A stretch of 64,000 bases of DNA from Pirellulales bacterium. Lineage in GTDB: Bacteria > Planctomycetota > Planctomycetia > Pirellulales > JAEUIK01. The notes under the pieces were generated by a model that was not told the origin of the DNA, did no database searches, and saw nothing but the letters and a program-made list of their open reading frames with translations. This document shows, in pieces, positions 1 to 64,000 of the stretch (its first letter is position 1; every line of letters begins with the position of its first letter). The stretch spans positions 1 to 64,000 of the forward strand of contig JAIESQ010000007.1 of NCBI GenBank assembly GCA_019745975.1, read 5' to 3'. The position numbers were made by a program, and so were the translations under genes.

Positions 1-309
1 TGGGTCTCTGGGCGTGAAAATCCCCCCGGCCAATCATGACCCACCATGCCTCACGCGCAAAGTGCAGGATGCACCCGCAAGCCAATCCGCCACGGTAATG
101 GGCTTCATGCCCCGGCGGCAGGCGGGTAAGCTGGCGGCAGCGTCGGGGCACAACGGTCGCGGAATCGTCGGCCGACGGAGCCACTCGGTCGTCTCCGCAC
201 GAGCCAGCCATCGCGATAGAAACCCGCAACGACGCGGGGCATTTGGTGCGCGCGACGGTTGCGTGGCGCTGGCAAGCGGGCGCGGGCACGCGTTGGAAAG
301 GACGGTTTG
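1..309. other. No supported gene at the left edge
   Basis: Several overlapping open frames exist here, but they have the scrambled Arg/Ala/Pro-rich composition of out-of-frame high-GC DNA. I see no terminator, tRNA or clear promoter. The only useful signal is a purine-rich ribosome-binding site (ggaaagga, about 295-302) just before the KAS III start at 310. Confidence 0.5.
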
Positions 310-1320
310 GTGTCTTACGCAACCATCGGCCCGGTGGCCGTTTATGTCCCGGAGACGATCGAATCGAACGAGCAGCTCGCCGCCGAGTTCCCCCAGTGGG
401 ACATGCAGCAAATCTACGAGAAGACGGGAGTTCGCTTTCGACATATCGCGGCCGCCAACGAAACAGCCGGCGACCTGGCGGTCAAAGCCGCTGAGAATCT
501 CTTCAGCCAGTATGAGATCGAACCAGAGTCGATCGACTTCCTGCTGCTTTGCACGCAAACGCCCGACTATCCCCTGCCGACGACTGCTTGTCTGTTGCAG
601 GACCGCCTGCGGCTGCCGACTCGCACGGGGGCCCTCGACTTCAATCTCGGCTGCTCGGGCTTTGTCTACGGACTGGGGCTGGCCGAAGGGCTGATCCGCG
701 CGGGGATCGCGCGGCGCGTGCTGTTGCTGACCGCCGAAACGTATTCAAAATATATCGTCCGCGATGATCGTTCGCTGCGCACGATCTTTGGCGATGCGGC
801 CGTGGCCACGCTCGTCGAGGCGGGCGAAGAGCCCTCGCTGGCGGGCTTCGTCTTCGGCACCGACGGCGCGCTGGCCGACACGCTGATGGTGACCGACGGC
901 GGGGCACGCCTCAAGGCCGACGCCTTGAAGGCGCGTAAGCGGCAGCGCTGGGCGAGTCGCCTCTACATGGACGGACCGGAGCTGATGTCGATCAGCCTCG
1001 ATCTAATCCCGACACTCATCGACGAAGTGTTGCAAGCCGCGAAGCTGAAAGCCGACGAGGTCAACTTCTACCTGCTGCACCAGGCGACGCGGTTGATGCT
1101 CGAGAACCTTCGCGAGCGGTTGCAGGTCGAGCCCGAGCGGCTGCCGATCATGCTCGAACAGTACGGCAACACGGTCTCGTCGACGGTGCCCTTGTTGATC
1201 CACGAGCTGCGGACAACGGGCCGGCTGCGGCCAGGGATGCGGAGCCTGCTGGTGGGCTTTGGCGTCGGCTTCTCGTGGGGAGGATGCGCGTGGCGCGAGA
1301 CGTGGTCCGGCAAGGCTTAG
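310..1320 (+). CDS. 3-oxoacyl-ACP synthase III (KAS III) family protein
   Basis: A 336-residue thiolase-fold condensing enzyme. KAS III enzymes condense an acyl-CoA with malonyl-ACP in the cytoplasm to start fatty-acid or specialised acyl-chain synthesis. The Cys-His-Asn triad is visible: Cys about residue 115 in LGCSGF, the His in LLHQATR, and the Asn in YGNTVSS. The end GVGFSWGG matches the family C-terminus. I chose the GTG at 310 because a purine-rich site lies 7-8 bases upstream and the protein then opens SYATIGPVAVYVPE, as KAS III proteins do; an in-frame ATG at 259 would add a basic tail with no homology-like features. No fab or acpP gene lies nearby, so whether this is the housekeeping FabH or a specialised paralogue cannot be decided here. 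Confidence 0.9.
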   Translation: MSYATIGPVAVYVPETIESNEQLAAEFPQWDMQQIYEKTGVRFRHIAAANETAGDLAVKAAENLFSQYEIEPESIDFLLLCTQTPDYPLPTTACLLQDRLRLPTRTGALDFNLGCSGFVYGLGLAEGLIRAGIARRVLLLTAETYSKYIVRDDRSLRTIFGDAAVATLVEAGEEPSLAGFVFGTDGALADTLMVTDGGARLKADALKARKRQRWASRLYMDGPELMSISLDLIPTLIDEVLQAAKLKADEVNFYLLHQATRLMLENLRERLQVEPERLPIMLEQYGNTVSSTVPLLIHELRTTGRLRPGMRSLLVGFGVGFSWGGCAWRETWSGKA

Positions 1321-1347
1321 AGTCTATCCGAATACCGCTCGCGAATT

Positions 1348-1992
1348 CTAAAGCGCTCGTTGGTCGCCGAGCGGCAGCCAGCAATGGTTCGCCTGCAACT
1401 GCCGCCGCACCGCATCAATTTCGGCAGGCGACTTGCGCGGCGCCCTAAGTAGTCGGGCCTGATCTTGCAGCGCTCTCTCGCGTGTCCCTTGCACGATCTG
1501 TCCGTTGCCGTCGGCATCCTCGATGTAGAAGAAATTCGGTTCGTACTCGGCGCCCCCCGCGGCATTCGAATCAACCCAAGCCGAGCCACGGAACTTCAAG
1601 AGCCCACCGTAGGCCTGATACTGGATCACGCCGCCGGGGCCCTTCAGGCGGTTGCCGATCACGCTACGCCGCACCGGGCGGCGGATGTTGAACTGATGAT
1701 ACCGCTCGGGGGGTAGCGTGTAGGCTTGCGACCAGGTCGGGCCTTCGTACTGATGAAACTGGTAGCGGAAGGGCTTGTTCGTCAGGTTCCAGATGCGCAC
1801 CACCGGACGTTCGGGCGTGTCTTCGTCGGGCGACGCAAAGTTGGGTGACTCGGTCGACGAATCGAGGCTGGGTTCCGTCGCTTGCCAGCCGCGAGCGCTC
1901 CCGGCGGCAATCGCCAGAATCGTTACGATCGATAAAGTCACCCTACGAATCGTCGTACACACAGGACAAATGAGCCCACCAGCGCGTGTCAT
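1348..1992 (-). CDS. Secreted hypothetical protein
   Basis: A protein of about 214 residues that I do not recognise. An N-terminal hydrophobic stretch (TLSIVTILAIAAGSARG) looks like a Sec signal peptide, so the product is probably exported. The mature part starts with a short acidic Ser/Pro-rich stretch, then a compact region rich in aromatic residues (IWNLTNKPFRYQFHQYEG, YHQFNIRRPVRRSVIGNR) that suggests a small beta-rich domain. The last 40 residues are charged and helical. The ATG at 1992 is preferred over a TTG one codon upstream. It converges on the KAS III gene with a 27-base gap and shows no operon link to it. Confidence 0.65.
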   Translation of the reverse strand: MTRAGGLICPVCTTIRRVTLSIVTILAIAAGSARGWQATEPSLDSSTESPNFASPDEDTPERPVVRIWNLTNKPFRYQFHQYEGPTWSQAYTLPPERYHQFNIRRPVRRSVIGNRLKGPGGVIQYQAYGGLLKFRGSAWVDSNAAGGAEYEPNFFYIEDADGNGQIVQGTRERALQDQARLLRAPRKSPAEIDAVRRQLQANHCWLPLGDQRAL

Positions 1993-2114
1993 CAAACGGT
2001 TCCTCGTCGAGCTAAGCGAAGCCGAAGAGCGACTTCAGCCGCGGGGTTATTGAACGTATCTCGAAGTTTACCACACGTGGCGCGGCGCGCTCTGGGCGCT
2101 GCCCGCACCGAATT

Positions 2115-3083
2115 CTACGCAAAGAACACCCGCTCGGCGGTGCCCCGCAAGATTTCCTGGCGATCGGCCGCCGACAAGAAATCGAGCCGCTCGGCCACCA
2201 GGGCCACCGAGTCGCCGTATTTCTGGGTGACGACCTGGTACGGGCAGTCGGTTCCCCACATCAGCCGCCGCGGGCCGAAAGCGTCGTACAGCCGGCGAAT
2301 CATCGGCGCCAAATCGAGGTACGGCGGTTCTTTGCGCCCCAACGCGTAAAAAGCCGAGACTTTGACATAGGTATTCGGGTGCCGCGCCAGCCGACAGAGC
2401 TGGTTGATTTCGACTTCGCGGAGTTGTCCGTCGACACCGATCCGCGCGAAGTGGTCGATCACCACCGGGGTCTCGACGTGCGTCGCGCACATGCTGTCGA
2501 TCGCTGGCAGATCGCCTGGGTTCACCAGGCAGCACATCGCGACACGATCCGCGGCGCCCCATTTCCAAAGCGCGGACATGGTGTCGCCGTCGAGCCAGCG
2601 ATCGACCGGACGGTTGCGGGGATAGATACGGATGCCGCGCACACCCGCCGCGCGCAGTTCGCGCAATTCGTCAGGTGAGTGCCGCGCTGCGTCGTCGATC
2701 ACCGCGACCACGGAAAACGTCGTCGGCCGCTGGCGGCGGCAGTCGAGCACATAGCGGTTGTCGAACCCGTAGAAGCTCATTTGAATGAGCACCACGCGCG
2801 ACACGCCAGCGGGCTCGGCCAACGCCAACAGATCGTCGGCGGTGAAGCTGGGGGGCTTCATTTCATCGCGACGGAAGCCGGCTGTCAGCGGATAGCCTTC
2901 GGTGTCAGGGGTCCAGACATGAGAGTGAGCGTCGATCCAACCGGTCGGCTCATCACGGGCTGCGTTCACAAGGCGATCTCCAAGGGCCAGCAGCCCCGCG
3001 CCGGCAACGACGAACGAGCGGCGGCCGAGTCTCGTAATAGCACCGCCCGTTCGATCGTCGGAATAGTTGTCGGGTCCAGGCAC
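2115..3083 (-). CDS. Tat-exported amidohydrolase (TIM-barrel metal-dependent hydrolase)
   Basis: A 322-residue amidohydrolase-2 (Pfam Amidohydro_2) type protein. After a twin-arginine-like N-terminus (RLGRRSFVVAGAGLLALG, about residues 18-35) the barrel begins with the metal-binding strand IDAHSHVW. Later metal ligands are in VIDHFAR and the terminal Asp in MWGTDCPY. Family members hydrolyse or decarboxylate small cyclic substrates such as lactones; the substrate cannot be read from the sequence. The gene is divergent from the sigma-factor gene starting at 3296, leaving about 210 bases for both promoters. Export of a single-domain amidohydrolase by Tat is common in planctomycetes. Confidence 0.85.
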   Translation of the reverse strand: MPGPDNYSDDRTGGAITRLGRRSFVVAGAGLLALGDRLVNAARDEPTGWIDAHSHVWTPDTEGYPLTAGFRRDEMKPPSFTADDLLALAEPAGVSRVVLIQMSFYGFDNRYVLDCRRQRPTTFSVVAVIDDAARHSPDELRELRAAGVRGIRIYPRNRPVDRWLDGDTMSALWKWGAADRVAMCCLVNPGDLPAIDSMCATHVETPVVIDHFARIGVDGQLREVEINQLCRLARHPNTYVKVSAFYALGRKEPPYLDLAPMIRRLYDAFGPRRLMWGTDCPYQVVTQKYGDSVALVAERLDFLSAADRQEILRGTAERVFFA

Positions 3084-3295
3084 GATTCAAAGCTCGGGGA
3101 GGAGTGCGGCGGCGGTCGGTTGTCGGAGCCGTAAGTATTTACTGCGCCACTGGCTTTGACAACGCGGCCAGCCAGCGGTCAGACTGAACAGGTGGCAGCC
3201 GACGTCGCGAGTATCCAGCGATTTCTGCCGATGGGCCCTGTTTTCGCCCGGAACTTTCCGCCGGTCGGCCGCGTCGAAAGGGTGAAGTACCAACC

Positions 3296-3871
3296 GTGAA
3301 CGACGTTGCCCGGGTCGACGCCGAACTGATCGCCGCCGCGCTGGATGGCCAGTCGCTGGCCTTTGGCGAATTGGTCTGCCGTTACCAGGACCGGCTCTAC
3401 CATGCGCTGGTCCACCTGGTGGGCTCGGCCGACGACGCGCGCGACATCGCCCAGGACGCGTTCGTTCAGGCGTACGTCAAACTCGAAAGTTTTCAGGGCG
3501 CTAGCGCCTTTTACACCTGGCTGTATCGGATTGCCATGAATCTGGCGGCCAGCCGATTTCGGCGACAGCGGCGGCAGGTGTCGGTCGATGCGGGCCGCGA
3601 GCAGGCGGGGCAAGAACCAACCGCGGTCGATCGCGGCCCGGGAGAGCGGCTGATGCAGGCCGAACGCGTCGAACAGGTGCAGGCGGCGCTGTTGGCGCTG
3701 AGCGACGAGCATCGGCACGTGCTCGTGCTGCGCGAACTGGAAGGCTGGTCGTACGAAACCATTGCCGACACGCTCGACTTGCCGGTCGGCACGGTGCGCA
3801 GCCGGCTGCATCGCGCGCGCATCGAGCTCCGCTCACAATTACAAGAAGTGTTTGAAGAAGACCTGAAGTGA
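3296..3871 (+). CDS. ECF-subfamily RNA polymerase sigma factor
   Basis: A 191-residue sigma-70 family extracytoplasmic-function factor. Region 2 covers roughly residues 15-85, with the core-binding and -10 reading helices (FGELVCRYQDRLY, DDARDIAQDAFVQAY, FYTWLYRIAMNLA). Region 4 covers about 120-185 with the typical HTH (LELEGWSYETIADTL-like, then PVGTVRSRLHRAR). It starts at a GTG. The next gene encodes its probable anti-sigma factor four bases after the stop, so the two should be co-transcribed and translationally coupled, which predicts membrane control of this sigma factor. No autoregulatory promoter could be identified with confidence. Confidence 0.92.
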   Translation: MNDVARVDAELIAAALDGQSLAFGELVCRYQDRLYHALVHLVGSADDARDIAQDAFVQAYVKLESFQGASAFYTWLYRIAMNLAASRFRRQRRQVSVDAGREQAGQEPTAVDRGPGERLMQAERVEQVQAALLALSDEHRHVLVLRELEGWSYETIADTLDLPVGTVRSRLHRARIELRSQLQEVFEEDLK

Positions 3872-3875
3872 AGTG

Positions 3876-5867
3876 ATGCATCTCGATCCGCATGACGAAG
3901 AACGATTGAGCGCGTACCTCGACGGCGAGCTGTCGGCCGAGGAGCAAGCACGCGTCGAACAGTTGTTGGCCGACGAACCGGCCGCGAGGCAACTGCTCGA
4001 GGAACTGCGGGTCGTGTCCAACACGTTGCAGAGCCTGCCGCGCACGCGCGTGCCGGGCGATCTGGCGGCCGACGTACTGCGCGAGATTGAGCGGCGCGGC
4101 GTGCGCCGCGCGAAGCAGAACTCCGACGGCAGCCCCAGCGCCGTGATGCCGGCGGCGAGCGTGCCGGTCGTAACGCCAGCTCTGCGAGCTGACCGTCGCG
4201 ACGAACCGGCTAGCTGGCGGCAGCGGATCGTGCGGCCGCTAGTGTATGTGGGCATCGCGGTGGCGGTGTTCGCGGCCGTATCGCTCGTGACCGAGCCGGC
4301 TGGCGAAGGTCCACTCCCCGTCGCGCGGCATCTGGAGGAACGCGAGCGCGGCGCAACTGAGGACCTGGTCGAAGGGGGCCGTGTCGGGGGTGAGGTCTGG
4401 GATGCCACCCCAGATGACCGCGATCGGGATGTGCTGGCCAAAGACGGACAGCGCCGCAGTCGGCTCAACAAGCACGCGGATGAGTCGGCGCCCCCGCAAG
4501 AGATTGTCTCTAACGAAGCAGCCGGCGCCGCTGGCATGAACTTGTCGAAGCCCGGTCCGATGCCAGCGCAAACAGCCGGGCAAGCCGCCGACGTGGCGGC
4601 CGGCGCGCAAGCTCCAGTACAACAGTTTGCCGATCCTCGGGCGTTTTACTATCAGCAGGCGATTGCCAATCAAGAGCCTGTGCTGGTCGTGCAGTGCCGT
4701 GTCACGCCCGAGGCGGCGCGCCAAGACCTCGTCGGCAAGCTGTTGGTGAAGAACTCGGTGGCGATCGACGACGAGGCGGCGGCCGCACTCGACACGGCGA
4801 TCAATGCGAACTTCGCCACGCCCTTGGCCGCGCAACAAGCGATGCCAGCCGCGGAGCAGTCGCTCAATGAAGCGGCGGCCGAAACCGCCTCGCCGCCAGC
4901 AGCGCCCCCGTTGGCTGCGGAAAGCTCGACCAGGCTTCACGAGCGAAACGATGATGTGCCGAGAGTGGCCAAGCAGGCCGCGACAGCCGATAACGACGAT
5001 CCGTTTGATGAACCCAACGACGAGCCGGCGGCGACAGCGGAACCGGCGTCAGACACGACAGTCTATCTGGTCGACGCCAGCCCCGAACAACTCGCCGGCG
5101 TGCTGTCGGACCTCAATTCCCAGACCGACGGCGTGCTTAGCGTCACCGTGACTCCGGCGCCCGAGGCACCGTCTCAGAGTGATTACCTGAACTACAACCG
5201 AGCCGCGCCGCCAGCGACAAGTGGCGAGAGCGAATCCGACGATGCGAATCAGCCGGCTCAACCGTCCGCGGAGGAGCCGTCCGTCGATGAGTTGGCCGCG
5301 CCGGCTGCTCCACCCGCGGCAACTGCGCAATCGGCGTCACCGGCAGCGGCGGATGGCGCCACAGAGCAAGCCGCCGAGCAAGGTGCCGAGCAATCGATCA
5401 TGGGTCGCCGCGTGCCGCCACGCGTGGCGAAGGCCGAAGAGGTGCGCTTGCAGGTGCAAGCGCTCGGCGTCCTTGAACAGGAGATGGAGAACACGCCGGC
5501 GCAGCGCGACAAGTTCGACCGCTTCAGCAATTCATCGCGTGCGCGTAAATTGCGGCAACACACGCTCTCGAACTTGGCGCCGCCGGGGCCCGACGGAGCC
5601 GCGTACGCCAACCAGGGAGCACTCTTCGGTCAGGCCAATTCCGCTCCGGCCCCTTTGGCGCCCAATCGTGCGCCAGAACCCGGCGCGCCGCGATTCAGTC
5701 CCGCTCAGCCCGGCGCGGCGCCAGCAGTCGCCCAAGAAGCGGCGCCGGCGGCCCCGGCCAGCCAAATGGCCAACACGCGCAAGGCTGGTCCGCGGGCTGC
5801 GCAAGCACTGCAGCGTGCGGTCATTCTCCTGGAGGTCGAGTCGCCGCGACCGCAGAAGAAGGGATGA
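3876..5867 (+). CDS. Membrane anti-sigma factor with very long low-complexity periplasmic region
   Basis: About 663 residues. The first 55 residues (DEERLSAYLDGELSAEEQ) match the cytoplasmic anti-sigma domain, but the usual zinc ligands HxxxCxxC are absent: LLEELR occupies the CxxC position, so this is a non-zinc variant. A single transmembrane helix follows at about residues 115-135 (PLVYVGIAVAVFAAVSLV). The rest is a long, Ala/Pro/Glu-rich extracytoplasmic part containing two short structured blocks (around PVLVVQCRVTPEAARQ and TVYLVDASPEQLAGVL) that could sense a ligand or be cut during signalling. A GTG at 3873 is an alternative start. Its position directly after the ECF gene is the strongest evidence of function. 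Confidence 0.8.
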   Translation: MHLDPHDEERLSAYLDGELSAEEQARVEQLLADEPAARQLLEELRVVSNTLQSLPRTRVPGDLAADVLREIERRGVRRAKQNSDGSPSAVMPAASVPVVTPALRADRRDEPASWRQRIVRPLVYVGIAVAVFAAVSLVTEPAGEGPLPVARHLEERERGATEDLVEGGRVGGEVWDATPDDRDRDVLAKDGQRRSRLNKHADESAPPQEIVSNEAAGAAGMNLSKPGPMPAQTAGQAADVAAGAQAPVQQFADPRAFYYQQAIANQEPVLVVQCRVTPEAARQDLVGKLLVKNSVAIDDEAAAALDTAINANFATPLAAQQAMPAAEQSLNEAAAETASPPAAPPLAAESSTRLHERNDDVPRVAKQAATADNDDPFDEPNDEPAATAEPASDTTVYLVDASPEQLAGVLSDLNSQTDGVLSVTVTPAPEAPSQSDYLNYNRAAPPATSGESESDDANQPAQPSAEEPSVDELAAPAAPPAATAQSASPAAADGATEQAAEQGAEQSIMGRRVPPRVAKAEEVRLQVQALGVLEQEMENTPAQRDKFDRFSNSSRARKLRQHTLSNLAPPGPDGAAYANQGALFGQANSAPAPLAPNRAPEPGAPRFSPAQPGAAPAVAQEAAPAAPASQMANTRKAGPRAAQALQRAVILLEVESPRPQKKG

Positions 5868-5875
5868 GCTTGCGG

Positions 5876-7603
5876 CTACCTCTTTCTGCCGCGGCCCCAG
5901 ACCGCGCGGCCCGGCGTGGCACTCGTGTGCTCGCCATCGGCCAGCACCTGCCGGCCGTTGACGAAGACGTGCCGCATCCCGGTGGCATATTGCTGTGGCC
6001 GCTCGAACCTGGCGTGATCGGCGATCTTCGCGGGATCGAACACGACGACGTCGGCATGGTAGCCTTCGCGCAATAGCCCGCGCTCGGCCACGCCCAAGTT
6101 TTCGGCGGGCAGCCCACTCAGCTTGCGGATCGCCTCGGCTAGCGGAATCACTTTCTCGTCGCGCACGTACTTGCCGAGCACACGCGCGAAATTGCCGTAC
6201 GCCCGCGGATGCGGTTGCGAAAGCAGGAAGGGCCCCTCGGGCGCTTCCGAGGCCGCATCCGAGCCAAAGCTCACCCACGGCAGCGCGACGTTGCGCCGCA
6301 CGTCCTCCTCGCTCATCATGAAATAAACCGTGTCGACGCGGCTGTGATCCTCGATCACCAGGTCCATCGCGGTCTCTTCTGGCGTTTGCCCACGGCGCTT
6401 GGCGACTTCGGCCAGCGACTTGCCCGTGAGGTGCTTGAGGGCTGGGTTCTTAAAGCCGACCAACAGCACGCGCTCGGGCGACCCGGCCGCCAGGAGCAGA
6501 TTCTCCCACTTATCGGTCGGCGTGCGCATTTCGATCGCCACGCGGCGACGCATCGCCGGATCGCGGAGCCGATCGACCCAAGAGTCGAGTCCCCCTTCCT
6601 GCACCCAGGGGGGCATCGAACCATCGAGCCCCGTGGCGCCGGCCGTGTAGGCGTACATGTCCGCGGTGATCTTGAGCCCTTCGGCGCGGGCGGCTTCGAC
6701 GAGCTCGACGACACGCTGCCGTTTGGGCCAGTTCTTTTCGCCCGCCGCCTTGAGGTGATAGATCTCGGCGGGCAGCTTGGCCTCGCGGGCGATGTGGATC
6801 AACTCTTCGACCGATTCGACGAGCCGGTTGCCTTCGCTGCGAATGTGCGAGATGTACATGCCATGGTGTTGGCCGGCCACCTTGCAAAGTTCGATCAACT
6901 CGTCGGTCTTGGCGTAGAACGCCGGCGCGTAGATCAGCGACGAGCCGACGCCCAGCGCTCCCTCCTCCATGGCGGCGCGCACCAGCTCGCGCATCTGGTC
7001 GAGCTCCTTGGCGGTCGGCGGCCGGTCTTCGTATCCCAGCGCGTGAATGCGCACGGTGGTGGCGCCGACGAACGAAGCCACGTTGCACGAGACACCGCGC
7101 CGCTCGAGGTGCGCGAGATACTCGCCGAGCGTGGTCCAAGCAACGTCGTACTTGAGGTCTCCCTGCCGATCGCGCAGCTCCTGCTTCATCCGCGGGTTCA
7201 AGGGGCCCATCGACCAGCCTTCGCCGAAGACTTCGAGTGTGACTCCCTGGCGGATATCGCTCTGCGAGCGGCCGTCGACCAACAGCGAGTCGCTGGCCCA
7301 GCTCAGCATGTTGATGAAGCCCGGCGCGACGGCCTGCCCCGAGGCATCGACGCGCCGCTTGGCCTGCGCCGCCGAAAGGTCGCCGATTTTGGCAATGCGG
7401 TCGCCGCGGATGCCGATGTCGGCGACGCGCGGTTCGGCGCCCGTGCCGTCGTAAACCGTGCCGCCGGCGATCACGAGATCAAAGGGGGCTTCGTCATCGG
7501 CACCACGGATGGATGTGGTCGACGCCAGGCAGGCCGCCGCGGTGATCACTGCGACATACGTCAATCTGCAAGCGCGCAGACCGGACAACCTGGCGAAACT
7601 CAT
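5876..7603 (-). CDS. D-aminoacylase / N-acyl-D-amino-acid deacylase family amidohydrolase, secreted
   Basis: About 575 residues. The N-terminus to about residue 35 is a signal peptide (LTYVAVITAAACLAST). The urease-superfamily fold follows: a small beta-sandwich (DLVIAGGTVYDGTG), a barrel with VAPGFINMLSWAS where many relatives have HxH, then a lysine/histidine region (ISHIRSEG, YHLKAAG), WVSFGSDAA near the end, and the closing sandwich HADVVVFDP. These features match the D-aminoacylase clade that removes acyl groups from D-amino acids or dipeptides. The first metal motif reads NMLSWAS, not HxH, so metal content may differ from classical dihydroorotases. The ATG at 7603 puts the signal peptide at the usual distance; an ATG at 7648 is possible. 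It is convergent with the anti-sigma gene. Confidence 0.88.
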   Translation of the reverse strand: MSFARLSGLRACRLTYVAVITAAACLASTTSIRGADDEAPFDLVIAGGTVYDGTGAEPRVADIGIRGDRIAKIGDLSAAQAKRRVDASGQAVAPGFINMLSWASDSLLVDGRSQSDIRQGVTLEVFGEGWSMGPLNPRMKQELRDRQGDLKYDVAWTTLGEYLAHLERRGVSCNVASFVGATTVRIHALGYEDRPPTAKELDQMRELVRAAMEEGALGVGSSLIYAPAFYAKTDELIELCKVAGQHHGMYISHIRSEGNRLVESVEELIHIAREAKLPAEIYHLKAAGEKNWPKRQRVVELVEAARAEGLKITADMYAYTAGATGLDGSMPPWVQEGGLDSWVDRLRDPAMRRRVAIEMRTPTDKWENLLLAAGSPERVLLVGFKNPALKHLTGKSLAEVAKRRGQTPEETAMDLVIEDHSRVDTVYFMMSEEDVRRNVALPWVSFGSDAASEAPEGPFLLSQPHPRAYGNFARVLGKYVRDEKVIPLAEAIRKLSGLPAENLGVAERGLLREGYHADVVVFDPAKIADHARFERPQQYATGMRHVFVNGRQVLADGEHTSATPGRAVWGRGRKR

Positions 7604-7762
7604 CTTCGTGTGCCTCGGCTTGCTGACAATGCGGATGACGGCGGCCACACTATAGCAGCCGCGCTAGTCGGCCGCGATGCGGCAGAATCTTGAACGTGGC
7701 GCGGCCGCACGGTTGAGTTCAACGTCCGATTCGCAACTTTCGATTTGCCTCGCGTCGACGCC

Positions 7763-9238
7763 ATGGATCAGTCTCCCAATCCCTATCGAGCCCCCGACTC
7801 TCGCGGAGCGGTCGCGCTCGAAGCGCGGCGTCCGTCGCCGCAAGCCGTGTTGGTGCTGCTCATGGCGTTGGCCGCGTTGTGCCATTTCAATCGCGTGAGT
7901 ATCTCGGTGGCGGGAAGCGAGCGGTTGATGGGCGAGTTCGCGCTCAGCGCAGCGCAACTCGGCGCCGTCTATTCGTCCTACCTCGTGGTGTACACGCTGT
8001 TGATGATTCCCGGCGGCTGGCTGCTCGATCGCTTCGGGCCGACGCGAACACTCGGCGCGATGGTGGCGGGCTCGGTCGTGTTTGTCGCGGCCACGGCACT
8101 GGTCGGACTATCGGCGCTACCCGGCGGCGCGCTCGGTTCGCTGATCGTTGTACGCGGGGCGCTGGGAGCGGTGAGCGTACCGATGCACCCCGGCGCCGCG
8201 AACATGGTGGCCAACTGGTTCGGGCCGGCCCAGCGCGCCGCGGCCAATGGCTTCGTGACGGCGGCGGCCCTGGTGGGCATTGCCCTGACGTACCCGCTGT
8301 TTGGCATGTTGATCGACACGGTCGGCTGGCGTGCTGGAATGCTGATTTCGGCGGCGGTCACCGGCTTGGTGGCGGTCGCCGGGTTGGTCGTCGCGCGCGA
8401 TCGACCGGATTGCGAAGCACCAGCAAGCACTCTGGATAGCTCTCTAGGCAGTTTCAAAACCAGCACTGAACCGATGTCGGGTGCCACTGCTAGCTCGTCT
8501 AGCAGTGCCGTCTCGCACGCTGCACTGCTGGGCAAGCCAGCAGTGGCACCCACGCCAGGTTTTGAAACTGCTTTCAAAGACAAGGCCAGCACGCCACCGC
8601 TGGATCCGGCTGCGAGTGGGGCCGAGGTACCAACATCGCCGGCAACTGAACCGCAAGTTCTCAGCTTGATGTTGTTGACCGCCAGTTACGCCGCAGTCGG
8701 CTACTTTCAGTACCTGTTCTTCTACTGGAGCCAATACTACTTCGAACACGTGCTCGACCTCGACGCGCGGCGCGCGCGCTTCGGGGCGATGATCTTAAGC
8801 CTGGCCATGGCCGCCGGCATGTTGGCCGGAGGTTGGCTCGCCGCACGCTTGCAAGCGCGCTGGCATGTCTGGCGCGGTTTGAAAGTGGTGCCGATCATCG
8901 GCATGGCTGGCGGCGCTTTGGTGACGGTGGTCGGCGTGCTCGTCGATTGGCCAGCGGTCACCATCGCCAGCTTCGCACTGGCCATGGCCGCGGTCGGCAT
9001 GGCCGAAGGTCCGTTTTGGACCGCCGTGGTCGAAGTGGCCCCTCGCCGCCGCGGCACCGCCGCCGCGCTGTTCAACACCGGCGGCAACGTGGGTGGGCTA
9101 TTGGCGCCCTATGCCACGCCGGTAATCAGTGCCTGGCTCGGCTGGCAGTCGGGGATTGCCCTGGCCAGCGGCTTCTGCCTGATTGGCGCACTACTGTGGC
9201 TCTGGGTGCGTCCGGCCAATGGCACGCCGGGGACTTGA
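7763..9238 (+). CDS. MFS transporter with a palindromic repeat in its central loop
   Basis: About 491 residues with roughly 12 hydrophobic helices, typical of a major facilitator that moves a small solute across the inner membrane. The conserved loop-2 motif is visible as GWLLDRFGPTRT (about residues 85-96). The start is the ATG at 7763, giving the planctomycete-like opening MDQSPNPYRAP. Between helices 6 and 7 (about residues 228-271) the frame runs straight through a palindromic repeat copy, adding a Ser/Ala-rich stretch (SGATASSSSSAVS, LLGKPAVAPTPGFET). The central loop is cytoplasmic in this family, so the insert would not disturb the helices. Substrate unknown; the overall pattern resembles anion:cation symporter or sugar-phosphate relatives. 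Confidence 0.87.
   Translation: MDQSPNPYRAPDSRGAVALEARRPSPQAVLVLLMALAALCHFNRVSISVAGSERLMGEFALSAAQLGAVYSSYLVVYTLLMIPGGWLLDRFGPTRTLGAMVAGSVVFVAATALVGLSALPGGALGSLIVVRGALGAVSVPMHPGAANMVANWFGPAQRAAANGFVTAAALVGIALTYPLFGMLIDTVGWRAGMLISAAVTGLVAVAGLVVARDRPDCEAPASTLDSSLGSFKTSTEPMSGATASSSSSAVSHAALLGKPAVAPTPGFETAFKDKASTPPLDPAASGAEVPTSPATEPQVLSLMLLTASYAAVGYFQYLFFYWSQYYFEHVLDLDARRARFGAMILSLAMAAGMLAGGWLAARLQARWHVWRGLKVVPIIGMAGGALVTVVGVLVDWPAVTIASFALAMAAVGMAEGPFWTAVVEVAPRRRGTAAALFNTGGNVGGLLAPYATPVISAWLGWQSGIALASGFCLIGALLWLWVRPANGTPGT
8444..8575 (+). repeat. Palindromic repeat copy A (about 132 bp), inside the MFS gene
   Basis: The element has perfect 14-bp terminal inverted repeats: gcagtttcaaaacc at 8448-8461 and ggttttgaaactgc at 8558-8571. 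Inside is a 13-bp inverted repeat (gggtgccactgct / agcagtggcaccc) and two hairpins, one closing on ctcgt (cactgctag/ctagcagtg) and one on gcaag (cactgctgg/ccagcagtg). If the edges are extended by the weakly conserved outer bases seen in other copies, the length is 132 bp, exactly 44 codons. The host reading frame stays open. Boundaries are inferred from comparison of copies and may be off by a few bases. Confidence 0.9.
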
Positions 9239-9354
9239 GACACAAGGCTTGACGGTCGGCGTTTCGCGAAGCCACCTCGGCTTGGTGTCGGCTTGACCTG
9301 CGGGATAGAATCTCAGTGGAGTAACGGACCATGGCGCTTGAGAGGAGCACGGCG

Positions 9355-10599
9355 ATGCGGCGCGTGACGGTTCTCGTTACGATCCTGGCCCTGGGCATCA
9401 CGATGATCGGCGTGATCTTCGCGCAAAGCCCGCGGCAGCGCGCTGGGCGCGATGGCGCCGACACGCCTCGCGGCAAGGCCCGGCAATCGCGCAGCGTACA
9501 GGTATATGTATTCGACGCGCAGGGCAAACTGGTCGGTCCGGTCGAATCGCCCCGGCTGGTGCTTTCCAACGCCGAGTGGCGCAAGCGACTCACGCCCGAG
9601 CAATTCAAAGTTTCGCGCGGCAAGGCGACCGAGCGCCCCTTCTGCGGTACGCTGTTGGACAACCATCTCGAAGGCGTCTACCACTGCGTCGGCTGCAAGC
9701 TGCCGCTGTTTGCCTCGAATTCCAAGTTCACTTCCGGCAGCGGCTGGCCCAGCTTCTTTCAGCCAGTCGCCAGTGAGAACATTGCACAAGCAGTTGACAC
9801 GACCGAGGGCATGGCGCGCATGGAGATTCACTGCGCGCGATGCGGCGGCCACTTGGGGCACGTCTTCGAGGACGGACCGGCCCCGACGGGGTTACGGTTT
9901 TGCGTGAACTCGGCGTCGTTGGAGTTCACCCCCGCCGACAAGCTGGCTACGCTGGCCGATCCGGCGGCGGCGAGTGTGACCGCCGCCGAAGCGGCGCTGC
10001 CAGCCGGCGTAACGCAAACGTCCGCGGCCACTGACCAGAAAACCACGGACAAGAAAACCGCCGTGGCCGTGCTGGCCGGCGGTTGCTTCTGGTGCACCGA
10101 GGCGGTCTTCGAGCAGCTTGCCGGCGTCAAGAGCGTCGAGAGTGGCTACGCGGGCGGCGATCAGAACACCGCCAACTACTATACGGTCAGTAGCGGCCAG
10201 ACCGGCCACGCCGAAGCGATCCGCATCGAGTACGATCCCGAGCAGATCAGCTTCGAGAAACTGCTCGACATCTTCTTCGAAACGCACGATCCCACGCAGC
10301 TCAATCGCCAGGGCAACGACGTCGGCCCGCAGTATCGTAGCGCCGTCTTCTATGCCGACGCTCAGCAAAAAGCGGCGGCCGAAAAGAAGCTCAAGGACCT
10401 GACCGACGCCAAGAAGTTTCGCCGGCGGATCGTCACCACGCTCGAGCCCTTGGCGGAATTCTACCCGGCCGAGCAGTATCACCAGGACTACGCGATGCTG
10501 CACCCCGATCAGCCGTACATCCAGGCGCACACGTATCCCAAAGTGTGCAAGGTGCGCGAGAAGTACGCGGCCGACGTGAAGCCGGAAGAGGGGAAGTAG
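9355..10599 (+). CDS. Exported peptide methionine sulfoxide reductase MsrB-MsrA fusion
   Basis: A 414-residue bifunctional repair enzyme. After an N-terminal signal or anchor helix (VTVLVTILALGITMIGVIFA) comes an MsrB domain (about residues 65-195) with both zinc CxxC pairs (HCVGCK and HCARCGG) and the catalytic RFCVNSASLEF, which reduces the R-sulfoxide of methionine. A linker of about 35 residues leads to an MsrA domain from about residue 230 with the active-site GGCFWCTEAVF, which reduces the S-sulfoxide, and the typical QYRSAVFY and EQYHQDY motifs. The start at 9355 follows a strong gagagga site; an ATG at 9331 is possible. The protein should repair oxidised envelope proteins. No thioredoxin-like reductant domain is attached. 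Confidence 0.95.
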   Translation: MRRVTVLVTILALGITMIGVIFAQSPRQRAGRDGADTPRGKARQSRSVQVYVFDAQGKLVGPVESPRLVLSNAEWRKRLTPEQFKVSRGKATERPFCGTLLDNHLEGVYHCVGCKLPLFASNSKFTSGSGWPSFFQPVASENIAQAVDTTEGMARMEIHCARCGGHLGHVFEDGPAPTGLRFCVNSASLEFTPADKLATLADPAAASVTAAEAALPAGVTQTSAATDQKTTDKKTAVAVLAGGCFWCTEAVFEQLAGVKSVESGYAGGDQNTANYYTVSSGQTGHAEAIRIEYDPEQISFEKLLDIFFETHDPTQLNRQGNDVGPQYRSAVFYADAQQKAAAEKKLKDLTDAKKFRRRIVTTLEPLAEFYPAEQYHQDYAMLHPDQPYIQAHTYPKVCKVREKYAADVKPEEGK

Positions 10600-10600
10600 T

Positions 10601-10733
10601 AGAAGCAGTTTCAGAACTGACGATGAACCGGCATCTGGTGCCACTGCTAGCTCGTCTAGCAGTGCCCTTTCGAAATTTGCACTGCTGGGCAAGCCAGCAG
10701 TGGCACCCAAAGTAAGGTTTTGAAACGGCTTCT
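10601..10733 (+). repeat. Palindromic repeat copy B, intergenic
   Basis: This copy begins one base after the stop of the Msr gene and ends 16 bases before the end of the DUF11 gene on the other strand. It has the same orientation as copy A, with ctgctagctcgtctagcag first and ctgctgggcaagccagcag second. The terminal repeats are slightly degraded (gcagtttcagaac left, ggttttgaaacggc right). Because it sits between two convergent genes, its hairpins may also serve as a transcription or mRNA-stability barrier for both. Confidence 0.9.
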
Positions 10734-10749
10734 CGGCAGCTAGAAGCCA

Positions 10750-13035
10750 CTACTCATCCGCGTAGACGCGCGTGCTCTCCTCCTTGGTGACCGGCGTGCG
10801 CATATCGTCGGAACTGACTTGCACGCGCAGCCGCAGGTCGCCCGCCACCTGGGCCTGCACCTTCAAGCGGTAGGTCGTCTCGGCCTTGGGAGCCAGGCGA
10901 TCGAGCGGATCGAAGACTACCTGCGAGCCTTGCACCGCGTGCCCCGTCGGGCCATCGGCCGCGGTGGGCTTCATTCCTTCGGGCACCACCGCCACGACGC
11001 TGATGTTCGACGAGGCTTTGGTCCCCTGGTTGGTGACGCGGATCTCGTAGATCGTTTCGCCGCCGACTTCGATCGGGTCGCTCGCATCGACCACTTCGAA
11101 CGAAGTGCCGGCGATACCTTCGACGAGCACCACCTGCTCAGTTTCGGCTTGTAATCCGTCGTCGGACGCCGTTTGCGCCAGGAGCCGTTGTTGGCCCTCT
11201 TCGATCGGCACGGCCGTCACTACGACGGCGCCGCTTTCGCCGGCGGGCAGCTCCTCGAGCCGCCAGTGCACGGTGCGCGTCTGCTCGTCGTATTCGCCCA
11301 GGTTGTTGGCGTCGACGAACTCCAGGCCTGGCGAGAGCCGCGTCGCCAACTCAACGTTGTGCGCCGGAGCCGTGCCCGGGTTGGCCAGCGTCACGGTGTA
11401 TTCGGCCTGGCGATTGAGATAGCGCTTCTGCGGACCTTCGATCGCCAGATTGAGCGCGGGGGCAAGCACTTCGATTTCGCTGCGGTGGTCGGCGCGCAAC
11501 TGCCCGTCTCCTTCCGCTACCAACAGACTGGCGACCTTGCCCGGCTTGACCGCTTTGAGCATGAGCTCGACATCGCGAACTTCGCCCGGCTTGAGCGTGC
11601 CGACCGAATACTCCAGATCGGGGCCGGCCGGGTGCTCGAACTGTTCGGGCAACTGATTGCGGAGCACCACGTTCGCGGCCGCGCCGGTGCCAGTGTTCGT
11701 GAGGCGAACGGCCACAGCGACTTGCTCGCCGATCAACACGTCGGCCGGTGCGTCGACATCGAGCGCCAGCGCCGGGCGTGTGGCGAGGGTGCGCATCGAA
11801 GCATCGGCCGCGAACCGTGCCGTGGCGACGCTCCCCAGTTCACCCTCGGCTTCCGGAGTCACGTCCATCGACACGATCACCTCTTCACCCGGTCGCAGCG
11901 TGCCGATGCTCCAAATTAACTCGCCGCGCGGGCCGCGCTCGGCCCGCGGCTTGGTGCCGACGAGCCGGGCGCCGCGGGGGACTTCGTCGTGGATTTCGAC
12001 CTCGCGCGCCGCCACCGTGCCGGCATTGCGCACGCGCGTCTGAAACGTCGCTTGCGCGCCAACTTGCACTTCGGCCGGGGCGAGCTTTTCCACCGCCAGG
12101 CTGGGGGCTTGCACCCCTTCGAGATCGCGACCGCCAGGCTGACCGTTGCCGACTTCCGAAACGTCGTCGGCCGGAGCGTCTAACTCCGACGCGGCGCTGG
12201 CCAGGCGATTTGTCGCCGTGCCGCGCGATCGCGACGCGCGCGTCGAGGGTCGCGCAGCCTGATCCTCCGCGAACGGATTGAGGGTCTGGCGATCAGCAGT
12301 TCCACGCGTGTTTGGCGCATGCGCTTCGCTCGACGGCGCGTGCGATTCGTCGGCAACTCCTGCCGACGATGTGGCGGTTTCCTCGGGCTCGACCACCAGC
12401 AATTGGGGTTCGCGCGCGGCGCGCGGCGCGAGATCGCCCGATTCTTGGGCCGCGGGACCCAGCGCGGGTTCATCGCCCGGCGGCACGTCGGCGGCCGGAT
12501 CGATTATCTCGCCGACGAGCTCGGCTGGCTGCGCAAGCTCGATCGATTCGTCACCCGCCGGCTGCGCCGCGGCTTCGGCCGCCAGCAGTTGCGGTTCGGT
12601 TTGTGCCGTCTCGGCCGCAGGGGGTGACCAGGGACTGTCCCCCGGCACGTCGGACGTAGACGCATCGTTCGGTTGATCGCCGGCGGCGGTCGGCTCGCTG
12701 GGGAACGAGATTTCCTCAAAGTAACCGCCTGCACGTTCCATGCTGGCGCCGGTCGCGGCCTGCGGCTCGTACGAAGCGTCGCTGGTCGCGGCATTTGTTT
12801 CGCCGCCCGCGCCTGCCAACGGCGCTTGATATTGGACTTGGGCGATCGAGTCGCTCGCCGAGGCACTTACCGGCTCGAGCGAAAACTCGGGCCGCGCGGG
12901 CGCGCCTTCAGCGGTATCCTCCGCGCGCGGAACGTCCTGGCTCCGGTGCAGCGTGCGCTGAGCCTGCACGACCGCGACCAGACCAACGACAACCAGACCA
13001 GTTAATGCACCGAGGCGGAAGAGCAACCGCTTCAT
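10750..13035 (-). CDS. Membrane-anchored surface protein with four DUF11-type Ig-like repeats
   Basis: About 761 residues. Residues 1-25 form a signal anchor (MKRLLFRLGALTGLVVVG). Residues about 30-300 are an acidic, Pro/Ala-rich disordered region. From about residue 312 to 740 there are four tandem beta-sandwich repeats of the DUF11/CARDB kind, each with a core such as VRNAGTVAAREVEI, LTNTGTGAAANVVL, LANPGTAPAHNVEL or VTNQGTKASSNISV, about 100-110 residues apart. Such repeats occur in bacterial cell-surface and adhesion proteins. The ATG at 13035 is preferred to one at 13089 because it places the signal anchor at the N-terminus. Confidence 0.85.
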   Translation of the reverse strand: MKRLLFRLGALTGLVVVGLVAVVQAQRTLHRSQDVPRAEDTAEGAPARPEFSLEPVSASASDSIAQVQYQAPLAGAGGETNAATSDASYEPQAATGASMERAGGYFEEISFPSEPTAAGDQPNDASTSDVPGDSPWSPPAAETAQTEPQLLAAEAAAQPAGDESIELAQPAELVGEIIDPAADVPPGDEPALGPAAQESGDLAPRAAREPQLLVVEPEETATSSAGVADESHAPSSEAHAPNTRGTADRQTLNPFAEDQAARPSTRASRSRGTATNRLASAASELDAPADDVSEVGNGQPGGRDLEGVQAPSLAVEKLAPAEVQVGAQATFQTRVRNAGTVAAREVEIHDEVPRGARLVGTKPRAERGPRGELIWSIGTLRPGEEVIVSMDVTPEAEGELGSVATARFAADASMRTLATRPALALDVDAPADVLIGEQVAVAVRLTNTGTGAAANVVLRNQLPEQFEHPAGPDLEYSVGTLKPGEVRDVELMLKAVKPGKVASLLVAEGDGQLRADHRSEIEVLAPALNLAIEGPQKRYLNRQAEYTVTLANPGTAPAHNVELATRLSPGLEFVDANNLGEYDEQTRTVHWRLEELPAGESGAVVVTAVPIEEGQQRLLAQTASDDGLQAETEQVVLVEGIAGTSFEVVDASDPIEVGGETIYEIRVTNQGTKASSNISVVAVVPEGMKPTAADGPTGHAVQGSQVVFDPLDRLAPKAETTYRLKVQAQVAGDLRLRVQVSSDDMRTPVTKEESTRVYADE

Positions 13036-13309
13036 CGGTTTGATCTCCTGACGACGACGTTTGGGCGACCGCCCGCAAAGACAAGGCACCCCGCGGCGCG
13101 CGTGCTAGCGCGTGGAGGTGCAGAGCGTGAGGGGGGCGGAATACCAGATTCGCGGCGCGAGGGGTAGAGCAGTTTGCCGCGCGGCCGCCTGCCGGCGTGT
13201 CGCGATCCCTTGATAGCACCGCCTTCCGCGGCCCGCCGCTTCCGCATTTCTGCGCGGCTTGTTAACTTTCCTGAGTCGTCCGGAGCCCTGTTGTTCCCGC
13301 TTCACTCCA

Positions 13310-14347
13310 ATGACCCAAACCGCCACGCCCGCCGAGTTGTCGTATCGCATGCCGGCAGAGTGGGAGCCGCACGCGGCCACCTGGCTCTCGTGGCCGCACA
13401 ATCCCGACACCTGGCCCGGCAAATTCGCGCCGGTGCCCGCCGTGTGGGCCGAGTTTGCCAAGGTGCTGGCACGCCACGAGGCGGTGCACATTCTGGCCGG
13501 CGGCGACGCGGTGATGGCCGACGCACGCCGCCACGTCGGGCAGTTGCCCAATGTCACGCTGCACGACATCCCCACGAACGACTGCTGGATGCGCGATCAT
13601 GGACCGACCTTTCTGGTGGGGCCCGCTGGCTCCCGGCCGGCGCTGGTCGACTGGGGTTACAACGCTTGGGGAGGCAAATACCCGCCGTTCGATCTCGACG
13701 ATCAGGTGCCCAAGCGCCTGGCCAAATTGTTGGGCCGCGACCGCTTTGAGCCGGGGATCATTCTCGAAGGCGGGGCCATCGATCCCAACGGCCGCGGCAC
13801 CATCCTGACCAGCGAAGAGTGCTTGCTGAATCCCAATCGCAATCCAGGGCTCGGCCGCGCAGAAATCGAACACTACCTGCGCGACTATCTCGGCGCGACG
13901 CGCGTGTTATGGCTCGCGAGCGGAATCGCGGGAGACGATACCGACGGGCACATCGACGAGCTGGCGCGGTTCGTCGGTCCGCGCACCGTGGTCGCGCCGC
14001 GCGAGCACGACTCCGCCGACGAGAACTTCAAACCGCTCGAAGAAAACTGGCGGCGGCTGCAATCGTTCACCGACGAAGCAGGGCGCCCGCTGGAACTGGT
14101 TGAATTGCCGATGCCACGGCCGATCTACTTCAACAAACAGCGGCTCCCCGCCTGCTACGCCAATTTCTACATCGCCAACGGCGTCGTGGTGGCGCCGACT
14201 TTCGACGACCCGGCCGACGCCGAGGCGCTCGCGACCATCGGTCGCGTGCTGCCAGATCGCGAGGTGGTGGGCATTCGCGCGGTTGACCTGGCCTGGGGAC
14301 TGGGAGCGTTCCACTGCATCTCGCAGCAAGAGCCGCGCTTGACGTAG
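13310..14347 (+). CDS. aguA: Agmatine deiminase (peptidyl-arginine deiminase family)
   Basis: A 345-residue guanidino-group-modifying enzyme. Agmatine deiminase converts agmatine to N-carbamoylputrescine plus ammonia on the way from arginine to putrescine. Diagnostic features are the opening MPAEWEPHAATWLSWP, the substrate-binding NDCWMRDHGPTF, the EGGAIDPNGRGT block, the DGHIDELARFV acid/His motif, and the catalytic Cys near the C-terminus in FHCISQQEPR. Usual length is about 340-370, so it appears complete. The ATG at 13310 gives the start MTQTATPAELSYRMP. No N-carbamoylputrescine amidase (aguB) gene is adjacent, so the next step of the pathway must be encoded elsewhere. Confidence 0.93.
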   Translation: MTQTATPAELSYRMPAEWEPHAATWLSWPHNPDTWPGKFAPVPAVWAEFAKVLARHEAVHILAGGDAVMADARRHVGQLPNVTLHDIPTNDCWMRDHGPTFLVGPAGSRPALVDWGYNAWGGKYPPFDLDDQVPKRLAKLLGRDRFEPGIILEGGAIDPNGRGTILTSEECLLNPNRNPGLGRAEIEHYLRDYLGATRVLWLASGIAGDDTDGHIDELARFVGPRTVVAPREHDSADENFKPLEENWRRLQSFTDEAGRPLELVELPMPRPIYFNKQRLPACYANFYIANGVVVAPTFDDPADAEALATIGRVLPDREVVGIRAVDLAWGLGAFHCISQQEPRLT

Positions 14348-14374
14348 TGGCCCCGCGCGTCGTCGCGGCTGTGA

Positions 14375-15769
14375 TTACCCCAGCTCCACGATTGGGCTGC
14401 CTTGCTCGATGATCGGCCGGGGCCGACCGCGAAAATCCAGATAACTCGAATCGAGCGGCACCCCCAAGTGCCGATAAATCGTGGCCGCCAGGTCGCCCGG
14501 CGTGACAGGCCGCTCCTTGATTTCGCCACCGATGCGATCCGACGCGCCGATCACCTGGCCGTGGCGCAACCCGCCCCCGGCCACTGTCATCGACATCACC
14601 GGTTGCCAGTGGTTGCGGCCGTCGGTGCTCCCTTGCGTGCCGATCTGCGGCGTGCGGCCGAACTCGCCCATCGCCAGCACCAGCACGTCGTCGATCAGCC
14701 CGCGCTCGGTCAGATCGGTGACCAGCGTCGTAAGCAAGTGATCGAACACCGGCAACAGCGGCTTCAAACCGCGGCTGATGCCGCCGTAGGGCGGAATGTT
14801 GTCGCCGTGATTGTCCCACGTGCCCGACGCGGTGTGATTGCTCAAGTCGATGGTCACGAAGGCCACACCCGCCTCGACCAGCCGCCGGGCCAGTAGCGCC
14901 TGCCGGCACCACGGATGCTCGCCGTACTTTTCCAGCACCGTGGGCGACTCGCGGCCGACGTCGAACGCTTCGCGCGCTCGCTGACCGGCCACGAGGTCGA
15001 CCGCCTGCTGCTCGAAGCGATCGAGCGCGGTCATCATGCCCGAGCGATCGAGATCGCGGCGCAGCCGATCGAGCTGCTGGCGCAAATCGCGGCGCGTGGC
15101 GAGCCGCTCGTGAACGATGCCGGTCGGGAGGCGGACGATGTTGTCGATGCGGCGGCCGTCGAACGGATCGAACTGCTGACCGAGATAACCACCCCAGGCA
15201 ACGTGCGAGCGGTCCTGCATGTTGAGCACGACATACGGCGGCAGGGCCGGATCGCGTGGACCGAGGATCTTCGACGCCAGCGCGCCGATCGCCGGATACT
15301 TCGGCGCCTCGGGATTGATGCGCGGCTCGGCGGCCAGATTCGCTGTCTGAAAAACCTGGTTCGGCTCGTGGTTCGAGAACTGCGCGTCGACCGAGCGAAT
15401 CAGAGTCATGCGGTCGAGCATGGCGGCTTGCTTGGGCAAGTGCTCGCAGATTTGCACGCCGGGGAGGGCCGTGTCGATGGCACCAAAGGGGCCGCGGATT
15501 TCGACTGGGGCCAGCGGCTTCATGTCCCAAGTGTCGATGTGGCTCGGGCCGCCGGTCATCCAGAGCAGGATCACGCTCTTGCCGCGCGGGGCCGCTGGCG
15601 CTGGCGCCGCCCCCGCGCGTCGCGCGAGCAAGGCGGGCAACGTCAGGCCCGCTAGTCCCGCGACACTTGCTTTGAGCACGCTACGCCGGCCGACGACGAC
15701 GAGCCCCTCACGCTCGCGCGGCAGCAAGCTGGCGAAGGCGTGCGCGGCGTGTCGAGGAAACGAGCTCAT
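14375..15769 (-). CDS. DUF1501 (sulfatase-fold) Tat-exported protein
   Basis: About 464 residues. A twin-arginine-like N-terminus is followed by a hydrophobic stretch (VGRRSVLKASVAGLAGLTLP, about residues 25-45). The alkaline-phosphatase-superfamily core opens with SVILLWMTGGPSHIDTWDMKP and ends near GEFGRTPQIG and RNHWQP, the DUF1501 signatures typical of planctomycetes. Biochemical role is not established for the family; genes are often next to DUF1549/DUF1553 cytochrome partners, which are absent here, so this is an orphan copy. The ATG at 15769 is used because the open frame further upstream has shadow-like composition and precedes the Tat motif by about 90 residues. Confidence 0.9.
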   Translation of the reverse strand: MSSFPRHAAHAFASLLPREREGLVVVGRRSVLKASVAGLAGLTLPALLARRAGAAPAPAAPRGKSVILLWMTGGPSHIDTWDMKPLAPVEIRGPFGAIDTALPGVQICEHLPKQAAMLDRMTLIRSVDAQFSNHEPNQVFQTANLAAEPRINPEAPKYPAIGALASKILGPRDPALPPYVVLNMQDRSHVAWGGYLGQQFDPFDGRRIDNIVRLPTGIVHERLATRRDLRQQLDRLRRDLDRSGMMTALDRFEQQAVDLVAGQRAREAFDVGRESPTVLEKYGEHPWCRQALLARRLVEAGVAFVTIDLSNHTASGTWDNHGDNIPPYGGISRGLKPLLPVFDHLLTTLVTDLTERGLIDDVLVLAMGEFGRTPQIGTQGSTDGRNHWQPVMSMTVAGGGLRHGQVIGASDRIGGEIKERPVTPGDLAATIYRHLGVPLDSSYLDFRGRPRPIIEQGSPIVELG

Positions 15770-16156
15770 CGCGCGGGCTTGTTCGGGTCCGAGGAAATGG
15801 GTGTCACAACCACCTAGAGAATAGCCGATCGGCGAACCAGCGATAAGCGCGTCCGTCGATTGGGTGGCCCTGACCCCGTCAGGGTGCCGAAGGCACAAGA
15901 GGCGCTTGAGTAACCCCGTGTCCAAGGTGTCGCGTAGCACGTCAAGCAGCGACGCACAGCAACGTCTCTTGTCGCTGCGCGACGAGTCGCTTGGTCGCGG
16001 AGCGATCGTGACGAGGTCGGTGCCACCCAGGCGTCGATTTGTCATTCGACAACGGCCGCGGCGGCGACTAGGTTAGTGCGGTCGTCTCTTCACGCGACGG
16101 CGCCCAGCGAAGCACACAACCACTCGTTCGTCATTCATTTCGTCGGAGAATCGCGC
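15770..16156. other. Intergenic region between divergent DUF1501 and SDR genes
   Basis: This 387-base stretch separates two divergent genes and so must hold both promoters. I see a GC-rich palindromic run with repeated cgctgcg/cgacg motifs between about 15960 and 16010, but no clear -35/-10 pair, no T-rich terminator, and no convincing small gene. Confidence 0.4.
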
Positions 16157-16981
16157 ATGGCCGAGCGCAGCTTGAAGGGTCGCACATTGTTCATTTCCGG
16201 AGCCAGCCGCGGCATCGGCAAGCAGATCGCGTTGCGCGCCGCACGCGACGGCGCCAATGTCGCCATCGCCGCCAAGACCACCGAGCCGCACCCCAAGCTG
16301 GCCGGCACCATCTACACCGCCGCCGAGGATATTGAGAAGGCGGGCGGCCGGGCGCTGCCGATCGTCTGCGACATCCGCTTCGAAGAACAGGTCGCGGCCG
16401 CCGTCAAGCAGACGGCCGACAAGTTCGGCGGCATCGACATCCTGGTGAACAATGCCAGCGCCATCAATCTCACGCCGACGTTGGCGACCTCGATGAAGCG
16501 CTATGATCTGATGCACCAGATCAACACGCGCGGTACGTTCCTCTGCTCGCAACAGTGTATACCGTTTCTGCAGAAGGGGACGAATCCGCACATCCTCAAT
16601 ATCTCGCCGCCGTTGAACATGGAAGCCCGCTGGTTCGCTCCGCACGTCGCCTACACGATGGCCAAGTACGGCATGAGCATGTGCGTGCTGGGGATGGCGG
16701 CCGAGCTGGCCGGCGAAGGCATCGGTGTCAACGCGCTCTGGCCGCAAACGGTGATCTGGACCGCGGCGGTCGAAAACTTGATCGGCGCCGATCTCAAGGC
16801 TTCCAGCCGCAAGCCCGAGATCATGGCCGACGCCGCCTGGTGCATCCTGACAGCCGACAGTCGCAAATGCACGGGCAACTTCTTTGTCGACGAAGCGCTG
16901 CTGCGCAAAGAAGGCGTCACCAACTTCGATCAGTACGCTGTCGAACCCGGGCACGATCTCCAGCCCGACTTCTTCTTGTAG
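16157..16981 (+). CDS. Short-chain dehydrogenase/reductase (HSDL2-like SDR)
   Basis: A 274-residue Rossmann-fold oxidoreductase. The dinucleotide motif is ISGASRGIGK near the N-terminus, the structural NNAS motif is in ILVNNASAIN, and the catalytic Tyr-Lys pair is in AYTMAKYG. The expected catalytic Ser is replaced around NISPPLNME, where the aligned Ser of ILNIS remains. The charged loop after the second strand (AAKTTEPHPKLAGT) is like that of hydroxysteroid-dehydrogenase-like protein 2 and bacterial relatives, which act on acyl or isoprenoid alcohols and usually take NADP. The ATG at 16157 is preferred over one at 16076. It stands alone, so the pathway is not clear. Confidence 0.9.
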   Translation: MAERSLKGRTLFISGASRGIGKQIALRAARDGANVAIAAKTTEPHPKLAGTIYTAAEDIEKAGGRALPIVCDIRFEEQVAAAVKQTADKFGGIDILVNNASAINLTPTLATSMKRYDLMHQINTRGTFLCSQQCIPFLQKGTNPHILNISPPLNMEARWFAPHVAYTMAKYGMSMCVLGMAAELAGEGIGVNALWPQTVIWTAAVENLIGADLKASSRKPEIMADAAWCILTADSRKCTGNFFVDEALLRKEGVTNFDQYAVEPGHDLQPDFFL

Positions 16982-17073
16982 TTAGCAAGTGCCTGCGGTC
17001 GATTTCTGCCAGCGGCGCTTGGTCGGGCGCGCGCTTGGCGACGCCGCCCCGACTTCGGTACGATTGACCAACG

Positions 17074-17499
17074 ATGGAGACAGCCGCTCAGACCACGCTC
17101 GATGCCTCGCGCAGTTGGCCCGACTCGATCGACGTGCTCGCCATCGCAGCCTTTCTGGCGCTGGTGTTTCTGGTGCCGGCGCTGGGCTACTTCTTTATGG
17201 TGGCCGACTTTCGCGCCTACTTGCGGTCGCTCAAGCGACAGTTGATGCGGATCGTGCCCTTGGGCCGCGACGGCAGTTGGAGCTCGTTCCGCGAGACACC
17301 AAGCTGCGTGGCGGCGCTGGGCCTGCAGATGCCCTGTACCGCCGAGCAGATCAAGGAAGCCTACCGCGAAAAAGTAAAGCAGTTGCATCCCGACCGCGGC
17401 GGCGACATGCGGCGCTTTCTCCGCCTGCAATCGCAATTCGAGGACGCGCTCCGGGTGGTTGGCCACGACAGCGACGCCAGCATTCGCACGCGGACGTGA
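17074..17499 (+). CDS. Membrane-anchored J-domain protein
   Basis: A 141-residue protein with one N-terminal transmembrane helix (VLAIAAFLALVFLVPALGYFF, about residues 20-42) and a C-terminal J-domain (about 80-135). The J-domain shows the helix II-III signature IKEAYREKVKQLHPDRGG with the invariant HPD tripeptide that stimulates DnaK ATPase. The order (membrane helix first, J-domain last) means it probably recruits DnaK to the membrane. It lacks the Gly/Phe region and zinc fingers of DnaJ. No dnaK is nearby. Confidence 0.85.
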   Translation: METAAQTTLDASRSWPDSIDVLAIAAFLALVFLVPALGYFFMVADFRAYLRSLKRQLMRIVPLGRDGSWSSFRETPSCVAALGLQMPCTAEQIKEAYREKVKQLHPDRGGDMRRFLRLQSQFEDALRVVGHDSDASIRTRT

Positions 17500-17619
17500 A
17501 CGTCGGTGAGGCAGCCAGAGTGCGTCGAGCGCGGTATAATACGCAGGTGCTGGACACCGCTTGGCCGCAACGCGTAGGGCGGACAAGGTTGCCCCTTCTG
17601 AGCGATTGGATGGCAGAAA

Positions 17620-17844
17620 ATGGTGACAATCACCTTCGCGGACCGGAGCACCGAAAAACGTGCCCTCGCGTTCCTGCTAGGACGTTTTTCCGGACGTGCC
17701 TTAAAGAGCGGCGAACACTTGGTTCCCGAGGCCGCGCTCGCGGCACTCGCCGAGCAAAACATTCCCTTCACGGTCCAGGGCAGAGCAACTTATGAGCAGC
17801 AGATGGCGGCGCTTCGAGGTGCTTCTTCCACTTCAGTTCAATGA
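17620..17844 (+). CDS. Small hypothetical protein, first of an overlapping pair
   Basis: A 74-residue protein with no family I recognise. It opens with a short beta segment (MVTITFADRSTEKRALAF) and continues with alternating charged and hydrophobic residues. The last 53 bases overlap the start of the next gene in another frame, which points to translational coupling. Codon composition is compatible with real coding, and the protein is not repetitive. Confidence 0.6.
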   Translation: MVTITFADRSTEKRALAFLLGRFSGRALKSGEHLVPEAALAALAEQNIPFTVQGRATYEQQMAALRGASSTSVQ

Positions 17845-18112
17845 CGGGACGGATGTTCCCGCGGAATGGCTGGCCGAGGCCGTCCTCGAAATCGTCGACG
17901 AATTCGGCGCTGCGAGCTATGAAACTCAGACGGTTGAAGGCCACTGGCAACACACTGGCGTGGCCTACCGTGACAATCTTGTGAAGTTGGTTGTCGATCT
18001 CCCGGATTCATCGGCTCATCGTGCCTGGATGCAGGCCTTCAAGAGTCGTTGGAAGACTCGCCTCAATCAGCTTGAGCTGTGGATGGTCAGTTTTCGCATC
18101 GAGATCGAATGA
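17792..18112 (+). CDS. Small hypothetical protein, second of an overlapping pair
   Basis: A 106-residue soluble, acidic/aromatic protein opening MSSRWRRFEVLLPLQFNDG and closing with RLNQLELWMVSFRIEIE. It is predicted to be mostly alpha/beta with no signal peptide. The balanced amino-acid content is that of a real globular protein. I do not recognise a named domain. From memory, similar short proteins occur in other planctomycetes; a search would have to confirm this. Because it overlaps the preceding 74-residue gene by 53 bases, the two products may act together. Confidence 0.7.
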   Translation: MSSRWRRFEVLLPLQFNDGTDVPAEWLAEAVLEIVDEFGAASYETQTVEGHWQHTGVAYRDNLVKLVVDLPDSSAHRAWMQAFKSRWKTRLNQLELWMVSFRIEIE

Positions 18113-18128
18113 CAGGTCGATCGCAAGT

Positions 18129-19127
18129 CTAGTTATCCGCAAGTTCCAATTCGGCCCAGGCCAACGGGTGATCCGACGCTCCTTGGTCCACCAATCCCGC
18201 GTCGCGCACGTTTAGGCCGCGCACCAGTATCCAGTCGATCCGCGACGGGCTTTGGATTTGCTTTTCGGCAAGCGCGTCGTAAACGCCCGGCGCCGCCAAG
18301 AGCTGTTGCAACTCGCGATCGTCGGCGGTGCTGTTCAGGTCGCCCATCAGCACCACTGGCCCGGCGAAGGCCAAGAACAACTCGGCTAACGAGTGTAGCT
18401 GCAAGTGCCGTTCGGCGGTGTCGCCGCGTTCCAGGTGCGTCACCAGCACGTTGACCGTCTGCTTGCCAACGGGCAGGCGCGCCCAGATGAAATTGCGATG
18501 CGATCGGCTCGAAGGATTCGCGAGCGGAATGCGCTGCCAGGGAACATCGGCCCTTCGGCAGAGCAAGCCATTGCCGAAGTCGTCGCGTCCCCAGCGTCGC
18601 TCGGTGGGTGCAAAGAGCCAGGCCTGGCCGAGCCGCGCGCCGAGTTGCTCGGCTTGATCCCCGCGCACCAAGAGCGACCCGCCGTGTGCTTCGTTGAGGC
18701 CCACCAGATCGTAGCCCGCCAACTGCCGGGCCGTACGTTCGATATCGCGAGTGCCGTCGGCTCCACGCGCGCCATGAATGTTGAACGTGGCGATGCGAAA
18801 ACGTCGTGTTGGGTCGCCGCGATCGGCCGAGGGGGAGTCGGCTGCGACCGACCGAAGCAAGCTGCTGCCGGCCGCCGCGCCAGTCGGCCGCTTCTGTGAG
18901 CCCAGCCAGTAGATCGTGGCCAATGCGAGCACAGCGACCAGCGCCGGTCGCCATGCGCGGCGCCAGCGACCGCCGCTCGATGGATGCGGGAGCAAGGCCG
19001 CTGCCGTCATTCGCTCAGACACGCCGGGCGCCGGCGGCGCACTCGTGGCAGCTCGCCGGGCCGAATCACGGGGCGGATCGACGCGCTTCATCGCTTGGAG
19101 ACCGTCCGTAGTCGTTCTTCCTTGCAT
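18129..19127 (-). CDS. Endonuclease/exonuclease/phosphatase (EEP) family protein, membrane anchored
   Basis: A 332-residue protein. Residues about 55-75 form a transmembrane helix (WRPALVAVLALATIYWLG). The DNase I-like fold follows from about 110: FRIATFNIHGARG (metal-site Asn), YDLVGLNEAHGG (metal-binding Glu), VLVTHLERG (catalytic His), VVLMGDLNSTADD (Asp and Asn), RIDWILVRG and SDHPLAW (terminal Asp-His). All catalytic residues of the EEP superfamily are present. Substrate could be nucleic acid, a phosphoinositide-like lipid or a sphingomyelin-like lipid; the outward topology favours an extracellular target. The first 50 residues are low-complexity, so a start further in at Met-13 is possible. 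Confidence 0.87.
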   Translation of the reverse strand: MQGRTTTDGLQAMKRVDPPRDSARRAATSAPPAPGVSERMTAAALLPHPSSGGRWRRAWRPALVAVLALATIYWLGSQKRPTGAAAGSSLLRSVAADSPSADRGDPTRRFRIATFNIHGARGADGTRDIERTARQLAGYDLVGLNEAHGGSLLVRGDQAEQLGARLGQAWLFAPTERRWGRDDFGNGLLCRRADVPWQRIPLANPSSRSHRNFIWARLPVGKQTVNVLVTHLERGDTAERHLQLHSLAELFLAFAGPVVLMGDLNSTADDRELQQLLAAPGVYDALAEKQIQSPSRIDWILVRGLNVRDAGLVDQGASDHPLAWAELELADN

Positions 19128-19576
19128 CCGGCTCGTTGTCGACCAAACGCCGCTCGCGAGCGGTTCTGGGATAGGCCCTAAAAAGACCGAAGCAGTACGC
19201 GGCCCAGATTCTACGAACTCGACCGCCTGACGCCCAAGTGCGATTCCGACCTGCTATCGGCGAATGCATCGGGACATCTGGGGTAGTGATACGTACATAG
19301 CCGCATTTCGGGTGCCACTGGCTCCGCCAGAGCTCTTTTGCCTCACAGATTGCGACCAATTTATCTCAGCGTCACATTCGAACGAATCAAACGGAATCAC
19401 TACCGACATCTGCGCCAATTTGCAGCCCGCCCGCGGAGCGACTATCGTAAGGGCTCGGCGATGCGAGCGGTCGGCTCCACAAACAGGGGTCTGCTGTTGG
19501 CCGCGATCGTCGACCCGCCCGAATCCAACCCGCCAGTACTGCCCGCCTACCTTCTGACTCTTGGGGGAACGATCTC
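19128..19576. other. Gene-free region upstream of the alpha/beta hydrolase
   Basis: About 450 bases with no supported gene. At 19309-19330 there is a degenerate piece resembling the inner hairpin of the palindromic repeat family (gggtgccactggctccgcca), without the terminal repeats. A promoter for the gene at 19577 must lie here, but no consensus pair is convincing. Confidence 0.4.
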
Positions 19577-20614
19577 ATGTCCTTGAAGCGATCGGCCACG
19601 CGCTGGCTGCTGCTGTTGAGTTTTGTACTTGTCGCCAGCGGCGCGACGTCGCCCGGCCGCGCCGCTGAAGAGCCGCAGGCCACGACCGGTACCGTGAAGT
19701 ACGCGCCACCCGCCGACGAGCAGGGCATCCCAGATTTCTTCCGCCTGCCCGCCCACACGTTCGACTACACGATGAAGCCGCTGGCGTCGAGCTCGTCGAA
19801 GATCGCGGTCTCCGAAGTGACCTTCCCCTCGCCGATCGAAACGCCGCATCCGAACAACAACACCGTGCACACCGAATTCTTCCGGCCGAAGGCTCCTGGC
19901 AAGTATCCCGGCGTGATCGTGCTGCACATTTTGGGTGGCGACTTCGACTTGGCGCGCCTCGTCGCCCGGCAGTTGGCCACGAACAACGTGGCGGCCTTGT
20001 TCCTCAAGCTGCCGTACTACGGCCCGCGCGAGCAGCCGGGAGTCGACGTGCGCATGATCTCGCCCGATCCGCGTCAAACCGTGTTGGGCTTCAAGCAGGC
20101 GGTGGTCGATATCCGCCAGGCGGCCGCCTGGCTGGAGGCGCAGCCGGAAATTGATCCAGAGCAGCTTGGCATCACCGGTATCAGCCTGGGCGGCATCACA
20201 GGGGCGCTGGCGTTCACGGCCGAGCCGCGCTTCAAGAAGGCGTTCCTGATGCTGGCCGGCGGCGACATCGCGCGGATCAGCACCGAATCGACCGAGGCCA
20301 AGGAGATCCTCGGCAACTGGACCGCGCAGGGGGGCACGCTCGAAGAGCTGTTCGAAATCATCCGCCCGATCGACCCTGTCACCTACGGATCGAACGTCCG
20401 TGGCCGGCAGGTGGTGATGTTCAACGCCAGCCACGACGAGGTGGTGCCGCCGGCCTGCACCGAGGCGCTCTGGCATGCCTTCGGCGAGCCGGAGATCAAG
20501 TGGGTCGACGCTGGCCACTACACGGCCGCCCGCTATATCCTGGGCGCGCTCACGCGCTGCACCAAGCTGTTTCAAGAGCCCCTCGCCGCGGCGCCGCTGA
20601 AGAAAGCTGGCTAA
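19577..20614 (+). CDS. Secreted alpha/beta hydrolase (dienelactone hydrolase-like)
   Basis: A 345-residue exported hydrolase. Residues 1-30 form a signal peptide (WLLLLSFVLVASGATSPG). The core shows a nucleophile elbow GISLGGI (catalytic Ser), an acid in FNASHDEVVPP (Asp) and the catalytic His in DAGHYTAARY. Fold and spacing resemble dienelactone hydrolase and prolyl-peptidase-like esterases. It is followed 31 bases later by a sulfatase in the same direction, so the two may form an operon that removes ester groups and sulfate from polymers outside the cell. Confidence 0.87.
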   Translation: MSLKRSATRWLLLLSFVLVASGATSPGRAAEEPQATTGTVKYAPPADEQGIPDFFRLPAHTFDYTMKPLASSSSKIAVSEVTFPSPIETPHPNNNTVHTEFFRPKAPGKYPGVIVLHILGGDFDLARLVARQLATNNVAALFLKLPYYGPREQPGVDVRMISPDPRQTVLGFKQAVVDIRQAAAWLEAQPEIDPEQLGITGISLGGITGALAFTAEPRFKKAFLMLAGGDIARISTESTEAKEILGNWTAQGGTLEELFEIIRPIDPVTYGSNVRGRQVVMFNASHDEVVPPACTEALWHAFGEPEIKWVDAGHYTAARYILGALTRCTKLFQEPLAAAPLKKAG

Positions 20615-20645
20615 CACCAGCCGCCGAACCCGACGGAGCACGACG

Positions 20646-22094
20646 ATGCAATTCGCGATGCACGCTCTGGCGGTGTTTGTCGCGCTGCTGGCGGTGTCGT
20701 CGTTGCCCCATACAGGCCGCGCGATTGCCGCTGAGACCGACCAGAAGCCGCCACGCCCTAATGTTCTCTTCATTGCCGTCGATGACCTGAACCACTGGGT
20801 CGGTTATCTCGGCCGCAATCGGCAGACGATCACGCCCGCCATCGACCGGCTGGCGGCGCGCGGCGTGCGCTTCACGCGCAGCTACTGCGCCGCGCCGGTT
20901 TGCAATCCGTCGCGCGCGTCGCTGATGACCGGGCTGCGGCCCGCGACGACCGGCGTCTACTCCAACGGCGACGACTGGCGCACCGTCGTTCCGCCGGAGC
21001 GCACGCTCTTAACAGCGTTTCGCCAGGCGGGCTACTACGTCTGTGGCGCAGGCAAGATCTATCACGGGGCATTCGAACGCCGCAGCGAGTGGGACGATTA
21101 CCTAGAGCGCGTGAAGGCCGATCCCAAGCCGACCGGCGATGGCGGCGTCGGCGGCATTCGTTTCGCCCCCTTGGATTGCCGCGACGAGGACCTCGTCGAT
21201 TGGCACAGCGTCGAGTACGGCATCGCGCAGTTGAAACAGCGCCGCGAGCAACCACTGTTTCTGGCCATCGGCTTGCACAAACCGCACATGCCCTGGAACG
21301 TGCCGCGCAAGTACTACGACATGCACCCGCTCGACAAGATTCAGCTCCCGCCTACCAAGGCCGGTGACCTCGACGACGTGCCGCCGGCCGGCGTCGAGAT
21401 GGCCCGCCGCAGTGGCGACCATCGGGCGATCGTCGAATCGGGGCGCTGGCGGGAGGCCGTGCAAGGCTATCTGGCGGCAATCTCCTATACGGACATGTTG
21501 ATTGGCCGGCTGATCGACGCCTTCGACCACAGCCCCTATCGCGACGATACGATCATCGTGCTGTGGGGAGATCACGGCTGGCATCTCGGCGAGAAAGAGC
21601 ACTGGCGCAAGTTCGCGCTTTGGGAAGAGGCCACCCGCGCACCCTTGATCTGGGTGGCGCCCGGCGTGACGAAGCCCGGTGGCATCTGCGAGCGGACGGT
21701 CGACTTCATGTCGATCTATCCGACGCTCACCGATCTGGCTGGCATCGCCACGCCGTCGCACGTCGAAGGCCGCAGCATCCGAGCGCTGCTGGAGAATCCC
21801 ACCGCCGAGTGGTCGCAGCCGGCGATGACGACGTTCTTGTACGGCAATCACGCCGTGCGCAGCGCAGGCTGGCGCTACATTCGCTACGCCGGCGGCGACG
21901 AGGAGCTGTACGACGAATCGCAAGATCCTTACGAATGGACGAACCTCGCTGGCCGATCGGATCTGGCCGAGCGCAAGGCCGAACTGGCGCAATCCATGCC
22001 GACGGAGAATGCGCCCGCCGTCGAGGGCAAACAGCGCGGCCAAAAGCGTGCCCGCAAGGCGCAGCGTCAGCGTGCTAGCGCGGCGCGCGAGTAG
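20646..22094 (+). CDS. Secreted sulfatase (iduronate-2-sulfatase-like, formylglycine type)
   Basis: A 482-residue arylsulfatase-superfamily enzyme with a signal peptide. The N-terminal metal motif is VLFIAVDDLNHW. The modification site is APVCNPSRASLMTG, in which the Cys of CxPSR is oxidised to formylglycine by FGE and acts as the nucleophile. Further landmarks are GKIYHG, HKPHMPW and LWGDHGWHLGEK. The order matches the iduronate-2-sulfatase branch, which cuts sulfate from polysaccharides. The last 30 residues form a Lys/Arg/Ala-rich tail not usual in the family. The enzyme that makes formylglycine is not in this window. Confidence 0.93.
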   Translation: MQFAMHALAVFVALLAVSSLPHTGRAIAAETDQKPPRPNVLFIAVDDLNHWVGYLGRNRQTITPAIDRLAARGVRFTRSYCAAPVCNPSRASLMTGLRPATTGVYSNGDDWRTVVPPERTLLTAFRQAGYYVCGAGKIYHGAFERRSEWDDYLERVKADPKPTGDGGVGGIRFAPLDCRDEDLVDWHSVEYGIAQLKQRREQPLFLAIGLHKPHMPWNVPRKYYDMHPLDKIQLPPTKAGDLDDVPPAGVEMARRSGDHRAIVESGRWREAVQGYLAAISYTDMLIGRLIDAFDHSPYRDDTIIVLWGDHGWHLGEKEHWRKFALWEEATRAPLIWVAPGVTKPGGICERTVDFMSIYPTLTDLAGIATPSHVEGRSIRALLENPTAEWSQPAMTTFLYGNHAVRSAGWRYIRYAGGDEELYDESQDPYEWTNLAGRSDLAERKAELAQSMPTENAPAVEGKQRGQKRARKAQRQRASAARE

Positions 22095-22208
22095 CGGAGG
22101 CGCGATTAGGCGTGCCAATGAGTAGGGTGTGCGCAGCACACCAGATTTGCTCGCTGGCGATGTTGTGGCCATGTTGTGTGACGGTGCGTTTCACGCACCC
22201 TACATAGA

Positions 22209-22410
22209 CTGCTGCCTCCGCGTGAGTGCAAGTCAATTTCAAAGTCGGACACAAGAAAAGGTGGCACAAGAAAAGGTGTCAGGCACAAGAAAAGGTGTCA
22301 GGAACCAAATCCACCTCTTGGGGGCGGCCTTGCGGGCGTGTGGTCGATTCCAGCCCCAAGCGGTCCACGGCCTGCTGCCTCCGCGTGAGTGCAAGTCAAT
22401 TTCAAAGTCG
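22209..22410. repeat. Two identical 39-bp direct repeats around a 19-bp tandem repeat
   Basis: The 39-bp sequence beginning ctgctgcctccgcg and ending tttcaaagtcg occurs at 22209-22247 and again at 22372-22410 without a mismatch. Between the copies are two perfect 19-bp tandem units (cacaagaaaaggtgtcagg) at 22265-22302 and a partial unit at 22250-22263, ending in aggtgtcaggaacc. That last motif looks like the repetitive palindrome half-sites linked to REP-associated transposases in other bacteria (from memory). No transposase gene is present. Confidence 0.85.
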
Positions 22411-22539
22411 AGCTCGACGTTGCGATAAGACGCTTCGACGACGCCACGCGTTCGTATCGCGCCGCACTCCACCTCCCCTGATCATGACACGCTTCGCGCT
22501 GGCGGCCAACGCAGCCGCGACGCGCACCTGCCCTCGATC

Positions 22540-22800
22540 CGATCACCGTACCGTGTGCACCAACAGAAATGAACGGCCCCGACAGGGCCGCGATGCGCGG
22601 GGCCACCGTACCGAGGCCTCACGGCCTCGGCTGGTAGAACTGGCCCTTCAGGCCGGAATCTACGTTGGCTCGTCGCCGCACGCGTTTTTGCATTCCGTCT
22701 TGCTTCATCGTGCGTGTGTGTATGCAATTTGTCTTGCGGCCTGCAGGGCCGCCTCCAACAGTACAGGGCGTGAGCCCTGTGTCGCCCGGTAACCCCAACG
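22540..22800. repeat. Cluster of short GC hairpins with tetraloops
   Basis: Several perfect short palindromes lie close together, for example ccgaggcc-tcac-ggcctcgg at 22611-22630 and acagggc-gtga-gccctgt at 22763-22780, plus weaker ones near 22575-22602 and 22640-22655. Such hairpins are typical of degenerate mobile or structural repeats. Open frames crossing them have no protein-like composition. Confidence 0.55.
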
Positions 22801-23034
22801 CCTCGCCCTTCAGTTAGTTGCATTCGGCCCTGAAAGTGGCCGTTCATTGCCCGCCACGTTGGCGGCGTCGAACCGCATTTTCTTTGCGAACCTTCGCGCC
22901 CTTTGCGGTAAGAATCCCGAGCATAAGCCAGCACTGCTGGGACCACCCGCCTGCTGCGGTCGGTGCCCGCCAGCGGTGTTCGCCCAAGGACTTAGGGCGT
23001 CATAAAAAGATCATATAAATGAACACAATAATGA

Positions 23035-23062
23035 TTGACAAATAGCCACTACTTGCTACAAT
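23035..23062 (+). promoter_or_regulatory. Near-consensus sigma-70 promoter with no gene directly after it
   Basis: A perfect -35 hexamer ttgaca (23035-23040), a 16-base spacer and tacaat (23057-23062) sit in a local AT-rich patch, in strong contrast to the GC-rich surroundings. The first good gene downstream begins only at 23707, 640 bases later, so this promoter would make either a long leader or a non-coding RNA. The match could be a remnant of the repetitive DNA around it. Confidence 0.5.
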
Positions 23063-23111
23063 GCAGACAAGCCGCCGCGCTACCGAGTCGCCCTGCGCGC
23101 CGTCTTCCGCT

Positions 23112-23139
23112 GAAAACTGAACACTGAAAACCGAACACT
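23112..23139. repeat. Imperfect 14-bp tandem duplication
   Basis: gaaaactgaacact at 23112-23125 is followed directly by gaaaaccgaacact at 23126-23139, one mismatch. It lies about 50 bases after the promoter-like pair, in an otherwise featureless stretch. Confidence 0.7.
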
Positions 23140-23420
23140 AGCCAGCACAGGAGAAACCTGGCGCGCCAGCCTGCGCGCTGCACACACAACTCGCCACATC
23201 GTACCTGCAGCCTGCGGTCTGTAGCCTAAAACCTTGTTTCACGCATCTCCCCCAAGGGCGTCGCGATCTGTGGATCGTTTGTCTGCGCCGGAGGCGAGAG
23301 CCGCGTAGAGAATGCGCGCGTGTTGCAACCCAGGATCAAAAATCGCATTGAACCGCCGAGGCCGCGGAGGCGTTACTCTCTTCGCGATCCTCGGCGTACT
23401 CCGCGGTGAGAAATCCCCTT

Positions 23421-23569
23421 GGACGCAAAACTCCCTTTGGACGCAAGTTGGACGCACGCTCCTGGCGATTTGCGTCCAAAAATAACTCTTGTCAGCGAAA
23501 GGACTTAACTGCTTGTAACAGCCCCTTTGGGCGGTTAGGACGCAAATTCCCGGGCAATCTTATTCTGGG
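23421..23569. repeat. GGACGCAA repeat block, copy 1
   Basis: The octamer ggacgca(a/c) occurs at 23421, 23439, 23450 and 23538, and its complement ttgcgtcc at 23470-23477. The block ends with a 32-base module at 23538-23569 (ggacgcaaattcccggg followed by caatcttattctggg) that recurs at 59880-59911 with two mismatches. Spacing between octamers is irregular, so this is not a CRISPR array. Confidence 0.8.
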
Positions 23570-23706
23570 CCCCCCCAGGCTGGCAGAAGAGGTCGGTACT
23601 CACCGCCAACCCCGTTATCGGCCGCGAATCTCCCTCCCCATCGCGGTTGAGTACAATTCTGCGACAACCACCAAAGCACCCTGACAAGATCACAGAAAGC
23701 CGACGC

Positions 23707-25788
23707 ATGCGTACGTTCCTTGTGCCCCTCGTGGCCCTCGTTTGTCTGCTGCCGAATGTCGGGCAAGCAGACGAGTACCTCATCGGCCGAGCCACCGGAG
23801 ATATCACTCTGCCCGTCTGGGGAATTCAGATGCTCGGCTACGTCCATCCGCAACAGGTGGGCAAAGGCCTGCGGCAGCGGCTGTACGCGCGGACGTTCGT
23901 GATCGCCGACGCCAAGGATGAGCATCGCCTGGCCTATGTCACTTGCGAAGTCGCGTTTGTCACGCACACGGTCAAGCTGGCCGCGCTCGAACGGCTGCGC
24001 GAGAAGCTCGGCGATCGCTACTCGCAAGCCAATCTGATCGTCGCCGGCACGCACACGCACGGAGCCCCCGGCGGCTACCATCACCATTTGTCGATGAGCA
24101 TTCTGGGGGGCGACTTTTTCACGCAGGCGTTCGACGCCCTGGTCGACGGCATCGTCGAATCGGTGGTCGCCGCCGACGCCGATCTCAAGCCGGGCCGCAT
24201 CTATCTCGCGCAAGGCGACGTCGAGGACGCCAACGCCAATCGCTCGGCCGTGGCCTATCGCAACAATCCCGCCGAAGAACAAGCGAAGTACAAAAGCGCG
24301 GTCGACACGAACATGACGCTGTTGAAGTTCGTGCGCGACGACGCCCCGATCGGCATGCTCAACTGGTTCGCGGTCCACCCTACGTCGGTCAACTACTTCT
24401 ACAAGCTGACGGTCAGCGACAACAAAGGCTACGCGGCCTACGCCATCGAAGAGGCCCACGGCGCGCGCCACAAGGGCCCCGGCGAGTTTGTCGCCGCGTT
24501 CGCCAACACCAATTGCGGCGACGCCACGCCGAACCTGAATCTCGATGCCACCGGGCCCGGCCGCACCGATCTCGAAAGTTGCACGATCATCGGCGGCCGC
24601 CAGGCGGATGCCGCCGCGCGGCTGTTCGATTCGGCGGCCGAGGAGCTCAAGGGCCCGATCGACATCCGGCACACGTTCGTCGACTTCTCGCACGTCGTGG
24701 TCGCCGGCGAATTCACCGGCCAGGGCGAACAACATACTTGCCCATCGGCGTGGGGCTACGCGTTCGCGGCCGGCTCCGATGCCGAAGGGGGCGGCCACTC
24801 GTTGTTCAAAGAGGGGATGACGAAGTCCGATCCGTCGATCGATTCGCTGATTCGCCTGGCGCTCCCCAACGTCAAGGCGACGCCGGAATTCATCGAATGC
24901 CAGAAGCCCAAGGCGGTGCTGATCGCCAGCGGCCTGGCGCGCCCGCCGATGCACGAACAAGTGCTGCCGCTGGGCGTGGCCCGCATCGGCCAGTTGGTGC
25001 TGGTGATCGGCCCCGGCGAATTCACCACGATGAGCGGGCGGCGGTTCCGCGAAGCGGTCGGCAAAGAGCTAGGTGTCGAGCCGCGCTACGTCGTCGTGGC
25101 CGGCTACTCGAACGACTTCGCCGGCTACGTCACCACCTGGCACGAGTACCAGCTACAGCAGTACGAAGGGGGGCACACGCTCTTTGGCCCCTGGACCGAA
25201 GCCGCGTATCGGCAGGAGTTCGTCCGCTTGGCCCACGCCTTGAAGACCGGCGAGAGCGTGACGACGACGGTCGAACCGACCGATATGCGCACGCTGCCGC
25301 ATCGCAAAGTCGCGCTCGATGGTCCCGACGAGCGCACGCCCCCCGACGCCCAGTTCGGCGACGTTGTCACGCCGCCAAAAGAAAAGTACGCGCCGGGCGA
25401 AACGGCCAGCGTCACGTTTTGGAGCGGCAGTCCGGTGAACGAGTACGACCGGCACGATAAATTCATGGCCGTCGAACGGCTCGCGCAGGTGCCCGACAAT
25501 TGGGAGGTCGTGCGCGAGGATTTCGATTGGGATACCGCGGCCGAGTGGGAGCGTGTGTCGGGCAGCAAGCCCAAGCCGCCGCGGCCGCCGCGCACCGGCA
25601 TTCTCGACCTGGCGCCGCCGCGCTATTCGGCCAAGCCCGATCCGTTCCAGGTGACGATCACCTGGGACATCGGCGCCGGCACCGCGCCGGGCAAGTATCG
25701 CCTCGTGCACTATGGCCGGCACAAGCACGATGGCAAAGTCGAACGCTTCACGGCGTACTCGCCGGTGTTCGAGGTTGCCGGTCCGTAG
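23707..25788 (+). CDS. Neutral/alkaline ceramidase-like secreted hydrolase
   Basis: A 693-residue exported protein. After a signal peptide (VPLVALVCLLPNVGQA) the sequence shows the neutral non-lysosomal ceramidase layout: IGRATGDITLPVWG near the start, the zinc-site motif VAGTHTHGAPGGYHHH at about residues 115-130, a second His in WFAVHPTSVNY, and the nucleophile region FANTNCGDATPNL where ceramidases have N-x-GDVSPN. The C-terminal part from about 520 is an Ig-like beta domain, as in Pseudomonas ceramidase. Ceramidases split the amide bond of ceramide to sphingoid base and fatty acid. The usual catalytic Ser of GDVSPN is Thr here, so activity on ceramide is likely but not certain. The ATG at 23707 is preferred because the signal peptide then starts at the N-terminus. 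Confidence 0.88.
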   Translation: MRTFLVPLVALVCLLPNVGQADEYLIGRATGDITLPVWGIQMLGYVHPQQVGKGLRQRLYARTFVIADAKDEHRLAYVTCEVAFVTHTVKLAALERLREKLGDRYSQANLIVAGTHTHGAPGGYHHHLSMSILGGDFFTQAFDALVDGIVESVVAADADLKPGRIYLAQGDVEDANANRSAVAYRNNPAEEQAKYKSAVDTNMTLLKFVRDDAPIGMLNWFAVHPTSVNYFYKLTVSDNKGYAAYAIEEAHGARHKGPGEFVAAFANTNCGDATPNLNLDATGPGRTDLESCTIIGGRQADAAARLFDSAAEELKGPIDIRHTFVDFSHVVVAGEFTGQGEQHTCPSAWGYAFAAGSDAEGGGHSLFKEGMTKSDPSIDSLIRLALPNVKATPEFIECQKPKAVLIASGLARPPMHEQVLPLGVARIGQLVLVIGPGEFTTMSGRRFREAVGKELGVEPRYVVVAGYSNDFAGYVTTWHEYQLQQYEGGHTLFGPWTEAAYRQEFVRLAHALKTGESVTTTVEPTDMRTLPHRKVALDGPDERTPPDAQFGDVVTPPKEKYAPGETASVTFWSGSPVNEYDRHDKFMAVERLAQVPDNWEVVREDFDWDTAAEWERVSGSKPKPPRPPRTGILDLAPPRYSAKPDPFQVTITWDIGAGTAPGKYRLVHYGRHKHDGKVERFTAYSPVFEVAGP

Positions 25789-25800
25789 CAATGGTCCGAG

Positions 25801-27135
25801 CTAGAACGCGATCTGCGCCCGGGCCACCAGCCCGTCGAACGTGATCGCGTGCGATCCTGGCAGGAATGTCGAGTTCTGCACCGAGCCAATCCAACTGGCC
25901 GTCGATATGCTGTTGAACCAACTGTTCACCATGTAGCCGCCGTACAGCCGAAAGCGCGCGCTGGGGCTGATCCAGGAGACGCCCAATTCGAGGTCCAACA
26001 GCGGCACGATGCGCGCGTCTTTGATGGCCACCGTCGCCTCGACCCCGTTGAACTCGTTGGTCTGTAGATAGCTCGAGCGGAACTGCCCGCTCAAGAACCG
26101 CGACATGCCGCGGCCGTAGACGCAGAAGCCGCGACCTTGCCAGACGCGCTGTTCTCCTTCGAGCCCCAATTGGATGCCCGCCCCGTAGAAGTCGACGCGC
26201 GTCCCGACGCGCGTTGGTCCATCGGGAGGCGAGAAGGGGTACAACGCCCAGAAGTCTTGCCGCAACTGCCCGTAGACAGCACCACCCATCAGCCCGATCC
26301 AGCGTCGATCGCTGTTGATGAACAGCGTCTCGTAGTTGGTGTCGGCCAGTTGAAAGGCGAGGTCGTGCGCCGCGCTCGAGCGCTCGGCGGAGAATCCGGC
26401 GTTGAACGTGCCAGGGAACATGGTGAGCGGATTGACCACGCCCCCCGGAGGCACGGTAACGTTCGCGCCAGTATGACTTTCGAACCAGGTGTAGCTGGCC
26501 GTGAGACGCGACGCGCAGCCAATCATCATCGCGCCCCCGACCCGAAAGCCAGCCCGTGGAACCGGGATCACGCTCCCCACGGGCCCGTTCGGCGCGGCGC
26601 CGGCAAAACCAATACCATTTTGCGGCACCGCGAACGGCACGCTCGCGTTGCGCGCTTGCAGCCAGAGGAAATCCCCATACAGGCCGCTCCAGCGCCACGG
26701 CGTCCGGCCGCAACCGCCGCTGCCGCAACTGTCGCAGCAGTCGTCCGTGTCACAGCAGTCGTCAGACAACAGCAGCGGATCTACGAGCTCGCCGTCAATT
26801 TTCTTGGCGGCGTCGCCGGTGTCGTCGTCGCCGCTGTCGCTGGCCGAGTTGTGCCGGAATGCCGCCGGTTTACGCGCTCTGCTGGCGGGCGCATCCTCCC
26901 GATCAATGTCGCGTTCGTCCGCCGGGCTCTCATCGCCGTCGGCGACCTGATCTTCACCCGCGCCGTTTAACCAGTCGCGGTCTTCCTCGGCATCTGATTC
27001 CGACTCGTACTTCGCAAAGATCGCTTTCAGCCCGGATTTGCCTGGCGGCGTGCCCTCACCTGCAGTTGCCGCCGATTGCCCCGCGAGCAAGCTGGCTGCC
27101 AAACAAACAAGTCCCCAGAACGTGACGCGGCGCAT
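25801..27135 (-). CDS. BBP7 family outer-membrane beta-barrel protein (paralogue 1)
   Basis: A 444-residue exported protein. Residues 1-26 are a signal peptide. Residues about 50-120 are acidic and then Cys-rich (DDCCDTDDCCDSCGSGGCG). The barrel-like region starts with LYGDFLWLQARNASVPFAVP and continues with the BBP7 markers GFRVGGAMMIGC, FNAGFSAERSS, and closing amphipathic strands (FRLYGGYMVNSWFNS and the terminal ARAQIAF). A final Phe is typical of outer-membrane proteins recognised by the BAM machinery. The Cys cluster may bind metal or form cross-links. It lies upstream of no other gene in the same transcript except possibly the neighbouring paralogue, 280 bases away. Confidence 0.87.
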   Translation of the reverse strand: MRRVTFWGLVCLAASLLAGQSAATAGEGTPPGKSGLKAIFAKYESESDAEEDRDWLNGAGEDQVADGDESPADERDIDREDAPASRARKPAAFRHNSASDSGDDDTGDAAKKIDGELVDPLLLSDDCCDTDDCCDSCGSGGCGRTPWRWSGLYGDFLWLQARNASVPFAVPQNGIGFAGAAPNGPVGSVIPVPRAGFRVGGAMMIGCASRLTASYTWFESHTGANVTVPPGGVVNPLTMFPGTFNAGFSAERSSAAHDLAFQLADTNYETLFINSDRRWIGLMGGAVYGQLRQDFWALYPFSPPDGPTRVGTRVDFYGAGIQLGLEGEQRVWQGRGFCVYGRGMSRFLSGQFRSSYLQTNEFNGVEATVAIKDARIVPLLDLELGVSWISPSARFRLYGGYMVNSWFNSISTASWIGSVQNSTFLPGSHAITFDGLVARAQIAF

Positions 27136-27415
27136 GATTGGGCCCCCCCGGGCGCATGGAGTGAGTATGGGCAGGTTCGGTGGGCTGTTCCGCGCGGAGC
27201 CCGAATGCTGGCTACCGAACGGCCACCGTCAGTATCTGGCTTATCGGTAGGCTCGCGGCGACGGCTACAATCGATTTTGCCGTCAGCACTGTTACAAGCC
27301 GCAAACTCGCGGCCGCGATGCTCTGGTCCACGGCCCGTTGCCAGAAGCGCCGGCATGCCGATGCTGGCGCGAGAAGATGCGCGCGATACCGGGGAACCGC
27401 GCCGCGCGAGCCGAG

Positions 27416-28996
27416 CTAGAACGCCACTTCGACGCGGGCGACCAGCCCGTCGAACGTCAGCGTGGTGAGATTCGTCGTTGCTGGCAAGAAGGCGGGCGCC
27501 GGCAACACCGACTCGTTGTGGACCGACTGAATCCAGCCCGGTGTCGTCACCGAATTGAACCAGGCCGAAATCAGGTAGCCGCCATACAGCCGCACGAAAC
27601 TACGCGGACTGATCCACGACACGCCCAGCTCCAAATCGAGCACTGGCACGATGCGATTGTCGGTCGCGCTGGTGCTCACCTCGAGGCCGTTGAACTGGTT
27701 CGTCTGGGTGTACGACGACTGGAACTTGCCGACCAGGAATCGCGACAGCCCGCGCCCATAGACGCGGAAGCCGTAGCACTTCCAGATGCGTTGCTCCCCT
27801 TCGAGTCCCAACTGCAGACCACCGCCGTTGAAGTCGACGCTCGTGTTCACGTTCGTCCTGCCGTTCGGCGGAGCGAAGGGATAGTTGGCGCCAAACTGCT
27901 GTCCGAGCCGAGCGTACGCACCGCCGCCAAAGATCCCCAGCCAACTGCGCTCGGTGTTGACCAGCAGCGTCTCGTAGCTGGCGTCGGCGATCTGCAAGTT
28001 GATGTTGTAAAAGGCGGTCGTTGGGTCGGATTGGAACCCAGCGTTGAAAGTTCCCGGATACGCCGTTAACGGGTCGATCACCGTGCCCGCCGGCGCCGTC
28101 AGCGAGTCATTGGTGTTGGTTTGCAGCCACGTGTAACTCCCCATGATGCGGGCGCACGGGGCGATGATCAGCGCCCCTCCGACGCGAAAGCCGGGGCTGT
28201 AATCGGGATTGATGCTGCCGGTCGGTCCCTTGGGGACCGTCCCCACAAAGCCAATCCCATCAGTCGGTACCGCGAATGGCACGGCCACTCCGCGCGGTGA
28301 CAAATACAAGAAGTCGCCGAACATCGACACGCCGTACTTCGGCCCGCAATGGGCCGGGCAGCCCGGCTGGCCCCACGCGGCCGGGGAAAAGAACGCTCCG
28401 CCCGACGGGGGCGGACCATACGCTCCCGGCGGTGGCGGTCCATAACCCAATTGAGCTGGCGCCGTGTACGTGCTGTAGGGTGGCGGGACTGGCTCCGCGC
28501 CAGGCATGCCGAACACGGGAGCGCCTAGACGCACCGACTGTGGCTCTTCCAGCGATTCATAGGTCTCGTATTCGGGCGGCGGAATTTCACCCGGCAATTG
28601 TGCCACGCGGCGACGCAGGTAGTCGCGGTCGGTCGAGCCTGCCGAGTAGCGCGTGGCCGTGTCGCGATCGCCTTGTCGTTGGCGATCCACGGCGTAGCGG
28701 TCGCGCCGCAATGAGCCCCCGTCGTCCGCGGCCCGATCGCGACTATCGGCGACTCGGCGGCTGTCGTCGCGATCGGCAATCTCGCGCCGGCGCGCTGCGC
28801 TGCGGCTGCGCGAGCGCGATTCGTATCGGTCATCGCGTTCCCCGCGTCGCGACGCCGTGCGACTCGGGCTCGAGCGCTCCGCGCGGATCCTGTCGCGGTA
28901 GTCGTCGCTGCGCGTGGCCTCGGCGGCCCGAATCCAACCCGACGACACCCCGAGCAACACGAGCGCGCAGAGCGCGACCACATGACGAATCATCAT
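27416..28996 (-). CDS. BBP7 family outer-membrane beta-barrel protein (paralogue 2)
   Basis: About 526 residues, clearly related to the neighbouring gene: both have SVPFAVP-like openings (here GVAVPFAVPTDGIGFVG), GFRVGGALII, FNAGFQSDP, a strand ending GGYLISAWFNS, and a terminal Phe. The N-terminal 120 residues after the signal peptide are very rich in Arg, Asp and Ser (RSRSAARRREIADRD), followed by a Pro/Tyr/Gly-rich linker (about 150-200), so the barrel of the two paralogues is conserved but their exposed N-termini differ completely. Start is taken at the ATG at 28996; a TTG at 29011 is in frame. Confidence 0.87.
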   Translation of the reverse strand: MMIRHVVALCALVLLGVSSGWIRAAEATRSDDYRDRIRAERSSPSRTASRRGERDDRYESRSRSRSAARRREIADRDDSRRVADSRDRAADDGGSLRRDRYAVDRQRQGDRDTATRYSAGSTDRDYLRRRVAQLPGEIPPPEYETYESLEEPQSVRLGAPVFGMPGAEPVPPPYSTYTAPAQLGYGPPPPGAYGPPPSGGAFFSPAAWGQPGCPAHCGPKYGVSMFGDFLYLSPRGVAVPFAVPTDGIGFVGTVPKGPTGSINPDYSPGFRVGGALIIAPCARIMGSYTWLQTNTNDSLTAPAGTVIDPLTAYPGTFNAGFQSDPTTAFYNINLQIADASYETLLVNTERSWLGIFGGGAYARLGQQFGANYPFAPPNGRTNVNTSVDFNGGGLQLGLEGEQRIWKCYGFRVYGRGLSRFLVGKFQSSYTQTNQFNGLEVSTSATDNRIVPVLDLELGVSWISPRSFVRLYGGYLISAWFNSVTTPGWIQSVHNESVLPAPAFLPATTNLTTLTFDGLVARVEVAF

Positions 28997-29418
28997 GGCA
29001 GTTGGCTTCAATATTGACTGAGGAGTTCTGCGAAGACGGTCGTGAACTGGCGAATCACACCGGACAATTAGCGAATGCTGCCAGAGAAGGGGTGCGGACT
29101 ATAGGGTGGACCACTCCGCCGGGCAAGTGCAGTTTCAGGCTGGAGGATTGCACGCCGCGCGAAGGAGATAGGTTCCGCTGCCGCTGGCGCAATAGGATTG
29201 GATCTGCCCCCTGGGCGCCACGCGCACGATGCTGGCGCCAGCACTCTAGCTGCCGGCGAATAGTTGCCTCGCTACGTCAGCGCTTCGCCTACACGCAAGC
29301 CGCGCTCTTGCAACGGCGGCAAGCGAGCGGTTGCCACGCCGGCGCGCGACGACCACAATCGTGCCGGATGCTAGCGCGGCGTGGTTGATTTCGGTCGTTG
29401 GATTCGGGGAGCAAAGGC
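28997..29418. other. Divergent intergenic region
   Basis: About 420 bases between the second BBP7 gene and the membrane protein. It should hold promoters for both. I see no clear hexamers, terminator or small gene; a GC-rich stretch with cgccgcgcga/gctgccggcg-type motifs fills the middle. Confidence 0.4.
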
Positions 29419-31113
29419 GTGTCGATATCTTCACCCCTGCGCAGCCAGCGCGGACTCGACCTGACGCACAACCTGCTCTTGCCGACGCTGTTGTTCGCGG
29501 CATTGGGGGCCATGAGCTGGGCCGTCCGCGGCTGCGCGGGCTTCGGCGGTTCGGCTGGCTGCATTTTCGCCGGCGTACTGTGGGGTGTCGCATGGTGGTT
29601 CGTCGCCCGCGATGGCACGAGCGCGCAAGACGAAGGCGACGAATGGGCCTGGCCCGCGCGGCGCTACACTTCAGGCTGGATCGTGCTCGCTCTGACGATT
29701 GGCATCGGCATCTCCGGCGCGCGCGGTTGGATGCAGTGGCCAAGCTTCTTCGAAGGCAAGCTGCAGACCGACTACGCCAAGGGCCAGTTCGTCCCGATCT
29801 CGCGCGCGTACGGCTTCCTGTGGCTGTTTATCGCCGGCATACCCTGGGCAGGGATCGGCGCCTGCCTGCTGGCCTGGTGCAGCCCGCTGCGGACGACGCG
29901 CGCCTGGCACTGGGCGCTGCGCATCGGCTGCGGCCTCGGCGCCGCCGCGCTCGCCGTCTATCTGTATCAGAGGTATCCGCAGCACTTTCTGCCGCTTTAC
30001 GAAGAGCATCGCGATCGTTACCTCGACCTGGACAATAACCCCAACCTTCGCCGGCTGATCAACGACAGTCGCTCCGCGATCATGCACCTGGGGCTGTTTC
30101 TGGGCTTCTTGATCTACGAAGTAGTCCGCCGCGATTGGAAGAATGTGCTCTTGATCACGACCGTGGGTGTTCTGAACGGCGCCGGCTGGGCGGCCCTGCA
30201 AAACTGGAAATGGCACGATGACATTTGGCCTGGCGTGACTTTCAACTGGTGGCGCTGTTGGGAATCTTCGGGCGGAATCAGCATCGGCATCGCCTACGGC
30301 GTGGCGTACTTTCTGGTCAACCGACCGATGAGGGCCGCCGAGCGGGCGATGATCCGCGCGCGGCGGTCATTGAGTTCGCCCTCGATTGAGTGGCTCGTCG
30401 TCTACCTCGGTTTGATCGCGCTCTTGGTGCTCCCTGTGTGGGAAGAGGCGCACGTTTCGATCCAGGCATTCCTGGCGGTCGTCGCGCTGTTTGGGATCGT
30501 GTATTGCTTGCGGACCCGGCGCCACAGTTCGCAACTAGAACCAGTTTCAAAACCTGGTCTGGGTGCCACTGCTGGCTTGCCCAGCAGTGCAAAGTTCGAT
30601 ACGGCACTGCTAGACGAGCTAGCAGTGGCACCCGATGCTGGTTCAATGCGGGTTTTGAAACTGCTTCTCGGTACTGCATCCCCCCGCGCCAACGGCGATC
30701 CGAATCTCGAACGCTTCGGGCTGGGGCTGGGTCTGCTCGTGGGTCTCGGCTTCTCGGTCCGCAACGGGCTCAAAGGCTTCTTCCGCATGCACTATGGCAA
30801 CGAGGAGTATTACGCCACGCTGCTGTGGCAAATCGTCGGCCCAGCGCTGGTGGTCATCCTGCTTGGGCTGTGCGCTTGGATTTTCTGGCGACCGCTGCCG
30901 GGGAACTTTACCGGCGATGCCTTCCCACGCGCCGCAGCCATCACCTGGCTGGCGCTCGTCTGGCAGAACGTGCTCGGTCAACTGGTTACAGGCCCACTGA
31001 GCGAATGGCCCGAGTTCGCCTTCGCCGCCTACTATGTGCTGTTGTTCGTGATCACCGCCGTGATCGTGATTCACTTTAGCGACCGCGTGCGATGCCTGCC
31101 GATGGGAAGGTAG
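29419..31113 (+). CDS. Polytopic membrane protein carrying a palindromic repeat in a loop
   Basis: About 564 residues with roughly 10-12 hydrophobic segments (for example LLLPTLLFAALGAMSW, IVLALTIGIGISGA, LLVYLGLIALLVLPVW-like and YYVLLFVITAVIVIHF). I do not recognise a family. Between helices, at about residues 373-417, the frame runs through repeat copy C, adding VSKPGLGATAGLPSS and ALLDELAVAPDAG. The sequence resumes as a normal membrane protein (RFGLGLGLLVGLGFSVR). A GTG at 29419 with upstream gggag is preferred over the TTG at 29398. Two bases after its stop begins a soluble protein, suggesting co-transcription. Confidence 0.78.
   Translation: MSISSPLRSQRGLDLTHNLLLPTLLFAALGAMSWAVRGCAGFGGSAGCIFAGVLWGVAWWFVARDGTSAQDEGDEWAWPARRYTSGWIVLALTIGIGISGARGWMQWPSFFEGKLQTDYAKGQFVPISRAYGFLWLFIAGIPWAGIGACLLAWCSPLRTTRAWHWALRIGCGLGAAALAVYLYQRYPQHFLPLYEEHRDRYLDLDNNPNLRRLINDSRSAIMHLGLFLGFLIYEVVRRDWKNVLLITTVGVLNGAGWAALQNWKWHDDIWPGVTFNWWRCWESSGGISIGIAYGVAYFLVNRPMRAAERAMIRARRSLSSPSIEWLVVYLGLIALLVLPVWEEAHVSIQAFLAVVALFGIVYCLRTRRHSSQLEPVSKPGLGATAGLPSSAKFDTALLDELAVAPDAGSMRVLKLLLGTASPRANGDPNLERFGLGLGLLVGLGFSVRNGLKGFFRMHYGNEEYYATLLWQIVGPALVVILLGLCAWIFWRPLPGNFTGDAFPRAAAITWLALVWQNVLGQLVTGPLSEWPEFAFAAYYVLLFVITAVIVIHFSDRVRCLPMGR
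30537..30668 (-). repeat. Palindromic repeat copy C, inside the membrane protein gene
   Basis: Inverted relative to copies A and B: the gcttgcc-loop hairpin comes first and the agacgag-loop hairpin second. Ends are cagtttcaaaacc and ggttttgaaactgc; with the outer bases agaa...ttct the length is 132 bp. The host frame is open throughout, as is at least one frame of the other strand. Confidence 0.9.
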
Positions 31114-31115
31114 TG

Positions 31116-31592
31116 ATGTCGGCCCGCGGTGCGCTCGAGCTGCTTTGCGAAAAGTATCGAAGCCGCATCTTCGCTTCGGACGCGATCGACTGGGCGGTTG
31201 CCGAATTGATCGAAGCGAGCGACTCCGATTCGCTGCGCCGTCTGGCGGCAACTCTCAAGCCGACCGACTGGTGGGAAGTCGATCCGCTGCTGCGGGCCAG
31301 CTTCGCGGAATTGGGCTATCCGTGGCTTGGCGAGACGGATTGTTACTGGGCCTGTGCCGAAGCCACGGACCGCGATATCGTCGAAGATCGCATCTCGCCG
31401 GCGGACGGTTGCGCGAGAATGTACAAACTCTATGCGTGGCTACAGTACCCGACCGAGTTAAGGGCGTGGGATTTCCTTCACGGGGGCTTTCATCCGGACG
31501 AGGCTCGAGAACTTTTGTCCGGTGAATTTGACGAGGTCGTCAAAACAACCGCCGCCGCCTGGCTCCGCACGCGCCCACTCGCGCCGGAGTAG
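31116..31592 (+). CDS. Hypothetical soluble protein
   Basis: A 158-residue protein of unknown function. It is mostly alpha-helical by eye (LELLCEKYRSRIFASDAIDWAVAELIEASDSDS) with a conserved-looking middle (PTDWWEVDPLLRASFAELGYPWLGETDCYW) rich in Trp and Asp. No signal peptide. The ATG at 31116 is chosen over 31092 because it follows the stop of the preceding gene by two bases with a gggaagg site 5-6 bases upstream. Its tight link to the membrane protein before it suggests a joint function. Confidence 0.68.
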   Translation: MSARGALELLCEKYRSRIFASDAIDWAVAELIEASDSDSLRRLAATLKPTDWWEVDPLLRASFAELGYPWLGETDCYWACAEATDRDIVEDRISPADGCARMYKLYAWLQYPTELRAWDFLHGGFHPDEARELLSGEFDEVVKTTAAAWLRTRPLAPE

Positions 31593-31671
31593 CCAAGCGG
31601 CAGTTTTCCTAGATCAAGTCTTCCGCCTGCCAAAAAAGCTGGGCGCTCGCGGGGGTCCTTCCCCACCTTCC

Positions 31672-34872
<3,201 letters not shown>

Positions 34873-34924
34873 GAGAGAGACCTCCATGTCCTGGTGAAAA
34901 CGACGCCCAAGCTACTCCTGGGCG

Positions 34925-34941
34925 ATACTATACGTTAGTAT
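34925..34941. other. Short inverted repeat upstream of nrdJ
   Basis: atacta (34925-34930) and tagtat (34936-34941) form perfect 6-bp arms around tacgt, about 50 bases before the nrdJ start. It may be an operator or part of the promoter; hexamer spacing does not give a clear sigma-70 promoter. Confidence 0.4.
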
Positions 34942-35026
34942 ACTTCACACTTCTTGAATCGGGCGACTCGCCCGACAATCCGCAGCCGAAATGCCCCCCA
35001 CCGAATTGTGCAATGCCGATCAACGA

Positions 35027-35073
35027 CAACTAGATATTGTATCAACTTCCCATCTTAACACAATAGATGGTGC
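35027..35073 (-). promoter_or_regulatory. Tandem pair of NrdR-box-like operators
   Basis: Two 16-base sites match the NrdR consensus acaCwAtATaTwgtgt. Read on the minus strand they are atacaatatctagttg (35042-35027, 12 of 16) and gcaccatctattgtgt (35073-35058, 13 of 16). Their starts are exactly 31 bases apart with a 15-base gap, the three-turn spacing expected of NrdR pairs. They lie upstream of the nrdJ start, so NrdR probably represses nrdJ when dATP is plentiful. Confidence 0.8.
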
Positions 35074-35224
35074 TGCGGACCGGGGCACAGTCTAACCGCT
35101 AGCACCCGGCTGTCAACCAACTTTTTGAAGATCGCATGAAGCCCTTGCCGCGGTTTGGGTTCGGGCCGCCCGCCAAGACCGACTGCCTCCGCAGCCGCTG
35201 GGCCAGCGCTTGATCGGGCCGCCT

Positions 35225-35554
35225 TCAGTGCTCGAGGTCGTCGAAGGTAACGGGCGCTTGGCCCGGACCGCGGACACCTAGGATTCGTACCTCGGGCACA
35301 CTGACGATGTAGAGAATCCGATAAATGTGTCCGCGTCGCGTGCGAAAGAACCGCTCGCGAATCGGTAGCTCGAGTTCCTGGCTCTCAGGCGCCAATGGGT
35401 GACGCAGTGGGTCGTGCGCTAGGCTGTCGGTGGCACGCTCGAACGCCGCCAACCAGGCCTTGGCGCCAGCAGGCGAGCGCGCGGACATCCACTCCAAAAT
35501 AGCGTCGATATTCGCCGCCGCGCGAGGGAATACCAGAACCCGGTAGGCCTTCAC
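35225..35554 (-). CDS. RelE/ParE-family toxin
   Basis: A 109-residue protein of the RelE/ParE toxin superfamily: an N-terminal strand (YRVLVFPRAAANIDAI), the two-helix hairpin (EWMSARSPAGAKAWLAAF) and the C-terminal strands rich in basic residues (IRERFFRTRRGHIYRILYIV). In ParE-like members the target is gyrase, in RelE-like members mRNA on the ribosome; the sequence does not decide between them. It overlaps the antitoxin stop by four bases (ATGA), a typical coupled arrangement with the antitoxin first. Confidence 0.85.
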   Translation of the reverse strand: MKAYRVLVFPRAAANIDAILEWMSARSPAGAKAWLAAFERATDSLAHDPLRHPLAPESQELELPIRERFFRTRRGHIYRILYIVSVPEVRILGVRGPGQAPVTFDDLEH

Positions 35555-35805
35555 GACTTCGACCAGCCGTGACGCGCGCGCTGTTGGCGCACGAAGTCCT
35601 CGATCGGGACTCCGTTGACGCCAGCTTCCACTTCGGCCACCGCCTCGCGCAAGTCAGCAATCGACGCATCGAACTCGTCGGGATGGGGATGTTCGATTCG
35701 GAACAGGTCGAGCGCCTCTTCTGGTGTGAGGCTCCGCCCGCTTTGCACCTGCAGCCTGATGAACTGCTCGAACTGCGAGAGCTCGGAATTCGGGTCCGTA
35801 GCCAT
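35551..35805 (-). CDS. Antitoxin partner of the RelE/ParE toxin
   Basis: An 84-residue acidic protein, first gene of the toxin-antitoxin operon. The middle (LTPEEALDLFRIEHPHPDEFDASIADLREAVAE) is helical with no recognised DNA-binding motif by eye, and the C-terminus is basic (VRQQRARHGWSKS). It is assigned as antitoxin on the grounds of size, charge and the ATGA overlap with the toxin. It may act by folding on the toxin. Confidence 0.8.
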   Translation of the reverse strand: MATDPNSELSQFEQFIRLQVQSGRSLTPEEALDLFRIEHPHPDEFDASIADLREAVAEVEAGVNGVPIEDFVRQQRARHGWSKS

Positions 35806-35877
35806 GGCAATCGCTCCTCCAGCAACTATGCTAACACGCCGCTACTTCGCATCAAAATTCTCAGCCTGGCCCCGCGC

Positions 35878-36918
35878 ATGCTCATTCCCGCCCCGCGCTT
35901 GGAACATATCGTTCACGACATTTTCGCCGCCGCCGGCTGCCGCGATCGCGAGCCGAACCAAATCGCCAGCCGCCTCGTGGGCGCGAACCTCGTGGGGCAC
36001 GATTCGCACGGCGTGATCCGCGTGCCCGACTACATCCAGTGGCTGCGCGACGGCAAGGTGATCGCCAATCGCCAAGCCGAAATCGTGCTCGATAGCGAAG
36101 TCTTCTCGGTGCTCGACGGCGGATTTGGCTTCGGCCAGGCGCTCGGCGAGCAAGCGATGCAACTGGCGCTTGAGCGCGTGAAGAAACACGGAGTGGCCGT
36201 CGTCGGCTTGCGCAATGCCGGCCACTTGGGGCGCATCGGCGATTGGGCTGAAATGGCCGCTAGCGCAGGCTACGTCTCGCTGCACTTCGTGAACACCTCG
36301 GGCGGAGGCATCCTTGTCGCGCCGTTCGGCGGCATCGATCGCCGCTTGTCGGCCGATCCAATCGCGGCTGGCGTGCCCCTGGGCAACGGCCGCCTGCTGG
36401 TACTCGATATCTCCTGCGCAATCATCGCCGAAGGCAAGCTCAAGGTAGCTCGCAACAAAGGAGTGCATGTCGCGGAAGGGTTAATCCTCGATCCCGACGG
36501 ACAGCCGACAACCGATCCCTTGAAGTTCTATGGTCCGCCGCGCGGCGCCATCCTGCCCTTCGGCGGGCACAAAGGCTACGCGCTGGGCATGGTCGTCGAA
36601 ATCCTGGCCGGGGCGCTCTGCGGCGGCTGGTGCAGCAACCCCGAGGTCAAGCAAGTCGCCAACAACATGCTGTCGATCGTCATCGACCCGGCCCGCGTGC
36701 AGCCGCGGCAGTCATTCGTCTCGGAAGTCGAGCGGTTTGTCGCCGAAGTGAAAACGTCGCGCACGGTGACCCCCGATGGCGAGATCCTCTACCCCGGCGA
36801 GCCCGAGGCTCGCTGCCGCGCCAAGCGCCAGGCCGAAGGCATTCCGCTGGACGACACCACCTGGTCGCAACTGGCCCGTGTGGCCGCCGAATTCGACGTG
36901 AATGCCGCCGCAACGTAG
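35878..36918 (+). CDS. Ldh family (malate/L-lactate dehydrogenase type) oxidoreductase
   Basis: A 346-residue NAD(P)-dependent oxidoreductase of the malate/L-lactate/ureidoglycolate dehydrogenase family, which is unrelated to Rossmann-type LDH. Key residues are in GHDSHGVIRVPDYI (active-site His), GLRNAGHLGRIGDWAEM (substrate His) and FGGHKGYALGMVVEIL (cofactor). It probably reduces a 2-keto acid or its amino analogue; the exact substrate cannot be read. Start ATG at 35878; the open frame upstream overlaps the toxin-antitoxin pair and is not used. Confidence 0.9.
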   Translation: MLIPAPRLEHIVHDIFAAAGCRDREPNQIASRLVGANLVGHDSHGVIRVPDYIQWLRDGKVIANRQAEIVLDSEVFSVLDGGFGFGQALGEQAMQLALERVKKHGVAVVGLRNAGHLGRIGDWAEMAASAGYVSLHFVNTSGGGILVAPFGGIDRRLSADPIAAGVPLGNGRLLVLDISCAIIAEGKLKVARNKGVHVAEGLILDPDGQPTTDPLKFYGPPRGAILPFGGHKGYALGMVVEILAGALCGGWCSNPEVKQVANNMLSIVIDPARVQPRQSFVSEVERFVAEVKTSRTVTPDGEILYPGEPEARCRAKRQAEGIPLDDTTWSQLARVAAEFDVNAAAT

Positions 36919-37026
36919 CCGGGGTTCGCGGCACTTTTAGCGGGCGGCGGCGCCGGTATACTTGGGGTTCGAACTTACTCGACCCGTAGCCGATCTCGTC
37001 CGGTTACCGCCAGAGGTTCTTAGCAC

Positions 37027-37248
37027 ATGGCCGATCAGTTTGACCCCTACCGAGAACGGCTGGTGATCGAGACCGACACCGTCTGGCCGTCCGACTACGC
37101 CGATCTTTCCGCCGACGAGAAAGTGGCGATCGCCGAGCGCTTGCACGCCCAGCCGGCCGATGCGTCGAATCTCGAATACGTGCGGCTGCACACCGGTTTC
37201 TGCCGCACGATCCACGTCACGCCCGACGATGTCGCGCGTGTCAGCTAA
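37027..37248 (+). CDS. Small hypothetical protein
   Basis: A 73-residue soluble, acidic protein starting MADQFDPYRERLVIETDTVW and ending HVTPDDVARVS. I do not recognise a domain. Its charged, Asp/Glu-rich sequence with few repeats reads like a real gene. It is 42 bases before aroB in the same direction and could be co-transcribed with it. Confidence 0.65.
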   Translation: MADQFDPYRERLVIETDTVWPSDYADLSADEKVAIAERLHAQPADASNLEYVRLHTGFCRTIHVTPDDVARVS

Positions 37249-37290
37249 GCGGCCTTCGCGCTCCACGGCACCGCTGGGCATGGCATTACG

Positions 37291-38391
37291 GTGAGCACGC
37301 AACTGAAAATCGTTCGCGTCGCGCTGGCCGAGCGGGCCTACGACATCCAGATCGGCGCCGGCACGCTGGCCACGGCCGACCAGTTCGTCGCCCGCCATGC
37401 TTCCGCCCGTCACGTCGTCATCGTGACCGATCGCAATGTCGCCGCTCCTTATGCCGCCGCCGTCGCCGGCAGCCTGCGCACCGCGGGTCTCAAGGTCAAT
37501 CTCGAAGCGCTCGAACCGGGCGAGGCCACCAAGTCGATCGCCACGGCCGAGCGGCTCTGGAACCGGCTGCTCGCGCTAGGGGCCGATCGCCGCACGCTTG
37601 TCGTCGCTGTCGGTGGCGGCGTGATCGGCGACGTCGCCGGCTTCGCCGCGGCTACGTTCGCGCGCGGGCTGGCTTTTGTGCAAGTACCGACGACGCTCCT
37701 GGCGCAGGTCGATAGTTCGGTCGGCGGCAAAGTCGGCATCAATCTGCCCGGCGCCAAGAACATGGTGGGCGCGTTCTGGCAGCCGCGGGGCGTGCTCGTC
37801 GACACGGCGGTGCTCGAGTCGCTGCCGGCCAGCGAATACCGCGCCGGCCTGGCCGAAGTGGTCAAGTATGGCGTCGCGCTCGACTCGCACTTCTTCGACT
37901 GGCTCGAGCGGCACGCGGCCGAACTAAACGCCCGCGACGCCGCCACGCTCACGCACGTCGTCGAGCGCTCGTGCCGCCTGAAGGCCGACGTCGTCGAAGC
38001 CGACGAGCGCGAGCTGACCGGCCGCCGCGCCGTCCTCAACTACGGGCACACCTTCGCGCACGCCATCGAAGCGGTCTCCGAATACTCCGGCTGGCTGCAC
38101 GGCGAAGCGGTCGCGGTCGGCATGCACTGCGCCGCGCGATTGGCCGAGCGACTGGGGCGCATCGATGCCGAGGTGGTTCGCCGACAACGCGAGTTGCTGG
38201 TCGCGCTCGGCTTGCCCATCGAGCTGCCACCGCTCGGCGCCGAGCGGCTCTTAGCAGCTATGGCGCGCGACAAGAAAGTCGAGGCAGGCAAATTGCGCTT
38301 CGTGCTCCCCAATCGCCTCGGTCATGCCGAGCTGGTCGAGGACGTGCCCACCAGCGAGGTCGAAGCGGTGCTCGCCAATATTGGGAAATAG
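37291..38391 (+). CDS. aroB: 3-dehydroquinate synthase
   Basis: A 366-residue enzyme of the shikimate pathway; it converts DAHP to 3-dehydroquinate using NAD and a divalent metal. Diagnostic features are GGGVIGDVAGFAA, VQVPTTLLAQVDSSVGGK, GINLPGAKNMVGAFWQP, then the metal-binding GLAEVVKYG and NYGHTFAHAIE with the His of LHGEAVAVGMHCA. Length is as expected. It starts at GTG 37291; no strong Shine-Dalgarno is seen. It may be transcribed together with the small gene before it. Confidence 0.96.
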   Translation: MSTQLKIVRVALAERAYDIQIGAGTLATADQFVARHASARHVVIVTDRNVAAPYAAAVAGSLRTAGLKVNLEALEPGEATKSIATAERLWNRLLALGADRRTLVVAVGGGVIGDVAGFAAATFARGLAFVQVPTTLLAQVDSSVGGKVGINLPGAKNMVGAFWQPRGVLVDTAVLESLPASEYRAGLAEVVKYGVALDSHFFDWLERHAAELNARDAATLTHVVERSCRLKADVVEADERELTGRRAVLNYGHTFAHAIEAVSEYSGWLHGEAVAVGMHCAARLAERLGRIDAEVVRRQRELLVALGLPIELPPLGAERLLAAMARDKKVEAGKLRFVLPNRLGHAELVEDVPTSEVEAVLANIGK

Positions 38392-38417
38392 CGCGCGAGT
38401 CGCCCGCCAGGGCTAGT

Positions 38418-38445
38418 CCGGGGTCACAGACGTAGCAGACCCCGG
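38418..38445. terminator. Hairpin between convergent aroB and DUF1552 genes
   Basis: ccggggtc (38418-38425) and gaccccgg (38438-38445) form an 8-bp GC stem with a 12-base loop in the 77-base gap between converging genes. There is no T-run on either side, so it may not be a rho-independent terminator in the strict sense. Confidence 0.5.
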
Positions 38446-38468
38446 CTTGCGATTACTGCAACGCGCCG

Positions 38469-39839
38469 TTAGACCAACAGCGAGCCGAGGTGGCCGGTGC
38501 TGTCCCCCAGCTTTTCCAGGTCGACTTCGACCCGGTCGAGCATCGCCAGCCAGAGATTGTTTAAGGGGGTTTCGGCATCGTACCGCACGTGCCGCCCGGG
38601 GCTCAAGGTGCCGCAGCCGCGGCCGGCCAGCAGGATCGGCAGGTTGTCGTGGTTGTGGGCGTTGCCATCGCCGATCCCCGAGCCGATCACAATCATCGAG
38701 TGATCCAGTAGGTGGCCGTCTCCCTCGGGCATCGCTTTGAGCCGGTCGAGGAAGCGGCCGAACTCGTCGATGTGGAAGCGGTTGATCTTGGCGATCTTGG
38801 CCTGCTTCTCGGGATCGTCGCCGTGATGCGACAGCTCGTGATGTCCTTGCGGCACGTCAAGGAAGCGGTACGGGCGGTTCGAGCCCTCGTTGGCCACGAG
38901 GAAGGTGATCACGCGCGTGATGTCGGCCTGGAAGGCCAGGGCCATCAAGTCGTACATCAGCCGCACGTGCTCGGCGTATTCCTGCGGCGTGCCTTCGGGC
39001 TGCGGCACGGCGGGCAGTTCGCGCTGGCTGAACTGCTCGGCGCGCTCGATCCGCAGTTCGACTTCGCGCACCGCCGCCAGGTATTCGTCGAGCTTGCGCT
39101 GATCGGCGCCGCCGAGCCGGGCGTGAAGCTGCCGGGCATCTTCGCGCACAAAGTCGAGAATGCTCTGTCGCGTGGCCAGCCGCTGGGCGCGGGTCTCGGC
39201 GGTTTCGCCGGGGCGCTGGCCGCCGAAGAGCCGCTCGAAGACCAGCCGGGGATTGACTTCCTTGGCCATCGGCTGCGACGGCGTGCGCCACGAGATGTTC
39301 GCCGAATACGCGCAACTGTAGCCGGAGTCGCAATTGCCGGCGTACATTCCCTTCTCGCAGCCGATTTCCAGCGAGGCCAGTCGGGTGGCGTGCCCTAGCC
39401 GCTCGGCCGCGGCCTGATCGACCGACAGGCCGGCGCGAATGTTGGCCCCGTGCGTCTTGTGCGGCTGACAGCCGGTGAGGAAGGCACTGGCGCCGCGGGC
39501 GTGATCGCCGCCGCCGTCGCCATTGGCGCGGGCTTTGTCTTGCGTGAGCCCCGAGAGAATCAAGAAGTCTTGCCGGTGCCGCTCGATCACTTTGAGCGTG
39601 GCGGGCAACTCGAATTCGGCGCCGGTGGCCGCCGGCGTCCAATCTTGCATGTGAATGCCGTTGGGGACGTAGATGAACGCCATGCGATTGGGGGAAGCCG
39701 CGATAGCAGCCGCGCCCGAGGCGCCATCGGTGGCCGCGCGCGCCACGCCGCGCGCCGGCGCGAGCGAATCCAAGAGCGGCAACGCCAGCGTGGTACCCAG
39801 TCCCTTAAGTACATTGCGTCGTGAGAGGCGATTCTCCAT
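38469..39839 (-). CDS. DUF1552 Tat-exported protein
   Basis: A 456-residue protein. The N-terminus (RLSRRNVLKGLGTTLALPLLDS) is a twin-arginine signal. The DUF1552 body carries AFIYVPNGIHMQDWTP, HARGASAFLTGCQPHKT, a conserved SCAYSANISW and HDNLPILLAG near the end. The fold belongs to the alkaline-phosphatase/sulfatase superfamily, close to DUF1501. It is the second gene of an operon with the DUF1592 cytochrome, 20 bases apart, the usual planctomycete pairing; the complex function is not known. Start at 39839 is chosen because it makes the Tat motif N-terminal. Confidence 0.93.
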   Translation of the reverse strand: MENRLSRRNVLKGLGTTLALPLLDSLAPARGVARAATDGASGAAAIAASPNRMAFIYVPNGIHMQDWTPAATGAEFELPATLKVIERHRQDFLILSGLTQDKARANGDGGGDHARGASAFLTGCQPHKTHGANIRAGLSVDQAAAERLGHATRLASLEIGCEKGMYAGNCDSGYSCAYSANISWRTPSQPMAKEVNPRLVFERLFGGQRPGETAETRAQRLATRQSILDFVREDARQLHARLGGADQRKLDEYLAAVREVELRIERAEQFSQRELPAVPQPEGTPQEYAEHVRLMYDLMALAFQADITRVITFLVANEGSNRPYRFLDVPQGHHELSHHGDDPEKQAKIAKINRFHIDEFGRFLDRLKAMPEGDGHLLDHSMIVIGSGIGDGNAHNHDNLPILLAGRGCGTLSPGRHVRYDAETPLNNLWLAMLDRVEVDLEKLGDSTGHLGSLLV

Positions 39840-39859
39840 CACGGTTCTGCTCCTGGGGA

Positions 39860-42298
39860 TCAAGGCTGCGTGGCGGACCCTTGACTGGCGGATGCCGTGG
39901 CTCGGCGCATCTGAAACGGCTGACTCTCGACGACGGCCAACACCAGTCGCGAGAATTTGTCTCCATCGGCCTCCATCGCCTGGGTGATGCCGGCGACGGC
40001 ACGGCGGTCGTAGCGTTCGACCCCGCGTCCAATCGCATAGGTTAACATCTTTTCGGCCAGGCAGCGACGGAATTGCCCGGCCTTGGCCCGCAGCACCCGC
40101 TTGAGCTCGAGCGGGCCGTTGAACGAGTCGCCCGACGGGAGCGCGCCCGAGGCGTCGATCGGCGTTTCGCCATCCTTGTCGCGCCAGGCGCCGATGGCGT
40201 CGAAGTTCTCCAGGCCGAAGCCCAGCGGGTCCATGCGGGCGTGGCAGGCGGCGCAACTGACGTTGGCGCGATGCTGCTCCATGCGCACGCGCAGCGAGGC
40301 CGTGGCGTCGACGGCGCCTTCCTTGAGCTCCGGTACGTTGGGGGGAGGGGGTGGCGGCGGCGCGCCCAGCAGTTGCTCGAGCACCCAGCGGCCGCGCTTG
40401 ACCGGCGAGGTGCGCGTGGGGTTCGACGTCACGGTCAGAATGCTGGCTTGCGTCAACAGCCCGCCGCGCGGCGTGCCGGCGGTTGAGACCTTGCGAAACT
40501 CTTCGCCGCTGACGCCGCTGATGCCATAGTGCGCCGCGAGCCGCTCGTTGACGAAGGTGTAGTCGGCGTCGAGCAACTCGAGCACGCTGCGATCTTCGCG
40601 AATGACGTGGGCGAAGCACCCTTCGGTTTCGCGCCGCATGGCCGCGCGCAGGTCGGGATCGAAAGCCGGGAACTGCTTGGGATTCGGACTAACGATTTCC
40701 AGGCTGCGCAGGTGCAGCCACTGGGCGGCGAATTGATCGACCAGTGCGCGGGACTTCGGATCGGCGAGTATCCGCCGCACTTGCTTCTCAAATTCGCCCG
40801 GGGCGCGCAATGCACCTTTTTCGGCCAGCGCGAACAGCTCTTCGTCGGGCATCGTGTTCCAAAGAAAATAGCTCAAGCGCGTGGCCAGCTCGAACTCGTT
40901 GATCGCTTGTGCCGGCGCGTCGCCAGGCGTGCGCTCGTCGGGCTCGACGCGAACGAAATCGTCGAGCTCGACGCGGAACAAGAAGTGGGGCGAAACGAGC
41001 ACCGCTTGCAGGGCCAACTGGATGCCCGCTTCAAAATTGCTACCGCGATCCAGGGCGCGGCGGACAAAACCGGTCAGCCGCTCGACCTCTTCGTCGGTTG
41101 CCGGGCGGCGATAGGCGCGTGTTGCCAGGCGCCGCAGTATCTGCCGAGCGGCGTCGAGCTGGGCATCACGGCTGGCGCCGGCGGCCGGCGGACAGAAGAC
41201 GATCCGCCGATGAATCTCCGGATACTCAAGCCGCACGCCAACCGGCCCTTCGACTTCCAGGTAATCGACCAGCAGGTTGCGGTCGCGCTCGTCGGGGTTC
41301 TCGTGGTTGGGATTCCAATAATCGTTAAGGAACGAAGCAGCGATGCGATGCTTGCCGGCGCCGAGCGAAACGCGATGCTCGTACACGGCCGGCGCGTCGG
41401 CACGGGCCGCGACGTCGAAGCGCTCGACTTGTCCGTCATCGAGCATCAGGCCCATGCGCGCGGGTTCGTCGCCGGCTTGCGCGCCATAGGCGCGAATGCG
41501 CACGACGTAATCGCCGGGTTGTTCGACGTCGAAGGCCGCGCCAACCTCGCCTGTCGACGGCAGAATCCAGAAACCAGCGTCGTACGCCTGGCCGTTGGCG
41601 GCTTTTTGCGCCTCGGCTTCGAAGCGCGTCGCCGTCGGCCCCGGCGGCGTAGTGAGGACCGCCTGTTGGGCAATCTGTTCGGCGGCGGCCAGGTACTTTT
41701 CGAAGAGAACCGGCGGCAGCGTCAGCACGTCGCCGATGTTGTCGAAGCCGTAGCCGACGTCGTCGGTGGGGAAATCGTCGACAGCGGCAAAGTCGATGCC
41801 GATCAGATCCCGGACGGTGTTACGGTACTCGGCGCGATTCAAGCGGCGGATCGTGGTGCGGCCGGGATTGGGCGGTGCGGCGGCGTCGATATCGTCGAAG
41901 CGGCGGTGCAAGGCGTCGATGATCTGCTGCGCCTCGGCGTCGTCGGGGCGCGTGTGTCCGGCCGGCGGCATCGCGCCCGAAAGGAGATTGTCGAGGGCCT
42001 TCTCCCAGGTTTCGCGCTCCTTGAGCACGGCCGCGAAATCTGCCGCCTGGTCGAACCGCAGCCCGGACTTTGGCTCTTCGCCGGCGTGGCACTCGGCGCA
42101 GTACTTCGTGGTGAAGGCGCCGAGGGTGTTCTTAACAAAATCGTCGGGCAAGGCCGCGTCGGCCGGCGCGGGCGGCACTTCGGCGAACGCCACGCCAGCG
42201 AATAGGAGGTTAAGAAAAATCAACAGGCCGACCGAGGCTGCGCGCCGTAGCCGTGCCGAGAGGGTGAAGTCGTCGATGGGGGGTGGCCCCAAACGCAT
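39860..42298 (-). CDS. DUF1587/DUF1592/DUF1588/DUF1585 planctomycete c-type cytochrome protein
   Basis: About 812 residues, exported (SVGLLIFLNLLFAGVAFA). The haem c motif is YCAECHAG near residue 70. A central carbohydrate-binding-like beta domain (around FDVEQPGDYVVRIRAYG) is followed by the DUF1595/1592/1588/1585 modules, with landmarks RLSYFLWNTMPDEEL, HYGISGVSGEEFR, GGLLTQASILTVTSNPTRTSP and SCAACHARMDPLGF, a second CxxCH. Genes of this kind pair with DUF1552 and are taken to act in extracytoplasmic redox or polymer use. Start at 42298 is preferred over 42391 because it removes a low-complexity head. Confidence 0.92.
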   Translation of the reverse strand: MRLGPPPIDDFTLSARLRRAASVGLLIFLNLLFAGVAFAEVPPAPADAALPDDFVKNTLGAFTTKYCAECHAGEEPKSGLRFDQAADFAAVLKERETWEKALDNLLSGAMPPAGHTRPDDAEAQQIIDALHRRFDDIDAAAPPNPGRTTIRRLNRAEYRNTVRDLIGIDFAAVDDFPTDDVGYGFDNIGDVLTLPPVLFEKYLAAAEQIAQQAVLTTPPGPTATRFEAEAQKAANGQAYDAGFWILPSTGEVGAAFDVEQPGDYVVRIRAYGAQAGDEPARMGLMLDDGQVERFDVAARADAPAVYEHRVSLGAGKHRIAASFLNDYWNPNHENPDERDRNLLVDYLEVEGPVGVRLEYPEIHRRIVFCPPAAGASRDAQLDAARQILRRLATRAYRRPATDEEVERLTGFVRRALDRGSNFEAGIQLALQAVLVSPHFLFRVELDDFVRVEPDERTPGDAPAQAINEFELATRLSYFLWNTMPDEELFALAEKGALRAPGEFEKQVRRILADPKSRALVDQFAAQWLHLRSLEIVSPNPKQFPAFDPDLRAAMRRETEGCFAHVIREDRSVLELLDADYTFVNERLAAHYGISGVSGEEFRKVSTAGTPRGGLLTQASILTVTSNPTRTSPVKRGRWVLEQLLGAPPPPPPPNVPELKEGAVDATASLRVRMEQHRANVSCAACHARMDPLGFGLENFDAIGAWRDKDGETPIDASGALPSGDSFNGPLELKRVLRAKAGQFRRCLAEKMLTYAIGRGVERYDRRAVAGITQAMEADGDKFSRLVLAVVESQPFQMRRATASASQGSATQP

Positions 42299-42637
42299 CA
42301 GGCGGTTCCACGGTGGTTGTCGGTGGGCGGCCGCGGCCGGGGATTTTCTCTGCATTCGGCGACCGGCATCCCGCTTGCGCGCGAGACGCACCCACCATTG
42401 TATAGACGGGCAGTGGTAGGTTCCACGGAGTTTTGAGCCGCTGAAACGCCCTTGGCAGCCTTACGATCGGTGCTGTCGACACGATCAAAATGGTTGCAGG
42501 CCACCGGCCCCAGTGGCATGCTGGTAGGCCGCTTGGGACCGCGACAGGTTCCACCTTGGCGGCCGGCCACACCTATCCACAACAGCCAATCGTCAGCCAA
42601 CACGCTTCCGCATCGTACCGAAAGGACACAGAACCGT
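42299..42637. other. Divergent intergenic region
   Basis: About 340 bases hold promoters for the DUF1592 operon (leftwards) and the Gfo/Idh gene (rightwards). No convincing hexamers, terminator or small gene were seen; an inverted pair accggccccagtgg/ggtaggccgcttgg-like region occurs near 42505. Confidence 0.35.
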
Positions 42638-43945
42638 ATGAGCCGCAGCAATCGTCGCACGTTTATCAAGACCACGGCCGTCGTCGGCGCCGGCTACTTC
42701 ATCTCGGGCACACCCGCCCGCGCGTACGAAGACTCGCCCAACAACAAACTGAACGTCGCGGTGATCGGCTGCGGCGGCAAGGGCTCGAGCGACACCGACG
42801 GTGTGGCGGGTGAGAACATCGTGGCGCTGTGCGACGTCGACGACGAGCGGGCCGGCAAGACCTACGAGAAGTATCCCAACGCGCGGCGTTATCGCGACTT
42901 CCGCGCGCTCTTGGAAAAGGAATGCTCGCTCGACGCGGTGGTCGTCAGCACGCCCGATCACACGCACGCGCACGCCAGCGTGATGGCGATGCGTTTGGGC
43001 AAGCACGTCTACTGCCAGAAGCCGCTGACGCACAGCGTGTGGGAAGCGCGGCTGATGCGCGACACCGCCCGGCTCTACAAGGTCGCCACGCAAATGGGCA
43101 ACCAGGGGACCTCCGACGATGGCTTCCGCAAGGGGGTCGAGGTCATTCGCTGCGGCGCGATCGGCCCGGTGAAGGAAGTTCACGTCTGGACGAACCGCCC
43201 CATCTGGGCCCAGGGGATCGAACGGCCGACCGAGACGCCGCCGGTGCCAGGTCACTTGGATTGGGATCTGTGGCAAGGCCCCGCTCCTGAACATCCTTAC
43301 AACCCCAAGTACTGCCCGTTCAGTTGGCGCGGCTGGTGGGACTACGGCACCGGAGCGCTTGGCGACATGGGTTGCCACACGGCGAACCTGGCCTTCATGG
43401 CGCTCGATCTGCACGCGCCGACGGCCATTGAGGCCGAGATCGATGGGACGGTCGGCAAGGATTCGCCGCCGAAGAAGAGCCACATCAAGTGGGAGTTCCC
43501 CGCGCGGGGCGAGCGCGGCCCGGTCGTCATGCACTGGTACGATGGCGGCAACAAGCCGGCCCCCGAGCTGTCGCACGGCCGCGAGCTATCGGGGAGCGGG
43601 CTCTTGTTGGTCGGCAGTGAAGGGACGTTCTTCTCGCCGAACGACTACGGCGCGGAGCACACACTGCTCCCCGAGGACAAGTTCAAAGAGTTTAAGGCCC
43701 CCGAGCCGACAATGCCGCGCTCGCCCGGCCATTACGCCGAATGGATCGCCGCCTGCAAAGGTGGCCCGCGGGCGTTGTCGAACTTCGACTACGCGGCCCG
43801 CATGACCGAAGCCCTGTTGCTGGGGAACGTGGCGATGCGCGTGGGTCAGCGGATCGAGTGGGACGCCAAGAAGATGGAAGCGACGAACTGCCCGGCCGCG
43901 GCGGAGTTCGTCCGTCGGCAGTACCGCAAGGGTTGGAATTTGTAA
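42638..43945 (+). CDS. Gfo/Idh/MocA family oxidoreductase, Tat-exported
   Basis: A 435-residue NAD(P)-binding oxidoreductase. The N-terminal twin-arginine signal is [20 protein letters not shown]. The Rossmann start is [16 protein letters not shown]; the catalytic Lys region is [10 protein letters not shown], as in the family EKP motif (here QKP). The C-terminal half is the beta-sheet domain of glucose-fructose oxidoreductase relatives. Export of such enzymes, with cofactor carried by Tat, is frequent in planctomycetes. Substrate probably a sugar or inositol; it cannot be identified. Confidence 0.92.
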
Positions 43946-44072
43946 GAGCGCGACTCCGCGTCGCGACAGACGCTCACAAGCCCACTGCAGGGGACGACAT
44001 CGCACGGTCAATTCGCCGAGCGCTGCGTCCGCTGAGGTGGGTTTTTTTACGGCCTTGAGGCGAGAGGCACGC

Positions 44073-45065
<993 letters not shown>

Positions 45066-45205
45066 GCCTTGATCGAAGCATTTCGCGCGTCCGGTTGTGC
45101 CGATTGTGCAGCACCCGGGGCAGCGGCCCGTTCCATGGGGTATGCTTCCCAGTGGCGCGTCGCGCCACGTCATAGTCCTTTCATCCGCTCGAATCGGGCA
45201 GAATC

Positions 45206-46672
45206 ATGAAGCTCTCAATACGACTCGTTAGTCGGACCCTCGCGCTGGCGATCACGTTGTTTCAATTGCCATGCGCCGCGCCGGCCAGCGCTGCCGATGA
45301 GGCCCCGCGCCCCAATATCGTGCTGTGCATCGCCGACGACTGGGGCTGGCCGCACGCCAGCGCCTACGGCGACGCGGTGGTTGGCACGGCGACGTTCGAT
45401 CGCATCGCGCGCGAGGGGGTGCTTTTCGAGCAGGCGTTCGTCTCGTCGCCGTCGTGCACGCCCAGTCGCGGAGCGATCATCACCGGGCAGCAGTTCTGGC
45501 GATTGGGAGCCGGCGGCAACTTGCACTGCGAGTGGCCGGCCGACAAGTTCGCCGAGTATCCGCGGCTGTTGGCCGACGCAGGCTACCACGTCGGCACCTA
45601 TCGCAAGGCATGGGGACCAGGACGCGGCAATCCGGCCGGCAAGCCCTATAAATCGGTCGACGCGTTTCTCGCCGCGCGGCCGCCCGGCAAGCCGTTGTGC
45701 TTTTGGTTTGGTTCGACCGATCCGCACCGGCCGTACGAACAAGGCGCCGGCGCGCGGGCGGGTCTCGAACTATCGCGGGTGCACCTCTATCCGCAATTCC
45801 CCGATGCCGACGTCGTGCGCAATGATGTCGCCGACTATTACTTTGAGATCGAACGCTTCGATCACGAGGTCGGCGAATTGCTCGAAAAGCTGGCCGCGCT
45901 CGGTGAGCTCGACAACACGCTGGTGGTGATGACGAGCGACCATGGCATGCCGTTTCCGCGCGGTAAGACGAACCTCTACGACTGCGGAGTGCACGTGCCG
46001 CTGGCGATTCGCTGGCCCGCGCGCGTACCGAGCTGGCGAAAGCTAACCGACTTTGTTTCGCTCACCGATCTCGCGCCAACGTTCCTGGCGGCGGCCGGCG
46101 TAGCCGTGCCAGCCGAAATGACCGGCCGTAGCCTGCTGCCGATCCTGGAAAGCGATCAGTCGGGGCGCGTCGATCCCACGCGCAACCACGTGCTGGTGGG
46201 TCGCGAGCGGCACGTGCAGGCCCAGGAAGCGCCCGAGCCCGGCGGCTATCCGATGCGCGCCGTTCGCAGCGACGATTATCTGTACATTCGCAACTTCAAG
46301 CCGGAGCGCTGGCCGGCCGGCACGCCCGACCCCACCAAGGCGTTCAAGCCCGACTCCTGGCTGGCCGACTGCGACAACGGCCCGACGAAGCGCTACCTGT
46401 GGGATCATCGCGAGGAGCCGGGCGTGCGCGAGCAGTACGAGCTGTGCTTTGGCAAACGGCCGGCCGAGGAGCTCTACGATCTGCTCAGCGATCCGGGACA
46501 GATGAAAAACGTCGCGGGAGAGCCAGCCTACGCCGAGGTGCAAGCACGGCTGTCCAACCAGCTTGAGTCGGAATTGCGGGCGCTGGGCGATCCGCGTGTC
46601 GACGGTGGCGGCGACGAGTTCGACACCTATCCATACTATGGCGGCGGAGGCGGCCAGTGGAGCAAGCGGTAG
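45206..46672 (+). CDS. Secreted sulfatase (formylglycine type)
   Basis: A 488-residue sulfatase. A signal peptide (LALAITLFQLPCAAPASA) precedes the metal-site motif IVLCIADDWGW and the modification site SSPSCTPSRGAIITG, whose Cys would be converted to formylglycine. Further landmarks are VGTYRKAWGPG, DPHRPYEQG, and MTSDHGMPFPRGKTNLYD. The sequence resembles heparan N-sulfatase (sulfamidase) relatives, for example in the WGPGRGNPAGKPY and SDHGMPFP blocks, but a substrate cannot be assigned. The next gene begins 16 bases before its stop. Confidence 0.92.
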   Translation: MKLSIRLVSRTLALAITLFQLPCAAPASAADEAPRPNIVLCIADDWGWPHASAYGDAVVGTATFDRIAREGVLFEQAFVSSPSCTPSRGAIITGQQFWRLGAGGNLHCEWPADKFAEYPRLLADAGYHVGTYRKAWGPGRGNPAGKPYKSVDAFLAARPPGKPLCFWFGSTDPHRPYEQGAGARAGLELSRVHLYPQFPDADVVRNDVADYYFEIERFDHEVGELLEKLAALGELDNTLVVMTSDHGMPFPRGKTNLYDCGVHVPLAIRWPARVPSWRKLTDFVSLTDLAPTFLAAAGVAVPAEMTGRSLLPILESDQSGRVDPTRNHVLVGRERHVQAQEAPEPGGYPMRAVRSDDYLYIRNFKPERWPAGTPDPTKAFKPDSWLADCDNGPTKRYLWDHREEPGVREQYELCFGKRPAEELYDLLSDPGQMKNVAGEPAYAEVQARLSNQLESELRALGDPRVDGGGDEFDTYPYYGGGGGQWSKR

Positions 46673-48390
46673 GCCCGACGTGCGGACCTCAACTGGGCGC
46701 CACTGCTGGCTTGCCCAGCAGTGCGGGCCAGAGCGTACTGGGACAACGTCTGATTGTCGCTTCGCTGTCGATCTTACTCTTCGCGAGTTCGCTGGCATCC
46801 GCACACGATCCGCCAGTTCGCCGCGCGCCACGCAGACCAGCGGCGCTATCTACTAAAAAGCTAACGGCGCGGACGGCGCCCGTCTGCGCGCTTGAGCTCG
46901 AGCTCGTCGATCGTGCGACGGGCGAACCGCTGCCGGGCATTGTTCAAGTTCTTGATGCGGCCGGCGAAGTGGTGCCGATCGCCGAACTGGTCAACCGCGG
47001 CCAGGGGATCGAAGACGAAGGGGCGATCCACCGCTGGCATGTGCTGCCGCATAAATCAACCATCCAGGTGCCGGCCGGGCCACTGGTGATCAAAGCGCTG
47101 GCCGGGCTCGAAACCGAGCTGGCCGACGAGCGGCTCGATCTGACGGGCCGCAAGCAGGCGTCGCACACGGTGAAACTGACGCGCTTCGCCCGCGCGCGGC
47201 GCGATGGCCAGGTTGCCGGCAACACGCACCTGCACTTGATGAAGCTCTCGAAAGAGCAAGCGGATCGCTACCTGCGCGAAGTGCCGCTGGCCGACGGGCT
47301 CGACATCGTCTTTCTGTCGTATCTCGAACGGGCCGAAGCCGATCTCGAATACACCAGCAACAAGTACTCGCCGGCCGATCTGGAGAAAATGTCGGACGAT
47401 CACGTGCGTTTCGGACACGGCGAGGAGCATCGCCACAACTTCGGCAGCCACGGCGAGGGATACGGCCATCTATTGCTCTTGGACATTCCTTATATCGTAC
47501 GGCCGGTGAGCATCGGGCCGGGGATCATGCGAGAAGGGAACGACGCCCCGCCGATGCAGGCTGGCATCGACGAAGCCCGCCGCGCCGGCGGCAAGGTGAT
47601 CTGGGCCCACAATCACTTCGGCTACGAGGACATTCCCAACTGGATCACGGGGCGGGTACACGCCAATAACATCTTCGATGGTAGCCGGCGCGGCAGTTAC
47701 AAAGACACGTACTACCGGTACCTCAACATCGGGTTGCGGGTGCCGTTTTCGACCGGCACCGACTGGTTCGTCTACGATTTCTCGCGCGTGTACGTGGCGG
47801 CCGATCGACCGATCACGCCCACCGAGTGGCTCGATCGCCTGGCAGCCGGCCGAACGTATATCACCAACGAGCCGCTGCTGGAGTTCACCGTTGATGGGCA
47901 GCCGATCGGCGGCACGATCGAACTGCAACAACCGCGCGCGGTGAAGGTACGCGGGCGCGCTATCGGCCGCGGCGATTTCAAGCGAATCGAGCTCGTGCAC
48001 AACGGCCGCGCGGTGCGGGCGGCGCCGAGCCGGCGCGAAGAGAATCACTTTGTCGTCGAGATGGATTTTGAACTGCCGATCGACGGACCGAGCTGGCTGG
48101 CGCTGCGCACGCCGCCGCCGCCGGTCGAGAACGATCCCGAGCTCCAGGAGCCGGTCGGCGAGAACGAGTTTGGCGGGCAGTTGTTCGCCCATACCAGCCC
48201 CGTCTATGTGCAGTTCGCCGGGGCGGATGTCTTTGATCGCGATGTGGCGCGCGGGCTCATCGACGAGATGCGCGCCGACCTCAAGGAGATCGAGCGACAA
48301 GCGCACTTTGCCGACGAGGCGCAGCGCATCGGCGTGCGGCGCGTGTATGACGAGGCGATCGCGGTGCTCGAAAAGCGGTTGGGCAGCTAA
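46657..48390 (+). CDS. Secreted PHP/CehA-McbA-like metallohydrolase
   Basis: A 577-residue protein. The PHP-like metal site is seen in VAGNTHLHLM (about residue 188), with later His/Asp residues in VIWAHNHFGYED and STGTDWF. An N-terminal beta domain (about 70-170) resembles carboxypeptidase regulatory-like folds, and the C-terminal beta domain (about 405-530) may bind substrate. The gene starts at a GTG at 46657, overlapping the sulfatase by 16 bases. Residues 13-23 (LGATAGLPSSA) come from a half copy of the palindromic repeat, after which the signal core (RLIVASLSILLFASSLASA) appears. No ATG/GTG/TTG lies in frame between the repeat and the signal peptide, so the start before the repeat seems needed. 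Confidence 0.78.
   Translation: MEQAVGPTCGPQLGATAGLPSSAGQSVLGQRLIVASLSILLFASSLASAHDPPVRRAPRRPAALSTKKLTARTAPVCALELELVDRATGEPLPGIVQVLDAAGEVVPIAELVNRGQGIEDEGAIHRWHVLPHKSTIQVPAGPLVIKALAGLETELADERLDLTGRKQASHTVKLTRFARARRDGQVAGNTHLHLMKLSKEQADRYLREVPLADGLDIVFLSYLERAEADLEYTSNKYSPADLEKMSDDHVRFGHGEEHRHNFGSHGEGYGHLLLLDIPYIVRPVSIGPGIMREGNDAPPMQAGIDEARRAGGKVIWAHNHFGYEDIPNWITGRVHANNIFDGSRRGSYKDTYYRYLNIGLRVPFSTGTDWFVYDFSRVYVAADRPITPTEWLDRLAAGRTYITNEPLLEFTVDGQPIGGTIELQQPRAVKVRGRAIGRGDFKRIELVHNGRAVRAAPSRREENHFVVEMDFELPIDGPSWLALRTPPPPVENDPELQEPVGENEFGGQLFAHTSPVYVQFAGADVFDRDVARGLIDEMRADLKEIERQAHFADEAQRIGVRRVYDEAIAVLEKRLGS
46693..46724 (-). repeat. Half copy of the palindromic repeat (copy E)
   Basis: Only the ctgggcgcc-actgctgg-cttgc-ccagcagt-gc hairpin is present, about 32 bp, without terminal repeats and without the second hairpin. 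It is in the same orientation and reading frame as copy C (both give GATAGLPSSA). Confidence 0.8.
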
Positions 48391-48758
48391 GACCCCTCCA
48401 ACGGCGGCAGTGCGCTAGCCGCTCAACGCCGCCCTTCTTTTGTTCAGCGGTTCGCTAGCGCCATCGGGCGCTGCTGACAGCTCCGGCTTGCCTGCCTTCC
48501 CCAGCCTGGTAGCCCTTGCGCAAACCGTGCTAGCAACAAGCCTGGTAAACCTTGTCGATCGTTCGGATCAGGAAGTTTCTTCCAAGTTTGCCGATTAGGC
48601 CGCCGATACCATGCCTGCCGTTTCCTCCACTTACGGCCTGCGCCGTCGTATCGACGCGGCAGCCGCTAGGGCTGCGCGAGCGCTGCGGGTGTAGCTGGGG
48701 CGACGTGCTAGTGGACGCACCCGCCGACCGGCGGCGGCAACATCGAGGAAGAGCGACC
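48391..48758. other. Gene-free region before the TolC-like gene
   Basis: About 370 bases. An open frame continues upstream from the TolC-like gene but has no protein-like composition. A short stem (ggcgg...ccgcc, about 48402-48438) shortly after the PHP-like gene may help end transcription. A ribosome-binding site (gaggaagag) sits just before 48759. Confidence 0.45.
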
Positions 48759-51221
48759 ATGACTCGGCAGTACCGGCAAGCCTGGTTGATGCTTATCGCC
48801 GTCGGGATGCTAGCGACCGGCTGCGGGCCGTCGCAGCCGTTCTACTTCTTTGACGACGGCGATATGTCGCACTATCGCGGCGTGGCCACGCAGATCGAGT
48901 ACCCCGACGTCGAGCCGGTACACCTGGCCGAAGTCGAAGGCGCCATGCCCCCGTTGACCTTGCGGAACGCCGAGCCCCAGGAGATTTGGGACCTCCCGCT
49001 CGAAGAAGCGGTGCGGCTGGGCTTGATGAACAGCAAGGTGCTCCGCACGTTGGGAGGGACCGTCGTCACGCCGCCCACGCAGCTCTTGCGGGCGCCCAAC
49101 ACGATCGCCTCGGTCTACGATCCGGCGATCAACGAGAGCAACCCGCGCATCGGCGTCGAGGGTGCCCTGTCGGCGTTCGACGCGCAGTTGGTCTCGAGCG
49201 TCATCTGGCAGAAGAACAACCGCATCGTGAACGTCCAAACCGGAGCAACCGACGCCATCAACTCGGCGTTGTTCGTCAACAACCTGCGGCAGGACTACTC
49301 GCAGGGGATCCTCGAACTGCGAAAGACGGGAGCCACGGGCGGTCAGTACTTCTTGCGCAATAACACGATCTACGACCAGAACAACACGCCCACGCGGTTG
49401 TTCCCCAGTGCCTGGGACACGAACATCGAAGCCGAATTCCGGCATCCGCTGTTGCAGGGTGCCGGCGTGACGTTCAACCGCATCGCCGGCCCGCAGGCCC
49501 AGCCGGGCTTCTTCTTCACGCAAGGCGTGGTGCTGGCGCGGATCAGCAACGACATTTCGATCGTCGATTTCGAAATCGGCGTCCGCAACCTGGTGGCCGA
49601 TATCGAAACCGCCTACTGGGAACTGCACTACCGCTACCGTAATCTCGACGCGCTGATCGCCGGGCGCGACAGTGCCTTGCAAACCTGGCGCAAAGTGTAT
49701 GCGCTGTTCATCGTCAGTGCCCAAGGTGGTGAAGCTGAAAAAGAAGCCCAGGCCCGCGAGCAGTACTTCCTGTTCCGCTCGCAGGTCGAAGCCTCGTTAA
49801 GCGAGCTCTACGCGGTCGAGAATCGTTTGCGCTACATCATGGGCCTGGCGGCGACCGACGGGCGGCTGATTCGCCCGTCCGACGAGCCAACGACGGCCCG
49901 GATCAATCTCGATTGGTACGAAGTGCACGGCGAAGGCCTGGCCCGCGCCCAGGAACTGCGTCGCCAGAAGTGGGTGATCAAGCAGCGCGAAATGGAATTG
50001 ATCGCGGCGCGCAACTTCTTGCTGCCGCGGCTGGACCTGTTGGCCCTGTATCGCTGGCGCGGTTTCGGTAACGACTGGTGGTACGCCAACGGCCGCAACA
50101 CGCCGTTCACGGTTCCCAACGGTAATCGCCTGGCCATCCCCGGAGCTCCTCCTCCGCCCGACTTCGTCAACGTGCCGGGGACGTTTAGCAACGCCGTGCA
50201 GAACTTGCTCGACGGCAGGTACCAGGAATGGCAAGCGGGTTTCACGTTCACTATGCCGATCGGCTTCCGCCAGGCGATGGCGGCCGTGCGGCAGGCCCAA
50301 TTGAACCTGGCTCGCGAACGCTCCGTCTATCAAGATCAAGAACTCGAGCTGTCGCACCAGTTGAGCGAAGCGATCCGCGTGGTCGATCGCACGTATGCCT
50401 TGAGCCAGACAAACTTCAACCGCCGCGTGGCTGCCGAGCGCAACGTCGAGGCGGTCAAGGCGGCCTACGAGACCGGCACCGTCACGCTCGACTTGCTGTT
50501 GGATGCCCAGCGCCGCCTGGCCGACGCCGAAGTCAGCTACTATCGCGCGCTGGTCGATTACAACCTCAGCATCCGCGACGTGCACCTGCGCAAGGGCTCG
50601 TTGCTGGAATACAACGGCGTCGAGCTGAGCGAAGGCCCGTGGGCGGGCAAGGCCTACTTCGACGCCCGCAAGCGTGCTCGCGAACGTGACGCCGGGTTGT
50701 TCATCGACTATGGCTTCACGCAGCCGAGCGTGTACAGCCGCGGACGGTTCCAGCAGTTCATCAATGGCCAGGGAACGGCTGGCGGGACACAGATGGTGCC
50801 AGGCGGTCAGCCGACCGGCGCCGAGGAAGTGCCCTCGCCACAGCCGCTCCCAGCCGGGCAGCCGCCCGATAACGGAGCGCCGAACGAGCCGGTTCTGCCG
50901 GCTCCCCAGGCCCGTGGCTTGACGACGCCCCCCGGGCAGGGGAACTTAGCGGGAGCACTCCCCGGCCCGGGTCGAACGCCGCCGGGCTGGGGCGGTGCGA
51001 TTCCTGGTGCGCCCAACGGTGCAGTGGGAAGCTGGAATGGGGCACGCACCGGGCAGGGCACGACCCCCCTGGCGCTGGGACCGGCTGGCAATTCCGGTGG
51101 CGTCGGGCATCCGGTGCGGCAAGCTGCGCACGTAGCTCCCTCGGCGGCAGGTTATGGCGGATTCGCGGGTCGGCCGATTGATCACGCTGCTGGTGCACCT
51201 GCAGTCCGGACGGGGCCATAA
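48759..51221 (+). CDS. TolC family outer-membrane efflux lipoprotein
   Basis: About 820 residues. It is probably an outer-membrane channel of a tripartite exporter. A lipobox is visible (VGMLATGC, Cys about residue 22). Between residues about 80 and 640 are long amphipathic alpha-helical and beta segments of the OEP type, e.g. ISIVDFEIGVRNLVADIETAYWEL and AAERNVEAVKAAYETGTVTLDLLLDAQRRLADAE, the repeat signature of TolC-like proteins. The last 150 residues are Gly/Pro-rich and look disordered. The ATG at 48759 is preferred because it puts the lipobox at the right place. No membrane fusion protein or pump is adjacent. The 3' end overlaps the next gene by 68 bases. Confidence 0.88.
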   Translation: MTRQYRQAWLMLIAVGMLATGCGPSQPFYFFDDGDMSHYRGVATQIEYPDVEPVHLAEVEGAMPPLTLRNAEPQEIWDLPLEEAVRLGLMNSKVLRTLGGTVVTPPTQLLRAPNTIASVYDPAINESNPRIGVEGALSAFDAQLVSSVIWQKNNRIVNVQTGATDAINSALFVNNLRQDYSQGILELRKTGATGGQYFLRNNTIYDQNNTPTRLFPSAWDTNIEAEFRHPLLQGAGVTFNRIAGPQAQPGFFFTQGVVLARISNDISIVDFEIGVRNLVADIETAYWELHYRYRNLDALIAGRDSALQTWRKVYALFIVSAQGGEAEKEAQAREQYFLFRSQVEASLSELYAVENRLRYIMGLAATDGRLIRPSDEPTTARINLDWYEVHGEGLARAQELRRQKWVIKQREMELIAARNFLLPRLDLLALYRWRGFGNDWWYANGRNTPFTVPNGNRLAIPGAPPPPDFVNVPGTFSNAVQNLLDGRYQEWQAGFTFTMPIGFRQAMAAVRQAQLNLARERSVYQDQELELSHQLSEAIRVVDRTYALSQTNFNRRVAAERNVEAVKAAYETGTVTLDLLLDAQRRLADAEVSYYRALVDYNLSIRDVHLRKGSLLEYNGVELSEGPWAGKAYFDARKRARERDAGLFIDYGFTQPSVYSRGRFQQFINGQGTAGGTQMVPGGQPTGAEEVPSPQPLPAGQPPDNGAPNEPVLPAPQARGLTTPPGQGNLAGALPGPGRTPPGWGGAIPGAPNGAVGSWNGARTGQGTTPLALGPAGNSGGVGHPVRQAAHVAPSAAGYGGFAGRPIDHAAGAPAVRTGP

Positions 51222-52239
51222 CACCTCGACCCTGGCCGAAACCTGCGGCGTCAGCCGGCGGACGATCTTTCGCGATCTCGAACTGCTGCGCGAAGCGGGC
51301 GTGCCCCTCTGGTTCAACGCCGAGGAACAGCGCTTCTATCTCACCGGGCGCAGCCTGCTGCCCCCCATGAGCTTCACCCCCGAAGAAGCGCTCGCGCTGG
51401 TGATGCTCTGCCACGACCTGGGGAACGACCAAGGGCTGCCGTTCTGCCAGCCCGCGCGCTCGGCGGCGCTCAAGCTCGAAAGCGCGCTACCGCAGCCCTT
51501 GCGCGACCACTTACGGCAAGTCGGGGCGGCGGTGGCGATTCAGTTGCAGCAGGTGAACGCGCTAGCCGAAGCGGAACCCGTGTATCAGCAACTGCTCGCG
51601 GCGATCGGTAGCCGCCGCGCCGTGCGTATCCAGTACAATAGTTTTGCGGACGCCGAGCGACTCACCACCAAGCTGCATCCGTATCGCCTGCTCTTCAGCC
51701 GCCGCAGTTGGTATGTCGTGGGGCGCTCGTTGGTACACCGCGAGATTCGCACATTCAACGTCGGGCGGATCGAGAAGCTGGAGCCGCTCGACGAGCGGTA
51801 TCGCCTGCCGCACGGGTTTTCGCTCAAGCGCTACTTGCGCAATGCCTGGCACCTGATCCCCGAGCCGGGCCCCGACGCGGAGATTATCGTGCGTTTTCAA
51901 CCGCTGGTGGCCGGCAACGTCGCCGAAGTGGTTTGGCATCCCACACAGCGCCTCGAGTGGAACGCCGATGGCACGCTCGATTTTCATGCCACGGTCTCGG
52001 GGATCCACGAGGTATCGTGGTGGGTGCTAGGCTATGGCGACGAGGCGGAAGTGCTCGCGCCGGCGGCGCTGCGCGAACTGGTGGCCGGTCGGGCCGAGCG
52101 CATGGCCACGATTTACACCGCGCGGCGGAAGCGCGAAGGAGGCGCAACGCGGCGATCGCGCCCGACGAACCGTGGCAACGGACAATCGCCGCCGTCCAAA
52201 GAGAGGGAGAGATCTCCGCATGCGCGCAGTGAAGTCTGA
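51154..52239 (+). CDS. WYL-domain transcriptional regulator
   Basis: A 361-residue DNA-binding regulator. The N-terminal HTH (residues about 5-60: RLITLLVHLQSGRGHNTSTLAETCGVSRRTIFRDLELL) is of the DeoR-like WYL kind. The WYL domain (about 135-215) shows AVRIQYNSFADAERLTTKLHPYRLLF and RRSWYVVGRS, and a C-terminal extension (WCX type) ends near 330. WYL regulators sense nucleotides or nucleic acid ligands and often sit next to defence or DNA-repair genes. The last 35 residues are low-complexity and overlap the next gene. It starts inside the end of the TolC-like gene. Confidence 0.9.
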   Translation: MADSRVGRLITLLVHLQSGRGHNTSTLAETCGVSRRTIFRDLELLREAGVPLWFNAEEQRFYLTGRSLLPPMSFTPEEALALVMLCHDLGNDQGLPFCQPARSAALKLESALPQPLRDHLRQVGAAVAIQLQQVNALAEAEPVYQQLLAAIGSRRAVRIQYNSFADAERLTTKLHPYRLLFSRRSWYVVGRSLVHREIRTFNVGRIEKLEPLDERYRLPHGFSLKRYLRNAWHLIPEPGPDAEIIVRFQPLVAGNVAEVVWHPTQRLEWNADGTLDFHATVSGIHEVSWWVLGYGDEAEVLAPAALRELVAGRAERMATIYTARRKREGGATRRSRPTNRGNGQSPPSKERERSPHARSEV

Positions 52240-53272
52240 TCGACTATCGACAAGGTCAGCGGGTTCGGGCCGCAACCTCCGCGACTGGCGAGCGGCGCAC
52301 TTCGCGAGACGCGAGCGGCTGGCTCGCTGCCTGGTGGCCTGCGGAGTGGCGCTGCTTTGTGCGCTGCCAGCGATCGCCGCTGATCCGGCAGCCTCGACGG
52401 ATCGCCCTGCACAAGCGGCTCCCGCGGAATTGTTTCCGCCCGAGCTCGTGCGCTTCAAACCGTATGAGCACAACCCCGTCTTCACCGGCGCCGGGCCGGG
52501 TCACTGGGACGTCAGAATTCGCGAACGCGGCTGGATCTTACGCGAGCCTGGCGGCTATCGGATGTGGTACACCGGCTACGATGCCACGCGCGAGGGGCGC
52601 AAGCACTTGGGCCTGGCCACGAGCGACGACGGGCTGGCCTGGACGCGCTGGCCGGCCAATCCGCTCGATCGCGACCACTGGATCGAAGACATGCAGGTGC
52701 TACGCGACGGTGATACTTACTACATGTTCGCCGAAGGCGAGCGTGACCAGGCCCACTGGTTCACTTCGCCTGACGGCATCAAGTGGCAGCGCCGTGGCAC
52801 GCTCGATATCCGCAAGAGCGACGGCGAGCCGATCTCGCCCGGGCCGTTCGGCACCCCCTTCGTGCTCCGCCAGCGCGATCGCTGGCTCTTGTTCTACGAG
52901 CGCATGGACCTGGGTATCTGGTTGGCGACTTCAAGCGATCTGACGCAATGGCGTCATGTGCAGGATGAGCCGGTGTTCGTCCCCGGGCCGGAGAAGTACG
53001 ATCACTTTCAGGTCGCCTTCAACCAGGTGATCGAGCGCGGCGGGCGGTACTACGCCTACTATCACGCCCGTGAATCCGCCACGACGCGCGACTGGTCGAC
53101 GAACCTGGCCGCGAGTGACGACCTGGTTCACTGGACCAAGTACCCGCGCAATCCGATCTTGGAAGAAAACAAGTCGAGCCCGCTCTTGTTGGACGACGGC
53201 AAGCAGCTACGGCTCTACACGACGCACGACCAGGTGCAGGTGCATTTTTCGCAGGCCGAGGCGGCGCGCTGA
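52220..53272 (+). CDS. Exported five-bladed beta-propeller glycosidase-like protein (GH43/GH32/GH130-like)
   Basis: About 350 residues. A signal peptide (CLVACGVALLCALPAIA) precedes repeated beta-propeller blades with W..YTGYD-type motifs: YRMWYTGYDATREG, HLGLATSDDGLAWTRW, HWIEDMQVLRDGDTYYMF, YYAYYHARES, LAASDDLVHWTKYP. The pattern fits glycoside hydrolase or phosphorylase families acting on plant or algal polysaccharides; the catalytic acids cannot be set with confidence. The ATG at 52220 follows gagagggagag. It overlaps the regulator by 20 bases and shares an ATGA with the dTMP kinase gene. Confidence 0.82.
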   Translation: MRAVKSDRLSTRSAGSGRNLRDWRAAHFARRERLARCLVACGVALLCALPAIAADPAASTDRPAQAAPAELFPPELVRFKPYEHNPVFTGAGPGHWDVRIRERGWILREPGGYRMWYTGYDATREGRKHLGLATSDDGLAWTRWPANPLDRDHWIEDMQVLRDGDTYYMFAEGERDQAHWFTSPDGIKWQRRGTLDIRKSDGEPISPGPFGTPFVLRQRDRWLLFYERMDLGIWLATSSDLTQWRHVQDEPVFVPGPEKYDHFQVAFNQVIERGGRYYAYYHARESATTRDWSTNLAASDDLVHWTKYPRNPILEENKSSPLLLDDGKQLRLYTTHDQVQVHFSQAEAAR

Positions 53273-53880
53273 TGTTCTTCGCCTTTGACGGAGTTGACGG
53301 GGCCGGCAAGAGCACGCAGATCGCGCGCTTCGTCGGCTGGCTCGAAGCCCAGCGGCGCGCCGTCACCCTCTGCCGCGATCCCGGCGGCACCGAGTTGGGC
53401 GAAGCAATCCGCGAGCTGCTGCTGGGGCATCGCCACGCCGGCATGTCGCTGCCGACCGAGGCCCTGCTCTACATGGCCGCCCGGGCGCAACTCGTCGCTG
53501 AGATCATCAAGCCAGCACTTGAAGCGGGACGCGTGGTCGTCTCCGATCGCTATTTGCTCTCGAACGTCGTCTATCAGGGGCACGCCGGCGGGCTCGAACC
53601 CGCGGCGCTGTGGGAGATCGGTCGCACGGCCACGGGCGGGTTACTCCCGGACCTGACCTTTGTGCTTGACCTCCCTGCCGACTTCGCCTGGCAGCGGCTG
53701 GGCGGCCAGGCGGACCGCATCGAATCGCGCGGCGTGGCATTCCAAGAGCGCGTGCGCCGCGGCTTTCTTGAGGAAGCGGCCCGCGATCCCGAGCGCATCA
53801 AGATCATCGACGCCCAGGGGAGCGCGGAGGAAGTCGCCGCGCGCGTGCTCGCCGCAGCCGCCTCATGGATCACCGAGTAG
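53272..53880 (+). CDS. tmk: Thymidylate kinase (dTMP kinase)
   Basis: A 202-residue cytoplasmic kinase that phosphorylates dTMP to dTDP. The P-loop is FDGVDGAGKSTQ, the DRY-type base motif is VVSDRYLLSNVVYQG, and the LID-type region is around GGQADRIESRGVAFQERVRRGF. The start shares one base of an ATGA with the end of the preceding gene. Its place at the end of a cluster for export and polysaccharide use is unexpected for a housekeeping gene. Confidence 0.95.
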   Translation: MFFAFDGVDGAGKSTQIARFVGWLEAQRRAVTLCRDPGGTELGEAIRELLLGHRHAGMSLPTEALLYMAARAQLVAEIIKPALEAGRVVVSDRYLLSNVVYQGHAGGLEPAALWEIGRTATGGLLPDLTFVLDLPADFAWQRLGGQADRIESRGVAFQERVRRGFLEEAARDPERIKIIDAQGSAEEVAARVLAAAASWITE

Positions 53881-53930
53881 GAAAAGGGGCGCAACGACGC
53901 GTCCTCTTTGATTCTCTTGGGATCCTCAAC

Positions 53931-56900
53931 TCAGCTACGCGGCACCGACAGTGCCCCACTGTCACTCGAAGCCACTATATTCGCACGCTTGAGACTCCAA
54001 ATCTGCCTCTCGACACGTTCTTGTATGCGTCGACCGGCACGTTGAAAGCCGAGTGCTCGAGCCACGGCCTTCACAAGGTCTTCCGGTGACGTCTGGCCGT
54101 AGCGGCGCAATGCCGCCAGGATGGCGCTTTCGATATCACAATCAGCTACATCATCAATATTGTCGAAGTCCAAAGATTCGTCAGCGAACTCATTTGGTGC
54201 AAACAATCGTGGCTGCTCCGGCGCCGACTCAACGTCCGTCGCGCTCAGTGGCAGGCCACTACCGGCCTTTAGGGCAGCCTCATAGGCCGATAGCACTCTA
54301 GCTACCTGGCGTTGTGGGTTCCGTATCCAATCTGTGGACCAAATTCGTAGGATCTGCCATCCGAGCCCAGTCAGAATCTCTTGCCGCAGCCGATCTCGAT
54401 CGCGGGCAACGACGGAGCTGTGATATGAGGCACCGTCGCATTCGACACCGAGCAAGTATCGACCTTTCTCCTGTGGGTGCACAATCGCCAAGTCGATTCG
54501 ATACTTGGCGCACCCGACTTGCGAACGCACGTCCAATCCCACAGTTCGCAAGGCCGCGGCAACCGATTCCTCGAAGGGAGAATCAAAATCGCGCAGCCCA
54601 TCGTCACTGATCGCGGCAGCCAGAGCCTGTGTTCCTCGCTCAGCAAAGTCAAGATAGGCGCGTAAAAGTTCAGCGCCCCTGGATTTGGTCCTCGACAGGT
54701 CGATGTCATGCGCTCGTATTGAGCTGACCACCGTTACGCTTTCCCGGGCACGCGTGACCGCCACATTGAGCCGCCGTTCTCCGCCCTGCATATTGAGGGG
54801 TCCGAAGCGCATTGCGAACTTGTTCTGATCGTCAAAGCCATAGCCCACACTCAGCACAATGCAATCGCGCTCATCACCTTGAACGTTTTCTAGGTTCTTC
54901 ACAAAAAACGGCTCGTCGCCGGTTCCGTTGAGCCGCTCGGCTAATCGCGCGTTGGAACAAGCCGATTGGGCCGTGTTGTCGTCTTGCAAACGCTCCAGTT
55001 CATCAAGTACAGCGATTTGCTGTCGTTGATTGAACGTGATCACCCCGAGCGATTTGTCTGGGAAGTCAATGAAGTGGCGCAAGATCAGTTGAGCTGTTTC
55101 TCGCGCCTCAACTGCGTTGTACCCGCCAGAGGTACCTGCCCGCCAACGCCCTTCTTGTACGGGATGCCATTTCACAGCGCGACCTTCGTCGGTGTCGTAG
55201 ACGCTTGGGAAGGTCAACAGCGTGTTCCCATAAACATGGTGGTTCGCGAAGGCGATGAGCGGCTCCCGACGACTCCGATAGTGCCATCGGAGTTGCCATC
55301 GTGGCAGTCCCACCGAGCGGCACACGTCAAGTACGCTCTCGAAATCCGCTAGACTGCCCACCTCATCGCTATCTTCGTCATGGGCAGAGCCGTCATCGCT
55401 GGTCAGCCGATCGAAGAACGTTGTTGGTGGGAGTTGCTTTTGATCTCCGGCGACGACGAGCTGCTTTCCGCGATAAACGGCGCCGACAGCATCAAACGGG
55501 CGCACTTGCGAGGCCTCATCGAATATCACTACATCAAATCGAAAACTCTCCGAATTGAGGAACGTACTGACCGCTAACGGGCTCATCATCAGGCAGGGCT
55601 TGAGCTGCATTAACAGCGAAGGGGTTTTTTCAAACAGCTTACGAAGCGACATGTGACGGCGCTTCTTTTCGACCTCCCGTGTCAAGATTCCCAGCTCAGA
55701 TGAAGCTGGTACAAAGTCCCAGTCGAGATGCGGCCGATCCGGCTTCGACAAGAGCCGCTCGCGGAGTCGTTTGTACGAGTTGGCGATGGCCGCGCGATCA
55801 GCCGTCCGGTACTCGGTCAGCAATCTTTCGTGGTCGTCGATGTTAAACTGCCGAAGCACCGGTGTCGTCGCGTATACCTGAGTTAGCCAGAGTCGATAGA
55901 GGCGCTTGTGAAAGGCGTCGAGGAGGCGCCTCGCAGGAATTTGCTTCGCCGTCGCCTCAATCGTTAATTGCGAAATCCCCAAGGCTTCAAGGCGTCCAGC
56001 GGCTTCTCGAAACGTCAGCCATTCCCGCAACCACGGGAGGTCGTTTATCCGGTGACGCACCCATTCCACCAGATCATCAAGAGACATTGCTCGAATTGCG
56101 ACTCGATCGTGAGTTGCGACCTCAAGATCAAAAGCCGCTTCAAGCTGCATCCACGCCTTGGTAACTCGATTCACCAGAATCGCAGCACATTCTCTTACTG
56201 CGATACGAGTTCTGTCGCGAAAGGCGCGATCGCACGCGATGCTGACTACCGCGGGTGGGATTAAACCATCGAATTGCGCTAACAACTGTCGCAAGCAGGC
56301 GACTTTGATGCGCGATTCCGCCCACTCGGGCGACCGCATTGATGGCATCGTTACCCCAAGCGACTTGAGCTGACGAAGAAGGCCAACGAGTTGCTGATAA
56401 CGAGCCGCCAACGCACCCAGTCTTTCAAGGGCGGCTGGGAGGGCGCTCAATAGGACGTCGCACTCGGGTTTGAGCAGTCGCAAGATAGACTCGTCCGCCT
56501 CGATCTGTCGCTGAAGTGCGCTGACGCCATCGCTCAGCACTTGATCGACTACCGAAGGGCCGCAGTCGAGAAACGCCTTTCGATCCGGTCCAATCCGTGA
56601 AAGGTCAAATTGGTCGGACAGAGATTTGAGTTGATCAGAATGCGAAGAAAGCACAGCTTCCAGTTGCCCTACCGCAATGGCCACACGTTCGCGATCAAGT
56701 CCATTGTCAGTCGTTAACGAGGCCACCAGTCGCTCTGGAATGCGGGTTTCCCGCTGCAAGGCCTCGATGGCCTCGCAACCAATCAACAACGAGTCCCAGT
56801 CGAGGCATCCGTCACTTTGTACCCAGAGCTCTGCAGAATATTGGGCCTCGTAAGTTCGCAATGCGGCGCGGCGAGCATGGTACTCACCTAACCGATGGAG

Positions 56901-59339
56901 ATCCCAAAGCATATCCCTGGCGGTTCGGGGCGCCGGGGTCTGGTAAAGGCGTGATGCGCGCCAGCGAAACTCGCGCCAAGGTCCGAGTAGCCTTCGCCAA
57001 AATGGACGGAAGCTCTTCGCTTCTTCACAAACTCGCGCCCCCTCAGCCTCAAACGCCAGAGAGGTGACGATCGGTTCTAGTTCTTGGCGAATCGAATGGC
57101 ATGCGTCTTGGTGAGCTTTGCCTTCAGCCGCTGCTTGTCGAAGTACGGACCGCCGCGCATTATCGAACCACGATCGCTTCATCAGCCCTGTGTCGGCGAT
57201 CGCTCGGCCGATTCGCGCAAGTCGCACGAGCTGACCGATTGGGGGCTCTCCGCTCATTGACAGACCAATTGCGTTGATCAGCTCCCTAGTGGTTTGGCGC
57301 AGTTCGTTATGCGTCGCACGCAGACTCTCAACCTGCTGTAAGGCACCCCTAAAGTGGTGATGTCGCGAACGAACGCTAGCTAGCTCGCCTTGACTTCGTG
57401 CTCTGGCGCACCACGCACCGGACGCGCGTGCGATCTGATTTGAGAGCTCTTCGAGATTTGCTTTTACCGCCTCGGCAGTGAATTGCGGAATTGCTCGCTG
57501 GATCGATTCATATTCCGCAAGCGTCCGGTGACAATCTTCAATACGCTGGGCAACAGCCGCGGGATCCTCGGCAAGCCAAGACTTTGGCAGCTCAGGCAAC
57601 TGCAGTAGATTGCTTGTCGCCGCTAGTTCAGCTTCGACACGATCTTTGCATGCTCCCGCGGTCACCAGTCCCGTTTCTTCAAGTGTCGTAAGCGGCTCTC
57701 GAATTTGGGTGAGCGCCTCGACAAGTATGTTGAATGTATGCTCAAGGTCGTCTTGAGCGATTAGTGACAGCTCCTTCAAGCGGCAGTTGCGCCACGGATG
57801 TGACTCATAGGCATCGATGACATTCTCGCAAGCTGCTAATGCCTCGATCGCGCGCTCCATTTCGCTCAAACGCTTGATGTCGAGCGACAGCACATCGCCC
57901 AGCGGGCACTGCGAGTTTGGTGCGCCGTCTAGCTCGGCTACCAGGCCATGAACTCGAAAAGCAGTCCATTGAAGCGTGCCCCGCGGCACGTGCAATGCTT
58001 GCACGTATTGGTTTAGGCTCGTTCTGACGGAGTACAACCGGTCCAGGTTCTGTTGTTGACTGGCGAACCGCTCCACGGGCAATTTCAAGCAGCGACCCAG
58101 TTCTGCAACAACCACTTTGCGGCTTACTTTGTGGCTATGACATTCGAGGCAAAAGTCGCCGAGCTTCTGCTGATCCAGCCGGCGCTTGACTACTTCAAGT
58201 GCGGCCGATTTTTCGCTGACAAAAAGGATTGTTTTGTCCGCGGCAAGACACTCCGCGATGATGTTCGCAATCGTTTGACTCTTGCCTGTACCCGGTGGGC
58301 CATCAAGCACCAAACTATGGCCGGCGCGAACAGCCAGGATAGCTTCCAATTGACTACTGTCGCAGTCCAGCACCGTGTGTAATTCCGCAGGATGAATCTG
58401 CTCGTCAAATGCCTCTTTGCCGGGAATTGGCGAGCCAGATGCACCAGCCGTTGCGTTTTCGTCGCCGGCAATTGCGCGGCAGAGAGGATGCTCGGCAATG
58501 GATGCTTTGTTGTCACGTAGGTCCTGCCACATCGCAAGTTTTTGAAAACTGAAAACACCGAGCACCGCATCGTCGTCCACAGTCCAGCGGGGCTGACTAG
58601 TTACCGCTTCCCGAACTGTATTGAGCCACTTCAATCGATCGTTGCCACTCTCAAAGCCGTCGTCCGGCAGCTCGGGCAGCACAACGTTGAAATTGTTCTT
58701 CAGCAACTCCGTCAAAGAGTAGTTCGGCGAGATTCCGTCGTCAGAGGCGGTCAGCGCCCAAGAGCGCTCGGGACCGCTTCGGTCCAGTACAACCGGCACT
58801 AGAATCAGCGGTGACTGAAGGCACACATCGCTGTCCGGTGACTCATACCAATGCAACAATCCGAATGCCAAGTACAGAATGTTGATCCCTTGTTCTGACA
58901 AGGATGTCTTGGCATTTAGTGAGAGCCTTGAAAGTCGAGTCGCCAGCGCTTTGTCAGACAGCGCTGTCAATAGGTGTTGGTTAGGCCTAAAACCGGGCGC
59001 GCTCCGACAACCATCAAGGTCTGGAACGCGGCGTGACCCAGCAATTGATTCTTCGCCCTCCAATTGGGTATTGGCAAAGTCGCCGGCTTCGTCCGGCGAC
59101 TCGCCATCCGCCGGATCACGATCGGTGTCATTTTCTGCCGGAATTAAATCGAGCTTGCGCACGAAGATCATCGACTCAGAGTCGTCGACCAGAATTCGCC
59201 AAAGCATCGAAGGCGCCGGTTCCTCGAGGCGAATAGCACCAGTTCGGTCGACGCGGCAGTTAATAAGCCGGTTTCGCTTCGACAGGTCGAGGAGCTGTGA
59301 GCGCCATTCGTCGATCCTCGAAAGAACCCGGTCCGGCAT
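53931..59339 (-). CDS. DUF4011-helicase-nuclease-DUF3320 protein (Hhe-like antiphage candidate)
   Basis: About 1,802 residues. N-terminal DUF4011 (LSRIDEWRSQLLDLSKRNRLIN) is followed by a superfamily-1 helicase: Walker A at about residue 345 (DGPPGTGKSQTIANII), Walker B about 1,275 (VIFDEASQVRPFDAV), then VVAGDQKQLPPTTFF and the end motif RLNVAVTRARESVTVV. At about 1,590-1,670 is a Vsr/DUF559-type endonuclease (PFEESVAAALRTVGLDVRSQ, YRIDLAIVHP, GVECDGASYH) and a C-terminal DUF3320 (about 1,735-1,800). The order matches the single-gene Hhe antiphage system, as I recall from Gao and co-workers 2020. By eye its GC content is lower than that of its neighbours, which suggests horizontal transfer. 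The start used is the ATG at 59339. Confidence 0.88.
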   Translation of the reverse strand: MPDRVLSRIDEWRSQLLDLSKRNRLINCRVDRTGAIRLEEPAPSMLWRILVDDSESMIFVRKLDLIPAENDTDRDPADGESPDEAGDFANTQLEGEESIAGSRRVPDLDGCRSAPGFRPNQHLLTALSDKALATRLSRLSLNAKTSLSEQGINILYLAFGLLHWYESPDSDVCLQSPLILVPVVLDRSGPERSWALTASDDGISPNYSLTELLKNNFNVVLPELPDDGFESGNDRLKWLNTVREAVTSQPRWTVDDDAVLGVFSFQKLAMWQDLRDNKASIAEHPLCRAIAGDENATAGASGSPIPGKEAFDEQIHPAELHTVLDCDSSQLEAILAVRAGHSLVLDGPPGTGKSQTIANIIAECLAADKTILFVSEKSAALEVVKRRLDQQKLGDFCLECHSHKVSRKVVVAELGRCLKLPVERFASQQQNLDRLYSVRTSLNQYVQALHVPRGTLQWTAFRVHGLVAELDGAPNSQCPLGDVLSLDIKRLSEMERAIEALAACENVIDAYESHPWRNCRLKELSLIAQDDLEHTFNILVEALTQIREPLTTLEETGLVTAGACKDRVEAELAATSNLLQLPELPKSWLAEDPAAVAQRIEDCHRTLAEYESIQRAIPQFTAEAVKANLEELSNQIARASGAWCARARSQGELASVRSRHHHFRGALQQVESLRATHNELRQTTRELINAIGLSMSGEPPIGQLVRLARIGRAIADTGLMKRSWFDNARRSVLRQAAAEGKAHQDACHSIRQELEPIVTSLAFEAEGARVCEEAKSFRPFWRRLLGPWREFRWRASRLYQTPAPRTARDMLWDLHRLGEYHARRAALRTYEAQYSAELWVQSDGCLDWDSLLIGCEAIEALQRETRIPERLVASLTTDNGLDRERVAIAVGQLEAVLSSHSDQLKSLSDQFDLSRIGPDRKAFLDCGPSVVDQVLSDGVSALQRQIEADESILRLLKPECDVLLSALPAALERLGALAARYQQLVGLLRQLKSLGVTMPSMRSPEWAESRIKVACLRQLLAQFDGLIPPAVVSIACDRAFRDRTRIAVRECAAILVNRVTKAWMQLEAAFDLEVATHDRVAIRAMSLDDLVEWVRHRINDLPWLREWLTFREAAGRLEALGISQLTIEATAKQIPARRLLDAFHKRLYRLWLTQVYATTPVLRQFNIDDHERLLTEYRTADRAAIANSYKRLRERLLSKPDRPHLDWDFVPASSELGILTREVEKKRRHMSLRKLFEKTPSLLMQLKPCLMMSPLAVSTFLNSESFRFDVVIFDEASQVRPFDAVGAVYRGKQLVVAGDQKQLPPTTFFDRLTSDDGSAHDEDSDEVGSLADFESVLDVCRSVGLPRWQLRWHYRSRREPLIAFANHHVYGNTLLTFPSVYDTDEGRAVKWHPVQEGRWRAGTSGGYNAVEARETAQLILRHFIDFPDKSLGVITFNQRQQIAVLDELERLQDDNTAQSACSNARLAERLNGTGDEPFFVKNLENVQGDERDCIVLSVGYGFDDQNKFAMRFGPLNMQGGERRLNVAVTRARESVTVVSSIRAHDIDLSRTKSRGAELLRAYLDFAERGTQALAAAISDDGLRDFDSPFEESVAAALRTVGLDVRSQVGCAKYRIDLAIVHPQEKGRYLLGVECDGASYHSSVVARDRDRLRQEILTGLGWQILRIWSTDWIRNPQRQVARVLSAYEAALKAGSGLPLSATDVESAPEQPRLFAPNEFADESLDFDNIDDVADCDIESAILAALRRYGQTSPEDLVKAVARALGFQRAGRRIQERVERQIWSLKRANIVASSDSGALSVPRS

Positions 59340-59698
59340 GGTCCCACCCCGCGGCATTCTGCGACGACTTTGCAGGTTTACATTGGAATCGACGGCACGG
59401 CCAAAATCCACTTCCACCAATTATCGTGCAACCATCGAGTCCGTAGGCAATCGGGCGTCGGCACCACGGCTCCAATCAATCTAGGACGGAGATTATGTCT
59501 GTACCGGTTTGACTGCCGCACCTATTGGTGGGACACCACGCTCGGGCTCTTTACTAATGAGCCTTGACGCAGCTTTCGGCGACCGGCAACACAGGAGGCA
59601 CGCGACGGATTACAGGCATCAGACTTCAGCGGATGGATGACCGTTGCTGAGCCGTCCTCAGCGACACCCGGCTTATTCCGCCGGCCGGGGTGCACGCG

Positions 59699-59911
59699 GG
59701 ACGCAGGAACAGGCCGCAGTCCACAGGCATGGGACTTGCAGTTCACACCCGGACGCAAAACGCCGCGCCGGACGCAAACCGGACGATCACCCGGACGCAA
59801 AATGGCCGATGTTACACCCGCCCCAAGTTGTGCCCTCAATTCGAGTTCGGGTGCAATATCAACACACCCGGACGCACCCGGACGCAAATTCCCGGACAAA
59901 CTTATTCTGGG
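59699..59911. repeat. GGACGCAA repeat block, copy 2
   Basis: The octamer ggacgca(a/c/g) occurs at 59699, 59751, 59770, 59793, 59870 and 59880. The block ends with the 32-base module at 59880-59911 seen also at 23538-23569 (30 of 32 identical). It is followed by a hairpin, gaccc-tcgg-gggtc, at about 59914-59928. The whole 59340-60149 stretch holds no gene I can support. Confidence 0.8.
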
Positions 59912-60149
59912 GGACCCTCGGGGGGTCGGCGGCCGGGACAAGCGGTGCATCGCCACTGCGGCCTGGCCAGATCTGGCCTGCTCAGCACATCAAATAAAGT
60001 AAGGTGCGCACGCGCGTCACGGCGGGGAACTGGTACACGCTCTCGGGCGCCGCGGGCGGGCCGGCAGAACGTCGTCCGGTTCGTTTGCAACTGGCCACGC
60101 GGGGGAAGAAAATGGCCCCCGATCCGCTTCACTCGGTTCGGGTGACGAC

Positions 60150-60538
60150 ATGAATTTGATTGCACTGCGTGCCAACGACGAGTCGGCCTGGCAGACTTAC
60201 CTGAAGGCCACGATATTTCTCGTACCGACGTGCCCGTTTGGCTGCTGGCACGCACTTACTTGTTTCCCAAGCTGCAACTTATTTGGAACGAGAGCGGCGC
60301 CACTGGCTCCAACATCCAGTGGTTGATGGATAGCACCAGCGTGGTCATGACACGCGGCGCGCTGTTGGTGGGTGCCGTGTTTTTGGTGATTGCATTCGTT
60401 GAAATATTTGGGCGAAGTTCCTTACGCAGGCCAATTCTGGCGACGATCGTGTTCCTATTCAACACGATCATCATATTGAGCCTGGCGGCGATGTGTCTGG
60501 CGGCGTTGTATGCGGCTCACGGTTTGCGCGGGAACTGA
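60150..60538 (+). pseudogene. Small membrane protein gene with a frameshift
   Basis: Two frames combine into one sensible protein: from the ATG at 60150, MNLIALRANDESAWQTYLKATIFLVP, then, one frame over from about 60230, PVWLLARTYLFPKLQLIWNE to the stop at 60538, with two further transmembrane helices (GALLVGAVFLVIAFVEIF and TIVFLFNTIIILSLAAM). The first frame hits a stop at about 60330 with nonsense sequence in between. A single missing base near 60225-60231 explains it. It could be a true pseudogene or a sequencing error. The second part alone, starting at a GTG at 60230, would also be a 102-residue open frame. Confidence 0.65.
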
Positions 60539-60856
60539 GCCGCGTTAGGCGGACAGCAGCCAGCGACTTTGGTCGGTGTGCTGGCTGTGTGTGAATTCGC
60601 TGCGCTGCGGGGTTGATGACCTCAGCCCGCGGCGAACGGCTCGTATTTCCTCGTTGCGCTGAGCTTGACCCCCGGCCGACTCGCGGAAGGCCAGGGCCCG
60701 GGCAACGGCGGTTCGTTGGGTACGGTCGCAGCGCAGCGGTCCGGAGCTCGGAAATCCTGTGGTTGAAATCGGGGCTGCCCCATTTGCGGAGGGCCAAGCG
60801 ATCGGACGTCCGCCAGGCAGGGGATGAGCGGACTAGTTTCCACAAGAGGGCTACTG
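60539..60856. other. Gene-free region
   Basis: About 320 bases between the frameshifted membrane gene and the lipase-like gene. Open frames here have no protein-like composition. A purine-rich ribosome-binding site (agaggg, 60845-60850) precedes the start at 60857. No promoter or terminator was recognised. Confidence 0.4.
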
Positions 60857-61540
60857 ATGATCGACACCATGACGGTGCTGGTGCATGGCACGTTCTCACA
60901 ACACGATCCCTGGACACTGCCATCGCAGCGCGACAGCCTGCACAACTTCCTGAAGTCGACGGTCTTTCCCGACGACTTCATGATCGACAACGACGACGAC
61001 GTGTTCATTTGGGACACGGGCGTCACCAACGATCGCCGCGAGCAAGGGATCAACGATCTCGAGGCGTACTGTCTCGAGTGGCGCGACAATCTGAAGAAGC
61101 TGGCAGGCTTGACCATCGAGGCGTTCCGCCTCGTGGGGCACAGCCATGGGGCGACCGTGGCCAACGGCGCCGTCGCACGCTTGGCCAGTCACGGGCTGCG
61201 CGTGAAGACGCTGATCGATCTGGCGGTGCCGGTGCGGTTTGCCGACACCAACGGGCTCGAGCAGCGCTGCAGTTTGCTGCGTCCGTGTTATCTGCCGAAG
61301 CACAAGCCCGACTTAGCGTATGTCGATGGCCACGTCGTGTATGTCTTCCATGCGACGGAGGACCGGATCGTGACCCAGGTGGCGGCGGCGCAGCAAGACT
61401 TTTGTCAGACGCCACTGGGGACGGGCAACGGGCAACATCTGGGCGTGCGCACGGAGCCGATCGGCAATGTCGCGCGACATTGGTTGCCGACCGAGGTCGA
61501 CTGCTGGACCGAGGAAGGCTGGGACGGGCTGCCGTTTTAG
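60857..61540 (+). CDS. Alpha/beta-fold hydrolase (lipase-like)
   Basis: A 227-residue cytoplasmic protein without signal peptide. The opening MTVLVHGTF is the usual first strand and oxyanion region, and LVGHSHGATVA is the nucleophile elbow with the catalytic Ser in GHSHG. The likely acid is in VYVFHATEDRI and a C-terminal His may be the one in NVARHWLP. It is shorter than typical lipases and lacks a lid domain. The ATG at 60857 follows agaggg; an ATG at 60824 is in frame. Confidence 0.75.
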   Translation: MIDTMTVLVHGTFSQHDPWTLPSQRDSLHNFLKSTVFPDDFMIDNDDDVFIWDTGVTNDRREQGINDLEAYCLEWRDNLKKLAGLTIEAFRLVGHSHGATVANGAVARLASHGLRVKTLIDLAVPVRFADTNGLEQRCSLLRPCYLPKHKPDLAYVDGHVVYVFHATEDRIVTQVAAAQQDFCQTPLGTGNGQHLGVRTEPIGNVARHWLPTEVDCWTEEGWDGLPF

Positions 61541-61574
61541 GATGCACGCAGAGGCTGGCCGACTTTGAGGCGCG

Positions 61575-62858
61575 CTACCATTGCGCTAGCGGCTGCAGGC
61601 AGGCCAGCGCCAGGATCAGCGTATAGAAACCGATCCGCGGTTTGTTGGTACCCAAGGATGGCAAGAGTGGCAACGCCGCAATGGGGACGAGCCCTAAGAA
61701 TACCTCGCGCATTTCCTCGGTGACGCTGCCGTCCGTATGCGCGAAGACCGCGTGAATGGGAGGCACATGAATCAGCAGATACCAAACATAGAACGCGACG
61801 ACAACGATTCCAAACGCGCCGATTCGCCGACAAATAATCAGGCTGACCCCTAGCGCGAGCGGTGAGAGTATCGCAACGATTGGCGGCAACACGGGGGCAA
61901 CGCAAATGACGATCGCACAGGCCAGCACCGCGCCAGCAAGAGCGCGCGAGGGTCGCAGCAACGCGAATGACTGCCACGCCGCACAGCACAGCGCAATTAA
62001 TTCGGCGGCTGCGAGAAACCACCGCCAGTGTAAAAACCGAAACGACGGTCGCGAGGGGTAATATGGTGGCGGGCGCAGGGTGGGCACGCCATCGGGAAAG
62101 AACTCAAGGGCGCCGTTGGAATAGAGCGCATACCGACCATAGCTGCGCTCGCCGCGCATCGAATACCAAGGCCGAGGCCGCGGCGGAAATGTCGGCGGGT
62201 TGGCGAGGTCGCGCGGCTCAGACCAATAGACGGTCGAATCAGGGCACTCGACGATCATCAAGGTCGGACCCGTTGAGTTGTTGCTCGGATTCGTTCCCAA
62301 AGCCGTGCCCGGCCCCGTGACGGCGAGAAAGTGGGTCAGGCCCGACGGCTTGAAATAGCCGCCGTCGTTGTTCGCACCGGCGGATGAGTAATAAAAGTGG
62401 ACTCCGGCGTCCTTGAGCTTGGAGTTATTGGGACCATCCCACGGCTCGTTTTGTTGATAGATCTTGTAGAGCGCGCCAGCTTCGAAATAGGGGAGCAGCG
62501 ACGTTCGCCAACTGTGCATCCGACGGCCGTTGGTATCGCTCACGTACCGCGGCGGGAAGGCGCCGTAGTCATTTCGATAATTCTCCAGCGCCCTCATGAC
62601 TTGATGAAGCGTATGCCGCCGACCGTAATAGGGCCATTTGGGATTCGGTTCCAAATCGCGTGGAAAGAGCAATGCAACGGCGACGACTAGCAGCACGATC
62701 TGCAAGAAATCGCCCAGTGAGTTGCGCCACAGCGCGTTGACCGCCCGCTGGACGAGTGGTGTCCTGTCGCCGCGCCGGCGGCTCCACCAGAAGTCGATGC
62801 CGCAGAAGACCACGGCTGCCAGCATGAAGAAGTCGATGTGGATGGCGCGCTCGTCCAC
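61575..62858 (-). CDS. DUF1559-like protein with a C-terminal multi-helix membrane domain
   Basis: A 427-residue protein. Residues about 45-245 match the planctomycete DUF1559 (pseudopilin-like) body: RALENYRNDYGAFPPRYVSD, MHSWRTSLLPYFEAGALY, and the pattern LTHFLAVTGPGTA. Unlike standard DUF1559 proteins there is no type IV pilin-like N-terminus; instead there are one or two helices (FMLAAVVFCGIDFWW, LQIVLLVVAVALLF) before it and about five helices after it (about 275-425). The typical C-terminal HxxxxxxxxxDG motif is reduced to NGALEFFPDG. The start is a GTG at 62858. Confidence 0.78.
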   Translation of the reverse strand: MDERAIHIDFFMLAAVVFCGIDFWWSRRRGDRTPLVQRAVNALWRNSLGDFLQIVLLVVAVALLFPRDLEPNPKWPYYGRRHTLHQVMRALENYRNDYGAFPPRYVSDTNGRRMHSWRTSLLPYFEAGALYKIYQQNEPWDGPNNSKLKDAGVHFYYSSAGANNDGGYFKPSGLTHFLAVTGPGTALGTNPSNNSTGPTLMIVECPDSTVYWSEPRDLANPPTFPPRPRPWYSMRGERSYGRYALYSNGALEFFPDGVPTLRPPPYYPSRPSFRFLHWRWFLAAAELIALCCAAWQSFALLRPSRALAGAVLACAIVICVAPVLPPIVAILSPLALGVSLIICRRIGAFGIVVVAFYVWYLLIHVPPIHAVFAHTDGSVTEEMREVFLGLVPIAALPLLPSLGTNKPRIGFYTLILALACLQPLAQW

Positions 62859-62917
62859 GACGCCTGACTCCCCGCTCCGTTCTCGGCGATCCGTAACGGG
62901 CGGCCCTAACCGCGCCG

Positions 62918-64000
62918 CTAGAAGTTCTTGAAGAAGTCGTCCAGCAGGTTGTCGTCGACCGTCTCGGCGGCACTGGGCAACGCGGCCTCCGGCTCAGCAG
63001 CGCGGGCATTCTCGGGCTCGACCGAGGGTTCGTCTTTCACCGCGCCGTTGGCGCTGGCGGCGGCCGACGACTCGTCCGCGAACAAACGATCGAGGGCCGC
63101 GTCCTCCGCGTCCGCCGACTGGGTATCTAGCGCCATGAAGTCGGGCTCGGCCTCCCGCGAGCTGGGGAGGTCCAGTTCCGCGGCGGCCGATTCGTCGAGC
63201 GACTCGAACGCCAGCTCTTCAACCTGCTGGCCCGCGTCGTCGGCAGCGAATTCCGGCAGCTCCATCTCCGCAGGCGTGCCTGCCGTCTCGCGCTCGACAA
63301 CGGGCTCGTCGGCCACGGGGCGCGATTCAGCGAAGATGATGTCGAAGTTGTCGTCGTCAATGGATGCGCCTGGCGAGGCGGCTTGCGAAGCCGGATCGCC
63401 AAGCTCCAAGGGCTCGAAGTCGAGGGCCGGTTCCAGAGCCGGCTCAAGTGCCGAGGCAGCCGCGCCCGCGGCGAGTAGATCGTCGAAGCCGACTGCCGGC
63501 AACGAAGTGGGGGCCTCGAACTCCGGCGCGCCTGTCGCGGTCGCTGGGGCCTTTGCGCCAGTCTTTGCTTTCTTGTCGATTTTGATCTTGGCCGGTTTCG
63601 CCGGCTTGGCGACTTTGGTCGCGGGCTTGTCCGACTTCGCCCAGAGCTTCCACCACTTGCGGGCGGGAACTGCCGATGCCGCCGAAGTGTCGGTGACGTC
63701 GCCTGGGGGATTGGCGGCTGGAAGTTCGGAGAGTTCGAGCGCGGCGAGCATCGGATCGGCTGTGGCCAGATCATCGGAAATCGCCTGCAGCGAGGCGCTC
63801 GCGGTGTCGGCGTCGAGCGGCGGCGCCGCGTCGGAGTCGTCCAAGAAGGCGATCGCTTCGTCGGCGGCTTCCGGGGCGGACGGCAATCCCAAATCCCCCA
63901 GCGCCGCGCTTGGTTCATCGTCGAAAGCCAGCGGATGCTCGAGCGCGAGATCACCATCGCCGGCCGCCGCGGGCTCGGCATCCTCGAACACGAGATTGTC
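62918..64000 (-). CDS. Acidic low-complexity protein, truncated at the window edge
   Basis: The open frame runs off the right edge (it continues upstream of the GTG at 63991), so at least 360 residues are present. It is very acidic and rich in Ala, Asp, Glu and Ser, with one basic Lys/Pro/Ala segment (about 120-145 from the visible start: KWWKLWAKSDKPATKVAK). The C-terminus ends VDDNLLDDFFKNF. No family recognised; the composition suggests a scaffold or secretion-associated protein. Confidence 0.6.
   Translation of the reverse strand, partial: DNLVFEDAEPAAAGDGDLALEHPLAFDDEPSAALGDLGLPSAPEAADEAIAFLDDSDAAPPLDADTASASLQAISDDLATADPMLAALELSELPAANPPGDVTDTSAASAVPARKWWKLWAKSDKPATKVAKPAKPAKIKIDKKAKTGAKAPATATGAPEFEAPTSLPAVGFDDLLAAGAAASALEPALEPALDFEPLELGDPASQAASPGASIDDDNFDIIFAESRPVADEPVVERETAGTPAEMELPEFAADDAGQQVEELAFESLDESAAAELDLPSSREAEPDFMALDTQSADAEDAALDRLFADESSAAASANGAVKDEPSVEPENARAAEPEAALPSAAETVDDNLLDDFFKNF

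Follow-up and report, generated by a model that had tools for sequence, protein, structure and literature searches.

Giant proteins which join an SF-I helicase, a Vsr-like nuclease of the MTES_1575 type and wHTH domains were discussed in 2013 (PMC3710099). The examples given carry HEPN and transglutaminase-like domains at the N-terminus and two wHTH. It was proposed that they act independently of modification and recognise invading DNA through the C-terminal wHTH. A DUF4011 gene is also known to flank cDHS1 in all the P. aeruginosa isolates which were examined (PMC10250203): some DUF4011 proteins are thus core genes and the domain alone is no proof of a defence role. Three named models are close to the protein described here. 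Hhe (NCBIfam NF042953, also a PADLOC model) is a solitary gene with the domain order DUF4011, SF1 helicase, Vsr-like nuclease. ProA (NF058533) has the same three domains and, in its full form, about 350 residues in front of them. PDC-S37 is a single-gene phage defence candidate of PADLOC with a helicase-nuclease core. In a literature search we have found no primary paper on PDC-S37, nor on ProA with DUF4011. To our knowledge, phage defence has been little studied in planctomycetes.

The window which we have analysed is a stretch of 64,000 nt from a Pirellulales genome (contig JAIESQ010000007.1). It contains an intact gene which codes for a DUF4011 protein of 1802 aa. The reading frame has no internal stop. 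Read from the ATG of MPDRVL, the gene agrees exactly with the coordinates of the first-pass annotation; counted from the first TTG, the ORF spans 53931..59420 (-). We think that the gene was probably acquired horizontally and that, on its own, it probably codes for an antiphage (anti-foreign-DNA) effector of the broad DUF4011-SF1 helicase-Vsr-like nuclease family, in a planctomycete-only branch which would lie nearer to PDC-S37 and ProA than to Hhe. The features of the locus are given in Table 1.

Table 1. Features of the DUF4011 locus, in window coordinates; residues are those of the 1802-aa protein
Feature	Position	Strand	Remarks
tmk (thymidylate kinase), left flank of the DUF4011 gene	53272..53880	+	
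DUF4011 - SF1 helicase - Vsr-like nuclease - winged helix, one intact gene, 1802 aa	53931..59339	-	
C-terminal winged helix (residues 1726-1802)	53934..54164	-	AlphaFold2 model; overlaps the sub-threshold DUF3320 match
MTES_1575 Vsr-like nuclease (residues 1589-1684)	54288..54575	-	Pfam, 121.6 bits, cut-off 38.2
AAA_12 / RecA2 half of the SF1 helicase, motifs NVQGDERD and NVAVTRAR (residues 1347-1540)	54720..55301	-	
Helicase motif II DEAS (residues 1274-1277)	55509..55520	-	
Poorly conserved long stretch, helicase motif I to II (about residues 395-1230)	55650..58157	-	
Helicase motif I / Walker A GPPGTGKS (residues 347-354)	58278..58301	-	
DUF4011 domain (residues 15-213)	58701..59297	-	Pfam PF13195, 123.6 bits, cut-off 22.2
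Dispersed modular repeat, one copy	59746..59917	+	four CACCCGGACGC cores

The first-pass annotation had placed DUF4011, an SF1 helicase and a Vsr-like nuclease in a single protein, and all three score above their Pfam cut-offs. The helicase is recognised by three profiles, AAA_11 (59.4 bits), AAA_12 (49.0) and AAA_19 (31.0), each above its cut-off. Its two halves are far apart along the protein, with motif I at residues 347-354 and motif II at 1274; the long stretch which separates them can be aligned over the full length only with clade members such as G343. The helicase motif residues are nearly all invariant in 15 aligned homologues. In the Walker A motif this applies to residues 347-350 and 352-354, while T351 is replaced by Ser only in the Klebsiella Hhe. 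In the nuclease E1590, D1616, E1633 and D1635 are invariant in a C-terminal alignment of 22 sequences. As nearly all the helicase motif residues and these four nuclease residues are invariant, nothing points to a dead enzyme. DUF3320, a further domain of the first-pass annotation, is in a different situation: its Pfam profile (PF11784) reaches 13.9 bits, below the gathering score of 25, and gives no confirmation, but the region is predicted as a winged helix.

For residues 1560-1802 AlphaFold2 predicts two folded units (mean pLDDT 84), which correspond to the nuclease and to the winged helix. The nuclease unit matches I-Bth0305I (3r3p, Z 11.8) and ngo0050 (3hrl, Z 11.3), and also E. coli Vsr (1vsr) with Z 9.2 over 98 residues at 2.4 Å. 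Judging from the MTES_1575 profile above cut-off and from this predicted Vsr fold, the domain is a Vsr-like nuclease of the EDxHD type. The DUF4011 region (residues 1-330) was also modelled, with pLDDT 86; a Foldseek comparison with the solved structures of the PDB gave no convincing fold match, so that we can only infer its role. Sequences from plasmid records were left out of the alignments behind these models.

The anatomy of the protein fits a reduced form of the giant proteins of PMC3710099. It shares with them the SF1 helicase, the MTES_1575 nuclease, a C-terminal wHTH which overlaps DUF3320 and the lack of a modification gene. It differs by having a single winged helix and by the HEPN and transglutaminase-like domains, neither of which was found by Pfam in the 1802-aa protein.

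The gene was initially described as Hhe-like, matching the single-gene Hhe system, a name which we have not been able to maintain. The domain order and the solitary gene are indeed those of Hhe, and the matches are significant, both in PADLOC (589.8 bits) and in NCBIfam (874.4 bits). However, the NCBIfam cut-off is 2000 and the Hhe of K. pneumoniae reaches 2735 bits on the same model. The Hhe clade is found elsewhere in the tree: to constrain it together with the clade of the window protein costs 68 log-likelihood units (AU test, p = 3.8e-5). The equivalog cut-off and the AU test lead us to reject membership of Hhe, and we give a true Hhe system next to no weight. To call the protein Hhe from its domain order alone would be wrong. 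The PADLOC check which had been suggested does give matches with models of antiphage families, but the top one is PDC-S37, at 1342.9 bits far above Hhe. PDC-S37 is itself only a candidate, and its profile of 1550 positions has its best aligned stretch at 690-1344.

ProA is more difficult to set aside. It is the best NCBIfam match of the protein, with 1278.2 bits, and in both trees which contain Hhe the clade of the window protein falls on the side of the long ProA forms. For copies from planctomycetes of the same order (G040, G045 and G048) the score exceeds 1500, the ProA cut-off, while another one (G029) is closer to Hhe. The window protein could be a ProA orthologue, under the cut-off only because it has diverged from the sequences used to build the model. 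Yet both equivalog cut-offs are missed, not only by this protein but also by the three full-length clade-mates which we tested (ProA scores of 1146-1285), whereas longer ProA-type proteins reach 1781-2399 bits. The clade also stands apart from the long ProA forms in the tree and is allied with Bacillota and other sequences. In the window protein the N-terminal 350 residues, approximately, of full ProA are missing, and only a short part with one winged helix follows the nuclease; some sequences above the ProA cut-off lack the same N-terminal residues. The sequences over this cut-off do not form a single clade, since other copies group with Hhe. A divergent ProA orthologue is thus a serious possibility, although on the whole we lean against it.

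The clade itself is well defined. It contains only Planctomycetota and has 100% support, and its full-length members group again in two further trees. Besides the window protein it is formed by L105/G343, L114, L115, L118 and L231/G161, which come from Gemmataceae and other Planctomycetota. The nearest relatives are found in G343, two Gemmataceae MAGs, G161 and one Planctomycetaceae MAG. The G343 homologue has 41-42% identity over its whole length; that of G161 has 2110 aa, with an N-terminal extension. An alignment-based scan of genome contigs detected relatives, while a scan with the single protein as query gave none. The clade-mates belong to the same class as the window genome, but to other families and outside its order; the homologues from the same order are found in a different subtree.

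The composition of the gene is also unusual. It had been noted by eye as less GC-rich than its neighbours, and the figures agree: its GC is 0.562, compared with 0.649 for the first 53.9 kb of the window. Its GC3 is 0.588 against about 0.79 in typical neighbours, the lowest value among the 40 ORFs which have 150 aa or more. The comparison of codon use which had been proposed was made against the window and a few other loci: the synonymous codon fit of the gene is among the three worst, and the other two are small, doubtful ORFs. A GC below that of the surroundings is partly seen in other members of the family too, but the G343 gene matches its own surroundings. The low GC may therefore be in part a family trait.

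At E <= 1e-20 we have found a homologue in none of the six genomes of the same family and in 15 of 57 relatives, own genome included. The position of the gene is informative as well. In four genomes of the same family (G002, G003, G005 and G006) tmk is followed by holB, of the DNA polymerase III delta' family. In the window genome the place after tmk is taken by the DUF4011 gene, which lies 50 bp away and is read the other way, while holB is on another contig (G000:C184:57868-58917, L235), beside an ORF which by eye resembles an acyl-CoA dehydrogenase. The usual pair is broken exactly at the DUF4011 locus. However, holB does not follow tmk in G009 and G013 either, which belong to the same order but to other families, so that the break could be older than the insertion. 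From the composition, the patchy distribution and the broken synteny, horizontal acquisition of the gene is likely; the placement of its nearest relatives outside the order points in the same direction.

Transfer had also been suggested because of a repeat block next to the gene. The block is real and adjacent, 0.4 kb upstream of the start codon, but it is no sign of transfer. Its CACCCGGACGCAAA core has 108 copies in the genome (none for a reversed control) and is absent from six genomes of the same family. The modular element is found at more than 35 places (including L015-L034 and L041-L070), with at least one unit of about 77 nt, a link of 23 nt and a common end ...TTATTCTGGGGGACCCCC. Many contigs end at its 5' side. 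Rfam gave no match, either for the repeat or for the window as a whole, RNA folding of the unit and of the element was unremarkable, with no strong fold, and no mobile element could be identified as its partner. As the repeat is genome-wide and absent from the six genomes, it is a resident private to this lineage, which has little to say about the origin of the gene. We may speculate that it marks a spot prone to recombination.

Outside this genome there are 451 plasmid records with homologues, of which 230 are typed as conjugative, one phage record and 29 loci in viral contigs, although some of the latter are just distant helicases. A gene for a TrwC-type relaxase (L231:433-3111) is found 2.5 kb away from the G161 clade-mate, which suggests that it is carried on a conjugative element. 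On its flanks the G343 homologue has a GmrSD_N/DUF262 gene and a double-GTPase/GAP1 module (L230:3045-4865 and L230:13158-17436), a neighbourhood which looks like a small defence island. The Klebsiella Hhe gene adjoins two DUF262 genes.

These associations bear on whether the protein is a housekeeping helicase-nuclease for DNA repair, with no part in defence. Vsr-type nucleases and SF1 helicases work in repair too, and the P. aeruginosa gene mentioned above belongs to the core genome (PMC10250203). A repair enzyme would agree poorly with a distribution as patchy as the one found here, with the foreign composition, with the plasmid, viral-contig and relaxase associations and with a clade-mate which adjoins other defence-type genes, and we regard this explanation as improbable.

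A single-gene antiphage effector is probably the better description: the domains agree with it, the best-scoring models are those of antiphage families and in the eight window neighbours scanned PADLOC shows no further clear defence gene. What has to be abandoned of the initial description is the family name, together with the repeat as a sign of transfer. The gene is also solitary, as had been stated, and for its scanned neighbours PADLOC gives only regulator and kinase look-alikes. A WYL regulator at 51154-52239 was considered as a defence partner and rejected, because the row formed by an outer-membrane-efflux gene, WYL and tmk is conserved in relatives without the DUF4011 gene. DUF1559 genes are also present among the neighbours; like the named closest relatives of the protein and its kinship at the level of the phylum, they point to Planctomycetota.

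As an antiphage effector, the protein would most likely work as follows. The DUF4011 region, together with the winged helix at the C-terminus, would bind target DNA or a replication intermediate. With ATP the split SF1 helicase would then translocate on the bound DNA or open it, and the tethered Vsr/EDxHD-type nuclease would cut it. With no modification partner, the choice between self and non-self would rest on DNA structure or on the state of replication. We infer DNA as the target, the order of the steps and the activity against phage from homology.

With this protein the single-gene helicase-nuclease defence proteins, a large set which is for the most part uncharacterised, gain a well-placed branch from planctomycetes. 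As its active site is apparently intact and relatives exist in further families of the class, it is a useful and testable candidate, if not a surprising one. A more ambitious proposal, which we put forward tentatively and consider rather doubtful, is that the planctomycete clade forms a third DUF4011-helicase-nuclease defence branch beside Hhe and ProA. Such a branch would have its own target, would be missed by the scores of the named models, would use conjugative elements to pass from one order of Planctomycetota to another and would integrate at breakpoints of core operons.

The same genome has a second, distant protein with DUF4011, SF1 helicase and MTES_1575 domains, of 1554 aa, on contig C198 (L071:6612-11276, minus strand). 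Its nuclease has LCDF in place of the motif ECDG and may therefore have lost the ability to cut. In the window there is also a short ORF at 60151-60538, in which two overlapping frames resemble one small membrane protein, possibly frameshifted.
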